Below, piece by piece: positions 1-53,780 of a stretch of 53,780 nt of DNA. Origin of the DNA: Nitrospirae bacterium GWC2_57_13 (GTDB taxonomy: Bacteria; Nitrospirota; UBA9217); contig MHDZ01000062.1 in NCBI GenBank assembly GCA_001805055.1, positions 1-53,780 of the forward strand. The letters are read 5' to 3'. Every line of letters starts with the position of its first letter. Positions within the stretch are counted from its first letter, which is position 1. A program made the translations under genes and the position numbers. The notes beneath the pieces are model-generated. The model had not been told where the DNA came from. It did not search any database and saw only the letters and a list, made by a program, of their open reading frames with translations.

Positions 1-72
1 CCTATCATGCAGGGGAGTATGGCGTGAAGGAGGAAGGTGAGAGGTTGAGAGGGTAAGAAGTTGAGAGCAGAT
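1..72. repeat. Degenerate 7-bp tandem repeat tract
   Basis: From about base 4 the sequence reads as consecutive heptads (for example TCATGCA, GGGGAGT, GAAGGAG, TAAGAAG, TTGAGAG). It is a purine-rich member of the heptad family found at many intergenic sites up to 42.26 kb. It lies upstream of the superoxide dismutase gene and is cut by the window edge, so its true start is unknown. Confidence 0.55.
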
Positions 73-170
73 CAGGGCGGAAAACAACAATCACGGCTCT
101 TGCTGTTTTTCCCCGATTCCGCCCGCCTTCGTAATCAGCAAGCGATTCCACTAACCACAAGGAGGTCACT

Positions 171-746
171 ATGTCGTACACAGCTAAGGATTTCAATTCA
201 CTGATCGGCATGAAGGGTTTCAGTGAGACGCTTCTGAAGAACCATTTTACGCTCTATCAGGGCTACGTGACGAACACGAACAAGGTCGCCGACATCCTTG
301 CCCAGATGCTGAAGGAAGGCAAGACCGGCGCGCCCGAGTATGCCGAGCTGAAGCGCCGCTTCGGCTGGGAGTTCAACGGCATGCGGCTTCATGAGCTCTA
401 TTTCGGCAACCTCGGCGGCAGCGGCATGGACAAGTCCGGGAAGCTGGCCAAGAAGCTCGAGAAGTCCTTCGGCGGTTACGATGCCTGGGAAAAGGACTTC
501 CGGGCCACGGGCGCCATGCGCGGCATCGGCTGGGTTACCCTCTATCACGATGTCGAAGGCGACCACCTCTTTAACGTCTGGATCAACGAACACGATGTGG
601 CGCACCTGGCAGGCTGCACGCCGCTTTTGATCATGGACGTCTTTGAACATGCCTTCATCACCGACTACCAGCTCAAGAAGGTCGACTACATAGAAACTTT
701 CTTTACGAACATCAACGGCAAAGCTGTTGAGGCTCGGATAAAGTAG
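171..746 (+). CDS. sodB: Superoxide dismutase, Fe/Mn family
   Basis: Disproportionates superoxide to oxygen and hydrogen peroxide. No signal peptide is visible, so it is probably cytoplasmic. The 191-residue length is normal for the family. The four metal ligands can be placed as His25 (in KNHFTLY), His74 (in RLHELYF), Asp156 and His160 (in DVFEHAF). The second-shell residue that is usually Gln is His141 (in NEHDVAHLAG), the arrangement typical of archaeal-type Fe and cambialistic enzymes, so iron or mixed metal use is more likely than strict Mn. The start is set by a strong Shine-Dalgarno AAGGAGG at about 161-167. The gene stands alone between two heptad tracts. Confidence 0.9.
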   Translation: MSYTAKDFNSLIGMKGFSETLLKNHFTLYQGYVTNTNKVADILAQMLKEGKTGAPEYAELKRRFGWEFNGMRLHELYFGNLGGSGMDKSGKLAKKLEKSFGGYDAWEKDFRATGAMRGIGWVTLYHDVEGDHLFNVWINEHDVAHLAGCTPLLIMDVFEHAFITDYQLKKVDYIETFFTNINGKAVEARIK

Positions 747-812
747 GCAGCGGATAGGGAGCAGGGAGATTCACGCACCATGCGCTTTGCCATCTGCGCA
801 TAGTTCACAGCC
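747..812. repeat. Heptad repeat element after sodB
   Basis: Heptads run without a break from the base after the sodB stop codon (GCAGCGG, ATAGGGA, GCAGGGA, ... GCACCAT, GCGCTTT, GCCATCT). The left part is GCAGRGR-like and the right part is the complementary CCATGCG type, so the transcript could fold into an imperfect hairpin. Confidence 0.65.
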
Positions 813-858
813 GTAACAGGCCTCGTCATCGTTGCTGTACTGTAAAGCACCCAATTGA

Positions 859-1395
859 ATGAGTAAAGATAAAGGTCTGGTCATAGTCTTCACCGGCGAC
901 GGTAAAGGCAAAACGAGCGCTGCGCTGGGGATGGCACTGCGCGCTGCTGGCCACGGCATGCGCATCTCCATGGTCCAGTTCATCAAGAGCCGCTCCGATA
1001 CGGGCGAGGCCATGGCAGCTGATCTTCTTAAACCGGCCTTCGAGCTCGTGACCGTGGGGAAAGGATTCGTCATGGGGAAGCAGGGGGCGCCTGCTTTTCC
1101 GGAACATGTTCAGGCGGCACAGCATGCTCTGGAACTGGCCCGGCTGCGGTCAACGTCGGGATACTGGGACCTTCTGGTCCTCGACGAGATCAATAATGCT
1201 GTCGCTCTCGGACTCGTGGCTATCAACGATGTGCTGGACCTCATCAAGAGCCGATCTCAGAAGCTCCATATCGTACTGACCGGACGCGATGCCCATCGGG
1301 ACCTTGTTGCTCTTGCGGATATGGTGACTGAAATGCGGGCTGTCAAGCATCCCTATGAGCGGGGCATTCCGGCGGTCAAGGGAATCGATTTTTAG
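859..1395 (+). CDS. cobO: Cob(I)yrinic acid a,c-diamide adenosyltransferase
   Basis: Transfers the adenosyl group of ATP to reduced corrinoids in adenosylcobalamin synthesis or salvage (CobA/CobO/BtuR family). The 178 residues carry an N-terminal P-loop GDGKGKT (residues 13-19), then the family's MVQFIKS segment near residue 39 and a DEINNAV Walker B-like stretch near residue 112. The C-terminus, HPYERGIPAVKGIDF, matches the family ending. The start codon has only a weak ribosome site, as the upstream heptad tract occupies that position. It is a single gene with no other cobalamin genes nearby, which suggests salvage or a dispersed pathway. Confidence 0.9.
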   Translation: MSKDKGLVIVFTGDGKGKTSAALGMALRAAGHGMRISMVQFIKSRSDTGEAMAADLLKPAFELVTVGKGFVMGKQGAPAFPEHVQAAQHALELARLRSTSGYWDLLVLDEINNAVALGLVAINDVLDLIKSRSQKLHIVLTGRDAHRDLVALADMVTEMRAVKHPYERGIPAVKGIDF

Positions 1396-1530
1396 CTTTT
1401 GAGGCGCATTACTGATATGCCATGCGGCCGGCATCCCTCTCGCTTGGACGCGCATTCGCGCTAAACGAGTGTCGCCCATCAGTCTGCCGAAGGCAGCCAA
1501 CAGAATCGTTTTCGTTATTCACGCATTGAT

Positions 1531-1570
1531 CCGGCGCTCCCGGGCGCGACCTTCGCTCAAGGGACGCCGG
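1531..1570. other. Potential stem-loop between cobO and nuoB
   Basis: CCGGCGCTCCC at 1531-1541 can pair with GGGACGCCGG at 1561-1570, with one bulge and a GC-rich loop. No T-run follows on the plus strand, so a simple intrinsic terminator is not supported. It may be a leader structure of the nuo transcript. The rest of the 227-base gap shows nothing recognisable. Confidence 0.3.
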
Positions 1571-1622
1571 CTCGGCCATTGCATATTATCTGTGAGGTCT
1601 TTAAGAACTCGGGAGATAGCGA

Positions 1623-2111
1623 ATGTTCGCTCAGGGATCAAGTGAGCATGACGCGCTGCGTCACCATGTCATGTTCGGCAAGCTCGATGAGGCCGTGGGG
1701 TGGGCAAGGAAGCTGTCCATCTGGCCCTTCACCTTCGGCCTTGCCTGCTGTTCCATCGAGATGATGTCCATTGTTATGCCCCGCTACGATCTTGCGCGCT
1801 TCGGCGGCGAGGTGTTCCGCAGTTCACCCCGGCAGGCGGACCTGATGATCGTGGCCGGCCGTCTGTGCCAGAAGATGGTCCCCGTGATCAAACGTCTGCA
1901 CGATCAGATGCCCGAACCCAAATGGGTCATCTCCATGGGCGCCTGCGCCAGCTCCGGAGGCGTGTTCAACAACTATGCCGTGGTCCAGGGCGTGGATCGG
2001 GTCATTCCCGTGGACGTTTATGTGCCAGGGTGTCCGCCAAGCCCTGATGCGCTCTTCCACGGGATATTAAAGCTCCAGGAAAAGATCGCCAAAAGCCCCA
2101 TGAGGGGATGA
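1623..2111 (+). CDS. nuoB: NADH-quinone oxidoreductase subunit B
   Basis: Carries cluster N2, the last iron-sulfur centre before quinone in complex I. The cysteine ligands are all present: Cys42-Cys43 (in GLACCSIE), Cys108 (in GACASSGG) and Cys137 (in VPGCPPSP). The 162 residues are normal for a bacterial NuoB. Translation starts at ATG 1623 after a CGGGAG-type ribosome site. It heads a tight run with nuoCD (19-base gap) and nuoG. No nuoA precedes it, although nuoA normally lies directly upstream. Confidence 0.95.
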
Positions 2112-2130
2112 GCCCCGGAGGATTGACCGC

Positions 2131-3864
2131 GTGTTGTTGTCACCCGTGATCTCGGAGATCGAGGAACGTTTTCCTGACGCCGTTCTTTCGGCGGAACTGC
2201 GCTTTGGTGATCCTTGGGTCTTCGTAAAAAAGCAGCATCTTCCGGGCCTGCTCTTTTTTCTCCGCTCCGCGCCCACACTGCGTTATGACCTGCTCTTTGA
2301 CGTGACCTGCATCGATTACCTTCCCCAGTTGCCCCGGTTCGTCGTTCTCTATCATCTTGTTTCGACCAGCAATGGTTCAAAACTGATGCTCGCTGTTCCC
2401 GTGGCAGAAGAGGATCCGGTGCTTCCGACAGCAACGGAGGTCTTCCGGACCGCGGACTGGCTCGAACGGGAGATCTACGACCAGTTCGGGATCACCTTTA
2501 CCGGCCATAAAGACCTGAGGCGCATCCTGAATCCCGACCACTGGACGGTCCATCCGCTCCGCCGTGACTTTCCGCTGGGCGGCGAGGACGTGGCATTCAC
2601 GCACAACCAGGATACGCTCAGGCTTCAAGCCGACACCTGGACCGAGCCGCAGCGCGAGATGAACGTGCAGGATTACCTCGGACTGACAGGCGAGGCAAAA
2701 GAGGGGACCATGATCATCAACATCGGTCCCCAGCACCCAAGCACCCACGGTGTGCTGCGCGTCGCACTCCAGATAGAGGGCGAGACAGTGCTCAGGGCCG
2801 TGCCGCATATCGGCTATCTTCATACGGGCATCGAGAAGTCGGCAGAGCACCTGATCTACCAGCAGGCCGTGACCGTCACGGACCGGCTGGATTACCTTGC
2901 GCCGCTTTCGAACAATCTGGGCTACGCGCTGGCCGTGGAGCAGCTGCTGCAGTTGGACATCCCGCTCCGTGCCCAGTACGTCCGGGTGATCCTTGCCGAA
3001 CTGACCAGGATAGCAAGCCATCTCGTCTGGCTCGGCACCCACGCCTTCGAACTCGGCGCCTTCAGCGTGATCCAGTACGCATTCCGCGAACGCGAGATCA
3101 TCCTCGATATCTTCGAAGAGCTCTCGGGCGTGCGCATGATGACGAGTTTCATTAATATCGGCGGCATCCGCACAGACCTGACGCCAGAGTTCGGGACGCG
3201 AGTCCGCGGATTTTTGGCCCTGTTCCCGGAAAAGCTCGCCGAGTATGAAAATATGCTGACGGACAACAAGATATGGATCGAGCGAACCCGCGGCATCGGA
3301 AGGATATCGGCCGAAGAGGCGCTGAATCTCGGCGTGACCGGCCCGGTCCTCAGAAGCACGGGCGTAAAGTTCGATGTGCGCAGAACTTTCCCCTACAGCG
3401 GGTACGAGCGGTTCGAGTTCGACGTTCCCACGGGAACAAGCGGCGACGTTTATGACCGTTACCTGCTGCGCATAGAAGAGATGCGCCAGTCCCTCAGGAT
3501 CATCGAGCAGGCACTGGAAGGGCTTCCGTCAGGTCCTTTTCGGACAGATAACCGGAAGGTGACGCTCCCTCCGCGGGAGGAGATGGAAGCCGTCATGGAG
3601 CAGCTGATCCATCATTTTCTGCTCGTGAGCAGGGGATTTCCCGTGCCCGAAGGCGAGGCCTGCTCCCTTGTTGAAAGCCCCCGGGGCGCCCTCGGCTTCC
3701 TGGTATCGAGCGACGGCTCTCCCCGTCCACGCCGGATGCGCGTGCGCGCGCCCTCCTTCGTGAACCTCCAGGCCCTGGAGACCATGTGCAAGGGCGGGCT
3801 CGTCGCCGACGTCATTTCGATCATTGCGGGACTGGATCCGCTCATGGGGGAGGTTGATCGATGA
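2131..3864 (+). CDS. nuoCD: NADH-quinone oxidoreductase fused subunits C/D
   Basis: Peripheral-arm subunits of complex I fused into one 577-residue chain, as in gammaproteobacteria and several other lineages. Residues about 1-165 are the 30-kDa NuoC domain (EREIYDQFGI motif, then HPLRRDFPL). Residues about 190-577 are the 49-kDa NuoD domain, which forms the quinone site with NuoB: GPQHPSTHGVLR, HTGIEKSAE and the C-terminal DPLMGEVDR are family hallmarks. Translation starts at GTG 2131 with CCGGAGG about ten bases upstream. The stop overlaps the nuoG start by four bases, indicating translational coupling. Confidence 0.95.
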   Translation: MLLSPVISEIEERFPDAVLSAELRFGDPWVFVKKQHLPGLLFFLRSAPTLRYDLLFDVTCIDYLPQLPRFVVLYHLVSTSNGSKLMLAVPVAEEDPVLPTATEVFRTADWLEREIYDQFGITFTGHKDLRRILNPDHWTVHPLRRDFPLGGEDVAFTHNQDTLRLQADTWTEPQREMNVQDYLGLTGEAKEGTMIINIGPQHPSTHGVLRVALQIEGETVLRAVPHIGYLHTGIEKSAEHLIYQQAVTVTDRLDYLAPLSNNLGYALAVEQLLQLDIPLRAQYVRVILAELTRIASHLVWLGTHAFELGAFSVIQYAFREREIILDIFEELSGVRMMTSFINIGGIRTDLTPEFGTRVRGFLALFPEKLAEYENMLTDNKIWIERTRGIGRISAEEALNLGVTGPVLRSTGVKFDVRRTFPYSGYERFEFDVPTGTSGDVYDRYLLRIEEMRQSLRIIEQALEGLPSGPFRTDNRKVTLPPREEMEAVMEQLIHHFLLVSRGFPVPEGEACSLVESPRGALGFLVSSDGSPRPRRMRVRAPSFVNLQALETMCKGGLVADVISIIAGLDPLMGEVDR

Positions 3865-5825
3865 GCGGCAGCAGGGAGCAGAGGACGATAACGGCGGTCA
3901 TCGACGGCAGGGAAGTGACGGTTCCCGAGGGAACCACCATCCTGAAGGCGGCTGAATCCGCGGGGATCACCATCCCCGTGTTCTGTTACCACAAGCATTT
4001 GTCCATCTCGGGTTCCTGCAGGATGTGCCTCGTTGAGGTAAAAGGCGGAAAGAAGCCTGTCACGGCCTGTTCCACGGAGCTGGCTCAGGACGTTGTGGTG
4101 CATACCACCAGCCCCGGAGCACTGCAGGCGCGCCGTGACATGATGATGCACCTCCTGATCAATCATCCTCTTGACTGCCCCGTCTGCGACAAGGGCGGAG
4201 AATGTCTGCTGCAGGATAATTCTTATGATTGGGGCGCCGGAACGTCACCGTTCCAAGAAGAGAAGCGCCGTTTCGAGAAGCCTGTTGCCCTTTCGGACCG
4301 CATACTGCTCGACCGGGAGCGCTGCATTCTCTGCACGCGCTGCGTCCGGTTCTGCGATGAGATATCGGACCACCGGCAGCTGGCGATCATCGGCAGGGGC
4401 GGGGCCTCCTTTATCGATACTGCTCCGGGTGCGACCTTCGAATCACAATTTTCCGGCAACACTACCGAGATCTGCCCTGTGGGAGCGCTCACTGCAAAAT
4501 CCTTCCGCTTCAAAGCCCGGCCCTGGGAAATGGAGAGCACGCCGAGCATCTGCCCCTTCTGCAGCTGCGGTTGCAACATCTTCATCAATACCCGCTCCGG
4601 AAAGATCATGCGCTTCATGTCCCGTGAGAACCCCGACGTGGACGTGGGCTGGCTCTGCGACCGCGGCAGATACGGCTTTGAGCGCATAAACAGTGCTGAA
4701 CGGCTTGTTGTTCCGCTGCTCCGGAAGAAGGGACAACTCACTGAAGTCTCGTGGGACGAGGCGATCTCTGCGGCAGTCTCGGGGCTGCAACAGGGAAAGA
4801 AGATCCATGGCCAGGGTGTTATCGCCGGGCTCGGCTCTGCCTGGGCACTGAACGAGGAGAATACCCTGCTCAACAGGCTTATCAGCGACTCACTGGGGTC
4901 CTCCCATATCGACCTTGCTCCTGGTGATGAAGGCGTTGCAGCGGGGCAGGCCCTTGCGGAAGGGGTAGGAGCATTTGCCCTGATGGACATCATCAAAGCC
5001 GATTCGCTCATCCTGCTCGGAGCGGATCCCAGTGAACGCCAGCCCATCGTGGACCTGTGGCTCAAAAAAGCCGTTCTGCAGCAGGGGGCGGAACTGCTTC
5101 TTCTGCACCCGCAGAGGACCGAGATGGCCCGGTACGCAGCGCAGACGCTGGCTTACACTGCCGGCTCGGAAGATCCGCTTCTGCGGCTGCTCACCTCCCT
5201 GCTGATGAAGGACCGACGGTATGACGGCCAGGAAGGTGACCTTGCGGCAGCGGGCCTGTTGAAAGCGGACCTGGAACGGGCCTGCGCCTGGGCAGCATCG
5301 GGACGCGCCAGGCTGGTGCTGGTAGATGCTTCTTTTTTTACGAGTGAAGTGAGGGTCTATCTGCTGAAAGAGTTTATGGCTGCTTTGGGGAACAATGCAA
5401 CATCGGGAGTGCTTTTTGCCAGCCCCAACGGCTATGGAGCGGCCTTGTACTCAAGGGATGCTGCCAAAGGGAAGAAGGGGGCGGAGAGGGGGTTGTCCGG
5501 TGAGGAGATCCTTCTGGCGGCAGAAGAGGGCCGGATAAAGGATCTGTATATCCTGAACCTTGACCGGATGGCTGAAGAGACTGCAGAACGAGCGAAGAAG
5601 GGGGCGGACCTGATCCTGGGTCATGCACTTTTCCTGAAAGGCGCAGCCCGTCATGCTGACATCCTGTTCCCGTCTGCCGCATTCTCAGAAAAAACGGGGA
5701 GCATGACGAATACCTCAGGTCTGACCCAGGATCTGCACAAGGCCCTAGATCCGCCAGGAGCGGCCCGGCCTGAAGCCCAGGTGCTCCAGCGCATGCTCGA
5801 TCTGCTGGGGATGTCAAAAGCGTAA
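3861..5825 (+). CDS. nuoG: NADH-quinone oxidoreductase subunit G
   Basis: Largest peripheral-arm subunit, relaying electrons through several iron-sulfur clusters. All cluster motifs are visible: [2Fe-2S] Cys42/53/56/70; His102-Cys106-Cys109-Cys115; 4Fe-4S Cys155/158/161 with Cys205; and the optional distal N7 set Cys231/234/238/266. A molybdopterin-oxidoreductase-like domain lacking obvious cofactor function follows to residue 654, somewhat short compared with about 900 in E. coli. The start ATG overlaps the nuoCD stop. The usual electron-entry partners NuoE and NuoF are not in the window, so the electron donor is unclear. Confidence 0.92.
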   Translation: MSGSREQRTITAVIDGREVTVPEGTTILKAAESAGITIPVFCYHKHLSISGSCRMCLVEVKGGKKPVTACSTELAQDVVVHTTSPGALQARRDMMMHLLINHPLDCPVCDKGGECLLQDNSYDWGAGTSPFQEEKRRFEKPVALSDRILLDRERCILCTRCVRFCDEISDHRQLAIIGRGGASFIDTAPGATFESQFSGNTTEICPVGALTAKSFRFKARPWEMESTPSICPFCSCGCNIFINTRSGKIMRFMSRENPDVDVGWLCDRGRYGFERINSAERLVVPLLRKKGQLTEVSWDEAISAAVSGLQQGKKIHGQGVIAGLGSAWALNEENTLLNRLISDSLGSSHIDLAPGDEGVAAGQALAEGVGAFALMDIIKADSLILLGADPSERQPIVDLWLKKAVLQQGAELLLLHPQRTEMARYAAQTLAYTAGSEDPLLRLLTSLLMKDRRYDGQEGDLAAAGLLKADLERACAWAASGRARLVLVDASFFTSEVRVYLLKEFMAALGNNATSGVLFASPNGYGAALYSRDAAKGKKGAERGLSGEEILLAAEEGRIKDLYILNLDRMAEETAERAKKGADLILGHALFLKGAARHADILFPSAAFSEKTGSMTNTSGLTQDLHKALDPPGAARPEAQVLQRMLDLLGMSKA

Positions 5826-5971
5826 TGCATGTTTATGGGCTGCTCACAGGACACCATGCAGAGAGCGAGTCAGCTTATTCACCGGAATCATTAGTGCAAA
5901 GCAATTATGCAGAAACAACCACGCGTTTTATTGGTTATTGCGCTATGGTGTACAGCGCAGTGAAAAGGATA

Positions 5972-6000
5972 TTGTTAGATTAACTAAAACATGAGATAAT
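5972..6000 (+). promoter_or_regulatory. Candidate sigma-70 promoter for nuoI
   Basis: TTGTTA at 5972-5977 and GATAAT at 5995-6000 are 17 bases apart. They lie in an AT-rich 237-base gap (5826-6062) where nuoH would be expected. A short heptad-like trace (CACCATG, CAGAGAG) lies just after the nuoG stop at about 5852-5875. If active, the promoter gives nuoI a leader of about 55 bases. Confidence 0.4.
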
Positions 6001-6062
6001 ACTGTGAACTTATTGATTATCATTGAGCTTTTACGACATTAGATTTCCGGGAGGCGCAGGGC

Positions 6063-6479
6063 ATGCTGAATACGCTGAAGGGCCTGCTTGTGACGTTCCG
6101 GCAGATGTTCCAGAAGCCCGTCACGATACCCTATCCCCAGGTGAAGCGCGAGACCTTTCCCACGGCCCGGTGGCGACATAAACTCATGCGCTATGACGAC
6201 GGGCTGGAACGGTGCATCGGCTGCGCCCTCTGCGCCGCCAATTGCCCGGCCCGCTGCATTTATGTCGTTGCCGGAGAGAATACCGGTGAACTGCGCTTTT
6301 CGCCGGGAGAGCGCTATGCCGCGATCTATGAGATCAATATGAGCCGGTGCATCTTCTGCGGATATTGCGAGGACGCCTGTCCCACAAAGGCGATCGTGCT
6401 GGGTGAGGAGTTCGAACTTTCCGGTTATGACCGAAGGCGCCAGATTTATACCAAGGACATGCTGCTCGTCAGGAAATAG
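6063..6479 (+). CDS. nuoI: NADH-quinone oxidoreductase subunit I
   Basis: Ferredoxin-like subunit holding clusters N6a and N6b, which pass electrons to NuoB. Two complete 4Fe-4S motifs are visible: Cys51-x2-Cys54-x2-Cys57-x3-Cys61 and Cys96-x2-Cys99-x2-Cys102-x3-Cys106, the second in CIFCGYCEDACPTKA. The length (138 residues) is slightly short but complete. GGGAGG at about 6050-6055 is the ribosome site. It is separated from nuoG by 237 AT-rich bases rather than by nuoH, and the next gene is phoH, so no membrane-arm gene accompanies it. Confidence 0.92.
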   Translation: MLNTLKGLLVTFRQMFQKPVTIPYPQVKRETFPTARWRHKLMRYDDGLERCIGCALCAANCPARCIYVVAGENTGELRFSPGERYAAIYEINMSRCIFCGYCEDACPTKAIVLGEEFELSGYDRRRQIYTKDMLLVRK

Positions 6480-6505
6480 GGCGCTACGCGCAGGATATTC
6501 CCCGA

Positions 6506-6534
6506 TTGACATCGTATTTTCAACGTGTTAGTAT
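6506..6534 (+). promoter_or_regulatory. Sigma-70 promoter of the phoH operon
   Basis: Perfect -35 TTGACA (6506-6511), a 17-base spacer, and -10 TAGTAT (6529-6534). The predicted transcript start near 6541 precedes ATG 6575, which excludes the upstream in-frame TTG at 6506 as the translation start. Confidence 0.7.
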
Positions 6535-6574
6535 TACATCGTGTCTGGCAAGCTACACGTTCCGGGCACCGAGC

Positions 6575-7540
6575 ATGAAAACCACGGCAGCACGCCTACT
6601 ACTGAAAAACGAACGATCGCTCCCCAGCCTCTTCGGCGATCTGGACAAGAACCTCCGGCTGATCGAGAGCTCCTACGGGGTGATCGTGAGCGCCCGGGGC
6701 AACCGCATCCAGATCGAAGGCGAGGAAAAGGGTGTTGCCAGAGCGGAGCATCTGCTGACGCAGCTGGATGATATGCTGGCCGCAGGGATGATATCCGAAA
6801 AAGACGAGGTACACACCGCCATCCGCGCCTTCACCTCCAATCCAACCGCCTCGCTGAAAGAAGTCTTTCAGGAGGGTATCGCTGTTTCCAGCAGAAAGCG
6901 TCCTGTCTCACCGAAGAACGAGACCCAGCGAAAATACATCGAGGCCATAAAAAAGTACGACGTTGTCTTCGGGATCGGGCCTGCCGGCACAGGCAAGACC
7001 TATCTGGCCATGGCCACGGCAGTGTCGGCGCTGCTGCGGCGCGAGGTGAGCCGTATCATCCTGGTCCGGCCTGCTGTCGAGGCGGGAGAGCGCCTTGGAT
7101 TCCTGCCCGGCGACCTCTACGAGAAGGTGCATCCTTATCTCCGGCCGCTCTACGACGCGCTCTACGACATGATCGAGACGGAAAAAGCGAACAAGCTCGT
7201 GGAGCGGGGCGACATCGAGATCGCGCCGCTCGCCTTCATGCGTGGCAGAACACTGAACGATTCCTTCATCATTCTGGACGAAGCCCAGAACACCACGCCG
7301 GAACAGATGAAGATGTTCCTGACGCGCCTGGGATTTAATTCCAAGACCGTCGTGACCGGCGACGTGACCCAGATCGACCTGCCCGGGGGACGGAATTCCG
7401 GACTGATCGAAGTGCAGACCATTTTGAAGGATATCGCGGACATCAAATTCGTCTATTTCACGAACAAGGACGTCGTACGCCACAAGCTGGTCCAGCAGAT
7501 CGTCAAGGCGTACGAGGAACACGAGGCGCCAGATGGATAG
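6575..7540 (+). CDS. phoH: PhoH-like ATPase
   Basis: Cytoplasmic P-loop protein of the PhoH family, usually linked to RNA metabolism and commonly encoded beside ybeY, as here. From ATG 6575 the protein has 321 residues. An N-terminal KH-like segment (about residues 15-70) precedes the ATPase core, with Walker A GPAGTGKT (135-142) and Walker B FIILDEAQN near residue 230. The ATG is preferred over the in-frame TTG at 6506 because a strong promoter covers the latter and family members align from about this methionine. It starts a run of four overlapping genes ending at 10361. Confidence 0.9.
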   Translation: MKTTAARLLLKNERSLPSLFGDLDKNLRLIESSYGVIVSARGNRIQIEGEEKGVARAEHLLTQLDDMLAAGMISEKDEVHTAIRAFTSNPTASLKEVFQEGIAVSSRKRPVSPKNETQRKYIEAIKKYDVVFGIGPAGTGKTYLAMATAVSALLRREVSRIILVRPAVEAGERLGFLPGDLYEKVHPYLRPLYDALYDMIETEKANKLVERGDIEIAPLAFMRGRTLNDSFIILDEAQNTTPEQMKMFLTRLGFNSKTVVTGDVTQIDLPGGRNSGLIEVQTILKDIADIKFVYFTNKDVVRHKLVQQIVKAYEEHEAPDG

Positions 7541-9326
7541 TAAGACCGACACGCTTCTGAGGCTGCTGCCGAAAAAGAAGTTGAAGGAAGCGGACCGGGA
7601 AGATCAGCCTGCGGAATTCTCGGGACATCTCCGCCTCTTCACCATCGTGCTCGCCCTGGTCACGGCGCTGCTGCTGGCCTTCGTGCTGCTTCCGCGGGTC
7701 CCGGTCATGAACAAAGGCACCGTGGCAACGCGTGATGTCATCGCGGCCTACACATTCTATGTCGAGTACCCGGGCCCGGACCAGACCATCATCTCCTATC
7801 GCGTCAACAAGGATGAGTTGATCGTGTCGGCGGGGAAAAGGGTGTCCGAACGGGCGGCCCGGATCATGGAGGAAATGGTCCGTCGCGAAGGCATCGGCAA
7901 CCGGCTTTACGCGTATTTCGGGCTCACTCTGCTGCTGCTGCTGTTGTTCTATGTGTTTTATCGTGATATCAAGCGCTATCAGCCCGCTTTTTTTCAGGAA
8001 CCGAGAAAGCTTTTCCTGCTGGCCTTCCTGTTCCTCGGCACCATGGTCATCTCGCAGTCGTCGAAGTTTATCCTTACTCACGTGGCGGACACCTTCGGCA
8101 TTGACCCGGCCACGATCGCCTTTGCGCTGCCCGTGGCGGCCGGCGCCATGCTCGTAAGCCTGCTTTTTGATTTCCATCTGGCCCTCGGTTTTTCCTTCCT
8201 CGTCAGCGTGACCATGGGGCTGCTGTTCCCCGGCGACCCCTTCATGCCGATCTATTTTTTTCTCGGCAGCCTTACGGCCGCCTTGTCGGTCATCCAGTGC
8301 AAAAAACGGACGGCCGTGCTTCGCGCCGGTTTCCTGACAGGACTGGTGAGCATGCTCGCGATCGCGGCGATCGATCTCTATCGGGGCGAGATCATGACGC
8401 GCGGGCTCTATGACGCCAGCGCAGGGTTCCTCGGCGCCTTTGCCGTGGCCATGCTCGTCTCGGTTTCGCTGCCCTTCTTCGAAAGCACCTTCGACATCGC
8501 CACGGACATCAAGCTGCTGGAGCTGCTCGACCCGAACCAGCCGCTTCTGAAAGAGCTCGTCTACAAGAGCCCAGGGACCTACCATCACAGCATCGTCATC
8601 GGCAATCTTGCCGAGGCGGCGGCCGAAGCGATCGGGGAGAATCCGCTCCTGGCCCGTGTCGGCGCCTACTACCACGACGTAGGCAAGGTTCGCAAGCCCG
8701 AGTACTTCATCGAGAACCAGCGGCCTTCGGAGAACAAACACGACCGCCTCATGCCCTCCATGAGCAGCCTGATCATCGCGTCCCATGTGAAGGACGGCGT
8801 GGAGCTCGCCCGGGAATATAGTCTGCCATCGGCGGTAATGGACATCATCCAGCAGCATCATGGCACGTCGCTCATCACGTATTTTTATCAGAAAGCGAAG
8901 GAGTTGCAGCCCTTTGCGAAGATCACCGAAGACGACTACCGGTACCAGGGCCCCCGTCCGCGAACGAAGGTCGCCGCCATCGTCATGCTCTCCGACGCCG
9001 TGGAAGCGGCATCGAGGACCCTCGATGAGCCGACGCCGCAGCGAATCCAGGCCCTCACCAACAGCGTGATAACCCGCATCTTTCTTGATGACCAGCTCAG
9101 CAAGTGCGAACTTACGCTGAAGGACCTGCGCGTGATCGCCAAATGCTTTAATCTCATTCTGAGCGGCATATTCCATCATCGGATAGACTATCCCGGCATG
9201 GGACTTCCCGGAGACAAGAAACGCAGTGATCATCAGGATAAAAAACAGCCAGAAGAAGGCAAAACTGAAGACGAATGGAATAAGGAAAAGGCTCAGAATA
9301 TTGCTGGAAAGTCTGGGACTGCCTGA
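7533..9326 (+). CDS. 7TM-HD domain membrane phosphohydrolase (PgpH/YqfF-like)
   Basis: Inner-membrane HD-superfamily protein; characterised relatives hydrolyse c-di-AMP. One N-terminal helix (residues 34-54) is followed by a short external segment (about 55-125), then six more membrane spans to about residue 315. The cytoplasmic HD domain has tandem His351-His352, the HD pair His381-Asp382 (AYYHDVGKV), His418 and a later QQHHGTSLI. The external 7TMR-HDED domain, usually far longer, is reduced to its two ends. The Lys/Glu/Gln-rich tail (about 560-597) is encoded over the start of ybeY. The start overlaps phoH by eight bases. The substrate is inferred from the family only. Confidence 0.85.
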   Translation: MDSKTDTLLRLLPKKKLKEADREDQPAEFSGHLRLFTIVLALVTALLLAFVLLPRVPVMNKGTVATRDVIAAYTFYVEYPGPDQTIISYRVNKDELIVSAGKRVSERAARIMEEMVRREGIGNRLYAYFGLTLLLLLLFYVFYRDIKRYQPAFFQEPRKLFLLAFLFLGTMVISQSSKFILTHVADTFGIDPATIAFALPVAAGAMLVSLLFDFHLALGFSFLVSVTMGLLFPGDPFMPIYFFLGSLTAALSVIQCKKRTAVLRAGFLTGLVSMLAIAAIDLYRGEIMTRGLYDASAGFLGAFAVAMLVSVSLPFFESTFDIATDIKLLELLDPNQPLLKELVYKSPGTYHHSIVIGNLAEAAAEAIGENPLLARVGAYYHDVGKVRKPEYFIENQRPSENKHDRLMPSMSSLIIASHVKDGVELAREYSLPSAVMDIIQQHHGTSLITYFYQKAKELQPFAKITEDDYRYQGPRPRTKVAAIVMLSDAVEAASRTLDEPTPQRIQALTNSVITRIFLDDQLSKCELTLKDLRVIAKCFNLILSGIFHHRIDYPGMGLPGDKKRSDHQDKKQPEEGKTEDEWNKEKAQNIAGKSGTA

Positions 9327-9663
9327 CGCAGAACTGAGCGTGTCCTTCGTCGGCGACTCCTTCATGCGGACCCTCAACAGGACCTATCGCAGGATCGACC
9401 GCCCCACCGATGTGCTTTCCTTCTCGATGCAGGAAGGGGCCTTTCCCCGTATTCAGCCCGACGTTCTGGGCGATATCGTCATCGCTGTTTCCGTTGCCGC
9501 CCGGCAGGCGTCTGCCGCCGGCCATGACCTGCATTGCGAGATAGACCTGCTGCTCATCCACGGCCTGCTCCATCTCCTCGGCTACGATCATGAGCGCGGC
9601 AGGCGCGAGGACATCAGCATGAAACGGAAGGAGCGGGCGCTTCTCGCCCGGCTTTCTGCATGA
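9226..9663 (+). CDS. ybeY: Endoribonuclease YbeY (rRNA maturation factor)
   Basis: Zinc-dependent endoribonuclease used in 16S rRNA 3'-end maturation and ribosome quality control. The metal motif HGLLHLLGYDH is complete in the C-terminal third, and RPTDVLSF is the other family signature. Translation starts at GTG 9226 and the protein is 145 residues long. The N-terminus (IIRIKNSQKK) aligns with the family start, so the 101-base overlap with the preceding 7TM-HD gene appears real rather than a wrong start. The phoH-(7TM-HD)-ybeY order is conserved in many bacteria. Confidence 0.9.
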   Translation: MIIRIKNSQKKAKLKTNGIRKRLRILLESLGLPDAELSVSFVGDSFMRTLNRTYRRIDRPTDVLSFSMQEGAFPRIQPDVLGDIVIAVSVAARQASAAGHDLHCEIDLLLIHGLLHLLGYDHERGRREDISMKRKERALLARLSA

Positions 9664-10361
9664 AACCAAAGGGCTGGATCCAGAGCGCCAATCTCGCGAT
9701 AGAGGGGATCATCTACTCCGTCAAGACCCAGCGTCACATGCGCTGGCATCTCTTTGCGGCGGTTGTTGCACTGGTGCTCAGCCTCGTTTTGAATGTTTCG
9801 CGGATAGAATTCATCCTGCTCTCCATTGCAATCGTGATCGTGCTCGTGGCGGAACTGGTGAACACGGCCATTGAGGTCACGGTGGACATGATCTCGGAAG
9901 AGTACCATCCGCTCGCCAAGATCGCGAAGGACGTGGGGGCGGGAGTCGTGCTCCTGGCCTCGGTTGGCGCGCTGACCCTGGCCTATCTCATCCTCTATCC
10001 GGCCCTCAGGACAGCATTAGCCCGGGGGCTCTGGACCGTTAAAAAAGCGCCGGGCGATGTGGTGGCCTTCGTTGCCCTTGCCGTTGTGGTCATCGCGGTC
10101 ATCAGCATCAAGGCCGCCGTGGGCAGGGGGGAACCGCTTCGGGGAGGCATGCCAAGCGGTCATGCGGCCATTTCATTCTCCCTATGGGTCGCCGCGATCC
10201 ATATGTCCGGTTCGCTGCCTGTCGCGGCATTGACCTTCGTGCTGGCCTTGGTGGTGAGCTGGAGCCGTTGGTCGTCAGGCATTCATCGTCCCCGTGAGGT
10301 CGCTGCCGGGGCCTTGCTGGGCGCGGGAGTGACGCTGCTGTTCTTCAGGATATTCAGTTGA
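9660..10361 (+). CDS. DgkA-type lipid kinase fused to PAP2 phosphatase
   Basis: Membrane protein of 233 residues. The first half is a prokaryotic diacylglycerol/undecaprenol kinase (AELVNTAIEVTVD near residue 65, then HPLAKIAKDVGAG). The second half is a PAP2 lipid phosphatase (KAAVGRG, the GGMPSGHAAISFS motif, then SRWSSGIHRPREVAAG). Such fusions phosphorylate and dephosphorylate prenol or diacylglycerol lipids, so undecaprenyl-phosphate recycling is a reasonable guess here. The start overlaps the ybeY stop by four bases (ATGA), and it ends the operon. Confidence 0.88.
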   Translation: MKPKGWIQSANLAIEGIIYSVKTQRHMRWHLFAAVVALVLSLVLNVSRIEFILLSIAIVIVLVAELVNTAIEVTVDMISEEYHPLAKIAKDVGAGVVLLASVGALTLAYLILYPALRTALARGLWTVKKAPGDVVAFVALAVVVIAVISIKAAVGRGEPLRGGMPSGHAAISFSLWVAAIHMSGSLPVAALTFVLALVVSWSRWSSGIHRPREVAAGALLGAGVTLLFFRIFS

Positions 10362-10384
10362 TATTGAAAAAAGCTTTTGGACAT

Positions 10385-10540
10385 GGATCAAGTCGAATAA
10401 CTGCGGATAAAGACTGAAGGAACTATGCTCAGTGGGTGAAGCAAAGACTCGCCCATTTGGCCAATCGGTTTTCCACTCAAGCTTCTAGTTTATCGGAGAA
10501 CATCCGCGTTTATCTGCGTCTAAATGCCATTTTTGAAATG
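10385..10540. repeat. Dispersed inverted repeat, family B, copy 1
   Basis: GCGGATAAA at 10403-10411 faces TTTATCTGCG at 10509-10518, an imperfect inverted pair enclosing about 100 bases. The right arm (CCGCGTTTATCTGCGTC) recurs at about 22910-22927, where a similar left arm is also present. It fills most of the 208-base gap before the roadblock gene. Confidence 0.5.
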
Positions 10541-10569
10541 ATCCCATCAGAATTATTTAGGGGGAATTC

Positions 10570-10926
10570 TTGATACAGAAGATCGTGGAAGACCTGGTTA
10601 CTTCGGTGCGAGGTGGTCAGGCGGCGATATTTATTGACGGCGACGGCGAGTCAATCGCCCATACCGGTTCAACGATCGTCGACCTGAAATTGATCGGAGC
10701 ATGGAAAGAGATCCATTTTGACCAGATCAAAGAGATCACCGAACGGCTCAGCCTGGGGAAGGTCCATGCGGTCCTGTTTTCGCAGGACGAAGGAAATGTC
10801 CTGGTCGCGCCCGTCGCGGAGGAGTATTGCCTGATGCTGTTTATTTCTTCCCTGGCCGATGTTCGAGAGGCCATGGTCAATATTGAGCGCGCGACAATGC
10901 AGTTGAAGCGCGATATCGACGAATAG
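10570..10926 (+). CDS. Roadblock/LC7 domain protein
   Basis: A 118-residue single-domain protein of the roadblock/LC7 (MglB-like) fold. Members dimerise and often regulate small GTPases. The visible features are an alternating hydrophobic pattern and a central GEGN-like strand region (DEGNVLVAPVAEEYCLMLF), without membrane segments or catalytic motifs. Translation starts at TTG 10570 after TAGGGGG. No MglA-type GTPase gene is adjacent, so its partner is unknown. It converges on accA with an 11-base gap. Confidence 0.65.
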   Translation: MIQKIVEDLVTSVRGGQAAIFIDGDGESIAHTGSTIVDLKLIGAWKEIHFDQIKEITERLSLGKVHAVLFSQDEGNVLVAPVAEEYCLMLFISSLADVREAMVNIERATMQLKRDIDE

Positions 10927-10937
10927 CAAGTCCGCCG

Positions 10938-11897
10938 CTACAGTTCGTCGTACTGCCCCAGTTTACGGAACTTCTCATAGCGCAAACGCACCAGGTCGTC
11001 AAGAGGCATCTGCGTCAGTTCGCTCATATTCCTGATGACGGCATCCTTCAGCAATTCCGCCGCCCGCCGAGGGTCCCGGTGCGCCCCCCCCACGGGCTCT
11101 TCCACCACTTCATCGATCACGTTCATCTGGAACAGATCGTGTGCAGTGATCTTCAGCAGCTCCGCAGCCTCGTTCGCCTTGGCGCCGTTGTTCCACAAGA
11201 TCGCGGCGCACCCTTCAGGCGAGATCACCGAATAGGTCGAATGCTCCAGCATCAGCACCCTGTCGGCCACTCCCAGTGCGAGCGCGCCGCCGCTGCCGCC
11301 TTCGCCGATGACTATGGATACAACAGGGGTCCTGAGAGCAGACATGACATAGAGGTTCCGGGCGATCGATTCGCCCTGGCCGCGCTCCTCGGCGCCGATG
11401 CCGGGATAGGCGCCTGGCGTGTCGATGAAGGCGACAATGGGCTTGCGGAACTTCTCGGCAAAGCGCATGGCGCGAAGGGCCTTTCGGTAACCCTCGGGGT
11501 TCGGCATGCCGAAGTTGCGTGTGATCTTGTCCTTTGTGGACCTTCCTTTTTGATGCCCGATGACCACGACGGAAGAGCCCTCCAGCCGCGCGATGCCGCA
11601 TACGATGGCCGGATCGTCGGCGAAGGCGCGGTCGCCGTGCATCTCGATGAAGTCCGTTGTCATGGCCTCGATATAATCGAGCGTGTAGGGCCGGTTCGGA
11701 TGGCGGGATATCTGGGCCTTCTGCCAGGGTGTGAGCTTGGAATAGATCTCAGCGCGCAGCTGATCGGCCTTTTTATGCAGCTTCAGGACCTCTTCCTCGA
11801 GGTCGACCTTGCCGTTGGACGTAAAGAGAGTGAGCTCCTCGATCTTTTTCTCCAGTTCGGCGATCGGTTTTTCAAATTCAAGATATTCCTGCGGCAC
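10938..11897 (-). CDS. accA: Acetyl-CoA carboxylase carboxyltransferase subunit alpha
   Basis: Catalyses, with AccD, transfer of carboxyl from carboxybiotin to acetyl-CoA to give malonyl-CoA, the first step of fatty-acid synthesis. The 319 residues match the usual AccA length. Visible family blocks are FTPWQ-like KLTPWQKAQISRHP, GMPNPEGYRKALR, FIDTPGAYPGIGAEERGQ and the oxyanion-hole IGEGGSGGALALG. Translation starts at GTG 11897 with GGAG about ten bases upstream. A near-consensus promoter lies 80-110 bases upstream. accD is not in the window. Confidence 0.96.
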   Translation of the reverse strand: MPQEYLEFEKPIAELEKKIEELTLFTSNGKVDLEEEVLKLHKKADQLRAEIYSKLTPWQKAQISRHPNRPYTLDYIEAMTTDFIEMHGDRAFADDPAIVCGIARLEGSSVVVIGHQKGRSTKDKITRNFGMPNPEGYRKALRAMRFAEKFRKPIVAFIDTPGAYPGIGAEERGQGESIARNLYVMSALRTPVVSIVIGEGGSGGALALGVADRVLMLEHSTYSVISPEGCAAILWNNGAKANEAAELLKITAHDLFQMNVIDEVVEEPVGGAHRDPRRAAELLKDAVIRNMSELTQMPLDDLVRLRYEKFRKLGQYDEL

Positions 11898-11979
11898 TAG
11901 CGTAACTCCTTACCTGATCATGGGAACTGCGGGGGAAGGGCGGCCTGCTGTCAGCGCCGCGCATGAATCTGTGCGGCAT

Positions 11980-12008
11980 ATTATCGGACATTAGTCCTTT
12001 ATTGTCAA
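11980..12008 (-). promoter_or_regulatory. Sigma-70 promoter of accA
   Basis: On the reverse strand TTGACA (12008-12003), a 17-base spacer and GATAAT (11985-11980). The transcript start should fall near 11973, giving a leader of about 75 bases before GTG 11897. Apart from this and the repeat at 12229, the 476-base region 11898-12373 shows only GC-rich hairpins at about 12275-12335. Confidence 0.65.
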
Positions 12009-12228
12009 GGATTTGTTCGTGCTGTGTCAAGCCGCAGAAAGAGGGAGAAGAGGGAGAGGAGACGGCTGCCTCCCGGTCAGGGGATGTGATGAGCAAGGAC
12101 CACGTCGGTGCGATATCAGGAAGAGAAAAGACCTGTGAAGGCAGGAATGATCGTTGTGAACAATGATCTGGACGATGCGTACAGGACTTTCGTTATCATG
12201 ACATCTTTTACTCGTTCATTTTGGGTTA

Positions 12229-12246
12229 TGGTGCCGCTGCCCGGGA
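12229..12246 (-). repeat. 18-bp copy of the tRNA-Leu 3' end
   Basis: An exact 18-base direct repeat of 12374-12391, covering the tRNA 3' end with CCA and part of the T arm, 145 bases beyond the intact gene. The intervening DNA is rich in short palindromes (for example GGGGCCGGCCCC near 12277). It looks like an attachment-site scar or the stub of a deleted tRNA copy. Confidence 0.55.
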
Positions 12247-12373
12247 GATCTCACGCGCTTCGCTTCACGAAGGGGCCGGCCCCCTCGTGTGCTCCCCCGA
12301 GACTTGGGGGAACTCCTTCCCCCATACCCCCTTGTTCGCTCCCGGTCATCGAAATAACATGAATGAAAGAATT

Positions 12374-12462
12374 TGGTGCCGCTGCCCGGGATCGAACCGG
12401 GATGACGGTTGCCCGTCGAGGGATTTTAAGTCCCTTGCGTCTGCCAGTTCCGCCACAGCGGC
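12374..12462 (-). tRNA. tRNA-Leu (anticodon UAA)
   Basis: Reverse-strand tRNA with acceptor GCCGCTG (12462-12456) pairing with CAGCGGC, discriminator A and an encoded CCA (12376-12374). The anticodon loop is CTTAAAA between GGGA and TCCC, giving anticodon UAA. A long variable arm (CTCGACGGGCAACCGTC region) and the T-loop GTTCGATCC are present, as expected for tRNA-Leu. The length of 89 bases including CCA is typical. Confidence 0.95.
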
Positions 12463-12481
12463 AGCTAAATACTATTTGTGT

Positions 12482-12510
12482 ATTAAAGTAAAAACTGACT
12501 TCAATGTCAA
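12482..12510 (-). promoter_or_regulatory. Sigma-70 promoter of tRNA-Leu
   Basis: On the reverse strand TTGACA (12510-12505), a 17-base spacer and TTTAAT (12487-12482). The expected transcript start near 12475 lies about a dozen bases before the mature tRNA 5' end. Confidence 0.7.
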
Positions 12511-12540
12511 GAATTAATATAGTTGAGCGTTCAGGAGGGC

Positions 12541-12858
12541 CTATCGGAGACCTGAAAGGTAGTCTGCAAGATGCCCGATATCCTGTTCGGGTAGATGGGC
12601 AAAGGACGGCATGATCGAGTTTGGATTATGGGCCTTCGGGTTCCTGATCTGCTCAATCATGAAATCCCGTGATCGTTTCCTGCCCACAGCAGTGAGGTCA
12701 GGACCGACACCGCCGCCTTCACCCCTGATGGTGTGGCAGTCTATGCATCGTTCTCTCCGAAAGAGAGCTGCCCCTTCCGGATGGCTCTGACAAGCTGCAT
12801 TGAGAGCAGCAATGCCGGCAACAATGATGATCAATATCCGAACGCTGATTTCTGCCAT
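12541..12858 (-). CDS. Monohaem cytochrome c lipoprotein
   Basis: Small exported class I cytochrome c of 105 residues. A hydrophobic N-terminus ends in a lipobox-like LNAAC (Cys23), which suggests membrane anchoring. One haem site, CIDCH (residues 38-42), and a distal methionine in SIMPSF are visible. It likely carries electrons in the periplasm, but the partner is unknown. It is followed, in its own transcription direction, by tRNA-Leu and preceded by the ferredoxin gene, with about 110 bases between. Confidence 0.85.
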   Translation of the reverse strand: MAEISVRILIIIVAGIAALNAACQSHPEGAALFRRERCIDCHTIRGEGGGVGPDLTAVGRKRSRDFMIEQIRNPKAHNPNSIMPSFAHLPEQDIGHLADYLSGLR

Positions 12859-12966
12859 TACAGGAAATCCTGAACAGGCAAGGAATGCGACCCCGCATGA
12901 CGGCGAGATCGCGGAAGCCCGCGGGAAAATCGGTGGTGGACTGTCAGTCCGTCGGCCAGGGAAGCG

Positions 12967-13149
12967 CTACTCCAAAATGATCGCCGTTACCGGGCAGCTG
13001 TCAGCAGCCTGTTGGCAGTCGCAGGTCCCGCAGCCTTTCGGATCCGTGACCCATGCCTTTTCATCCCGCAGCTCGAAAACCTTGGGGCACAGCTCGGAGC
13101 AGAGACCGCAGCCGATGCAAAGTTCCATGTCTACTGATGGGGTCGCCAT
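12967..13149 (-). CDS. 4Fe-4S ferredoxin
   Basis: A 60-residue cytoplasmic ferredoxin with one 4Fe-4S cluster: Cys11-x2-Cys14-x2-Cys17-x3-Cys21 in CIGCGLCSELCP and the distal Cys before PVTAI. Three extra cysteines in GCGTCDC resemble the vestigial second-cluster or disulfide region of Desulfovibrio-type monocluster ferredoxins. The ribosome site AGGAGAAAGG precedes the ATG, and a promoter lies at 13229-13257. No dedicated partner enzyme is adjacent. Confidence 0.9.
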   Translation of the reverse strand: MATPSVDMELCIGCGLCSELCPKVFELRDEKAWVTDPKGCGTCDCQQAADSCPVTAIILE

Positions 13150-13228
13150 GATGCTATATCCTTTCTCCTGTGCCTCTGTTCACGTCGGCGGTTCCAGCCG
13201 CAACGCAGGGACGTGCGGAATGCAGGCA

Positions 13229-13257
13229 ATACTACACATTTCAGCGCTTTTTTGCAA
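13229..13257 (-). promoter_or_regulatory. Candidate promoter of the ferredoxin gene
   Basis: On the reverse strand TTGCAA (13257-13252), a 17-base spacer and TAGTAT (13234-13229), about 80 bases before the ferredoxin ATG. Confidence 0.5.
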
Positions 13258-13315
13258 GCGCATTTGTGCGCCGCCGCCGCATGGTGACGCTCGGAGCGCC
13301 AGGGCGAAAAATATC

Positions 13316-13344
13316 TTTACAAAAACAGGGCTTTTGCATATAAT
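13316..13344 (+). promoter_or_regulatory. Sigma-70 promoter abutting the heptosyltransferase start
   Basis: TTTACA (13316-13321), a 17-base spacer and a perfect TATAAT (13339-13344). Transcription should begin at about 13351-13354, on or just before the ATG at 13354, so the mRNA would have almost no leader. Confidence 0.65.
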
Positions 13345-13353
13345 ATGCCGAAA

Positions 13354-14361
13354 ATGAACATACAGAAGATCCTATTTTTCAAGCCCGGGGCGATCGGAGA
13401 TTTCCTCCATACGCTTCCCGCCCTCGCGCAGCTCAGGAAACAGTTTCCCGCCGCACTTGTCACAGTTGTCATATCATCGGGCCAGGAAGCGCTCATCGAG
13501 GGAACGGCGATCGCAGACGAGATCATCGTTTTCGATAAAAGTGCGCTCAAGAAGCAATTTAGAGCATTTTTTGATCTCGCTTTACGGCTGAGACAGGAAC
13601 ATTACGATCTGTTTGTTGACCTGCAGCCGTCTCTGCGATCGCGGTTCCTGCGCATGATGGCCGGCGCTCGACATTCCCTGGTATACCGGAAGCAGAAGTG
13701 GGTTCGGAAGGGCGGCCGGAGGCTCCATGCCGTCGAGAATTTTCTCGAGACCCTGGCTCCGCTGGGCGTGACGCCGGAGGATACGGAGATCCGGCTGCCG
13801 CTCAGGCCGGAAGCGCAGGATGTTGCCGAGGCTTTTTTGTCCCGCGTCGGGGCATCCGGGAGCCGTCCGATCATCGCTTTGAACTGCAGCGTCGGCGCCG
13901 CGCGTCCTGCGAGGAACTGGTCACCCGTGCGGTTCACGGAGCTCGCCAACCGTCTGATCAAAGAACTGGGAGCGACTGTCGTGTTCGTCGGGGGGAGAGA
14001 GGACCGATCCCTGGTGCAGAGCGTCATGGCGAAAATGAAGGAAACAGCACAGTCTGCCGCAGGCGAACTTTCACTTCCTGAGACTGCTGCGCTGCTGGCC
14101 CGCTGTAGGTGTCTCGTGAGTTCCGATACAGGTCCGCTCCATCTTTCAACAGCTGTCGGTACGCCTGTTGTTGGATTATTCGGCTCAACGGATCCCAGGC
14201 GCACAGGTCCGGTGGGAAGGGGACACAGCGTGCTTACCGCTTCCTTGTCCTGCATTCCCTGTGAAGAAAAGGCCTGTCCTGCCGGAACGCGAGCATGCAT
14301 GGATGCCATTACCGTGGACAGCGTCGTTGCCACGGTCAGGGATATACTCCTATGCGAATGA
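13354..14361 (+). CDS. Glycosyltransferase family 9 (heptosyltransferase)
   Basis: Probable LPS heptosyltransferase of the RfaF/RfaQ type, adding heptose from ADP-heptose to the inner core at the inner membrane. The N-terminus (ILFFKPGAIGDFLHTLPAL) is the family's opening strand and phosphate loop. The C-terminal half has SSDTGPLHLSTAVGTPVVGLFG, the nucleotide-sugar site. About 335 residues, normal for GT9. The start is taken as the second ATG (13354) because a strong promoter's -10 box ends at 13344; the upstream ATG at 13345 would precede the expected transcript start. The gene overlaps the next by ten bases and leads an operon with hldE1. Confidence 0.85.
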   Translation: MNIQKILFFKPGAIGDFLHTLPALAQLRKQFPAALVTVVISSGQEALIEGTAIADEIIVFDKSALKKQFRAFFDLALRLRQEHYDLFVDLQPSLRSRFLRMMAGARHSLVYRKQKWVRKGGRRLHAVENFLETLAPLGVTPEDTEIRLPLRPEAQDVAEAFLSRVGASGSRPIIALNCSVGAARPARNWSPVRFTELANRLIKELGATVVFVGGREDRSLVQSVMAKMKETAQSAAGELSLPETAALLARCRCLVSSDTGPLHLSTAVGTPVVGLFGSTDPRRTGPVGRGHSVLTASLSCIPCEEKACPAGTRACMDAITVDSVVATVRDILLCE

Positions 14362-15143
14362 TCTTTCTGGTTGCCCTGTTCTGCTCGGCAGCCATCAATG
14401 CAGGGGCAGGCGAAGGGACGGCGCCGAATTCGGCCAATAATGTCCGAACCATTAACCGGGCCTTTGCGCCGGGCGAACGGCTGCAGTACGCCGTCAGCTG
14501 GTCACGGATCCTCGATGCCGGAGTTGCTTCCATGGAGGTACGACAGGAGCAGGCTCCTGACGGCAAGAAGGCCCTCCGGATAGTTTCCACGGCCAGGTCA
14601 ACGGGCCTTGCCGGGAAGATCTATCCTGTCATGGACACTGTCGAGAGCTTGATGGATGCCGAGGAAATGTACAGTCTCTTCTACGACGTGGACCAGAAGC
14701 ACGGCAGGCGCAGGAAAAAACGGACCGCCATATTCGACCAGACTGCCCATACAGCCCGGCTGACCACGGATGGTGTGGAGGAAACCTATGAGGTGCCGCC
14801 GCGCATTCAGGACCCGCTCTCGTCGCTCTACTATATCCGGACTCTGACAGACTTTACGCCGGGAACTCCGATCATCGTCGATATCCACGAAAAAGGGAAG
14901 AACTGGTCCGTTGAAGTACAGGTGCTGGGTAAGGAGAAGATCGAGACCCCCCTGGGTAACTTCGACACGGTGAAGATCAAGACCTTTCCCAAATTCGAAG
15001 GCGTGTTCATGCACAAGGGAGAAATATTCGTCTGGCTGACCGACGATGAACGCAGGATTCCCGTCATGATGAAAAGCACGATAACCATCGGTTCCATTGT
15101 GGCCGTTCTAACCAATATGAAGACTGGAGAACAAGTGAAGTGA
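14352..15143 (+). CDS. DUF3108 domain protein, exported
   Basis: A 263-residue protein starting MRMIFLVALFCSAAINAGAG, a clear signal peptide, so it is periplasmic or outer-membrane associated. The remainder resembles DUF3108: a strand-rich domain with FAPGERLQYAVSW near the N-terminus and later IETPLGNFDTVKIK and WLTDDERRIPVMMKS. The biochemical role is unknown. The longer in-frame ATG at 14295 would lack a signal peptide at its start, so 14352 is preferred. It sits between a heptosyltransferase and the heptose kinase with overlaps on both sides, which suggests an envelope or LPS-related job. Confidence 0.75.
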   Translation: MRMIFLVALFCSAAINAGAGEGTAPNSANNVRTINRAFAPGERLQYAVSWSRILDAGVASMEVRQEQAPDGKKALRIVSTARSTGLAGKIYPVMDTVESLMDAEEMYSLFYDVDQKHGRRRKKRTAIFDQTAHTARLTTDGVEETYEVPPRIQDPLSSLYYIRTLTDFTPGTPIIVDIHEKGKNWSVEVQVLGKEKIETPLGNFDTVKIKTFPKFEGVFMHKGEIFVWLTDDERRIPVMMKSTITIGSIVAVLTNMKTGEQVK

Positions 15144-16135
15144 CCGTACAATCCGACCGTACACGACTGCTCAAGCTCATCGGTTCCTTTCCCAAATGCC
15201 GCGTCCTGGTCGTCGGCGACGTCATGCTGGACCATTACATCTGGGGTGCTGTGTCCCGCATATCTCCCGAAGCGCCTGTCCCCGTCGTGAACGTGACCCG
15301 CGAGAACCTGCTGTTGGGCGCCGCCACGAACGTAGTGCATAACATCGCCTCCCTGGGCGGAGACGTCCGTGTCTGCGGGGTGATCGGCCATGACGATGCC
15401 GGCCGCCAGCTCGGGAGTCTGCTGCGCGCAAAAGGCGTCAAAACCGACGGTCTAATCGTGGACGAAGGAAGGCCCACAACGATCAAGACCCGCATCATCG
15501 CCCACAGCCAGCAGGTGGTCCGGTTCGATCGGGAATCAAAGGACGGGCTCGCTCGGAGCACGCGGAAGAAGATCTTTGAACAGGTGCAGCGCCAGATCGA
15601 CGAGGGCATCGAGGCAATCATCATTTCCGATTACAGCAAGGGCGTGGTGACGCGGGAGTTGGTGCGGGACACGGTGAAGCTGGCGAAAAAGAAAAGCATC
15701 ATCGTCTCTGTGGATCCGAAGGTGAACCATTTCGGCATTTACCGCGGCGTGTCCATCCTGACACCGAACACGAAAGAGGCGTCCCTGGGCGCGAAGATCG
15801 ATATCGAGGACGACAAGAGCCTGCTGAAGGCGGGCGCTGCGCTGCTCAGCCGCCTCAAATGCGACGCTGTCCTGATCACGCGCGGCGAACACGGCATGAG
15901 CCTCTTCGAGCGCAATCGAAAGGTGACCCATATCCCCACGGTGGCACAGGAGGTCTTTGACGTCACCGGAGCCGGCGATACGGTGATCAGCGTGCTCACC
16001 ATGGCCATGGCTACGGGAGCGAAGCTCGTTGACGCCGCGAGCCTTTCAAACTATGCCGCAGGCATCGTGGTCGGCGTTGTGGGAACGGCAACAGTGACGC
16101 CGGAAGAGTTGAAGCAGAAGATCATGGCGGGGTGA
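15140..16135 (+). CDS. hldE: D-glycero-beta-D-manno-heptose-7-phosphate kinase
   Basis: PfkB/ribokinase-family kinase that makes heptose-1,7-bisphosphate in ADP-heptose synthesis. It corresponds to the N-terminal domain of E. coli HldE (RfaE domain I); at 331 residues the adenylyltransferase domain is absent and must be encoded elsewhere. The catalytic signature DVTGAGDTVISV is near residue 274, and the N-terminal VVGDVMLDHYIWG fits the family. Translation starts at GTG 15140, overlapping the DUF3108 stop by four bases. A heptad tract begins within three bases of its stop codon. Confidence 0.9.
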   Translation: MTVQSDRTRLLKLIGSFPKCRVLVVGDVMLDHYIWGAVSRISPEAPVPVVNVTRENLLLGAATNVVHNIASLGGDVRVCGVIGHDDAGRQLGSLLRAKGVKTDGLIVDEGRPTTIKTRIIAHSQQVVRFDRESKDGLARSTRKKIFEQVQRQIDEGIEAIIISDYSKGVVTRELVRDTVKLAKKKSIIVSVDPKVNHFGIYRGVSILTPNTKEASLGAKIDIEDDKSLLKAGAALLSRLKCDAVLITRGEHGMSLFERNRKVTHIPTVAQEVFDVTGAGDTVISVLTMAMATGAKLVDAASLSNYAAGIVVGVVGTATVTPEELKQKIMAG

Positions 16136-16137
16136 TT

Positions 16138-16212
16138 GAGCAGAGAGCAGAGGGCAAAAGCAACACCGCTTCGTGCATAGAGTAAAAGATGTAAACCCCA
16201 TGCTCATGCGCA
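16138..16212. repeat. Heptad repeat element after hldE
   Basis: Degenerate heptads (GAGCAGA, GAGCAGA, GGGCAAA, ... GCATAGA, ... CCATGCT, CATGCGC) beginning just after the stop codon, with the recurrent core GTAAACCCCATGC. Confidence 0.6.
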
Positions 16213-16222
16213 GACGTATGAC

Positions 16223-16259
16223 AGGGACAGTCCCCCTGGAACCAAAGGGGACTGTCCCT
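16223..16259. repeat. Perfect 13-bp inverted repeat (GGGACAGTCCCC type)
   Basis: AGGGACAGTCCCC at 16223-16235 pairs exactly with GGGGACTGTCCCT at 16247-16259 around an 11-base loop, followed by CTCTTT. It resembles REP-type palindromes dispersed in many genomes and could also act as a terminator after the heptose operon. Confidence 0.65.
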
Positions 16260-16324
16260 CTTTATCGGTCGCTCGACGAAACGGGCATCCTAACCGTGGC
16301 CAGCTGTATTTGCGAGGTATATCC

Positions 16325-17224
16325 ATGAAAGGCATCATCCTGGCAGGCGGCAGCGGCACAAGGCTCTACCCTGTAACGCGCGGGGTCTGCAAGCAGCTCC
16401 TGCCGATCTATGACAAGCCGATGATCTATTATCCTCTATCCGTGCTGATGCTAGCCGGCATCCGGGACATCCTGATCATCTCGACGCCTGTTGACCTGCC
16501 GCGCTTTCGTGACATATTCGGCGACGGCAGCGATCTCGGCCTGCGGTTCACTTACAAGGAACAGGCGCATCCCAACGGTCTTGCCGAGGCTTTCCGCATC
16601 GGCGAGGAATTCATCGGGATGGACACTGTCTGCCTCGTCCTGGGCGACAACATCTTCTACGGCCACGGACTGACGCAGATGTTGCACAAGGCAGTCGCTG
16701 ACGTTGAAACCGCGGGCGGCGCAACGGTCTTCGGCTACTATGTGAACGACCCCGAGCGCTACGGGATCATCGAATTCGACGGTAACGGCAAGGTACTGTC
16801 CATAGAAGAGAAACCGAAGAAGCCCAGATCTCGGTATGCCGTGACAGGCCTCTATTTTTACGACAGCAGCGTCGTCTCTATCGCAAAGGCGATAAGTCCT
16901 TCGGCGCGCGGCGAACTGGAGATCACCGATGTCAACAATGAATATCTGAAGCGCAGTCAACTGCGCGTGGAGCTCATGGGACGGGGATATGCCTGGCTCG
17001 ACACGGGCACCCATGAAAGCCTGCTGGACGCTGGCGAGTTCATCGCCACCATCGAGCGGCGCCAGGGGCTCAAGATGGCCTGCATCGAGGAGATCGCCTT
17101 TGCGCTGGGGTACATCGACAAGGCCGCACTGCTGAGGGCCGCCGACAGCCACAGCAAAAACAGCTACGGAGACTATCTCAGGCGGATAGCGGAATCCCGC
17201 CCGGAGGGACGGGATGCCTTTTGA
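16325..17224 (+). CDS. rfbA: Glucose-1-phosphate thymidylyltransferase
   Basis: First step of dTDP-L-rhamnose synthesis: glucose-1-phosphate plus dTTP to dTDP-glucose. The 299 residues begin [18 protein letters not shown], the nucleotide-binding signature, followed by [17 protein letters not shown] and GDNIFYG. ATG 16325 with GCGAGGT upstream is preferred to the in-frame TTG at 16310. It overlaps rfbC by 11 bases and starts the rfbA-C-D run. rfbB lies separately, 381 bases beyond rfbD. Confidence 0.96.
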
Positions 17225-17774
17225 TTTCGAAGAATTCATGATTTCCGGCCTTGTCCTGGTCAGGCCGAAGCGCTTTCAGGACAGCCGCGGCTTCTTCGTC
17301 GAGACCTACAAACACAGTGAATTCGCGTCGCGTGGCATCAACGAGCAGTTCGTCCAGGACAATTATTCTTCATCCCAGCAGGGAACCCTGCGGGGACTCC
17401 ATTACCAAAAGGCCCCGGCAGCCCAGGGCAAACTGGTCACGTGCCTGCGCGGCCGGATCTACGATGTTGCGGTGGACATCAGACGGGGATCACCATTCTT
17501 CGGGAAATGGGCCGGTGTCGAACTGACTGATGAGAACGGCCTGCTGCTCTATGTCCCGCCTGGTTTTGCCCATGGTTTTCTGGTGTTGAGCGACCGCGCC
17601 GAGGTTCTGTATAAATGCACGCAGGAATATTCTCCTGACCATGAGCGTGGCATCATCTGGAACGATCCCGAGATCGGGATCCAATGGCAGAATTCGGCCC
17701 CCATGCTTTCCCCGAAGGATAAAGAATTACCCTTTCTCCGGGAAGCAGATATGAACTTCAGCTATTCCGGGTAA
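17214..17774 (+). CDS. rfbC: dTDP-4-dehydrorhamnose 3,5-epimerase
   Basis: Third step of dTDP-L-rhamnose synthesis, epimerising C3 and C5 of dTDP-4-keto-6-deoxyglucose. It is a cupin-fold protein of 186 residues with the catalytic His63 in TLRGLHYQ and the tyrosines of [12 protein letters not shown] (about residues 133-139). [10 protein letters not shown]-like [13 protein letters not shown] is present. The start overlaps rfbA by 11 bases, so translation is coupled. Confidence 0.95.
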
Positions 17775-17787
17775 GGTCTTGGTTCCC

Positions 17788-18633
17788 ATGAAATTTCTGA
17801 TCGCAGGAAAAAACGGCCAGTTGGCCCGGGCGTTCATTCAGCGCTTCGAGTCCGGGATCCGCGAATTTTACGCGCCTGACGAGGCGGGATTCAATATTAC
17901 CGACGCCTCCGCAGTAGATGCCGTTGTCGGTTCCCTCAGACCTGACGTCATTATCAACTGCGCTGCATACAACCTTGTGGACCAGGCTGAACAGAACCGA
18001 CAGAAAGCCAATGCGGTGAACGCCCTTGGCCCGAAGATCCTTGCGGAAGCGGCAGCGAAATACGGCGCTTATCTTGTGCACTTCAGTTCCGATTACGTTT
18101 TCGATGGATCGAAAGAGCATGCATTATATTCTGAAGACGATCCTGTGCATCCGCTGAATGAATACGGCCGGAGCAAACTGGCCGGGGAGCGGGCCGTACA
18201 GGAAACGTTTAGCCGCCATTTGATCTGCAGGCTGAGCTGGGTCTTTGGCGAAGGGAAGCAGAATTTCATCTTCAAACTTGGAGAATGGGCAAGGGGCAGC
18301 GAGTTCCTGAAGATCGCCTGTGATGAGTTCTCTGTTCCTACCTGGACCGAGACCATTGTCGACGCGGTCTTGCAGGCCGTTGACAATGAAATGACGGGAC
18401 TTTATCACCTGACGAATTCGGGCTACTGCTCGCGCTACGAATGGGCGAAGTTCATTCTGCGGCAACAGGGGATCGCAAAATTCATCCGGCCCGTGCCCAT
18501 GGACAGCTTCAACCTTTCGGCAAAGCGGCCGAAATTCTCGGCTATGAGCAACGCCCGGTTGTCAGAACGGCTCGGCAACACTATCCCGTCCTGGGAAGAG
18601 GCTGTTAGTGATTTTTTGAAGAAACAATCTTGA
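17788..18633 (+). CDS. rfbD: dTDP-4-dehydrorhamnose reductase
   Basis: Last step of dTDP-L-rhamnose synthesis, reducing dTDP-4-keto-L-rhamnose with NAD(P)H. The 281 residues are an extended SDR: N-terminal dinucleotide motif GKNGQLARAF, catalytic YGRSK, and the family's FSSDYVFDG. ATG 17788 gives a protein starting MKFLIAGKNGQ, a better fit than the in-frame TTG nine bases upstream. The gene follows rfbC after 13 bases. Confidence 0.93.
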   Translation: MKFLIAGKNGQLARAFIQRFESGIREFYAPDEAGFNITDASAVDAVVGSLRPDVIINCAAYNLVDQAEQNRQKANAVNALGPKILAEAAAKYGAYLVHFSSDYVFDGSKEHALYSEDDPVHPLNEYGRSKLAGERAVQETFSRHLICRLSWVFGEGKQNFIFKLGEWARGSEFLKIACDEFSVPTWTETIVDAVLQAVDNEMTGLYHLTNSGYCSRYEWAKFILRQQGIAKFIRPVPMDSFNLSAKRPKFSAMSNARLSERLGNTIPSWEEAVSDFLKKQS

Positions 18634-18696
18634 GATTTTCAGGTGAATCGTCCATGAGCCTCCGGCTCGCAAAGGAAGATGAAGATTTCCCGATGT

Positions 18697-18743
18697 GTAG
18701 GGGCGGGCATGCCCGCCCATTGGGCGACCATGGTCGCCCCTAC
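18697..18743. repeat. Compound palindromic repeat (two perfect 18-bp palindromes)
   Basis: GGGCGGGCATGCCCGCCC (18701-18718) and GGGCGACCATGGTCGCCC (18722-18739) are each perfectly palindromic. They are enclosed by GTAGGGGCG (18697-18705) and its complement CGCCCCTAC (18735-18743). It resembles a widespread REP-like intergenic family. The rest of the 381-base gap 18634-19014 is AT-rich, with no gene seen, plus a heptad tract at 18945. Confidence 0.65.
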
Positions 18744-18944
18744 GAGCTTTTTACAGGCTGCCCTTTTTGACAAAACAACCGGATGCAAGATCATTTTCAG
18801 GCGAAAGAACAATGAACGTGGAAATAGTAACTAACTAAGGAATCAAAAGTTTCTCAAAATGGGTTGAATATTTTCAATAAGATCATAAATGGCCTGTAAA
18901 TAAAGGATGAAACGGCTATTTTTGAGCCGCCGTTTTCCGCAAAT

Positions 18945-18985
18945 TTGCACTTTCCACTTTCCAATTTACAATTTTCAATTCCGCT
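18945..18985. repeat. Pyrimidine-rich heptad tract before rfbB
   Basis: Five consecutive degenerate heptads (GCACTTT, CCACTTT, CCAATTT, ACAATTT, TCAATTC) about 30 bases before the rfbB start. It has the same 7-bp period as the other tracts but a different base composition. Confidence 0.5.
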
Positions 18986-19014
18986 TTTATGCGGGTTAGG
19001 GATTGGTAGTCTGA

Positions 19015-20175
19015 ATGGAAAACAGCAAAGTGAAAAATATTCTGGTGACCGGCGGCGCGGGATTCATCGGGTCGAACTTTATCCGGTACGTGCTGGGCCG
19101 GAAGGAGTTCAAAGGCCGGATCATCAACTTCGACAAGCTTACCTACGCGAGCAATCTGCTGAACCTGGCCGATGTGGAAAAGAACTTCGGCGGCAAGCAG
19201 TACTTCTTTGAGCAGGGAGACATCTGCGACTATGGCCGGGTGGAGTCAGTGCTCACGCAATATGACGTATCGGTCATCGTCCATTTCGCCGCTGAGAGCC
19301 ACGTGGACCGCTCCATTTTCGGACCAAAGCAGTTCGTCGAAACGAATGTGAACGGCACCTTCACTCTTCTGGAGGCGGCGCGTCACCACTGGCAGGGGCG
19401 CAATGACTTCAGGTTCCATCACATCAGCACAGACGAGGTCTACGGTTCACTTGGCGAATCGGGACAATTCTTCGAAACGACCCCCTATGACCCCAGGAGC
19501 CCCTATTCGGCGTCCAAGGCTTCATCGGACCATCTGGTACGAGCCTATCATCACACCTACGGCCTGCCAATGACCTTGTCTAACTGCTCGAACAATTACG
19601 GACCATACCATTTTCCCGAAAAGCTCATACCCCTGGCCATCCTGAACGCCCTGGAAGGAAAACCGCTGCCCGTGTACGGGGACGGACAGAATGTGCGCGA
19701 CTGGCTGTATGTTGAAGACCACTGCGAAGCGATCTGGCTCATCCTCCAGGCGGGAAGAGCGGGAGAAACTTACAACATCGGCGGCGAATGCGAGAAAAAA
19801 AATATCGAGGTGGTAAACGCAATCTGTGATGTGCTGGAAATGCTTTCTTCTTCAAAGGACAATCCCGCACTCCGCACTCCCCCGGCCCGCGTCCTCTCTC
19901 TATCGGAACCGGGGCGGGCGCAGTCAACAGTCCGGACGTACAAGGACCTCATTACCTTTGTTGCCGACCGGCCCGGCCACGACCGCCGGTATGCCATCAA
20001 TTGCGATAAGATCAAGCAGCAACTGGGATGGAGGCCACGCCATGATTTCCTGCAGGGATTGCACCAGACCGTTGCGTGGTACCTTTCCCATCCTGACTGG
20101 GTTGCGCAGGTGCGGAGTGGTGAGTACAGGGCATGGATGGAAAAGAATTACGGTGGTAGAGGGAAGAGCGCATAA
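19015..20175 (+). CDS. rfbB: dTDP-glucose 4,6-dehydratase
   Basis: Second step of dTDP-L-rhamnose synthesis, forming dTDP-4-keto-6-deoxyglucose with bound NAD. Extended [15 protein letters not shown] (11-22), catalytic Thr139-Asp140-Glu141 in STDEVYG and Tyr164-x3-Lys168 in PYSASK. At 386 residues it is longer than the usual 330-360. The excess lies at about residues 278-308, between DVLEML and YKDLITFV, a surface loop normally only a few residues long. The DNA there contains CGCACTC repeats and GC-rich runs. The C-terminal motif [11 protein letters not shown] is intact, so the enzyme is probably functional. A heptad tract begins at the stop codon. Confidence 0.93.
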
Positions 20176-20245
20176 AGCAGATGGCAGAGGGCAGAGGGGT
20201 TGAACCCTATGCGCCATGCGCTATGCTGTTGTCGTTATGCATTTT
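20176..20245. repeat. Heptad repeat element between rfbB and ugd
   Basis: Ten in-phase heptads from the base after the stop codon (AGCAGAT, GGCAGAG, GGCAGAG, GGGTTGA, ACCCTAT, GCGCCAT, GCGCTAT...). The core TTGAACCCTATGCGCCATGC is shared with the element after ugd. Confidence 0.7.
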
Positions 20246-20256
20246 GAGGGAGGATC

Positions 20257-21591
20257 ATGAAACTGTCAGTGATAGGCACCGGCTATGTAGGCCTGGTTAC
20301 AGGGACTTGTTTCGCCGAAAGCGGCAACACAGTCATCTGCATGGACATCGACGAAGGGAAGATCTCACTGCTTCGGGCAGGCAGCGTTCCCATTTATGAG
20401 CCGGGGCTGGAGGAACTCATCAAAAAGAACACCGCCCACGGGCGCCTGTCCTTTACCACGGACATGAGCGATGCGGTCCGCAGCTCTGACGTGATTTTCA
20501 TTGCCGTGGGAACACCGCCCGGCGAGGACGGCTCAGCGGACCTGAAGTATGTCATCGCGGCGGCAACGCAGATCGGGAAGTTCATGAATGGCCACAAGGT
20601 CATCGTGAACAAAAGCACTGTTCCTGTCGGCACCGGCGAGAGGGTGCGCGCTGCTGTTGCAAAGAAGACAAAGCATTCCTTCGACGTGGTCTCGAACCCC
20701 GAGTTCCTGAAGGAAGGGTCCGCCATCGATGATTTCATGAAGCCCGACCGCGTGGTTGTGGGCGCCGACAGCCAGAAGGCTGCTGCGGTCATGCAGGAAC
20801 TCTACGCACCTTTCGTCCGGACCGGCAAACCCGTACTCGTCATGGACATCAGAAGCTCGGAAATGACGAAGTATGTTGCCAATGCAATGCTTGCCACGAA
20901 GATCTCGTTCATCAACGAGATGGCGAACATCTGCGCGTCCCTGGGAGCGGACATAGACAATGTCCGGAAAGGTATCGGCTATGACCGCCGGATCGGGTTC
21001 GAGTTCCTGTTCCCCGGCGTCGGATACGGAGGGTCCTGCTTCCCGAAGGATGTGCAGGCCCTGATGCGCACCGCCGCTGAAAAGGGCATAGACGCAAAGC
21101 TTCTGAAGGGCGTTGAGGCCGTAAACGAACGGCAGAAAGCCGTCATTCCCGCCATGGTGGTGAACCATTTCCTGAAAACGGGAACGGGAAAGGGCGGCAG
21201 TCCGAAAAAAGCGCTGCAAGGCAGGAAGATCGCCCTTTGGGGTCTTTCGTTCAAACCTAGAACCGATGACATGCGCGAGGCCCCGTCGATCGTCATCGTG
21301 AAAAAGTTACTGCAGCAAGGCGCGTCTGTCATGGCCCATGATCCTGTTGCCATGGAAGAGGCAAAAAAGATCTTCGGCCGCAGGATCTCTTATGCCGAAG
21401 ACGCCTACGAGGCACTGCGCGGCGTTGATGCGCTTGCAATCGTGACGGAATGGAACGAGTTTCGTATGCCTGATTTCCAGAGAATGAAGAAGCTCATGAA
21501 GCATCCCGTCATCTTCGACGGCAGGAATATCCTGAACCTCGACGAGGTCAGAAAAGCGGGATTCACTTATTACGGGATAGGTAAAAAGTAG
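20257..21591 (+). CDS. ugd: UDP-glucose 6-dehydrogenase
   Basis: Oxidises UDP-glucose to UDP-glucuronate with two NAD. The 444 residues have the N-terminal Rossmann motif GTGYVGLVTG, the substrate segment VVSNPEFLKEGSA and the catalytic Cys261 in GYGGSCFPKD (Lys264, Asp265). A strong GGGAGGATC ribosome site precedes ATG 20257. It directly precedes UDP-glucuronate decarboxylase, so the pair makes UDP-xylose; UDP-glucuronate may also be used as such. Confidence 0.96.
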   Translation: MKLSVIGTGYVGLVTGTCFAESGNTVICMDIDEGKISLLRAGSVPIYEPGLEELIKKNTAHGRLSFTTDMSDAVRSSDVIFIAVGTPPGEDGSADLKYVIAAATQIGKFMNGHKVIVNKSTVPVGTGERVRAAVAKKTKHSFDVVSNPEFLKEGSAIDDFMKPDRVVVGADSQKAAAVMQELYAPFVRTGKPVLVMDIRSSEMTKYVANAMLATKISFINEMANICASLGADIDNVRKGIGYDRRIGFEFLFPGVGYGGSCFPKDVQALMRTAAEKGIDAKLLKGVEAVNERQKAVIPAMVVNHFLKTGTGKGGSPKKALQGRKIALWGLSFKPRTDDMREAPSIVIVKKLLQQGASVMAHDPVAMEEAKKIFGRRISYAEDAYEALRGVDALAIVTEWNEFRMPDFQRMKKLMKHPVIFDGRNILNLDEVRKAGFTYYGIGKK

Positions 21592-21702
21592 CGCAGAGAG
21601 CAGAGGGCAGAGGGCAGAGTGTTTGAACCCTATGCGCCATGCGCTATGCTCCATGCCCCAAACACCATGCCCCATGCGCTATGCACCATGCAAGACCATA
21701 AG
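21592..21702. repeat. Heptad repeat element between ugd and uxs
   Basis: About fifteen heptads in one unbroken phase. Four GCAGAGR-type units are followed by a TTGAACCC core and then nine CGCCATG/CGCTATG-type units. The purine arm is partly complementary to the right arm, so an imperfect hairpin can form in the intercistronic RNA. This is the clearest copy of the family. Confidence 0.8.
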
Positions 21703-21710
21703 GAGATCAC

Positions 21711-22643
21711 ATGCGAATACTCGTCACCGGCGGAGCAGGGTTCCTCGGCTCCCAGCTCTGCGAACGGCTGCTCACGGAAGGGCACGAAGTTCTCTGCCTC
21801 GACAATTTTTTCACGGGTAGAAAACAAAACATCCAGGACTTTTTCGGGAACCATCGTTTTGAGCTGGTCAGACACGATGTGATCGAGCCGATCATGCTCG
21901 AAGTGGACCAGATCTATCACCTTGCCTGCCCGGCATCTCCCATCCATTACCAGTACAACGCCATCAAGACCATCAAGACCAACGTGCTCGGCACACACAA
22001 CATGCTTGGGCTCGCAAAGCGCGTGAAGGCCCGTTTCCTGCTCGCCTCCACCTCCGAGGTCTACGGAGACCCGGTTGAGCATCCTCAGACGGAGTCCTAC
22101 TGGGGCAATGTGAATCCCATCGGCATCAGAAGCTGCTATGACGAGGGGAAGCGCGTTGCCGAGACCTTCACCATGGACTACCATCGCCAGAATGGCGTGG
22201 ATGTCAGGATCGTGCGCATCTTTAACACCTACGGCCCCCGCATGCTGGCCGATGACGGCAGGGTCGTGAGCAACTTTATCGTCCAGTCCCTCCAGGGTAA
22301 GGACCTGACGGTCTACGGCGAGGGGCAGCAGACGCGCTCCTTCTGCTATGCCGACGATCTCATCGACGGCATGGTGCGCATGATGAACAATCCGGACTTC
22401 ATCGGTCCTGTCAATATCGGCAATCCCTCGGAGTACACGATTCGCGATTTTGCCGAGAAGATCATCGCCATGACCGGAACGAGTTCGAAGATCGCTTACG
22501 AACCCCTTCCATCCGATGATCCGCGCCAGCGCTGCCCCGACATAACCCTGGCCGGTGAGAAGCTCGGTTGGAAACCTCTTGTTTCCGTGGACGATGGGTT
22601 GAAAAGGACGATCGAGTACTTTAAAAAAGAGCTAAGCGCATAG
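21711..22643 (+). CDS. uxs: UDP-glucuronate decarboxylase (UDP-xylose synthase)
   Basis: Converts UDP-glucuronate to UDP-xylose with tightly bound NAD. It is an extended SDR of 310 residues: [20 protein letters not shown], catalytic YDEGK (Tyr-x3-Lys) and the family-specific [20 protein letters not shown] strong AAGGAGATC ribosome site precedes ATG 21711. It forms an operon with ugd despite the intervening heptad element. The stop codon is directly followed by another heptad element. Confidence 0.93.
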
Positions 22644-22728
22644 TGCAAAGAGCATGGGGTAAAGAACATAGGGTAGAGAGGATTAAACCCTCTGCGCCAT
22701 GCACCATGCTCTATGCTCTACACCATGA
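22644..22728. repeat. Heptad repeat element after uxs
   Basis: In-phase heptads (TGCAAAG, AGCATGG, GGTAAAG, AACATAG, GGTAGAG, AGGATTA, AACCCTC, TGCGCCA, TGCACCA, TGCTCTA...). The left arm pairs with the right arm allowing G-U pairs, leaving a loop around ATTAAA. Confidence 0.75.
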
Positions 22729-22785
22729 TCAGAATGCCCACGTACTTCGCGAATTTGACTGAGTAATTCTGAAAAGATCATTTTG

Positions 22786-22925
22786 CCGCGGATAAAATCT
22801 GATAAGAGCGGATAAAAAACAGACAAAAAACTCTTTTTTCTATTGAAAAAGAATCACCTTTTGGGTGAAGGCTTTTTCAGACTCCATGCCTGGTTTTTAT
22901 CAACGAAAATTCGCATTTATCTGCG
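22786..22925. repeat. Dispersed inverted repeat, family B, copy 2
   Basis: GCGGATAAA units at about 22787-22817 face TTTTTATC...TTTATCTGCG at 22893-22925. The arms match those at 10385-10540. Between them lies a terminator-like hairpin. It occupies the second half of the 320-base gap before kdsB; no gene is seen there. Confidence 0.55.
22845..22878. terminator. Possible terminator hairpin before kdsB
   Basis: GAAAAAG (22845-22851) and TCACC (22854-22858) pair with GGTGA (22864-22868) and CTTTTTC (22872-22878). The stem carries a T-rich 3' side, so it could end the rhamnose/xylose transcript. Confidence 0.4.
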
Positions 22926-22963
22926 TCCAACTACCGTTTCCAGTGTAATAGGTTTGGCATATC

Positions 22964-23743
22964 ATGAAAGATACTAAGTCAACAATCATCGCCGTCATTC
23001 CCGCCCGCTACGGGTCCACGCGTTTTCCCGGCAAGTCCCTGGCCATGATCAAGGGCAAAACAATGATCCAGCGGGTCTGTGAACGCGCCAAGCAGTCCCG
23101 GCTCGTTGACCGCGTGATCGTGGCCACAGACGATGAGCGCATCCTGCAGGCCGTCACAAACTTCGGCGGCGAGGCGATCATGACCTCAAAGGACCATGCC
23201 ACGGGCACGGACCGGATCGCCGAGGTGGCCCGAGGCCTCGACTGCAGCCTCGTGGTGAACGTGCAGGGCGACGAACCATTGATCCACCCCGCGATGATCG
23301 ACGCGGCAGTGGCCCCCCTTGCCCAGGATCCCTCCATCGTTATGGGCACGGTCTGCAGAAGGATCGAATACCGGGCCGAGGCCTTTGACCCCAATGTGGT
23401 GAAGGTTGTCGTGGACCAGCAGGGTTTCGCCCTCTATTTTTCCCGCGCGCCGATCCCCTGGGACCGCGACAACTGGGCAGGGAAGGACCGCTTGAGCGAG
23501 CTCAACCTCACCGTGCCGCTGTATAAGCACGTCGGTCTGTATGTGTATCGAAGGGATTTCCTGCTCTCCTATGCCAGGCTTCCGCAGACCCCGCTCGAGA
23601 ACATCGAGAAGCTCGAACAGCTCCGCGTGCTGGAGCAGGGGCACCGGATACGGGTCGTCGAGACCGAGCACGAGTCCTTTGGTGTTGACATCCCGGGGGA
23701 TTTGAGTAAAATACTTCAGCGACTTGACGAAAGTGGGGAATAG
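22964..23743 (+). CDS. kdsB: 3-deoxy-manno-octulosonate cytidylyltransferase
   Basis: Activates Kdo to CMP-Kdo for lipid A-core assembly. The 259 residues show the nucleotidyltransferase opening IPARYGSTRFPGKSL, the NVQGDEPLI motif and the C-terminal GVDIPGDL. No clear ribosome site is seen before ATG 22964. It starts the run kdsB-pyrG; pyrG follows after only six bases and probably supplies the CTP substrate. Confidence 0.95.
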   Translation: MKDTKSTIIAVIPARYGSTRFPGKSLAMIKGKTMIQRVCERAKQSRLVDRVIVATDDERILQAVTNFGGEAIMTSKDHATGTDRIAEVARGLDCSLVVNVQGDEPLIHPAMIDAAVAPLAQDPSIVMGTVCRRIEYRAEAFDPNVVKVVVDQQGFALYFSRAPIPWDRDNWAGKDRLSELNLTVPLYKHVGLYVYRRDFLLSYARLPQTPLENIEKLEQLRVLEQGHRIRVVETEHESFGVDIPGDLSKILQRLDESGE

Positions 23744-23749
23744 AGAGCT

Positions 23750-25408
23750 ATGGCAGGGAAGAAAGGACCAGCGAAATATATTTTCGTCACCGGCGGCGTG
23801 GTGTCGTCGCTCGGCAAAGGCCTGGCAGCCGCTTCGACCGGCGCTCTGCTCGAAAGCAGGGGGCTGAAGGTCTCCTTCCTGAAGCTCGATCCCTACATCA
23901 ACGTTGATCCCGGCACCATGAGTCCCTATCAGCACGGCGAGGTCTTTGTGACCGATGACGGCGCCGAAACGGACCTGGACCTGGGCCATTATGAACGCTA
24001 TACCAGCGTCACCATGGGCCAGAAGAACAATTTCACCTCCGGCCGCATTTACAATAATGTGATCGGCAAGGAACGGCGGGGCGACTACCTCGGCGGAACC
24101 GTGCAGGTGGTCCCGCACATTACCGATGAGATCAAGAAGGCGATCACGGACCTGGCGAATGATGAGGACGTGATCATCGTCGAGATCGGCGGGACCGTCG
24201 GCGATATCGAAAGCCTTCCCTTTCTCGAAGCGATCCGGCAGCTCCGGTTCGACCTCGGTAGGGAGAACGTTCTCTACATGCACCTGACCCTTGTGCCCTA
24301 CATCCAGGCGGCCGACGAGCTCAAGACAAAGCCGACGCAGCACAGCGTGAAGGAGCTCAGGGCCATCGGTATCCAGCCGAACGTCCTGCTCTGCAGGAGC
24401 GACCGGGCCATTCCCGAGGACATGAAGAAAAAGATCGCCCTCTTCTGCAACGTGGAGAAGAACAGCGTGATCACGGCCCAGGACGTGGGAACCATCTACG
24501 AGGTCCCCCTGCGGCTGCGCGAAGAAGGGCTTGATGACCGCATCGTCGAATTACTGGACCTCAAGGCGCCGAAAAGGGACCTGACCACCTGGGAAAACAT
24601 CGTCCGCATGATCAAGGCGCCTTCCCGGGAGACGTCCATCGCCCTGGTGGGCAAGTACATCGAGTTGAAGGAGGCCTATAAGAGCCTCTGTGAGGCGCTG
24701 GGCCACGGCGGCATCGCCAATGATGCACGGGTAAAGATATTCTGGGTTGATTCCGAGGACATCGAGAACAAGGGCGCTGCAGAGATGCTGGCGAATATGG
24801 ACGGCATCCTCGTGCCCGGCGGTTTCGGGATCCGGGGGATCGAAGGCAAGATCGCGGCGGTCACCCATGCGAGGGAGGGAAAGATCCCTTATTTCGGCAT
24901 CTGCCTCGGCATGCAATGCGCCGTGATCGAATCGGCCCGGAACCTTGCTGGGCTCAAGGCCGCGAACAGCTCCGAATTCGACCAGCAGACGCCCTATCCC
25001 GTCATCTATCTTCTGGAACAGTGGTATGATTATCGGTCAAAGGCCGTGCAGAAACGCGACATGACCTGCGACAAGGGCGGCAGCATGCGCCTCGGCGCCT
25101 ATCCCTGCAAGCTCGAGAAGGATACCCTTGCCAGCAGGGCCTACAATACCGCTGAGATATCGGAGCGACATCGACACCGGTACGAGTTCAACAACGCTTT
25201 TCGGAAGCAGCTTACCGCAGCCGGCCTGGTGATCAGCGGCCTGTCTCCTGACGGCGAGCTTGTTGAGATCATCGAGCGGAAGGACCATCCCTGGTTCCTG
25301 GGCTGCCAGTTCCATCCTGAATTCAAGTCCACGCCGCGCGAACCCCATCCGCTCTTCACGGCCTTCATCGGCGCGGCATTGGCGAATAAAAAGCGCGTCA
25401 GCGGGTAG
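23750..25408 (+). CDS. pyrG: CTP synthase
   Basis: Aminates UTP to CTP using glutamine. The 552 residues have the N-terminal synthase domain ([11 protein letters not shown]-loop at residues 15-24, then [17 protein letters not shown]) and the C-terminal class I glutaminase with nucleophile Cys in [11 protein letters not shown] and the His-Glu pair in CQFHPEFKS. It is housekeeping, but its location between kdsB and kdsA is conserved in many Gram-negative bacteria and fits the CTP need of CMP-Kdo synthesis. Confidence 0.97.
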
Positions 25409-25410
25409 GA

Positions 25411-25465
25411 TCTAGCAGAGAGCAGAGGGCATGGCGCATGGTGTAGCGCATAGCTCGTAATTCAG
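25411..25465. repeat. Heptad repeat element after pyrG
   Basis: Heptads beginning within a few bases of the pyrG stop codon (GCAGAGA, GCAGAGG, GCATGGC, GCATGGT, GTAGCGC, ATAGCTC). This copy shows the GCAGAGG and GCATGGC types grading into the ATAGCTC type in one tract, linking the subfamilies. Confidence 0.65.
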
Positions 25466-25477
25466 AAAGCCGTCAGC

Positions 25478-25625
25478 TATTAACGGTCTCAAAATAGACT
25501 GAACATGCTTCGTTAAATCTCCCCTCGCCCCTCTTTTCCAAAGAGGGGTAAATTCCTCCCTTTGGCAAAGGGAGGTTAGGAGGGATTTTCGATATGATGT
25601 CGATATTATTATGAGACCGTTAATA
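25478..25625. mobile_element. MITE-like nested inverted-repeat element
   Basis: A 148-base unit bounded by a perfect 14-base terminal inverted repeat, TATTAACGGTCTCA (25478-25491) and TGAGACCGTTAATA (25612-25625). Inside is a second imperfect pair, AAATCTCCC... and ...GGAGGGATTT. Inside that are two strong hairpins, CCCCTCTTTTCCAAAGAGGGG and a 9-bp stem CCTCCCTTT/AAAGGGAGG. It has no coding capacity. The inner part resembles CCCCTTT-type hairpin repeats common in environmental genomes. Confidence 0.6.
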
Positions 25626-25659
25626 ATTGACGCCTGCGTGACCCGGTTGGAGTAAAAAC

Positions 25660-26481
25660 GTGACAAAAGCGATCCAGATAGAAGACATTAAACTCGGAGG
25701 CGACGCGCCTCTGGTGCTGATTGCCGGGCCCTGCGTGATCGAATCCGAGCAGGCGGCAATGGATGCCGCAGAACGCCTCAAGCGGATCACTGCGGATCTC
25801 GGAATCCCCTTCATCTTTAAATCGTCCTATGACAAAGCGAACAGAAGTTCCGTAAAATCTTATCGTGGCCCCGGACTGAAGCAGGGACTGCGGATCCTTT
25901 CAAAGATCGCGCAGGACCTGGACCTGCCGATTCTGTCCGACATCCACCGTTTCGAGGAAATCGCTCCGGCAGCAGAGGTGCTTGATGTCATTCAGATCCC
26001 GGCGTTCCTTTCGCGCCAGACCGATCTACTGCTCGAGACAGCCAGGACCGGCAGGGTGGTTAACATCAAAAAAGGCCAGTTTCTGGCGCCCTGGGACATG
26101 AAGAACGCCGTGGAAAAAGCGGCATCTACGGGGAACGACCGCATCTGTGTGACCGAACGCGGTGTGTCCTTCGGCTACAATAATCTCGTCGTGGACATGC
26201 GAAGCCTGCCGGTGATGCGCGGATTCGGAGTACCCGTCATTTTTGACGCCACCCATTCGGTCCAGCTCCCTGGAGGGGCCGGACATGCATCGTCAGGCGA
26301 CCGGAGGTTCGTGCCGCACCTGACGCGGGCCGCAGTCGCCGCGGGCATCGACGGATTGTTCATGGAGGTTCATCCCTGTCCTGACGAAGCACTGTGCGAC
26401 GGCCCGAACATGATGAGCCTCGACGAGCTACCATCGCTTCTGAAGCAGGTGATGGAGATAGACGGGATCGTGAAGAGGTAA
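25660..26481 (+). CDS. kdsA: 3-deoxy-8-phosphooctulonate synthase
   Basis: Condenses arabinose-5-phosphate and phosphoenolpyruvate to Kdo-8-phosphate. The 273 residues have the family motifs IAGPCVIES, FKSSYDKANRSS and the later FDATHSVQLPGG. Translation starts at GTG 25660 with TTGGAG upstream. It is followed by kdsD and kdsC, giving a complete Kdo synthesis order in one direction. Confidence 0.96.
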   Translation: MTKAIQIEDIKLGGDAPLVLIAGPCVIESEQAAMDAAERLKRITADLGIPFIFKSSYDKANRSSVKSYRGPGLKQGLRILSKIAQDLDLPILSDIHRFEEIAPAAEVLDVIQIPAFLSRQTDLLLETARTGRVVNIKKGQFLAPWDMKNAVEKAASTGNDRICVTERGVSFGYNNLVVDMRSLPVMRGFGVPVIFDATHSVQLPGGAGHASSGDRRFVPHLTRAAVAAGIDGLFMEVHPCPDEALCDGPNMMSLDELPSLLKQVMEIDGIVKR

Positions 26482-26571
26482 ATATGGACCGAGCCGACCG
26501 TGTCGGCGTAAAGAACGGCCACACGCCCCGCCCCGTTTCCAAATGGTAGAGGACGCGGGACGGGGGTTGCC

Positions 26572-27561
26572 TTGGTCCAAAAAGTAATCATGGTAAAAGA
26601 ACAGGCAAAACGAGTACTGCGCATCGAAGCCGACGCCATTGCCGCGCTGATCGAGAGGATAGACGAACGGTTCGAACAGGCCGTTGACCTTATCCTGAAC
26701 TGCAGCGGCAGGGTTGTTGTCTCGGGCATGGGCAAATCGGGCCTTATCGGCAAGAAGATCGCCTCCACCTTCGCCTCCACAGGCACGCCGGCGCTCTTCC
26801 TGCATCCGGCCGAGGGCGTGCACGGCGACCTCGGCATGGTAACGCGGGGCGATCTGGTGATAGCGATCTCGAACAGCGGTGAGACCGAAGAGATCGCGCG
26901 TATGCTGCCGTCCTTTAAGCGTCTGGATATCAGGCTCATTGCGCTCACCGGAAATAGCAGATCCACCCTTGCCAAAAACAGCGACGTGGTGCTGGATGTA
27001 GGCGTTGCGGAAGAAGCCTGCCCCCTGGGGCTCGCGCCGACAGCCAGCACAACGGCCACACTGGCAATGGGTGATGCCCTGGCAGTTGCGCTGCTGGACA
27101 AACGCGGCTTCAAAAAAGAGGATTTTGCCTTTTTTCACCCGGGCGGAAGCTTGGGGAAACGCCTGCTTCTGCATGTCCGCGATTTGATGCACATCGACGC
27201 CGACGTACCGGCAGTGTCCGAGGACACGCTGATCAAGGACGCCATTTACGAGATCTCATCCAAAAAGATGGGTGTCACCGCCGTACTGAACGGGAAGGGC
27301 GCTCTCTCGGGCATCATCTCCGATGGAGACCTCCGGCGCTGGATGGAAAAGACCGAGAAAAGCGGCGAGAACCTGCTGAACAAGAAAGCGGGGGCTATCA
27401 TGACGAAGAACCCCAAGACCATCTCACAGAACGCCCTGGCTGCCGAGGCTGTGGCAATCATGGAAAAATATTCTATCACGTCGCTCTTTGTCATGGAGCA
27501 GGGCGGAGCTCCCGACGGCATCATCCATCTCCATGACATGCTGAAGGCGGGGGTGGTTTAA
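26572..27561 (+). CDS. kdsD: Arabinose-5-phosphate isomerase (SIS and CBS domains)
   Basis: Isomerises ribulose-5-phosphate to arabinose-5-phosphate, the Kdo precursor. An N-terminal SIS domain (SGMGKSGLIGKKIASTFAST, then PAEGVHGDLGMV) is followed by two CBS domains from about residue 205, with the typical GIISDGDLRRW. It is 329 residues from TTG 26572, or 323 from ATG 26590; the TTG has the better upstream G-rich site, but neither is certain. The 90-base gap after kdsA holds nothing recognisable. kdsC follows after one base. Confidence 0.94.
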   Translation: MVQKVIMVKEQAKRVLRIEADAIAALIERIDERFEQAVDLILNCSGRVVVSGMGKSGLIGKKIASTFASTGTPALFLHPAEGVHGDLGMVTRGDLVIAISNSGETEEIARMLPSFKRLDIRLIALTGNSRSTLAKNSDVVLDVGVAEEACPLGLAPTASTTATLAMGDALAVALLDKRGFKKEDFAFFHPGGSLGKRLLLHVRDLMHIDADVPAVSEDTLIKDAIYEISSKKMGVTAVLNGKGALSGIISDGDLRRWMEKTEKSGENLLNKKAGAIMTKNPKTISQNALAAEAVAIMEKYSITSLFVMEQGGAPDGIIHLHDMLKAGVV

Positions 27562-27562
27562 T

Positions 27563-28081
27563 TTGAAAAAAAGCAACCAGACCATCCAATCTCGTGCAAA
27601 AAAAATAAAACTCCTTCTGCTCGACGTTGACGGAGTGCTGACAGACGGACGGATCATTCTGGACAACCAGGGAAACGAGTTGAAGGCCTTCAACGTCCGC
27701 GATGGACACGGCATCAAGCTCGCCCAGCGAGCAGGCATCGTTATCGGCATCATCACCGGCCGGTCATCGGAGGTCGTGAACATCCGTGCCCGCGAACTGG
27801 GCATCCAGGAAGTGCACCAGGGCGCCCACGACAAGCTCCTGGTCTACGACACGATACTGGCAAAACACGGTATCACTGACGAAGAAACAGCCTTTATCGG
27901 CGATGATATCGTTGATGTGCCCATTTTTCATCGCGTGGGCCTTGCCGTGACCGTGGCAGACGCTGATCCTTCCGTAAAACCCTTCGTGCACATGACCACC
28001 ATGGCCGCCGGCGGTCGCGGCGCAGTGCGTGAGTTCATCAATTTTACCCTGAAACAACAGGGCAAGCAGCCGTCACCATGA
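27563..28081 (+). CDS. kdsC: 3-deoxy-manno-octulosonate-8-phosphatase
   Basis: HAD-superfamily phosphatase releasing Kdo from Kdo-8-phosphate. The 172 residues contain motif I DVDGVLTDG (Asp21 nucleophile, Asp23), the threonine motif IITGRSSE and the distal GDDIVDVPIF. As usual for KdsC it lacks a cap domain and works as a tetramer. Translation starts at TTG 27563. Its stop overlaps the acyltransferase start by four bases. Confidence 0.95.
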   Translation: MKKSNQTIQSRAKKIKLLLLDVDGVLTDGRIILDNQGNELKAFNVRDGHGIKLAQRAGIVIGIITGRSSEVVNIRARELGIQEVHQGAHDKLLVYDTILAKHGITDEETAFIGDDIVDVPIFHRVGLAVTVADADPSVKPFVHMTTMAAGGRGAVREFINFTLKQQGKQPSP

Positions 28082-28977
28082 GCAGCCGGACAGTGCGAGC
28101 GCGCAAGACCTTCAACCGGCTGTCCCTCCAGGCGGTCATTCAGTCGATCCGGCTCATTTCCTGGGTTCTGCCCTATTGGCTGGCTGTCCGGTTAGGCGCT
28201 GCGCTCGGTTTGTGCGCATACTTCCTTCTGCCTCGGGACCGCAACCGAGCGATCAGTCATCTTGGCATGGTCTATCAGGACCAGGGCGCTGCATGGATCC
28301 GGCGGACAGCGAGAAGGAACTTCATACACCTGGGCAGATCCCTGCTCGAACTGATGGTCATGACGCCGCGCAGACTTGAGCGATCGGTCAGGTTCGAAGG
28401 CCTCGACAATCTCGAGCACGCCCTTCAGCAGGGCAAGGGCGCGTTGTTTTACACGGGCCACATCGGCAACTGGGAACTGCTGGGCGCTGCCGTGGGCAGG
28501 AGTTTCCCGCTCAGCGCCGTAGCCGTTCCCATTGTTCCGGAAAATGTGAACGATCTGCTCCTGGAGCTGCGTGCACGCTTTGGCATCAAGACCATTCTGC
28601 GCGGCAGGCCGGGGGCATCGCGCGAGCTGATCCGCATTTTTCGGGAAAACAGGATACTGGGAATGCTTATTGATCAGGACACGGATGTGGAGAGCGCCTT
28701 CGTGGACTTCATGGGCAGGCCTGCCTGGACGCCCACGGCCGCGGCGTCCATAGCGCTCAAGTTCGGCGCCGCAGTGCTCTTCGGATACATCCGCCGGGAT
28801 CAGGACGGGCATCACGTCGTTACGATCGAGGGCCCCCTGGTGCTGACGCGCACCGGGAACGAGGAACAGGACATCGTGACAAACACAGCGCAGTTCACCA
28901 GAAAGATCGAAGAGGCCGTACGACGCTACCCGGAACAGTGGGTATGGATGCACCGCCGATGGAGACGACAACCGTGA
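28078..28977 (+). CDS. lpxL: Lipid A biosynthesis acyltransferase, LpxL/HtrB family
   Basis: Inner-membrane late acyltransferase that adds a secondary acyl chain to Kdo-lipid A. The 299 residues have an N-terminal membrane anchor (about 24-51) and the catalytic HX4E motif His128-Glu133 in TGHIGNWELLG. Later family blocks include GMLIDQDTD. The position directly after the Kdo genes fits the requirement for Kdo-bearing substrate. Exact acyl specificity cannot be read from sequence. Confidence 0.88.
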   Translation: MSSRTVRARKTFNRLSLQAVIQSIRLISWVLPYWLAVRLGAALGLCAYFLLPRDRNRAISHLGMVYQDQGAAWIRRTARRNFIHLGRSLLELMVMTPRRLERSVRFEGLDNLEHALQQGKGALFYTGHIGNWELLGAAVGRSFPLSAVAVPIVPENVNDLLLELRARFGIKTILRGRPGASRELIRIFRENRILGMLIDQDTDVESAFVDFMGRPAWTPTAAASIALKFGAAVLFGYIRRDQDGHHVVTIEGPLVLTRTGNEEQDIVTNTAQFTRKIEEAVRRYPEQWVWMHRRWRRQP

Positions 28978-29519
28978 ACATTCCGAATCTGCTTTCGATC
29001 AGCAGGATCCTTGCCGTGCCTGTTTTCATCCTGCTGATGATCGACCCCACGCCCCTCAGGGCGCTGATGGCCGGCATGGTCTTCTCCGTGGCCTCGGCAA
29101 CGGACTGGCTCGACGGATTCCTTGCCAGGCGCTGGGGCCAGATCACCAAGCTCGGCAAGCTGCTGGACCCCATTGCCGACAAAATCCTGATCACCTCGGC
29201 GCTGATCATGCTGATCGACATCGAGGGGATCAGAGTGCCTGCATGGATCGCCATCGTCATCATCAGCAGGGAATTCGCGGTCACGGGGCTTCGGGCCATC
29301 GCATCAAGCGATGGCATCGTCATCCCCGCCGAGACCATGGGCAAGTACAAGACTGGTGCCCAGATCACGGCGGTCATTGCCCTGCTGCTTGATTACCACC
29401 TCGGCACCGGATGGATCAACGCGCTGGGATGGGCCGCCCTCTGGGCTGCTATGGTCCTGGCGGTCTATTCCGGTGTGCAGTATTTTATGAGTTACTGGAA
29501 GCAGCTCAACAAAACCTAG
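28974..29519 (+). CDS. pgsA: CDP-diacylglycerol-glycerol-3-phosphate 3-phosphatidyltransferase
   Basis: CDP-alcohol phosphatidyltransferase that makes phosphatidylglycerophosphate at the inner membrane. The signature is complete: Asp44-x2-Asp47-Gly48-x2-Ala51-Arg52-x8-Gly61-x3-Asp65-x3-Asp69. Several hydrophobic helices make up the remainder. GTG 28974 (overlapping the previous stop as GTGA) with GGAG upstream gives a protein starting NIPNLLSISR, the usual family start; upstream in-frame starts at 28938 and 28959 are less likely. 181 residues. Confidence 0.9.
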   Translation: MNIPNLLSISRILAVPVFILLMIDPTPLRALMAGMVFSVASATDWLDGFLARRWGQITKLGKLLDPIADKILITSALIMLIDIEGIRVPAWIAIVIISREFAVTGLRAIASSDGIVIPAETMGKYKTGAQITAVIALLLDYHLGTGWINALGWAALWAAMVLAVYSGVQYFMSYWKQLNKT

Positions 29520-29572
29520 GATCAAGGGTGTATCCTGTATACAGCATGCAGTATACTGAATGCTCGTAGACC
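29520..29572. repeat. Heptad repeat tract between pgsA and plsY
   Basis: Short in-phase heptads (TGTATAC, AGCATGC, AGTATAC, TGAATGC, TCGTAGA) beginning after the pgsA stop. They also form an imperfect GTATAC-centred palindrome. The tract occupies the place where a plsY ribosome site would be expected. Confidence 0.45.
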
Positions 29573-29578
29573 AAAATC

Positions 29579-30178
29579 ATGGACATTTATTTGATCATAG
29601 TAGTTATCGCAAGTGCCTATCTCATCGGCGCCATTCCTTTCGGGCTGCTCTTCTCGAAGATGTTCCTGGGCATCGACGTTCGGTCCGTGGGCAGCGGCAA
29701 TATCGGGGCCACGAACGTGCTGCGCGCCGGCGGCAAGACTGCCGCGCTCCTGACGCTGCTGGCTGATGGGTTGAAGGGCGCGCTTCCCGTGCTCGCTGTA
29801 CGGTACCTCTTCCCTGCGGAACACCTAATTGCCGTTGCGGGGGCCGCTGCTGTAATCGGCCACAACTTCCCGGTCTACCTCGGCTTCAAGGGAGGGAAGG
29901 GGGCTGCCACGGGCTTCGGCGTGATCCTTGCCGTCTCGCCCCTCATCGGCGTCATCTGCCTGCTCACCTGGCTCGGGGCTGCCCTGCTCTGGAAATACTC
30001 GTCACTGGCTGCCTTAACAGCCTTTGCCGCGTATCCGGCGCTGACCTTCTCCCTTGCTCCGGACAGCAACCCCCTCAGCTCGCTTTCCCTTTTTATTGCA
30101 GGGCTGATCTACATTCGCCACCGGGAGAACATAAAACGTCTGCTGGCCGGAAAAGAACCGAAGATAGGGGAGAAGTAG
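29579..30178 (+). CDS. plsY: Acyl-phosphate glycerol-3-phosphate acyltransferase
   Basis: First acylation of glycerol-3-phosphate in phospholipid synthesis, in the inner membrane. The 199 residues show the three PlsY motifs: SxNxGxTN-like SGNIGATNVLRAGG, the GHNFPVYLGFKGGKGAAT motif and IRHRENIKRL at the C-terminus, with five membrane spans. No clear ribosome site precedes ATG 29579. Together with pgsA it makes a short phospholipid module after the lipid A genes. A heptad tract starts at its TAG stop. Confidence 0.94.
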   Translation: MDIYLIIVVIASAYLIGAIPFGLLFSKMFLGIDVRSVGSGNIGATNVLRAGGKTAALLTLLADGLKGALPVLAVRYLFPAEHLIAVAGAAAVIGHNFPVYLGFKGGKGAATGFGVILAVSPLIGVICLLTWLGAALLWKYSSLAALTAFAAYPALTFSLAPDSNPLSSLSLFIAGLIYIRHRENIKRLLAGKEPKIGEK

Positions 30179-30290
30179 CGCAGAGAGCAGAGCGCAAAGA
30201 GTGGATACTAACCCCTATGCCCCATGCTCAATGCCCATACACTACGAACTCTTTTACTATGAACTACGAGCTGCGAACTATGAACTATAA
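30179..30290. repeat. Heptad repeat element spanning plsY end and the VanZ gene start
   Basis: GCAGAGA/GCAGAGC units after the plsY stop, an ACTAACCCC core, CCATGCT units, then CTATGAA/CTACGAG/CTGCGAA/CTATGAA units. The tract runs through the in-frame starts of the next gene, so those methionine codons are repeat-derived. Confidence 0.7.
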
Positions 30291-31467
30291 AAAACTGCTC
30301 TGGTGGATTCCCACTATCGTCTGTATCGTTGCCATTATATTCATGGCAACGCAGCCTGTGCCGAGACTGCCGGCTAAACAGCTTGATAAGGTCGTCCACG
30401 TTGCGCTCTACGGCGTACTGGCGTTCCTGCTGTATCTTTCACTGCATTATACCGGAGTAAAAAGAACACTCCTCATCGCCATTCTTATTGCTGTTCTGGT
30501 CGGAGCAGTAGATGAATCACTGCAGGCTCTCACCAAAAGCCGACACTCCAGTATTGACGATTTTTTCGCAGATCTTGTCGGCGCAGCAGCAGGAGGAATG
30601 ATCTGCCGGAAACTGATTTCTCCCCGGAACATATCCTTTTTTTTCGCTGTGCTCCTCATCACCGCTTTCTTCCGGCCTTATCCGGCACAAGCCGATGAAC
30701 TCGATGTATTGAATCGTCCAGTGAATGTATCAGGGCTCACAGGCATGCTGGTCACAACGTCACCTTATACAACGCCTCAAGGCGTAGTTGAGCTGGGTAT
30801 TTCCGGCCTGGACGAAAGCAGCATCAAACCTGTCTATTCTCAGAGCGAATTCCCCCTGACAATTACCGTCGGCCTTACCGAGAGATCGGAACTTGCGCTG
30901 CGGGGATCCTATTGGCATGTAGAGGACGAAGACAAGAAAAAAAGCCGAGGGGCTGGGGACGCTGAGCTGTCGTGGAAATGGAATTTTATTACTGCCGAAG
31001 AGTACTCGACCAAACCTGCCGTGGCGCTGATCATCGCAGGTATTTTCCCGACCGCTGAACAGGTGGGGGGATTCAGCAGTGTTGTGCACTGGGGCGCCCG
31101 GGCAGGTCTTTCAGGCGGAATAGAAATTACCTGGGAAGAACATGTTATGGCAATCTATGCCGATGTCCAACTCTCCGTCCAGGATCTTTCCGACGAAGCG
31201 CTGCGCGATCGGTATCACACAGCAAATGCCGGCCTGCTCTTTCCCGTGAGCAAACACCGGAACATCCAGCTCATACTTGAATACAACATTGTAAGTGGAA
31301 AGGATCAGGATTCCATCTACGGTCTCGATCATACCGCCGTAACTCCCGGGATACGGCTTGTTTCTGAAGGGTTCAACTTTTCCATGGGAATGCAGTTCCT
31401 TCGCAAAGAACGCTCCGACGAGGACAATTCGACCCGGGTGATCGGCACGACGAGCATAAAGTTCTGA
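30280..31467 (+). CDS. VanZ-like membrane domain fused to beta-barrel-like exported domain
   Basis: About 395 residues in two dissimilar parts. The first 125 residues form a VanZ-like domain with four hydrophobic spans (LLWWIPTIVCIVAIIF, then TQPVPR and a DESLQ...SRHSSIDDFFADLVGA motif). Next comes a basic stretch, a hydrophobic segment and AQADELD, exactly like a Sec signal peptide with an Ala-x-Ala cleavage site. The last 260 residues alternate polar and hydrophobic residues with a terminal Phe (TTSIKF), as in outer-membrane barrels. An internal AGGAGGAATG at 30591-30600 could start the second part separately. ATG 30280 is the start nearest the VanZ domain; ATG 30259 and 30217 are possible and repeat-derived. 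Function unknown. Confidence 0.6.
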   Translation: MNYKKLLWWIPTIVCIVAIIFMATQPVPRLPAKQLDKVVHVALYGVLAFLLYLSLHYTGVKRTLLIAILIAVLVGAVDESLQALTKSRHSSIDDFFADLVGAAAGGMICRKLISPRNISFFFAVLLITAFFRPYPAQADELDVLNRPVNVSGLTGMLVTTSPYTTPQGVVELGISGLDESSIKPVYSQSEFPLTITVGLTERSELALRGSYWHVEDEDKKKSRGAGDAELSWKWNFITAEEYSTKPAVALIIAGIFPTAEQVGGFSSVVHWGARAGLSGGIEITWEEHVMAIYADVQLSVQDLSDEALRDRYHTANAGLLFPVSKHRNIQLILEYNIVSGKDQDSIYGLDHTAVTPGIRLVSEGFNFSMGMQFLRKERSDEDNSTRVIGTTSIKF

Positions 31468-31477
31468 TGTGATTTGG

Positions 31478-31520
31478 GCAAGGAGCATGGCGCTAAGGGC
31501 AGAGAGTTTAGTTGAGAGTC
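31478..31520. repeat. Heptad tract after the VanZ-fusion gene
   Basis: GCAAGGA, GCATGGC, GCTAAGG, GCAGAGA, GTTTAGT, a half-element with the purine-rich arm. The following 280 bases (31521-31799) are AT-rich and hold a lone GCGGATAAA fragment, a weak AGGCC...GGCCT hairpin near 31620-31645 and the short inverted repeat ATAAT...ATTAT near 31670. No gene is seen there. Confidence 0.5.
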
Positions 31521-31799
31521 CATCCTGAATAAAGCATTTGGAAGCGGATAAAAGCTGGAACAGAAGTTCATGGTGTAGGTATGGCAGCGCAGCGCGAAAT
31601 TGCTGTGGTCCACAGAAAGCAGGCCTTAGTAGTTTGGGGCCTTTTATATCAGATCCTTGATTTGACATAATATACATTATCAGACAATATTCAAAGCAAG
31701 AAAATGGTTGATATGTTAGCGTTTAACCATTTGAATTTTAATTCATTTTTGCATAAACGGACGATACGCTGGCAGGTTAAACAACTACTTGAATTTTAG

Positions 31800-31965
31800 C
31801 ATGAGCGGTCAGTGATCAGTCATCAGCAGTCAGTGATCAGCTATGGGCTGTGAGCTAAGAACTACGAGCCATCAGTATTCAGCTATCAGCTACGATCTAT
31901 GAGCTATTTTACTCTATGCTCTCTGCGCTCTGCACTATGCGATACCGGCAATCAGCTATGAGCCT
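31800..31965. repeat. Long heptad array entering the galE 3' end
   Basis: More than twenty heptads in one phase (GGTCAGT, GATCAGT, CATCAGC, ... TATCAGC, TACGATC, TATGAGC, then CTCTATG, CTCTCTG, CACTATG). It is the longest array in the window. Its end covers the last codons and stop of galE, which is read on the reverse strand. Confidence 0.8.
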
Positions 31966-32926
31966 TCTGTTCCCAATTCCAGGCCGTTCTGATGATATAT
32001 TCGAGGTCATCGTGACGGGGCTTCCAATTCAGTTGTTTTCGCATCTTTGCGCTGTCAGCGACGAGCAATGGCGGATCGCCTGTTCGGCGGCCGGAGACGT
32101 CCACCTTAAAATCGAACCCCGTGACCTTTTTAGCCATTTCCAGGACTTCCTTGACTGAATAGCCGTGTCCATACCCGCAATTGAAAATATCGCTTCCTGA
32201 GCCTTCTGCGAGGTATTCCAGAGCTAGGATATGGGCCGCTGCAAGGTCATCGACATGGATGTAGTCCCTGATGCAGGTGTTGTCAGGCGTGGGATAGTCC
32301 GTTCCGTATATAGAAATGCTTTCCCGTACCCCTTTTGCCGTCTTGAGGGTGAGGGGAATGAGGTGGCTCTCGGGCTCATGCCGCTCCCCTATCCTGCCCT
32401 GCTCATCAGCGCCTGCGGCATTGAAATACCGCAGTGAAATGTACTTCAGGCCCTGAGAGGCTGAAAGGTCCTGCAGGGCCTCTTCGACAAAGAATTTTGA
32501 CCGACCGTAAGGATTGATCGGCTTGAGAGGGGCAGTTTCAGGTATGGGGACCGATCCAGGCGTTCCGTAAACTGCTGCAGTTGAGGAAAAAATAAAGGTC
32601 CTGACATCATGCCTGAGAATGGACTCCAAGAGCGCCAAGGTGTTGCCCGTGTTGTTCCGGTAATATTTTGCCGGCTCCCGGACCGATTCTGCTACCTCGA
32701 TGAAGGCTGCAAAGTGCATGACCGCATCAGGCCGGAAATCAACAAATGTCTGATCAAGGGTCTGAGCGTCGGCCAGGTCTGCAATGACGAGCCGGCCGTG
32801 CAGGACCGCATTGCGATGGCCCTTTGAAAGGTTATCATAGACGAGGATGTCGTGGCCATACTCGCCGAGCTGCTTGACCACGTGGCTGCCTATGTACCCT
32901 GCCCCGCCGGTGACGAGGATCTTCAC
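31952..32926 (-). CDS. galE: UDP-glucose 4-epimerase
   Basis: Interconverts UDP-glucose and UDP-galactose with bound NAD. Extended SDR of 324 residues: TGGAGYIGSHVV, FSSTAAVYG, catalytic YGRSK (Tyr-x3-Lys) and YFNAAGAD. GTG 32926 with AAGGA upstream is the start. The C-terminal codons (KAHS and stop) fall within the heptad array, so the natural tail may have been replaced. It supplies UDP-galactose, plausibly for core or O-antigen. Confidence 0.95.
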   Translation of the reverse strand: MKILVTGGAGYIGSHVVKQLGEYGHDILVYDNLSKGHRNAVLHGRLVIADLADAQTLDQTFVDFRPDAVMHFAAFIEVAESVREPAKYYRNNTGNTLALLESILRHDVRTFIFSSTAAVYGTPGSVPIPETAPLKPINPYGRSKFFVEEALQDLSASQGLKYISLRYFNAAGADEQGRIGERHEPESHLIPLTLKTAKGVRESISIYGTDYPTPDNTCIRDYIHVDDLAAAHILALEYLAEGSGSDIFNCGYGHGYSVKEVLEMAKKVTGFDFKVDVSGRRTGDPPLLVADSAKMRKQLNWKPRHDDLEYIIRTAWNWEQKAHS

Positions 32927-33008
32927 GCTTTCTTATCCTTATTTATCACAGGTATCGATATTGCTACACAAAATGGAAAACCAGGTGAACCGTGAACAGC
33001 TCTTATCC

Positions 33009-33425
33009 TCATATCAAGGCCGCCACGGCCTGTGAGAAGCGGCGGAGATCTTCAAGATCATTGTGAAGTATTTCGTATACGGCGCCATAATCGATCTTCC
33101 AGTACATATGAACGAGCAGATTTCTGAATCGTGCCGTCTTCTGCAGTTTTTCTGATAGTTCTCGATTTATGATACCAGCTTCGGAAAGGATGGTAAAGCA
33201 TTCCGCATACTCTTCGGGAACCCGCTTGAGCTGCTTTGCCGCAATGTGATAGCAAAGACCGAGCGCCGCTTCGATGGCAACTAAGAGGCGATAGGAGGCA
33301 ATATCCTGCAGGTCTCGGTCCGTGAGGAATTTTTCTTTTGCTGATGCCTTTATCCTTTCAAGTCGCTCAAGGGAATCCTCGATCTCCTGGCATCGGGTAC
33401 GGACGAGTTCCTCATTGATCATCAT
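33009..33425 (-). CDS. HepT-like HEPN toxin (DUF86)
   Basis: HEPN-domain protein of 138 residues, an all-helical RNase toxin family. The catalytic RX4HXY motif is intact: Arg101, His106 and Tyr108 in RNLLVHMYWKID. In characterised HepT/MntA pairs the antitoxin nucleotidyltransferase modifies that Tyr with AMP. The start overlaps the MNT gene by four bases (ATGA), so the two are translated together. It is the downstream gene of the pair. Confidence 0.85.
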   Translation of the reverse strand: MMINEELVRTRCQEIEDSLERLERIKASAKEKFLTDRDLQDIASYRLLVAIEAALGLCYHIAAKQLKRVPEEYAECFTILSEAGIINRELSEKLQKTARFRNLLVHMYWKIDYGAVYEILHNDLEDLRRFSQAVAALI

Positions 33426-33841
33426 GAAGCGAATGCCTCCTTGGTGCTTCGCCGAAGGATCGGGCGTATGTCGAGATATCGCCTGACAGTATCTTCAACG
33501 ACCTGGGTATATACTTCCTCGTCCCGTATGAACAGCAGCCTTCCTTTGATCACATGATAAAGAAACGACGACGGAGCGCCGTTTAACACCGTCACCTCAA
33601 CGGGGATGTGCACCTGCCTGCTCAGGTTATCCGATAAATCCAGAGCGTAGAGCAAAGCCGGGCTTTTCCTCGCATCGGACAGATAAACGCCCACGTCGAC
33701 ATCATGAATGGGAAGGTCATCAGTAAACGATCCGAACACATAGGCAAAGGCGATCTCTGGCCGAGCCTGCAGGACGAAGGAAATACTTTTCGTCACGTCG
33801 TCTTTGCGGTTATTCGAAAGGTGAAAGGTTTTCAGTTTCAT
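33422..33841 (-). CDS. MntA-like nucleotidyltransferase antitoxin
   Basis: Minimal nucleotidyltransferase of 139 residues. The active-site motif GSF...DVDV (Gly37, Ser38, Asp47, Asp49) is present, with eight residues rather than the more usual ten between GS and DxD. By family knowledge it AMP-modifies and silences the HEPN toxin encoded immediately downstream. A second MNT/HEPN pair ends 18 bases upstream, so the two systems are in tandem. Confidence 0.82.
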   Translation of the reverse strand: MKLKTFHLSNNRKDDVTKSISFVLQARPEIAFAYVFGSFTDDLPIHDVDVGVYLSDARKSPALLYALDLSDNLSRQVHIPVEVTVLNGAPSSFLYHVIKGRLLFIRDEEVYTQVVEDTVRRYLDIRPILRRSTKEAFAS

Positions 33842-33859
33842 GCGCGAACCTGTTTTTTT

Positions 33860-34289
33860 CTAGCGCCGGTCTCCGGAGAGTGCCTTTTCAATCTGGACGA
33901 GGAATTTTTCGACCTCATCAAGCTTCGTCAGAGTTTGTTCACAGATCGATCGAGCGTCGATTCGATCATAATCGTGAGCAAGAAAATTACGGAACCCGGC
34001 TATCTTGGCAAACTCAAAAGCAAACCGTGGCTCCAGTACCCCGCTTTCGCCAAGTATATCAAACGTTTCCTGATATGAATGGGGCATCCTGAGCCTTCTG
34101 AGTTTTATGGCCATCTCCGCAAGTACGATACATGCATCCGCCATGAGATACAGGTAGTGGAGCGGGCCGCCGCGGTAAAGAGGATCAACGGCAAATCGGT
34201 CAAGGCAGTCGCCCTTTATCGAATGGATGAATGCAACATGTTCCCGGATTTTTCCGATCTTATACGATCTTATAAAGGATTCGTTCCAT
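33860..34289 (-). pseudogene. HepT-like HEPN toxin, frameshifted by a 10-bp tandem duplication
   Basis: Second HEPN toxin. Its natural start is ATG 34289-34287, overlapping the upstream MNT stop by one base. Translation reads MERILYKIV and then meets TAA because CGATCTTATA is present twice in tandem (plus strand 34255-34264 and 34265-34274). Removing one copy restores a continuous frame (MERILYKIGKIREHVAFI...) through GGPLHYLYLMADACIVL to the end at 33860. The RX4HXY motif (FRNFLAHDYDRID) is intact downstream. As it stands only a 94-residue fragment from an internal ATG (34144) could be made. The duplication is the only lesion seen. Confidence 0.8.
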
Positions 34290-34693
34290 CAGACACCCAT
34301 CATCGCAAGACGCTGTGTCTTGAAATCAATTGTCTGGTGAAGAATTTTCAGCTCGTATTCCTCTCTTGCATCTGGATTGGCATCGTAGATGACCACGCCG
34401 TGGCGCACGATTTCATCCAGGAGCATGAGGTTTATTGTTGTGTTCAATACCAATGCATCCACGTCGTTTCGCTTCAATGCCCTGCACATGTCGGCGTGCA
34501 AGGAGAGCTTTATATCGAAAGCCGATCTGCACCCTTTTGGTGAAAGGAAAACGGCTATATCGATATCACCCGATGGATACGTCGTACTCCGCACCGTGGA
34601 GCCGAAGAGATACGCAAAGGTGACGACATCACCGTATTTCTCAAATACAGGGGGCAGAACGTTTTTAATTTTGTTGATGTCCTTAGCGGTCAT
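34289..34693 (-). CDS. MntA-like nucleotidyltransferase antitoxin (second pair)
   Basis: Minimal nucleotidyltransferase of about 134 residues with a canonical GSX10DXD motif (GSTVRSTTYPSGDID), followed by the usual helical tail. It is the cognate antitoxin of the frameshifted HEPN gene directly downstream. ATG 34693 with GGTAAG upstream is preferred; an in-frame GTG two codons earlier (34699) is possible. The antitoxin frame is intact although the toxin is broken, as expected if the toxin was lost first. Confidence 0.82.
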   Translation of the reverse strand: MTAKDINKIKNVLPPVFEKYGDVVTFAYLFGSTVRSTTYPSGDIDIAVFLSPKGCRSAFDIKLSLHADMCRALKRNDVDALVLNTTINLMLLDEIVRHGVVIYDANPDAREEYELKILHQTIDFKTQRLAMMGV

Positions 34694-34884
34694 ATGCACT
34701 TACCGTGCGCTCATGAATAGATTCTTCGGAGCCTTTTTTGATTTTCATCGGTCGTTTTCCAGGTCTGTTCCGCGAGCGCGAACGCCGACCGGTTCGTTAT
34801 GGAATCCTAGCGTACCAAGACTGTTACAATAGGTTGATAATACCCGATTTCATTCGGAATGTAAAGAATCGGGAGGTCGAAATT

Positions 34885-34990
34885 TGGAGGAAGCGAGGAA
34901 CAGGGGATTGAGGACAGAGGGTTTGAACTGTGCACCATGCTCTCTGCACTATGCATTCATTACCTGTCCCCACATGCGCTCTGCGCCAGG
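34885..34990. repeat. Heptad repeat element within the 34.7-35.1 kb gap
   Basis: Purine-rich heptads (GGAGGAA, GCGAGGA, ACAGGGG, ATTGAGG, ACAGAGG), the core GTTTGAAC, then GTGCACC, ATGCTCT, CTGCACT, ATGCATT. It occupies much of the 432-base gap 34700-35131; the region 34700-34884 shows no recognisable feature, and the rest holds an epimerase remnant. Confidence 0.65.
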
Positions 34991-34994
34991 CAGA

Positions 34995-35135
34995 CTACAG
35001 CGTCCTGACCACATTGCTCCCGAGATATCCTGCCCCGCCGGTCGAGTACCGCCGGCAGCCTGCAGTGCAATCGACAGCGCGAGACCCGGCTGTCCGGTAT
35101 AAGTAGGACGAAGACGGGGTGACGAGGATATTCAA
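34995..35135 (-). pseudogene. 5' remnant of an NAD-dependent sugar epimerase with a 78-bp insertion
   Basis: On the reverse strand TTG 35135 (overlapping the heptosyltransferase stop) reads NILVT, then 26 foreign codons (35119-35042), then GGAGYLGSNVVRTL and TAG at 34997. Together NILVT and GGAGYLGSNVV are the NAD-binding start of an extended SDR such as GalE. The rest of the gene is absent and heptad repeat sequence follows. The insertion is 78 bases, so the 46-codon frame stays open. Confidence 0.6.
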
Positions 35136-36217
35136 TGTCGTATCTCCCTGGGGTGGATAGACGCTGACAGCATTCCCTCCACTTCAGTGATGACCTCTTC
35201 CACGGTTACTTTAGAAAAACATTCAGGCTTTCCTCCGCTCCTGTCGTAGCAGTCTCCAACGTGGCAGGCGGGACAGGTGTCCCTGATGATCGTCCTGACC
35301 AACGGTGCAAGCGGGTACCATTCACGCGTAACGTGGTAGCCGATGATCAGCGTCCTGGCACCAACGGCTCCGGCAATATGGCCCAGGCCGCTGTCGTTCC
35401 CGAGGAACAGGGCGCTCTTTTGTATTGCTACGGCCGTTTCGAGGACGCGCAAGCTCCCCACAAGATCGATGATATTTGGATGGCCAGGAGGAGGCTCTTT
35501 TTGTAGAGCAGCCCAATCCTGACGTGAACCAAGCAGAATGACTTTTTTACCTTTTTGTGCGAAGTGATGGGCAACCTGCCAGAAGCGCCCGGGACCCCAG
35601 GTCCTTCGCATATCAGCGGCAAAGGGGGCGAGCGCTAGGATCTGGTCTCCCGGTCCTATCCCCTGATCGGCATACTGTTTTTCAACAGCGATCCTTTCAG
35701 CTTCAGAGACGTACATCTCGATCCAGGGATCATGGACCTGCATGCCGTCAAGGACCAGAAGGTCGAGAAAACGCTCAGCGATATTTTTCTGAACGGGTTC
35801 ACTACCGGTCTTCGTAAGCAGGAAGCCGCGAAAATGATTTGCATATCCCACACGTTTCCGAGCACCGGTCAGAAAGGCAAACACGGCATGCCGGAACTTA
35901 GTTCCGAGAACATAAATGGTATCGTAATGCATGCTTCTGAAGCGACTGATGAATCTGGCCTTATCGAGGCAGCCATAAGCTCCGCCGATCTTCAGATAAT
36001 CCATGTCCAGGAGATGGATGTCCCTGATATGCGGATCATGCTTGAATATTTCAGCACCGATGGGGCTGAAGGCCCCCACGTCGATGGCTGCATCGGGACG
36101 GTTCCGAGCAAGGTTTTTAATAAAGGAGGTGCAGGAAACGTGGTCCCCTATCCCCTTGGCCCCAAAGGTCATAACGAGAAAGGAATGCTTTGCAGTATGC
36201 GGGCTATTAGTCTTCAT
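35132..36217 (-). CDS. Glycosyltransferase family 9 (heptosyltransferase-like)
   Basis: About 361 residues resembling LPS heptosyltransferases. The N-terminal VMTFGAKGIGDHVSCTSFIKNL is the family's first strand and loop; the C-terminal half has FLGNDSGLGHIAGAVGARTLIIGY, the donor-binding region. A cysteine-rich CPACHVGDCY lies near residue 328. ATG 36217 is preferred, because the longer in-frame start at 36232 is within heptad repeat DNA. The gene probably once led into an epimerase gene that survives only as a remnant. Donor and acceptor are unknown. Confidence 0.75.
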   Translation of the reverse strand: MKTNSPHTAKHSFLVMTFGAKGIGDHVSCTSFIKNLARNRPDAAIDVGAFSPIGAEIFKHDPHIRDIHLLDMDYLKIGGAYGCLDKARFISRFRSMHYDTIYVLGTKFRHAVFAFLTGARKRVGYANHFRGFLLTKTGSEPVQKNIAERFLDLLVLDGMQVHDPWIEMYVSEAERIAVEKQYADQGIGPGDQILALAPFAADMRRTWGPGRFWQVAHHFAQKGKKVILLGSRQDWAALQKEPPPGHPNIIDLVGSLRVLETAVAIQKSALFLGNDSGLGHIAGAVGARTLIIGYHVTREWYPLAPLVRTIIRDTCPACHVGDCYDRSGGKPECFSKVTVEEVITEVEGMLSASIHPREIRH

Positions 36218-36335
36218 GTAAGCTGTCAGCAATCAGCGGTCAGTAATGAAAATGAGCTACGAACTATCAGCTGTAAGTATTCAGCTATCAGCTTATTCAC
36301 ACCATGCCCCATGCGCTATGCACTGTGCGATTTTG
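36218..36335. repeat. Heptad repeat array between heptosyltransferase and methyltransferase
   Basis: GCTGTCA, GCAATCA, GCGGTCA, ... GAGCTAC, GAACTAT, CAGCTGT, AAGTATT, CAGCTAT, CAGCTTA, then CACCATG, CCCCATG, CGCTATG. It fills the gap between the two reverse-strand genes. Confidence 0.7.
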
Positions 36336-36338
36336 CTG

Positions 36339-37010
36339 CTACCCCATTGGCAGGAACTTGATCGCCAGCGGATACCACATCCCTATATATTGCTTCTTCC
36401 TGCTGTTAAAAGGCGTAGTCGCCCTTCCATAGGCGTTCTCGCACCGCAGAGGGCTTGATTCGATACGTTCGGGATAGAAGCGCGTGAAACCGGAAACCAA
36501 CCGGTTCATGGTCCTCGTGGTGAGCTGATGCTCGAAATAATGGATCACGGGATGGAATTCGAAAGTAGTGACAAAGGTCTTCCCGCTGAAATGCCCGTTA
36601 ACAGACCGTATGATCTCGTCTCGGACCTCTTCGGGCACATGTTCGAATACCGATATGCACGAAATATGCGTGATTTCTTTTGTAATAACCCTGGGGAGCG
36701 TGTCGGCGGTCGCGTGCTGCCGTATGCATTCGACATTGGGAATCCGGGCGGTATCCTCGGACTGGTCCTCGTCCAGGATGACCACCTTCTTCACAAAAGG
36801 GGCGATCAGCTTGGCGAAGAACCCCTTCCCTCCCCCGATATCCAGGACAACGGCATCAGGCGTCAGCTCCAGCATCTCCGCTGCCATGAGGTACTCCCAG
36901 AACCGCTGGCTGATCTTTCCTCCCCCGAACACGTTTCCATCCCATTCGGCCGGATGCTCTCGTGATCCGTACATGGTCCAGAGTCTCTTTTTTATAGCGG
37001 CCGTCTGCAT
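36339..37010 (-). CDS. Class I SAM-dependent methyltransferase
   Basis: About 223 residues with SAM motif I VLDIGGGKG (55-63) and an acidic LDEDQ after the second strand. It resembles UbiE/Methyltransf_11-type enzymes; the substrate is unknown, and surface-polysaccharide modification is suggested by neighbours. ATG 37010 has GGGAGG just upstream; the in-frame GTG 37022 includes that site and is less likely. It is transcribed after manB with about 20 bases between. Confidence 0.72.
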   Translation of the reverse strand: MQTAAIKKRLWTMYGSREHPAEWDGNVFGGGKISQRFWEYLMAAEMLELTPDAVVLDIGGGKGFFAKLIAPFVKKVVILDEDQSEDTARIPNVECIRQHATADTLPRVITKEITHISCISVFEHVPEEVRDEIIRSVNGHFSGKTFVTTFEFHPVIHYFEHQLTTRTMNRLVSGFTRFYPERIESSPLRCENAYGRATTPFNSRKKQYIGMWYPLAIKFLPMG

Positions 37011-37030
37011 TCTTCCTCCCACGTGCTACA

Positions 37031-38491
37031 TTATCCTTTACCCTGGGCCGACAATTTTGCTACTGCCTCGTTTACGTGCTGTTCCATCAGCCTCCTGATA
37101 GCACCGAGTGATCCCTGGTCCTGTGCTTCGAACCTGAGGACCAGAACGGGCTGCGTGTTCGAAGCACGGACGAGCCCCCAGCCCTTCTCGAAGACAGCCC
37201 TTACACCGTCAACCGTTATGATATCCTTCGGCTTCAGCAGCAGACTATCACCTCTGAGAAAAACTTTCTTCACGGACTCAACAACGGAAAATTTCACGGC
37301 ATCCGGACAGGCCACACGGATCTCAGGGGTGTTCAGCATCTGCGGAAGTTTCTCGCCCAGGGAGCTGAGCGTCACGGCAGGATCACGGACTTTTTCCTTT
37401 TTGAGCAATTCCACGAGGCGGCAAGCGGCATAAATGGCGTCGTCGAAGCCGAAGAAGCGGTCCGCGAAGAACAGATGGCCGCTCATCTCGCCTGCCAGAA
37501 CTGCGCCCGTCTCCTTCATCTTTGCCTTGATCAGCGAGTGGCCCGTTTTCCACATGATGGCGTTTCCGCCGTGCGCGCGAATGTCGTCATACATGGCCTG
37601 CGAGCACTTGACCTCCGAGACGAAGGTCGCGCCGGGACGTTCCTTTAAGATGTCCCTGGCGAACAGGATCATCAGCTGGTCGCCCCACAGGATATTCCCG
37701 TTCCCGTCCACAACACCGATCCGGTCGGCATCCCCGTCAAAAGCCATTCCCACGTCGGCCTTGTGCTGCTGAACCGTCGCGATCAGCGTCTCAAGATTCT
37801 CCGGCTCCGTTGGATCAGGATGGTGGTTCGGAAACGTGCCGTCGGGCTCTGAGAAGAGTTCTATCACCTCACAGCCCATTGCACGAATGGCCTCAGGAGC
37901 TGCCAGTCCAGCGGTGGCGTTTCCTGCATCCAGGACGACCTTAAGCGGAACCTCATGATGCTGGGTGAAGGCCTTCTTCAAGCACGATATATATTCCGGC
38001 ATGATGGGGCGCGATACAGCACGCAGCTCATCGTCTTTAGCTTCACTACCTGTACCCCACGAGCTACGATTTGTATTTGCTCTTTCTTCCGCTATCCTTT
38101 TAATATTCTGTATCTCTTCACCGTAGATTGTGCTGGTGCCTACGCAGAGCTTGAAGCCGTTGAATTCGGAGGGATTATGGCTTGCGGTAATCATCACACC
38201 CGCATCCGGCTTAAGGTGAAAGAGCGAAAAATAAAGCGCCGGAGTCGGGCAGAGCCCGATGTCGATGACCTCAATACCCGATTCCACGAGGCCTTTTGCG
38301 AACGCATCTCGGATGCGGGGAGAACTCAGCCGCATATCATACCCGACGGTAACGGTCCTGGCCTTGAACGGCTTGAGGTATTCACCAAATGCCCGGGCAA
38401 TGGCCAGAACAGAGGGATCTGCCAGGTCTGTATCGGCAATGCCGCGGATGTCGTATTCGCGGAAGATGTCAGGATTGAAGATTCGGCTCAT
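37031..38491 (-). CDS. manB: Phosphomannomutase/phosphoglucomutase
   Basis: Interconverts hexose-6-phosphate and hexose-1-phosphate, giving mannose-1-phosphate for GDP-mannose. The catalytic phosphoserine Ser104 is in ITASHNPSEFNG; the metal loop FDGDADRIG and the sugar loop GEMSGHLFF are intact. At 486 residues it exceeds the usual 450-465. The excess is at about residues 138-160 (ANTNRSSWGTGSEAK...), where the DNA (38012-38080) contains a CACGAGCTACGA heptad-like stretch. The start ATG itself lies in a CTATGAGC heptad with no ribosome site visible upstream. Confidence 0.92.
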   Translation of the reverse strand: MSRIFNPDIFREYDIRGIADTDLADPSVLAIARAFGEYLKPFKARTVTVGYDMRLSSPRIRDAFAKGLVESGIEVIDIGLCPTPALYFSLFHLKPDAGVMITASHNPSEFNGFKLCVGTSTIYGEEIQNIKRIAEERANTNRSSWGTGSEAKDDELRAVSRPIMPEYISCLKKAFTQHHEVPLKVVLDAGNATAGLAAPEAIRAMGCEVIELFSEPDGTFPNHHPDPTEPENLETLIATVQQHKADVGMAFDGDADRIGVVDGNGNILWGDQLMILFARDILKERPGATFVSEVKCSQAMYDDIRAHGGNAIMWKTGHSLIKAKMKETGAVLAGEMSGHLFFADRFFGFDDAIYAACRLVELLKKEKVRDPAVTLSSLGEKLPQMLNTPEIRVACPDAVKFSVVESVKKVFLRGDSLLLKPKDIITVDGVRAVFEKGWGLVRASNTQPVLVLRFEAQDQGSLGAIRRLMEQHVNEAVAKLSAQGKG

Positions 38492-38582
38492 AGCTCGTAG
38501 CTCGTAGTACAGATCCGCTCATAGCTCATGGCGCATAGTGAAAACCAGCTATCAGCTACGGGCTGCATGCTATGAGATTCCC
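38484..38582. repeat. Heptad repeat array between the S23 gene and manB
   Basis: GCTCATA, GCTCGTA, GCTCGTA, ... GCTCATA, GCTCATG, GCGCATA, ... GCTATCA, GCTACGG, GCTGCAT, GCTATGA. It overlaps the manB start codon at one end and the last codons and stop of the S23 gene at the other. Confidence 0.75.
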
Positions 38583-38948
38583 TTCTTTAATGGAATTTAT
38601 TAAGCTGGAAATCATTTTTCCGATTACACCGCCGTCTATCTTAATCCTCTGAATATCTTCCATGGAGATCCATTCGTTTTTGTGAAAGATGATGAGCTGA
38701 GTGATAGACTCATACAAGGAGCCCCGGGCAATGTAAAGAAAATGGACGAACTCCTTCTTTGAATATCGTCCCTTGCCTTCTGCAATATTCGCAGCGATGG
38801 AACTGGCAGCAGATTCACAGTTTTCAATCAGTCTATAATGTTTACGGTCGGTTTCAATCTTTTCTGTTAAGCGAATGACGTTACTGGCAAATTCAACCGC
38901 TTTTTTCCAAACCTCCAGGTCCTCAAAGCTGAATTTTGCTTCCTGCAT
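38556..38948 (-). CDS. Four-helix bundle protein (S23 / 23S rRNA-intervening-sequence family)
   Basis: 130 residues with the family blocks FEDLEVWKKAVEFA near the N-terminus, SAASSIAANIAEGKGRYSKKEF in the middle and FLYIARGSLYES. It is a small helical protein, pentameric in known structures, first seen within 23S rRNA intervening sequences and also common as a free gene in variable regions. Its function is not known. A clear AAAGGAGA ribosome site precedes ATG 38948. The C-terminal residues (IACSP) are encoded by heptad repeat DNA. The gene sits between manB and manC with heptad arrays on both sides. Confidence 0.85.
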   Translation of the reverse strand: MQEAKFSFEDLEVWKKAVEFASNVIRLTEKIETDRKHYRLIENCESAASSIAANIAEGKGRYSKKEFVHFLYIARGSLYESITQLIIFHKNEWISMEDIQRIKIDGGVIGKMISSLINSIKEGNLIACSP

Positions 38949-38954
38949 CTGTTC

Positions 38955-39046
38955 TCCTTTTTGCTTCGACCCACGAGCTATGAGCCATCAACTATGAGTT
39001 ACGAGATGTCCCCCATGAGCTATCAGCTATGAACTATGAGCTTTTC
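38955..39046. repeat. Heptad repeat array between manC and the S23 gene
   Basis: ACGAGCT, ATGAGCC, ATCAACT, ATGAGTT, ACGAGAT, ... ATGAGCT, ATCAGCT, ATGAACT, ATGAGCT. Its end supplies the stop codon of manC (AGC TCA TAG on the reverse strand). Confidence 0.75.
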
Positions 39047-40536
39047 TTGACCTCCGGCAACGGTCTCCGTTTGTTGTTCTCGTGCCGCTTATAATCATCA
39101 TCAAAGCGCACGATGTCGTCCTCTCCAAGATACTCGCCATTCTGGACCTCGATGATCTGGAGTGGAACTTTACCCGGATTTTCGAGCCGATGCTTTGCTG
39201 ATATGGGAATATAGGTGCTCTCGTTCGTATGGACGTTGTATATCTTATCTCCGCTCGTGACCCGCGCGGTACCTGCAACGACCACCCAGTGCTCGCTCCG
39301 ATGATGGTGCATCTGATGTGACAGCTTGGCTCCGGGATGCACCACGATCCTCTTTATCTTGTAGCGGTCCCCTGTTTCCAGCACCGTATAAGAACCCCAT
39401 TGCCGATGGACCGTACGGTGGGTCAGATGCTCTTCGGCATTCTTTTTTTTCAGCTCAGCAACGACGGCTTTGACTTCCTGCGCCTGTTCTTTCGGGCAGA
39501 CAAGCGTTGCATCAGGCGTATCTACGACGACCATGTCCTTCAGGCCGATAGCTGCGACAAGTCTTTTTTCCGCATAAATAATGGAATCACTGCACCCCAT
39601 GTCAATAACATTGCCCGTTTTAATGTTTCCGGAACGATCACGTACAACAACATCGTCCAGCGCCGTCCAACTTCCTACATCGGACCAGCCGATGTCCGCA
39701 GGGATCACGGCTGCCCGACCGGTCTTTTCCATCACCGCGTAATCAATGGAAAGAGGCTGTAGTTTCTTAAAAACCTCTCGAACAGTGTCTGATTCCCTGT
39801 CAGTGCCGATGTTGTTTCGTATTTCGACCAAGCCGTTATGAAGCGCTGGCGCGTGCTTTTCGATCTCCTGAAGAAGCGTCTTCGTTTTCCATACGAACAT
39901 GCCGCTGTTCCAGAAATAACCGCCCTTTGCCAGATACGTCTCCGCTGTGGCCCGGTCCGGTTTTTCCACGAATGCGTCAACGCGGTATACCCCGCCATGT
40001 GCCGTCGGCTTTGAGCCATTAGTCGTCTGCGAAGAGCTACGAGCTATGAGCTCTTTTCCCGCCTTGATATATCCATACCCCGTTTCCGGCCTGGTCGGCA
40101 CAATACCCAGGGTCACTAGGTAGTCGTTTTGAGCAGTTTCCCCGGCCATCCGCAGCAGATCAAGGAACGCCTCTCCTCGCTGTATGGCGTGGTCCGCGGA
40201 AAGTACCGCCATGGTGCTGTCCGGATCAATGCGCTCAAAATGAAGCGCGGCCAAGCCGATAGCCAGCGCTGTGTTCCTGGCTTCCGGCTCGATAATGAAG
40301 CTATTGTCCCAGGAACCGCCGAATTTTTCCTTAAGCTGGGAGTTGATATCATCAGCAAGTGCCTGATTGGTCACGATAAATACATTATCACGGTCGATCA
40401 GGGGCAGAATGCGGCCAACGGTCTGCTGGATAAGCGTATCATCTCCGCAGATGTTCAAGAGCTGTTTCGGCATTTTTTCCCGGGACAGGGGCCAGAACCG
40501 TGTGCCCGAGCCCCCTGCCATGATAATGGCAAACAT
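39034..40536 (-). CDS. manC: Mannose-1-phosphate guanylyltransferase / mannose-6-phosphate isomerase
   Basis: Bifunctional type II enzyme making GDP-mannose. The N-terminal guanylyltransferase domain opens IIMAGGSGTRFWPLSRE and includes PKQLL and FVEKPD. The C-terminal cupin isomerase domain contains RPWGSYTVLE-like RQWGSYTVLE and VHPGAKLSHQMHHHRSEHWVVV. At 500 residues it is about 20-30 longer than usual. An extra peptide at residues about 161-181 (ELIARSSSQTTNG...) is encoded by an internal heptad repeat. Translation starts at ATG 40536 after CCGGAGGA. The stop lies in heptad DNA. Confidence 0.94.
   Translation of the reverse strand: MFAIIMAGGSGTRFWPLSREKMPKQLLNICGDDTLIQQTVGRILPLIDRDNVFIVTNQALADDINSQLKEKFGGSWDNSFIIEPEARNTALAIGLAALHFERIDPDSTMAVLSADHAIQRGEAFLDLLRMAGETAQNDYLVTLGIVPTRPETGYGYIKAGKELIARSSSQTTNGSKPTAHGGVYRVDAFVEKPDRATAETYLAKGGYFWNSGMFVWKTKTLLQEIEKHAPALHNGLVEIRNNIGTDRESDTVREVFKKLQPLSIDYAVMEKTGRAAVIPADIGWSDVGSWTALDDVVVRDRSGNIKTGNVIDMGCSDSIIYAEKRLVAAIGLKDMVVVDTPDATLVCPKEQAQEVKAVVAELKKKNAEEHLTHRTVHRQWGSYTVLETGDRYKIKRIVVHPGAKLSHQMHHHRSEHWVVVAGTARVTSGDKIYNVHTNESTYIPISAKHRLENPGKVPLQIIEVQNGEYLGEDDIVRFDDDYKRHENNKRRPLPEVKKSS
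40022..40058. repeat. Heptad repeat inside the manC coding sequence
   Basis: GAAGAGCTACGAGCTATGAG and adjoining bases match the intergenic CTATGAGC-type heptads. They lie in frame within manC and encode part of the extra loop between GYGYIKAG and YRVDAFVEKPD. Confidence 0.7.
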
Positions 40537-40564
40537 ATATGAATCCTCCGGAGTCAGCTTTTAA

Positions 40565-40645
40565 GGCGACTGGTAGCTGGTAGTTTAAATTGTAACTACG
40601 AGCTACGAGCAATGACCTATGAGCTACGAATTATCAACTATGCCC
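40565..40645. repeat. Heptad repeat array upstream of manC
   Basis: GGCGACT, GGTAGCT, GGTAGTT, ... ACTACGA, GCTACGA, GCAATGA, CCTATGA, GCTACGA, ATTATCA, ACTATGC. It lies between the divergent manC and wbaP genes and leaves the wbaP promoter intact beyond it. Confidence 0.7.
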
Positions 40646-40666
40646 TTCTGCTCTTACCATGATATC

Positions 40667-40695
40667 TTGTCATTTTATGAAGCCTGTGCTATAGT
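40667..40695 (+). promoter_or_regulatory. Sigma-70 promoter of the wbaP-like gene
   Basis: TTGTCA (40667-40672), a 17-base spacer and TATAGT (40690-40695). A transcript from about 40702 would have a 60-base leader before ATG 40762. Confidence 0.6.
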
Positions 40696-40761
40696 CCTTG
40701 AATTCAACCTGCGAATCAAAGATTGCCGTAATTCATATAGGTAAGTGAGGTGTTGCCACAC

Positions 40762-41064
40762 ATGAACCATGGAAGACGCAGATTGGGCATGATTATACTG
40801 TTTTTGTCCGATATTGTCATTCTTTTTTTGGTCCTTCTCCTGGCTCTTCAGATCAGGTCGCTCCTTCCTCTCGTTACGCCGGCCTTTACAGAATTTTCCG
40901 GCAGTGTTCGCAGCTTTATATGGTTCCTTCCTATCTGGATATTCATCCTCGCCTACGAAGGGGCCTATACCCGCAAGTACACGTTATGGGATGAAGTCAA
41001 ACTGCTTTGGAAAACGACGGTCTTTTCAACGATCACGCTTTTTTCCGTTCTTTTTCTCTCCTAG
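40762..41064 (+). CDS. Polyprenyl-glycosylphosphotransferase, N-terminal membrane part (amber-split)
   Basis: 100 residues holding the first membrane helices of a WbaP-type initiating glycosylphosphotransferase (IILFLSDIVILFLVLLLAL, FIWFLPIWIFILAYEGAY, then WKTTVFSTITLFSVLFLS). It ends at TAG 41062-41064, and the same frame continues immediately as the rest of the enzyme. ATG 40762 with AGGTG upstream is preferred over GTG 40750. In intact homologues this part and the next are one chain of about 470 residues, so this is a split gene or a pseudogene half. Confidence 0.75.
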   Translation: MNHGRRRLGMIILFLSDIVILFLVLLLALQIRSLLPLVTPAFTEFSGSVRSFIWFLPIWIFILAYEGAYTRKYTLWDEVKLLWKTTVFSTITLFSVLFLS

Positions 41065-42180
41065 ATGAGCGCGGGAGTTTCGAGAACAGTCGTCGTACTC
41101 ATGGCTGTCCTATCGGCTGCGATCTTCCCGGTCCTTCGAATAACCGTTAAGCGCCTGCTTGTCTCATCGGGCCTGCTCAAGACGAGAGTGTTGATCGTAG
41201 GTGCAGGTTCCAAGGGCAGAAAGGTTCTCGATGCGCTCAGAAGAGAGCCCAATCTCGGCTATGAGGTCGCGGGATTCATTGCTGACACTGCAGAAAAGAA
41301 ACGCTCTCTGCAGGGGATTAAAATATACAATCGCCTTGAACAGGTGGAGCGCTTTATCAAACCCGGCGATATTCAGGACGTCGTGATCGCGCTTTCCGGC
41401 ACGGACAAAGAGCGGCTCTCCCGGTTTGTCAACAAACTTCAGCACAAAGTGAGGAACGTACTGTATATTCCCGACATATCCGGGCTGGCCGTCGTCGGCA
41501 CCGAACTGCGCCATTTTTTCCAGGATCAGCTTTTTGCTATTGAGATAAAGAACAGCCTTGCACAGCCCGTCAACTATTTCGTCAAAAGGTTGTCAGATTA
41601 TCTGATCGGAATCGCGCTTTTCTTTGTTCTGGCCATCCCTTTGCTTATCATAGCCATTGCCATACGCATGACATCGGCCGGTCCTGGCATTTTTAAACAG
41701 GAACGTATCGGCAGGCGCGGAAAGCCTTTCTTGTGTTATAAATTTCGGACAATGCATAAGGACGCAGAAGAGCGTTTGCAGACCATCCTTGAATCCAATC
41801 CCTCTGCGAAGACTGAATGGGATACTCACTGGAAGCTTCGTAATGATCCTCGAGTAACTTCGATCGGAAGTTTCTTGCGAAAAACATCACTCGATGAACT
41901 GCCTCAGATCTTTAACGTTCTGAAGGGTGACATGAGCCTTGTAGGGCCGAGGCCATATCTTCCGAGTGAGTGGGATGCGATCAAAGAGTACAGTGAACTT
42001 ATTCACAGTGTGCCGCCTGGCATAACGGGACTATGGCAGGTGAGCGGACGAAGCAATTCTTCATACGAACAAAGGCTGAATTATGATTCCTGGTATGTCC
42101 GGAACTGGAACATGTGGCTGGATATGGTGATCATGATGAAGACAGTAAAGGTGGTCCTAAAAAAAGAAGGTGCTAGGTGA
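41065..42180 (+). CDS. Polyprenyl-glycosylphosphotransferase, catalytic part (WbaP/WcaJ family)
   Basis: 371 residues directly after the in-frame amber codon. It begins with two or three further membrane helices, then a Rossmann-like CoA-binding fold (VLIVGAGSKGRKVLDAL), another helix (YLIGIALFFVLAIPLLIIAI) and the cytoplasmic bacterial sugar transferase domain with KFRTMHKDAEERL, TSLDELPQIFNVLKGDMSLVGPRP and GITGLWQVSGRS. It would transfer a sugar-1-phosphate to undecaprenyl phosphate, starting O-antigen or exopolysaccharide units. An ATG follows the TAG at once, but no ribosome site is visible, so expression needs readthrough or termination-reinitiation. Confidence 0.85.
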   Translation: MSAGVSRTVVVLMAVLSAAIFPVLRITVKRLLVSSGLLKTRVLIVGAGSKGRKVLDALRREPNLGYEVAGFIADTAEKKRSLQGIKIYNRLEQVERFIKPGDIQDVVIALSGTDKERLSRFVNKLQHKVRNVLYIPDISGLAVVGTELRHFFQDQLFAIEIKNSLAQPVNYFVKRLSDYLIGIALFFVLAIPLLIIAIAIRMTSAGPGIFKQERIGRRGKPFLCYKFRTMHKDAEERLQTILESNPSAKTEWDTHWKLRNDPRVTSIGSFLRKTSLDELPQIFNVLKGDMSLVGPRPYLPSEWDAIKEYSELIHSVPPGITGLWQVSGRSNSSYEQRLNYDSWYVRNWNMWLDMVIMMKTVKVVLKKEGAR

Positions 42181-42262
42181 GTCAGCGCATAGATCATAGC
42201 CCGTAGCTGATAGTTTATTTGACATTCTTGAAAATAGAAGGCATGAACTATGAGCTGCCGAT
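42178..42262. repeat. Last heptad repeat element, at the O-antigen block edge
   Basis: GAGTCAG, CGCATAG, ATCATAG, CCCGTAG, CTGATAG, then ATGAACT, ATGAGCT. It lies between the convergent wbaP and GT4 genes and supplies the GT4 stop codon (AGC TCA TAG on the reverse strand). No further heptad tract is seen from here to 53780. Confidence 0.7.
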
Positions 42263-43483
42263 GATCTCGCGGAGTTGCCGCTCGAAATCTTGCAATATCA
42301 CGTCTTTCGCAAGATGTTTCACGGCAAAGTTTCTGGCCTTTCGATTAAAGCGCTCAGTTAGATCAAGCATCCTTGCAATCGATTTTATGAATGCATCCTT
42401 ATTTTCAGGCTCAACCAGTTCTGCGATGCCAGGGTTGTTCCAGACCAGCCTTCCCAGCTCCGTATCCGCATCTGCGGTGATAATAGAATAGCCTCCAGCC
42501 GCGAGAATACCCGTTAACTTTGACGGCATGACAGCATCTGCGGCCCCCCGCTTCTGAATTACCAGGTGAATGTCAGCCATTGCCAGCATTGCAGGAAGGT
42601 CAGCGAGAGGCTGCAGGGGTTTAAAGATGATATTGCTTAGAGCCCTTCTTTTCACAGCATAGATCAGCTCTTCCTTTACAGGTCCGTTCCCTGCCAGCAG
42701 AAAAATAGCATGAGGATGCGTCTTCGACAGTGCTTCAGCTGCATCCAGGATGAGCTCAAGACCTTGTTTCTTCCCTATATTGCCGGCATAGAGGATGATC
42801 TTATGGTGTGGCAAAAATTCCCATTCAGTGCGCATATCGCGCCCTTCGGGGTTCGGACGGATAAGGTTGATATCGACCCAGTTAGGATAGAGATATGCTT
42901 TTTTTGTAGGGATATGCAGGCTGACCAGCCTGTTAAGCATGGACTGAGAAATTGTAGAGACTCTATCAAATCGCCGCATAATACATGTTTCGAGATCCGT
43001 CAGGATTCTTTTAAGCGTTACCGAGGAACCAAAGCCCAGCCCGAAAAAAGCCTCTATTTCAAAATCCTGCACGTGCATCCAGCATTTTGCGCCTGAAAGA
43101 CGGGCTGTAATCCATGCCGTCGGAGCGCACAACAATGGAGGTTCTATCGAAATAACGATATCTGGTCGCCAGACGACCTGCCGAAGCATCATTGGGAAAC
43201 TGCTGAATGTGAAGCTCAGCAGGTGCATGAGGCGGGTGATAGCAGCAGGTTTCGCCGGCACCCAAAGCGGGCAGCGCCAGACATCCACACCAGAGATATG
43301 CTCTCTTTGATATTGCCAGGAAGAATGTCCTTTAGAAACCTTCCATGCAGGATAGTACGGAGGGGCAGTAACCATACGGACCTCGTGGCCACGCTGAGCG
43401 AGCCATTCGGCCATTTCCGCGGTATATTTCCCTATCCCTATTTGCTCAGGGGCATAGTTAATGCCATGGATAAGAACGCGCAC
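42248..43483 (-). CDS. Glycosyltransferase family 4 (WcaI/WbuB-like)
   Basis: 411-residue retaining GT-B transferase. The N-terminus ILIHGINYAPEQIGIGKYTAEMAEWLA is typical of WcaI/WbuB-type enzymes of colanic-acid and O-antigen clusters. The C-terminal half has ILYAGNIGKKQGLELILDAA and VMPSKLTGILAAGGYSIIT, the donor site. A central hydrophobic stretch suggests membrane association. It is the last gene of the reverse-strand O-antigen block. Sugar specificity is unknown. The C-terminal two serines and the stop come from heptad DNA. Confidence 0.82.
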   Translation of the reverse strand: MRVLIHGINYAPEQIGIGKYTAEMAEWLAQRGHEVRMVTAPPYYPAWKVSKGHSSWQYQREHISGVDVWRCPLWVPAKPAAITRLMHLLSFTFSSFPMMLRQVVWRPDIVISIEPPLLCAPTAWITARLSGAKCWMHVQDFEIEAFFGLGFGSSVTLKRILTDLETCIMRRFDRVSTISQSMLNRLVSLHIPTKKAYLYPNWVDINLIRPNPEGRDMRTEWEFLPHHKIILYAGNIGKKQGLELILDAAEALSKTHPHAIFLLAGNGPVKEELIYAVKRRALSNIIFKPLQPLADLPAMLAMADIHLVIQKRGAADAVMPSKLTGILAAGGYSIITADADTELGRLVWNNPGIAELVEPENKDAFIKSIARMLDLTERFNRKARNFAVKHLAKDVILQDFERQLREIIGSS

Positions 43484-43486
43484 AAA

Positions 43487-44422
43487 TCACCTTTTCTTAG
43501 CGGTAACTACCAGGCAGTCTCCCCTGCCCAGTCTGTTGCCAAGCCAAAGAATAGGAAATAAGAATACCCTGATGAAAAGCATAAGCCCAGCTACTAAGAA
43601 TGGATTGCGCAGCTGCGCTGTTGGCTTTCCACGACGAGCAAATAATCTGGCTATGATTGAGTGAGCAACCCAGAGCGCGGGAGTTTCATGACGCATTTCA
43701 ACGATCACAAAGCCGGCTTCTTCGAGGAGTTGGCGAAGACCGTCTGGAGAAAAATGAACAATGTGAAAAGGTACATGCCAGTTGATCCAATATCGACCGA
43801 ACAGCGACCGTAGCCAGCTCCTGTTATTGGGACAGCTTATCCAGAGCTGTCCGCCTGATTTCAATATAGTCTTTACATGCGATAGCATTATCTTCTGGTC
43901 AAGCGAATGCTCCAACACATTCGAGAGGAGAACGACATCATAAGGCCGGTCGGGATAAAACTTATGAATAGTATCTGTATATATCGTAAATCCTTCAGCT
44001 CGGGCTATTGAAGCAGCTGCTTGATTGATTTCAAGTCCTTCTGCGTCAAAACCGTTCTTACGATATATGCTCAGCCCTCTGCCTTCATTGCAACCGATAT
44101 CGATAAGCCTGCCTTTTCCGCGAAGTCCATGAAATGAACAATCACCGTCAATTTTCATCCATAGTCTATATAATGCAGATAAAAGAAATTTGTGTCTCAG
44201 ATGAACATAAATCGTTCCCTTTTCTCCGCTGTAGTTGTAATACGTTTTGTATAGATGGTCTAATTCTACCTCGGACGGCGCGGGATTCGTGAATTCCAAG
44301 GTACAATATGCACATGATATTATTCCGTATATCGAAGCTAGTCCAAACCTCGTATCGAAAACAATAAAATTCTGCTTTCTGATCAACGATTCTCCACAAG
44401 CAATACAAGACTGGTCACCCAT
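43487..44422 (-). CDS. Class I SAM methyltransferase with N-terminal zinc-ribbon motif
   Basis: 311 residues. The N-terminus has paired cysteines Cys6-x2-Cys9 and Cys37-x2-Cys40, a likely structural zinc site. SAM motif I is LIDIGCNEGRGL (106-117) and the acidic GLEIN follows. A hydrophobic C-terminal region (LVAGLMLFIRVFLFPILWLG) may tether it to the membrane. This architecture is common in O-antigen clusters, where such enzymes methylate sugars, but the target is unknown. It overlaps the polymerase gene by one base. Confidence 0.8.
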   Translation of the reverse strand: MGDQSCIACGESLIRKQNFIVFDTRFGLASIYGIISCAYCTLEFTNPAPSEVELDHLYKTYYNYSGEKGTIYVHLRHKFLLSALYRLWMKIDGDCSFHGLRGKGRLIDIGCNEGRGLSIYRKNGFDAEGLEINQAAASIARAEGFTIYTDTIHKFYPDRPYDVVLLSNVLEHSLDQKIMLSHVKTILKSGGQLWISCPNNRSWLRSLFGRYWINWHVPFHIVHFSPDGLRQLLEEAGFVIVEMRHETPALWVAHSIIARLFARRGKPTAQLRNPFLVAGLMLFIRVFLFPILWLGNRLGRGDCLVVTAKKR

Positions 44423-45789
44423 TATCGCCTCAACTCCTCGGATTGTTGAAACGTTGATAAAACATGCTGTCCGCCTGATATATTGCGCGACAATTGAACA
44501 AGTACCAGCGAGAGTATAAAGCTAAAGCTCAGCATTTTATATGTGGGCTGAAATAAGAGAGCAATCACAATAGTAGCAGCACCAGGAAGAGCAACAAGAA
44601 GACCGTCGGCGGAAAAAAGAAGTTTTTTGTTAATTCCGATAAATTTCATGAATAGCGTATAGTACAACGTAAATATGGAGAGCCCTATAACGCCTGATTT
44701 CAATAAAAGAAATGACAGCAGTGAATGGGTAAATCTGGTGTTGTCTGCTACTACCGGATTCAAAAAAACGCCACCCCATCCAATGCCTCCGAATAACGCG
44801 CCTTTTGTAATAGAAATTTCCTTTACTACCGCAACCCACTCGTTCAATTTGCCGTTGGTTCCTGTCGCAACTTGTTTGGCAATCATCATCAACAACTCAT
44901 CGTGCGTGAAAAATGCCATGATTGCAAAAGCACCAAGTCCCATGGAAATTATCTTTGTTTTTTTGATTCCGCGTTTTATAGAGATATAGACCGCATAAGT
45001 CACTACTGAAACAATTATACTTGCAACATGCGCTCGCAACCCCATAATAAAATAACAATATGCGCAGATCGAACCAGCAGAAAGCGCAACGATGTTCCGA
45101 AACACTTTCCCATTACGCATAATAGTATCTCGCAGGCCTCTGTTGAGACAGTAAACCGCCGAGAATAAGATGGCTGGGTCATAGACCTTCAAAAATAAAA
45201 CAATTTGGTCCTCTCGCGAAACTGATACTCCTTGCGACGAACTACTAATGTCGTGTCCGTGAATTTGAATAAAATAACTTGACCATGCAGATACGAATCG
45301 ACCCGGAGACCCATATAAGTACATAACGCGATAAAGAAACTCAACAGCGCTGATGACGCCCACCGACAGGACAGCTGCTAAAATTGCTTTCGATACGGGT
45401 TCCTTCATACTTGTTTTTGTCGAGAGTGCGAATTCTAGCGGGATTACGATTAAGAACATTATCGGCAATAAATCTCTCGCAATATTGTTCACACCATGCT
45501 GAATGATTATGCCATTTAAAAAGGGCACAATGATGATAAATAATGCAAGCGCGGTGATTATGCTTGCATCAAGTGGATTTTTTTTTGCGGATGAGTATAG
45601 TGCGGGAATCAGGAACAATGAGCCGACTATCAAACCAAACCCCATCAGAAGCTCCACTGCTCCTATGCGCATAGGCATCGGCTGACTGGCGACAATGAAC
45701 GAGTATGCAACAAGCAATATAATATGCCCTTTTAATAATCCAATAAAGGGGCGAAGGCGAATATGTATGTTATTGAAAAATTTTTCCAT
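44422..45789 (-). CDS. wzy: O-antigen polymerase-like membrane protein (Wzy/ligase fold)
   Basis: 455 residues with about ten to twelve hydrophobic spans and a large external loop (roughly residues 155-205), the layout of Wzy polymerases and WaaL-like ligases. A conserved sequence motif is not expected at this divergence. GGIGWGGVFLNPV...NTRFTHSLLSFLLLKSG near residue 335 resembles the second periplasmic loop and the H-containing motif of the O-antigen ligase/polymerase superfamily. Its place beside Wzx and transferases favours the polymerase role. The DNA is visibly richer in A and T than the flanking genes. Confidence 0.7.
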   Translation of the reverse strand: MEKFFNNIHIRLRPFIGLLKGHIILLVAYSFIVASQPMPMRIGAVELLMGFGLIVGSLFLIPALYSSAKKNPLDASIITALALFIIIVPFLNGIIIQHGVNNIARDLLPIMFLIVIPLEFALSTKTSMKEPVSKAILAAVLSVGVISAVEFLYRVMYLYGSPGRFVSAWSSYFIQIHGHDISSSSQGVSVSREDQIVLFLKVYDPAILFSAVYCLNRGLRDTIMRNGKVFRNIVALSAGSICAYCYFIMGLRAHVASIIVSVVTYAVYISIKRGIKKTKIISMGLGAFAIMAFFTHDELLMMIAKQVATGTNGKLNEWVAVVKEISITKGALFGGIGWGGVFLNPVVADNTRFTHSLLSFLLLKSGVIGLSIFTLYYTLFMKFIGINKKLLFSADGLLVALPGAATIVIALLFQPTYKMLSFSFILSLVLVQLSRNISGGQHVLSTFQQSEELRR

Positions 45790-45825
45790 TATCTGTGGTC
45801 CTGTAGCCTATATGGTTTCCTAACA

Positions 45826-46638
45826 CTACCTGACTGCTTTCTGCAAAATAATAATAAAGGCATCATAGTGATTCTCGGGTATGATCAAATTCACTACTTT
45901 TAAAAAAATTTTGACCAGTCCTTTAATGGAAAATGATGCTTCCAGATCGAGACTGTACATGTTTACCGATACAATAGAGGCCTGCTGATTCACATGACAG
46001 TATTTTTCAAAAACCCGAGGTGTAAAGTGATAATGATGTTGCACTACTTGCCATCCGTACCACAGCATTGGCAGGTACCGGGGAATGAATCCGGCATGAT
46101 TGGTCTGGAACAAAATGAGATAACCGCCCGGTGCAAGTTTTGATGAAATTAAGTTATCCAGCAGGGCCTTCGCATCGCCGATATGCTCCAGGACATGGCC
46201 CAGGATAACCATGTCGACCCGATCGATTGCATCCAAAGATCTGATGACGGTTTTCCCCTGTCTCTCAAGCCGCTTCGCAAGCATTTGGTTCAATTCCAAA
46301 TGATAGTAATTTTTGACCTCGATCTTCTTGGTAAGCAATTCCGACATAAAACCATACCCAGGCCCGATTTCAAGGATGTTGAACGGCATCTGCTGGTCCC
46401 TGGCAGTGGACTCCAGAGCCGCATTTAACATGCCCGTTGACCGTTGGGCAAAGCGATAATACTTTGCGAGCGTTTTCTCATCGAGCGGCAACGTAAGTTC
46501 GTTTTCATAGTCAACTTCCCTGTGGCGTTCATCAAAGCCCAACTCGCAATTACAGCAAATAAGGATGGAGTTCAAGCGCCAGTCAATCGTTTTTGACCTA
46601 TAGTGAGAGCTGCCGCAGAAAGGACAAGTTATCTGCAT
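45826..46638 (-). CDS. Class I SAM methyltransferase with N-terminal zinc-ribbon motif (second)
   Basis: 270 residues. Cys5-x2-Cys8 and Cys28/Cys29/Cys31 form a zinc-ribbon-like start (CPFCGSSH ... CCNCELGF). SAM motif I is ILEIGPGYG (88-96) and HLELN follows; VILGHVLEHI is the usual post-motif strand. It is similar in layout to the methyltransferase at 43487 but only distantly alike in sequence. It probably modifies a sugar of the O unit or its terminus. Confidence 0.8.
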   Translation of the reverse strand: MQITCPFCGSSHYRSKTIDWRLNSILICCNCELGFDERHREVDYENELTLPLDEKTLAKYYRFAQRSTGMLNAALESTARDQQMPFNILEIGPGYGFMSELLTKKIEVKNYYHLELNQMLAKRLERQGKTVIRSLDAIDRVDMVILGHVLEHIGDAKALLDNLISSKLAPGGYLILFQTNHAGFIPRYLPMLWYGWQVVQHHYHFTPRVFEKYCHVNQQASIVSVNMYSLDLEASFSIKGLVKIFLKVVNLIIPENHYDAFIIILQKAVR

Positions 46639-46730
46639 AATTTAAAATTTACACTCCTGCTCAGCAATGTAAGACTTTGTGCTATAAATTAAATCGCAAC
46701 TCAATAGTAATGGTGCTCAAGTTGAAACAA

Positions 46731-48221
46731 TTACTGCTGATGGGAAAAGCGCATCTTTTGTATCAAATTGAAAATCCGCCTGAAATCGATAGCAAGCAGA
46801 ACAACAACGTATGCCACATAGCTGGCGAGTGTCAAGAAAGCCAATCTGCCAATTGAGTACGTTTCACCCGTCGTATACAGGGAAAGTACTTTAACCATGG
46901 CAAAACTGACCAGAAATGCAAGAACAGGCTTTATGATCTTGACATAGTATGGAAACATGCCGATCTCAGCTTTAATTCGTGTCCGAAGCCAATGAATGCC
47001 GCCCCACATCACAAGCGCCGCTATTCCAACGCCCTGTATTCCCCAGAAAAGAGTAAAAGGGACCATAAGCAACCATGATATGATGAATGCGATCAGATTG
47101 AACTTTGATATCAAATCGGATCTTCCAATGCCATTTGCCGCCGGATAGAGCGTTCCCGCCAGCGCGCCAAAAATAACGTTTCCCGCTATAAGCCAGTACA
47201 GTAACGGCAACATGGGCAGCCATTGCTCCCCAAACACAAGCATGACAATTTCACGAGCAAACAGCGCCAAGGGCAGAAACATGAATTTATCCAGAATTGA
47301 GCTTGCATAAATGGAATTGCCGAGAAAGACCCTCAAATTCTCCCTTGACTGCTGTATCCTCGCGATAAAGGGAAACATCGTCTTCTTTTGAACCGCGAGT
47401 ATTATGGATAAAGGTGCGCTTGCGAAATACAGTGATCGCTCTACCAGGCCACCGGCATGAAATCCAAAGACCGGAATGATAAAAAGAGGAATTATTGATA
47501 CGCGCGCCATATTGATTAGTTGCGCCGCCTGATAGTGCATGCCGAATCGAAAACCATCACGCAGTTCCTGATCCCACAGGACGGGTACTATTCTTAAACG
47601 GAATCGGCCGAGAAGACTTGCAGCAGCGCTTCCCACCAGTGCCTTGAAAATCATGGCAATGACGACACTCCAGGCGCCGGCCCCGTAATTGGCAAAAAAA
47701 ATCGCGGCAACGGCGAATGTCCCCTCTTCGAGGAGTTCAACTCGGACAGTCTTGTTGATTTGAACCGAACGTTCCAGCAGCAAAAGCGACATGCCCCGGA
47801 TGACCAGAAAAGGCAGAGAAACGGACGCGACAGCGACCATCCATGCAAGCTGTACGCTCCCATACAGGGCTGATACCGTTACGGCGATCATGAAGCAGAA
47901 CGACGTGAGTAAACACGAAAAATAAAGTTGAACGGTTGCAACCCGCGCAAGGTCATTGTCATTCACTTCAGCGCGCCGCTGGATTAAATACACGCCGAAA
48001 CCGCCGTCAGCCAGCAACACAGCAACATTGACCACGATCATTATGACGGCCACTTTTCCGAATTCTGCCGGCAGCAGAAAGCGGGTCAGAATAATATTAT
48101 AACCGAACGTCAGGAGTATGACGAAGATCTGCCGGACGCCGTAGCTGATCACAGAAGCCTTGAATCGCTCTGTTAGAGATGGGAGATGTAAACGAGTTGC
48201 GTCGTCAGGTTCCGGAGGCAT
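46731..48221 (-). CDS. wzx: Wzx-type O-antigen flippase
   Basis: 496 residues with 12-14 predicted membrane helices and the oligosaccharide-flippase (polysaccharide_synt, MOP superfamily) pattern. The N-terminal region ILTRFLLPAEFGKVAVIMIVVNVAVLLADGGFG is the recognisable family start. It would flip undecaprenyl-linked O units to the periplasm for polymerisation. The adjacent gene order (Wzy, methyltransferases, GT2) supports this. Confidence 0.85.
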   Translation of the reverse strand: MPPEPDDATRLHLPSLTERFKASVISYGVRQIFVILLTFGYNIILTRFLLPAEFGKVAVIMIVVNVAVLLADGGFGVYLIQRRAEVNDNDLARVATVQLYFSCLLTSFCFMIAVTVSALYGSVQLAWMVAVASVSLPFLVIRGMSLLLLERSVQINKTVRVELLEEGTFAVAAIFFANYGAGAWSVVIAMIFKALVGSAAASLLGRFRLRIVPVLWDQELRDGFRFGMHYQAAQLINMARVSIIPLFIIPVFGFHAGGLVERSLYFASAPLSIILAVQKKTMFPFIARIQQSRENLRVFLGNSIYASSILDKFMFLPLALFAREIVMLVFGEQWLPMLPLLYWLIAGNVIFGALAGTLYPAANGIGRSDLISKFNLIAFIISWLLMVPFTLFWGIQGVGIAALVMWGGIHWLRTRIKAEIGMFPYYVKIIKPVLAFLVSFAMVKVLSLYTTGETYSIGRLAFLTLASYVAYVVVLLAIDFRRIFNLIQKMRFSHQQ

Positions 48222-48228
48222 ACTATGA

Positions 48229-49128
48229 TCAACAACCTTTATCTTTCTGAGAAAGCGCCAACGTGTGCCAGAGTTGCCGACTTTTTTCTCTCGAATGCTC
48301 TATCGTCATGCCCGAGCGATCTTCCCATCCTAACCAATAAATCAGGGTATGCATTACCATCCTCGCCCATACTTCTCGCAGCGAGATCATATTCCAATGT
48401 GTCGGTCCGATATGCAGAAAACGGAGAACCTCTCGTAAGAAAAGCTCTGCCAATTTCGGACAGGTCAATGTCCGTTCCCTGCTTTTCCGATGTTGCGCCT
48501 CAACACGAGCATATTCCGTCATCTTTTTGATATGAGACTCAGCATCAAAATCGCGGAGATGTGCAATAACGTACTGACGGTCTCGCGGCAATTTTAAGAG
48601 GCGATTTTCCTGCAACGGTGTGAAGTGTCCATGAATAACTATCTTGTCGAAATCCAGACCTTTTCGGTTAAAAAATCGTTCGATTCGCGCCTCTATCGCG
48701 GCAAATTTACCTCCCCAGAGAGGTATCAGCTCGCCGCAGGTGTAGCTGTCCCTAACGCAAGACACCACATCCGCTGATCGTTTCGTTGCGATTTCATTGA
48801 ACTTCTGCAAAAGCGCTGCCGGAATAAACTCAGAACAGGAGAGCATCAGGAAATAGTCAGTAATGACCAGTGACGCTATGTGTCGCATCCACTCAGGGGT
48901 CTGGATGGTCCCCGGATTTTTGTACTGGATAACCTTTACGCCGAGCTCCCGCGCGATCTCTGCCGTGCTGTCCGAGCTAAAGTTATCGATGACGATTATC
49001 GGGGCAAAGGCCTGATAATACTCAATGACCCTTCTCACGCGCGCTTGTTCATTATAGGTGGGAAGGACCATCGTATAGCTGTCATAAAGATATGTTCGCA
49101 TGGCTACCGGGAGTCCGTTCTGGTTCAT
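48229..49128 (-). CDS. Glycosyltransferase family 2 with altered DxD site
   Basis: 299 residues of GT-A fold. The opening VLPTYNEQARVRRVIEYY and the IDNFSSDSTAEIA strand are typical. At the position where GT2 enzymes carry LDADE, this protein reads LSCSE (residues 96-100), so the usual metal-binding Asp pair is missing. It may be a divergent or inactive enzyme, or use other ligands. The start could be ATG 49128 or the internal ATG 49101. The gene lies between wzx and the transketolase pair. Confidence 0.72.
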   Translation of the reverse strand: MNQNGLPVAMRTYLYDSYTMVLPTYNEQARVRRVIEYYQAFAPIIVIDNFSSDSTAEIARELGVKVIQYKNPGTIQTPEWMRHIASLVITDYFLMLSCSEFIPAALLQKFNEIATKRSADVVSCVRDSYTCGELIPLWGGKFAAIEARIERFFNRKGLDFDKIVIHGHFTPLQENRLLKLPRDRQYVIAHLRDFDAESHIKKMTEYARVEAQHRKSRERTLTCPKLAELFLREVLRFLHIGPTHWNMISLREVWARMVMHTLIYWLGWEDRSGMTIEHSREKSRQLWHTLALSQKDKGC

Positions 49129-49140
49129 GGGATGGCAGTC

Positions 49141-50046
49141 TCAGTTCGCGACTTCATGGTACTGTATATCGTCAAGTTTGAACTTCTTGCGCAGGAAAGA
49201 CTGGCTTCCCACGACGTGGCAGAATTCATCCGGTATCGCGACGCGTGTGAATCTAATGCCCTTGCCGCTTTCCGCAATCACCTCCGCCACCGCGGAGCCC
49301 AGACCGCCGATTATGTTATGTTCTTCCAACGTAACGATCGGGGTTCCGTTCTGGATGAGGATGTCGATGGCTCCGTGGTCCAGCGGCTTGATCGTCGGCA
49401 TGCTCACGAATGATACGCTTTTCCGCTGCCCCACCCATTTGTCGGTGAGGACTTTTCCTGATTCCAGCATGTTGCTTGTCGCCACAACGGCAACATCCGT
49501 GCCTTCTCGAAGCCAGACTGCTTGGCCGATTTCTATCCGAGTCTCCTCGCCATGGATCCGGGGTTCGCCGTTCTTGGCCAGACGGAAGTACATGGGTCCC
49601 TCATGGTAAAAGCTCCGCCGTACTAGTTCCCGCGTCTCGACCGGATCTCCGGGGCAGCAGACGGTCATATTGGGCAATGCCCGCATGATAGCGATATCTT
49701 CGATGGCGTGGTGCGACGCGCCTGCCGGGCCGTAGGAGAATCCCGCACCGACTCCAACCAAACGGACATTCGTTCTCATGTATGCTACGTCCATTCTTAC
49801 TTGTTCGAAGCATCTCATGGTGATAAAGGGTATAATACTGTATACGTACACAACTTTGCCGGATAAGGCCAATCCGGCAGCAACCCCGACGGCATTCTGC
49901 TCTGCGATCCCCACGTTCAGAAAACGGTCCGGAAATTCATCCCGGAATTTTTCTAAGACCGAAAAACCCATATCGGGGGTTATCAGGAACACGCGATCAT
50001 CCTTGCGTGCTTGCTCGATCAGGCAGTTCACAAACATCGTTCTCAA
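49141..50046 (-). CDS. Transketolase-like C-terminal subunit
   Basis: 301 residues covering the pyrimidine-binding and C-terminal domains of a thiamine-diphosphate transketolase. The catalytic glutamate is in NVGIAEQNAVG. The family's SYGPAGASHHAIEDIA loop and the C-terminal PLDHGAIDILI...TLEEHNIIGGLG are present. With the gene immediately upstream it forms a split transketolase. Such pairs occur in surface-polysaccharide clusters, where a two-carbon ketol transfer to a sugar intermediate is suspected. The overlap with the N-terminal subunit gene is four bases. Confidence 0.85.
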   Translation of the reverse strand: MRTMFVNCLIEQARKDDRVFLITPDMGFSVLEKFRDEFPDRFLNVGIAEQNAVGVAAGLALSGKVVYVYSIIPFITMRCFEQVRMDVAYMRTNVRLVGVGAGFSYGPAGASHHAIEDIAIMRALPNMTVCCPGDPVETRELVRRSFYHEGPMYFRLAKNGEPRIHGEETRIEIGQAVWLREGTDVAVVATSNMLESGKVLTDKWVGQRKSVSFVSMPTIKPLDHGAIDILIQNGTPIVTLEEHNIIGGLGSAVAEVIAESGKGIRFTRVAIPDEFCHVVGSQSFLRKKFKLDDIQYHEVAN

Positions 50047-50840
50047 TGTTTTCTCTCCAGCTCGTCAAGCGCCTGACGGCACTGTTCATCATCGGGCGAC
50101 TTGTAGTGCCATTCGAGCCTGTCTTCCATGAAGCATACGCCCTTCCCCTTGATCGTATCGGCGATGATAACCCGGGGCCGCTTAGGAGAGCCGCGCAGGG
50201 CGCGGTCAAGATCGTCGATATTATGGCCGTCCACCGCCTGGACCTCCCACCCAAAGGAGCGCCAGCGGTCAGCCATGTTCGACTGGTCTATGACGGCATT
50301 CGTTCGGCCGAATCCCTGCAGCTTATTCATGTCTACAATGGCCGTGAGATTGCGTAATCGCAGCGTCGACGCGAGCATGATGGCCTCCCACACCGAGCCC
50401 TCGTTGCACTCGCCGTCCCCGAGCAGTACGAATATTCTTCCCGTATTCCCCGTTTGGCGGTTCGCAAGCGCCATGCCGACGCCGAGAGAAAGTCCATGTC
50501 CAAGAGAGCCGGCCGACACCTCGACGCCGGGAACCGCGTCCATATCCAGATGTCCGGGAAGAAGCCCGTCGTCGACGTAAAACCGATCAAGGTACTCCCC
50601 TGGGAAAAACCCCCGTTCCGCGAGCGTCGCGTACAGAGCGGCGCTTGCATGCGCCTTGCTCAGGATAAACTTGTCACGGTCCGGCTTCTTGTGGTCTTGC
50701 GGGTCAATATTCAGAATCTTGAAATACAGAACGTACAGGATATCACAGGCCGAGAGACAACTCCCGACATGAGATGATCTTGATCGGTGGGTCATCCGGA
50801 TAATCGATTGCCTGATATTCGCGACGTGATCCCGTGCCAT
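50043..50840 (-). CDS. Transketolase-like N-terminal subunit
   Basis: 265 residues forming the diphosphate-binding domain. The thiamine-diphosphate motif is complete: GDGECNEGSVWEAI followed by IVDMNKLQGFG. Catalytic histidines are in SHVGSCLS-like SSHVGSCLSACD and GSLGHGLS. It pairs with the downstream subunit to give one full enzyme. The location in an O-antigen block between an aminotransferase and glycosyltransferases argues against a central-metabolism role. Confidence 0.87.
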   Translation of the reverse strand: MARDHVANIRQSIIRMTHRSRSSHVGSCLSACDILYVLYFKILNIDPQDHKKPDRDKFILSKAHASAALYATLAERGFFPGEYLDRFYVDDGLLPGHLDMDAVPGVEVSAGSLGHGLSLGVGMALANRQTGNTGRIFVLLGDGECNEGSVWEAIMLASTLRLRNLTAIVDMNKLQGFGRTNAVIDQSNMADRWRSFGWEVQAVDGHNIDDLDRALRGSPKRPRVIIADTIKGKGVCFMEDRLEWHYKSPDDEQCRQALDELERKH

Positions 50841-50849
50841 GTCAGTTCC

Positions 50850-52667
50850 CTACCGCGTCCTGTCCAGCTTCATGGTGATGAAATACCGCTCTACGTTCTG
50901 GTACGGCTGGCCGATCACCTCGATCCAGCGCGTGACGGGTCCCTCTTCCACCTTCATGAGCGGAACCCTCTGGACTTCATGAAATCCGAGTCCTTGATAC
51001 AGATGCAAGGCCCGCTGATTGTTTGAAACGACACGAAGGTATACCCGTTCAAGGTCAAGCGAGGTAAAGGCCCAGTCCAGCAACGTTGAGCACGCCAACG
51101 ACATGCCGCCGGGCAGCGTTGCGCCGACTCCTCGTACAATGTTGTCGAGTTCGCATGATCTGTTCTGATAATCAAATCGGAAGAGCCCCACATGGCCGAA
51201 GGAGGCGCCATTCTTGTCTTCTGCCATGAACAGGATTCGGTCGTCTTTTCCCAAAACCTGTTTTTCCAGCCATGACCGGGTGCCGGGCAGTGTTACGGGG
51301 AATTGAGCGGGGAACCATTGCTGGGAGGCCTCGCGCCAGTCAGCCAGGAACCGGATCTCCTGCTGGTCGTCGAGCGAGGCGGCGGTGAGCGGGCGCAATC
51401 TACCCACACGAAGACCGTTCCGGTTCAAGGGCAGGGAACTCGCGCTCAGGCTCTCGCGAGAGGCGGATTTCAGGTCACGCAGAGCTTTGTTGACTGCGTC
51501 ACGGTACGCCAGCCATCCGGTGGGTTGTGATGTGCTGGAGGTCCCGGGACGAACGCCGAGAATATCCCTGATGTGCGCGCAAATATAATCAATCTCTTCC
51601 TCAGTCCGTTCATGGCCGCTCGGAAGGTTAACGGCGCGAAACGGAAGATCATACGACACCGGGTTGTCGACGGTTACGCCCTTGAACATGGGAAACGAAC
51701 TGATGGGATAGAAAAAAGGCCTCGTGTCGATATTCCGTTCCCGGAGTTTCCGCATGAACGTATCGCGGTCGAACCCCAGGGTCTTGTCGAGGACCAGCGA
51801 ACTCATCCAGTAGATGCTGCGAGCCCACGGACGCTCCGCATTCAGCCCGATCCCGTTCACGTCTCCAAGCCGCTGCCGGTACCATGAGAATATCTCGCGT
51901 TTCTTTGCAACGATCTCCTCGGCTCGCTGAACCTGGGCCAGACCGAGCGCCGCCTGGAGATTGGACATCTTGTATTTATAGCCAATCTCGATATTGTACA
52001 GAGCGCGGCTCGGATCACGGCCGTGGTCGCCCAGGAACCGGGCACGTTCCATGAGTGCCTTGTCGCTGGAAACCAGCATGCCGCCCTCACCGGTCACGAG
52101 CGCCTTGGCGCCCTGAAAACTGAATGCGGCGCAATGGCCGAGACTTCCGGTTTTTCTGCCTTTGTATTCGGCGCCGATCGACGGTGCGGCGTCTTCCAGA
52201 ACGCGAATACCGTGCGTTTCGGCCGTACGCATAATGGCCTCCATGTCAACAGGATGGCCGTAGAGATGCACCGGGATAATCACTTTGGTCTTCGGGGTGA
52301 TTCGCCGCGCCACGCTTACCGGATCCATGACCCAACTATCCCGTTCTATATCGACGAACACCGGTGTGGCACCGACATAGGTGACGGCGCTTACCGTGGC
52401 GATCCAGGTGATCTCGGGAACGATGACCTCATCGCCAGGCCCTACTCCCATGGCAAGCAGGGCCAAGTGCAGAGCGCCGGTGCAACTGGATGTCGCCATC
52501 GCATAGGTTGCGCCCACATACTCGGCAAACGTATCCTCGAATTTTTTGATATAGTCGCTATGATGAAAATTCCACCCATTGACGACCGCATCGGTAACAT
52601 ACTCGATCTCTTTGTGGGAGATCGTAGGGCCTGCAGTCAGGATAACGTGGTCGGTCACATTCAGCAT
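50850..52667 (-). CDS. DegT/DnrJ/EryC1 aminotransferase fused to GNAT acetyltransferase
   Basis: About 605 residues. Residues 1-375 are a PLP sugar aminotransferase of the DegT family: SSCTGALHLALLA, LEDAAPSIGAEYKG and the Schiff-base lysine Lys188 in SFQGAKALVTGEGG. After a linker rich in Ser and Arg, residues about 430-605 are a GNAT acetyltransferase (RLRPLTAASLDD, LERVYLRVVSNNQRALHLYQGLGF). The fusion would transfer an amino group to a keto sugar and then acylate it. ATG 52667 starts at the DegT domain; upstream in-frame starts at 52727 and 52763 add a tail without family similarity. It is 9 bases from the transketolase gene. Confidence 0.82.
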   Translation of the reverse strand: MLNVTDHVILTAGPTISHKEIEYVTDAVVNGWNFHHSDYIKKFEDTFAEYVGATYAMATSSCTGALHLALLAMGVGPGDEVIVPEITWIATVSAVTYVGATPVFVDIERDSWVMDPVSVARRITPKTKVIIPVHLYGHPVDMEAIMRTAETHGIRVLEDAAPSIGAEYKGRKTGSLGHCAAFSFQGAKALVTGEGGMLVSSDKALMERARFLGDHGRDPSRALYNIEIGYKYKMSNLQAALGLAQVQRAEEIVAKKREIFSWYRQRLGDVNGIGLNAERPWARSIYWMSSLVLDKTLGFDRDTFMRKLRERNIDTRPFFYPISSFPMFKGVTVDNPVSYDLPFRAVNLPSGHERTEEEIDYICAHIRDILGVRPGTSSTSQPTGWLAYRDAVNKALRDLKSASRESLSASSLPLNRNGLRVGRLRPLTAASLDDQQEIRFLADWREASQQWFPAQFPVTLPGTRSWLEKQVLGKDDRILFMAEDKNGASFGHVGLFRFDYQNRSCELDNIVRGVGATLPGGMSLACSTLLDWAFTSLDLERVYLRVVSNNQRALHLYQGLGFHEVQRVPLMKVEEGPVTRWIEVIGQPYQNVERYFITMKLDRTR

Positions 52668-52770
52668 TGTTTGCTCTTTCTCGCTTTCACTGTCCAGGGT
52701 GTGCTTAGTGCATGCGCAAGTTTTCATCTTATCCCGGCGTTTTGGATCAGGATGTAACAACAAAGGAAGA

Positions 52771-53780
52771 TTACTTTACACGCGGTTTTTGCACGAAGTC
52801 CCTGATCGAATGGATGATAAACCCGATCATCTCCGCGGTCATCCCTGGATACACCCCTACCCAAAACGTCTGATTCATGATCAGGTCGGTATTCCGAAGA
52901 TCGCCAACCACCCTGAAGCCATCACCTTTCATCCTCATTTCGTCAAAACAGGGATGTTTCATCAGGTTTCCGGCAAAGAGCATCCGTGTCTGGGTGCCGT
53001 TCTTTTCGAGATGGCCAACGATATCGTCTCGCGAAAAAGTAGCATCGCCGTTCACGGTCATCAAGAATCCGAACCAGCTTGGGTCAGAATTTTTCGTCGG
53101 CTCTGGTAGTATAAATATATCCGAGAGATCGCTCAAGCCGTCCCGCAGCTGGACCCAATTTTTTTTTCTAGCTTCGACAAAACCAGGCAGTTTCTCCAAC
53201 TGGGCGCAGCCGATAGCCGCCTGCATGTCGGTTACCTTGAGATTATAACCAAAATGAGAATATACATATTTGTGGTCATAACCTTTGAGAAGCTCTCCAA
53301 ACTGCTGGTTGAACCGCTGACTGCAAGTATTGTCTTTTCCCGAAGGGCACCAGCAATCCCTGCCCCAGTCACGAAATGACTCTACAATGCGCCTCAATTG
53401 AGTGTCATTGGTATATACTGCGCCGCCCTCACCCATGGTCATGTGATGGGGCGGATAAAAGCTGGATGTACCAATGTGTCCGATGGTTCCCGTATATTTC
53501 CATTGCCCATTATACATATATTTAGAGCCCAGGGCATCACAATTATCCTCAATGAGCCACAGGTCATGTTTGTCGCAGAACGCCTTCACTGCCTGCAGAT
53601 CAAAAGGATTCCCGAGAGTGTGGGCGAGCATGATAGCTTTTGTTTTATCCGATAAGGCCATCTCCAGTTGTGCAGTATCGACGTTATATGTCGGCAGCGT
53701 CACGTCGACGAACACCGGCACTGCGCCGTACTGGATTATCGGTGCGACAGTCGTAGGAAAAGCTGCCGCGACGGTAATGA
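52771..53780 (-). CDS. rfbH: CDP-4-keto-6-deoxyglucose 3-dehydratase (RfbH/DdhC), 5'-truncated by window edge
   Basis: PMP/[2Fe-2S] enzyme that removes the C3 hydroxyl of CDP-4-keto-6-deoxyglucose on the way to 3,6-dideoxyhexoses. The frame is open to the window edge ([18 protein letters not shown] precedes the first internal Met at 53721), so the N-terminus is missing. Diagnostic features are the His replacing the usual PLP lysine in [16 protein letters not shown], and the cysteine cluster [16 protein letters not shown] for the iron-sulfur centre. rfbF and rfbG are expected beyond the edge. It is the upstream member of the module with the DegT-GNAT and transketolase genes. Confidence 0.92.

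Follow-up and report, generated by a model that had tools for sequence, protein, structure and literature searches.

How did a run of tandem 7-nt units come to lie in frame inside manC, and where did the units come from? The window, by which we mean the whole stretch of 53,780 nt that was analysed, carries the gene and the tract as follows.

39034..40536, reverse strand: manC, mannose-1-phosphate guanylyltransferase / mannose-6-phosphate isomerase, 500 aa, frame intact
39996-40051, reverse strand: heptad tract in manC, residues 162-181, eight in-phase heptads, 56 nt

The ManC loop and its heptads

All expected Pfam domains are present in the ManC protein (NTP_transferase, ManC_GMP_beta-helix and MannoseP_isomer), which scores 560 bits against NCBIfam TIGR01479. 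The motifs GYGYIKAG and VYRVDAFVEKP are separated by 22 residues, compared with 10 in six ManC proteins of the same family (G001, G005, G008, G009, G010 and G012; 68-73% identical). The net gain is 12 residues, or 36 nt. Since 36 nt cannot be divided into whole heptads, some native loop has to have been lost, and about 20 nt of it are missing. The first-pass annotation had described in-frame heptads adding about 21 residues. The tract does lie in frame between intact GYGYIKAG and VDAFVEKPD blocks, but the gain is 12 residues and not 21 because of the lost native sequence. It had proposed homologues with the same loop but no heptads as a refuting test, and none of about 105 ManC homologues had the present loop. 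Mapped on the predicted structure, the insert forms the tip of a beta-hairpin between strands 155-164 and 183-191, with pLDDT below 50 at residues 168-179. We read the loop as exposed, floppy and tolerant.

In order, the eight heptads are GCTCATA, GCTCGTA, GCTCTTC, GCAGACG, ACTAATG, GCTCAAA, GCCGACG and GCACATG. A weight matrix built from the window's other arrays scores them 11.2, 10.2, 1.7, -2.3, -0.3, 7.0, -0.7 and 2.4, and their summed in-phase score of 29.2 compares with a maximum of -3.2 in 40 Markov-simulated windows. Near consensus are only the first two heptads and GCTCAAA; the six weaker heptads by themselves have P ~9e-7 per site. Same-phase heptads on either side mostly score -5 to -18, with the exception of one GTTGACG (2.3). 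By plain lag-7 self-similarity the tract is weak (score 11), and its best ungapped match to the rest of the window exceeds that of 300 out of 300 dinucleotide shuffles. Like the window's other arrays, it consists of 7-nt tandem units beyond chance, as in long heptanucleotide simple sequence repeats. The third heptad breaks the consensus, at the point at which TAG would appear in a perfect copy. A hairpin role for the tract was considered and discarded, its RNA fold being ordinary (z -0.5).

The exact 17-mer AGCTACGAGCTATGAGC occurs at two sites only in the 3.32-Mb genome, the manC loop and 38486-38502, and the second of these sits in the array adjoining manB on one side of an S23 gene. Allowing up to one mismatch, GAGCTAYGAGCTAY has 12 genome sites (control, 4). 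Ten of the 12 are on the present contig, between 25.4 and 40.6 kb, and this contig makes up 1.6% of the genome; the GAGCTAY heptad type is thus regional. The matrix score, the shuffles and the genome-wide 17-mer match bear out the coordinates and the heptad reading of the first-pass annotation. Its further point, that a repeat present elsewhere in the genome had entered a coding gene with the frame kept in a tolerated loop, is supported as well. In our view the manC insert is probably a small heptad array, decayed in part, whose type matches that on the flanks of the neighbouring S23 gene.

Period 7 is the sole enriched period in the window, with 10 segments scoring at least 14 and none at eight other lags. 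GCAGAGG and GCGCATG are further heptad types in the window. Arrays outside the manC-manB region proper are:

40570..40642: GAGCTAY-type array immediately upstream of the start of manC; a hairpin is predicted for it (z about -3)
31804..31963: further arrays with GAGCTAY-type heptads, same contig
30256..30291: GAACTAY-type array at the 5' end of open frame 30217-31467

The open frame 30217-31467 opens within its heptad array (30217-30291; peptide MNYELRTMNYK). Translation may really start at the array's last ATG, and heptads may thus supply start codons. In rfbB (19015-20175) there are 13 extra residues relative to same-family proteins, in one loop (19820-19960) that begins with two CCGCACT units, and the stop codon lies inside a GCAGAGG-type array (20155-20198). 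We considered rfbB as a second clear in-frame heptad insertion and find it doubtful; its lag-7 score is 11 and the first residues of the loop, DNPAL, match a relative.

An S23 gene between inverted arrays

The S23 gene and its surroundings, between manC and manB, comprise the following.

37031..38491, reverse strand: manB-type phosphoglucomutase/phosphomannomutase (NCBIfam NF046027, 505 bits, under the model cut-off of 600)
38486..38538: manB-side heptad array of the S23 gene, in inverted orientation to that at 38975-39042
38556..38948, reverse strand: S23 / 23S_rRNA_IVP four-helix-bundle gene, 130 aa (PF05635, 103 bits; TIGR02436)
38975..39042: manC-side heptad array of the S23 gene (TRF period 7; empty-site comparison)

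The S23 protein has a PDB relative in 2gsc (E 8e-14). GAGCTAY arrays flank the gene on both sides in opposite orientations. The manC-side array provides the last codons and the stop of manC (stop within 39034-39042), and the manB start codon (38486-38491) is inside the other array. The S23 gene and the two inverted arrays make up an insertion of about 546 bp at the overlap of the manC stop and manB start, which is an empty ATGA site in five relatives (G001, G005, G008, G009 and G012). Genome G004 has an S23 element of 487 bp at the same site, and in both genomes the S23 gene is 85-90 bp from manC. When the element is folded as RNA, its two arrays pair with each other (z -2.87; none of 100 shuffles as stable).

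The G004 manC has a short loop without heptads despite the common S23 element. This fits arrival of the loop tract after the S23 element, an order that is weakly constrained because the two manC sequences are only 52% identical.

The insertion at 38486-39042 has an S23-family ORF and terminal inverted repeats able to pair, as do S23-type intervening sequences (IVS), but it is located between manC and manB and not within a 23S rRNA gene helix. It is therefore IVS-like and not an rRNA IVS. As compared with MITEs and transposons, it has inverted arrays around S23 and no transposase. Rfam families had no match at 36000-41500, and PADLOC found no match of S23 to known defence proteins. No target-site duplication was obvious by eye at the manC/manB junction, and excision, target-site duplication and transposase were not seen for the S23 element or the arrays. 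The S23 gene between inverted arrays is more informative than the manC tract itself.

S23 four-helix-bundle proteins are widespread and, to our knowledge, have no known function. We surveyed 66 S23 loci from the same family, the phylum and some proteobacterial genomes, using 220-bp flanks. Arrays with a period of 6-9 were found in 111 of 129 flanks adjacent to S23 genes, compared with 8 of 117 at a distance of about 1 kb and 5 of 56 next to control genes, though the loci are phylogenetically non-independent and P values overstate the association. Other periods were equally frequent in S23 and comparison flanks. Both flanks carried arrays in 47 of 63 S23 genes, and in 53 of 64 the upstream flank matched the reverse-complemented downstream flank better than it matched the downstream flank directly. 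The heptad is specific to each S23 gene, inverted scores against other loci being near background. This tight, statistically strong link between S23 genes and arrays offers a concrete handle on S23 function.

S23 proteins score over the Pfam cut-off in 76 of 148 genomes of the phylum, which the named best ManC matches indicate is probably Nitrospirota. Some S23 genes (L146, L147, L155, L162, L164, L165 and L173) have inverted arrays of 8-nt or 9-nt units, not 7. S23 is beside manC more than once, since in another family an S23 gene is directly upstream of a manC-like gene in two genomes (G018:C155 39584-41143 and G027:C45 7992-9470).

Heptads in other manC genes and in other coding sequences

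Across 110 manC genes (156 kb), seven carry heptads in the loop between GYGYI and FVEKP, of five types:

GAGCTAY: own genome (G000)
AGAAGTC: G036 and G060
AAGGCTM: G032
GGGTCAA: G024 and G053
AGTCCTC: HyVt-444, a gammaproteobacterium

At a score of at least 14, these genes contain seven period-7 segments, six of them in the loop and one at another place in the manC of G053; eight other periods gave no segment. At a score of at least 10, seven of nine heptad segments are within the loop, which is about 6% of the gene (P ~1e-7, ignoring relatedness). In G000, G024, G036, G060 and HyVt-444, the heptad type of the loop is found again at other places in the genome. A loop type that recurs within a genome and differs between genomes strongly suggests, from sequence comparison, that the heptads have spread. 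The first-pass annotation went further and took the tract to show that the element is, or was, mobile. Mobility itself is an inference, excision, target-site duplication and transposase not having been seen.

The G053 manC (L014) has a second in-frame array, AGAAGTCAGAATCCAGAATCC, at residues ~73-84 (peptide SRIQKSEV), of a type unlike that of its loop. The manC loop of G028 (L008) contains a palindromic CCCCCTT...AAGGGGG repeat, CCCCCTTAATCCCCCTTTTTCAAAGGGGGA, coding for IPLNPPFSKGE, and the same repeat is present again just downstream of that manC. We also asked whether S23 adjoins every heptad-bearing manC, and it does not. It does so in the own genome and is 1.4 kb off in HyVt-444, and no S23 gene was found within ~1.5 kb of manC in G036, G060, G024, G053 and G032, so proximity to S23 is not required.

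In-frame, sense arrays of GGGTCAA (G024, G047) or AGAAGTC (G036, G060) lie inside genes or at gene ends. The genes concerned encode CbiD, two glycosyltransferases, TrpB, LolA, a multihaem cytochrome, ribonucleotide reductase, a TPR membrane protein and a radical-SAM protein. The in-gene heptads of these other core genes are always in sense orientation, and in G024 and G047 the identical GGGTCAA heptad is found in CbiD, the glycosyltransferases, TrpB, LolA and a cytochrome. The array type at S23 genes is also the in-gene type in G036, G047 and HyVt-444. No S23-adjacent GGGTCAA or AGAAGTC arrays were found at the dispersed in-gene sites within the 3-kb stretches covered. In the G047 CbiD gene (L223), a block bounded by GGGTCAA arrays occurs twice in tandem in an open frame, as if duplicated through recombination between the arrays, or as if by an assembly artefact.

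Reading-frame logic bears on where such arrays can lie. Because 7 and 3 are coprime, whichever frame of a strand is read, a perfect heptad array encodes one and the same 7-residue peptide, and it is therefore open in all three frames or closed in all three. GGGTCAA encodes GSRVKGQ. GAGCTAT contains a TGA reading and its complement reads TAG, so GAGCTAY arrays are largely barred from genes. By this rule GGGTCAA and AGAAGTC pile up in genes and GAGCTAY stays mostly intergenic.

Origin of the tract and comparison with known systems

The account that we consider likely is that S23-linked (IVS-like) heptad arrays are copied elsewhere and survive in genes when they are open, keep the frame and lie in loops. 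An S23 gene bracketed by inverted heptad arrays would have inserted at the manC/manB overlap, and a heptad copy would then have taken the place of some of the manC hairpin loop between GYGYI and FVEKP. The donor would be the S23-flanking array or a similar one nearby, an assignment that is not provable given an exact match of 17-18 nt and a mostly degenerate tract. The location of 10 of 12 GAGCTAY arrays on one contig and the loss of native loop suggest that copying was local and replicative, perhaps by template switching or gene-conversion-like patching. Selection would then have retained a version that had no stops and left the frame unchanged, in a loop able to tolerate it. The tract may owe its survival to the exposure and tolerance of the loop, to a net change divisible by three and to the break in the consensus at the would-be TAG.

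Alternatively, a 7-nt duplication could have arisen by slippage in the manC loop itself and expanded there, independent of other arrays. Slippage is the accepted explanation for heptanucleotide repeats, which in many bacteria outnumber other long simple repeats (PMC4679880), and the copy number of the S23-flanking heptad of Coxiella differs between strains (PMC4990558). However, the loop heptad matches dispersed arrays of the same genome in all five cases named above, and one heptad per genome at unrelated loci (e.g., CbiD, TrpB and LolA of G024/G047) is not what home-grown repeats would give. We therefore judge a slippage origin improbable, although slippage may determine how long arrays are. 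A variable loop that diverged in the ordinary way and merely resembles heptads would sit well with the modest lag-7 self-similarity, but the exact 17-mer, the 0 of 300 shuffles and an in-phase score far above simulation make chance scarcely credible. Assembly errors in metagenome-assembled genomes are a possible source of tracts, but they would not give in-frame, open, matching tracts in several genomes. It is very unlikely that the loop extension or its RNA is adaptive or regulatory, altering ManC activity or expression. The same loop has been struck repeatedly in manC of several families, and Geobacter heptad elements have been proposed to be regulatory (PMC2700814), but inserts of different genomes are unrelated in sequence and in length, the same heptads occur in unrelated proteins, and the manC segment is of low confidence and unstructured in the model, with an ordinary RNA fold.

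Another reading is that of a true mobile element, in which S23 acts on the inverted arrays, as a DNA or RNA stem, and moves elements and at times bare arrays, with the manC tract as a bare-array insertion. A gene within its own inverted pair, the occupied and empty sites, the many types per genome and the stable fold with paired arrays all point this way, as does the Coxiella IVS with its terminal inverted repeats, S23p, tandem heptamers and RNase III cut at the first repeat (PMC4990558). The own genome also encodes two reverse transcriptases. These RVT_1 genes lie at G000:C39:517-1140 and G000:C102:50059-50700. Yet S23 proteins are small four-helix bundles without a known catalytic motif, neither target duplication nor terminal consensus was seen, the heptad differs per S23 gene so that a single recognised sequence is unlikely, and the reverse transcriptases were not linked to S23 loci. 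We find this mechanism doubtful. Slightly less so, and offered as a tentative generalisation, is the idea that S23 genes are a widespread mobile or selfish class ended by inverted locus-specific heptad arrays (sometimes of 8 or 9 nt), with the S23 protein maintaining or spreading the arrays; those that are shed would go on supplying proteins with in-frame loops, with ManC as a recurrent target.

The frame rule given above makes heptad arrays a simple natural source of new protein loops, and the ManC loop is a place for a direct test of this. Each of the three components, heptad repeats, IVS/S23 elements and repeats inserted in frame, has been described before (PMC4679880, PMC2700814, PMC4692102, PMC4990558, PMC4476775, PMC10969869). 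In the open-licence literature we found no report of a recurrent protein loop as a heptad landing site and none of a general link between S23 and locus-specific inverted heptad arrays, the Coxiella IVS paper (PMC4990558) being the sole S23-heptad case. In Coxiella burnetii, the 23S rRNA IVS has an S23p ORF and terminal inverted repeats and is described as a selfish element, and three tandem heptamers (GACAGAT), variable in number between strains, are just before the S23 start (PMC4990558). The present element likewise has an S23 gene between terminal inverted repeats with heptamers close by, whereas the Coxiella IVS is within 23S rRNA and is excised by RNase III, and ours is in a protein operon with a heptad that differs per locus.

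Dispersed tandem heptads, some in genes or at start and stop codons, are described in several reports. Geobacter metallireducens has 49 copies of (GGGACCG)4 within and between genes (PMC2700814), Beggiatoaceae have TAACTGA (PMC4679880) and Xanthomonas and Nostoc have GGGAATC (PMC4692102). A genome usually has a single such heptad, interpreted as a regulatory or G4 element, and S23, inverted pairing and a recurrent protein site are not described in the passages covered. The P6b region of the Nostoc trnL intron is similar in having inverted 7-nt arrays in a tolerated loop and whole-class heptad replacement; these arrays are in group I intron RNA and not in a protein, and the passages covered do not mention an S23 gene (PMC4476775). 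Comparable with the manC tract are the Rickettsia palindromic elements, in which repeat DNA is in frame in unrelated genes and tolerated by the protein (PMC10969869). The same holds for the heptads of manC here and, in related genomes, for those of CbiD, ribonucleotide reductase, TrpB and other proteins. The Rickettsia elements are palindromes of ~150 bp (~100-150 bp by the criterion used) with a conserved peptide, whereas the arrays described here are of 7-nt tandem units, several of them unrelated and up to many per genome, and the manC tract is a 56-nt tandem repeat without a notable fold.
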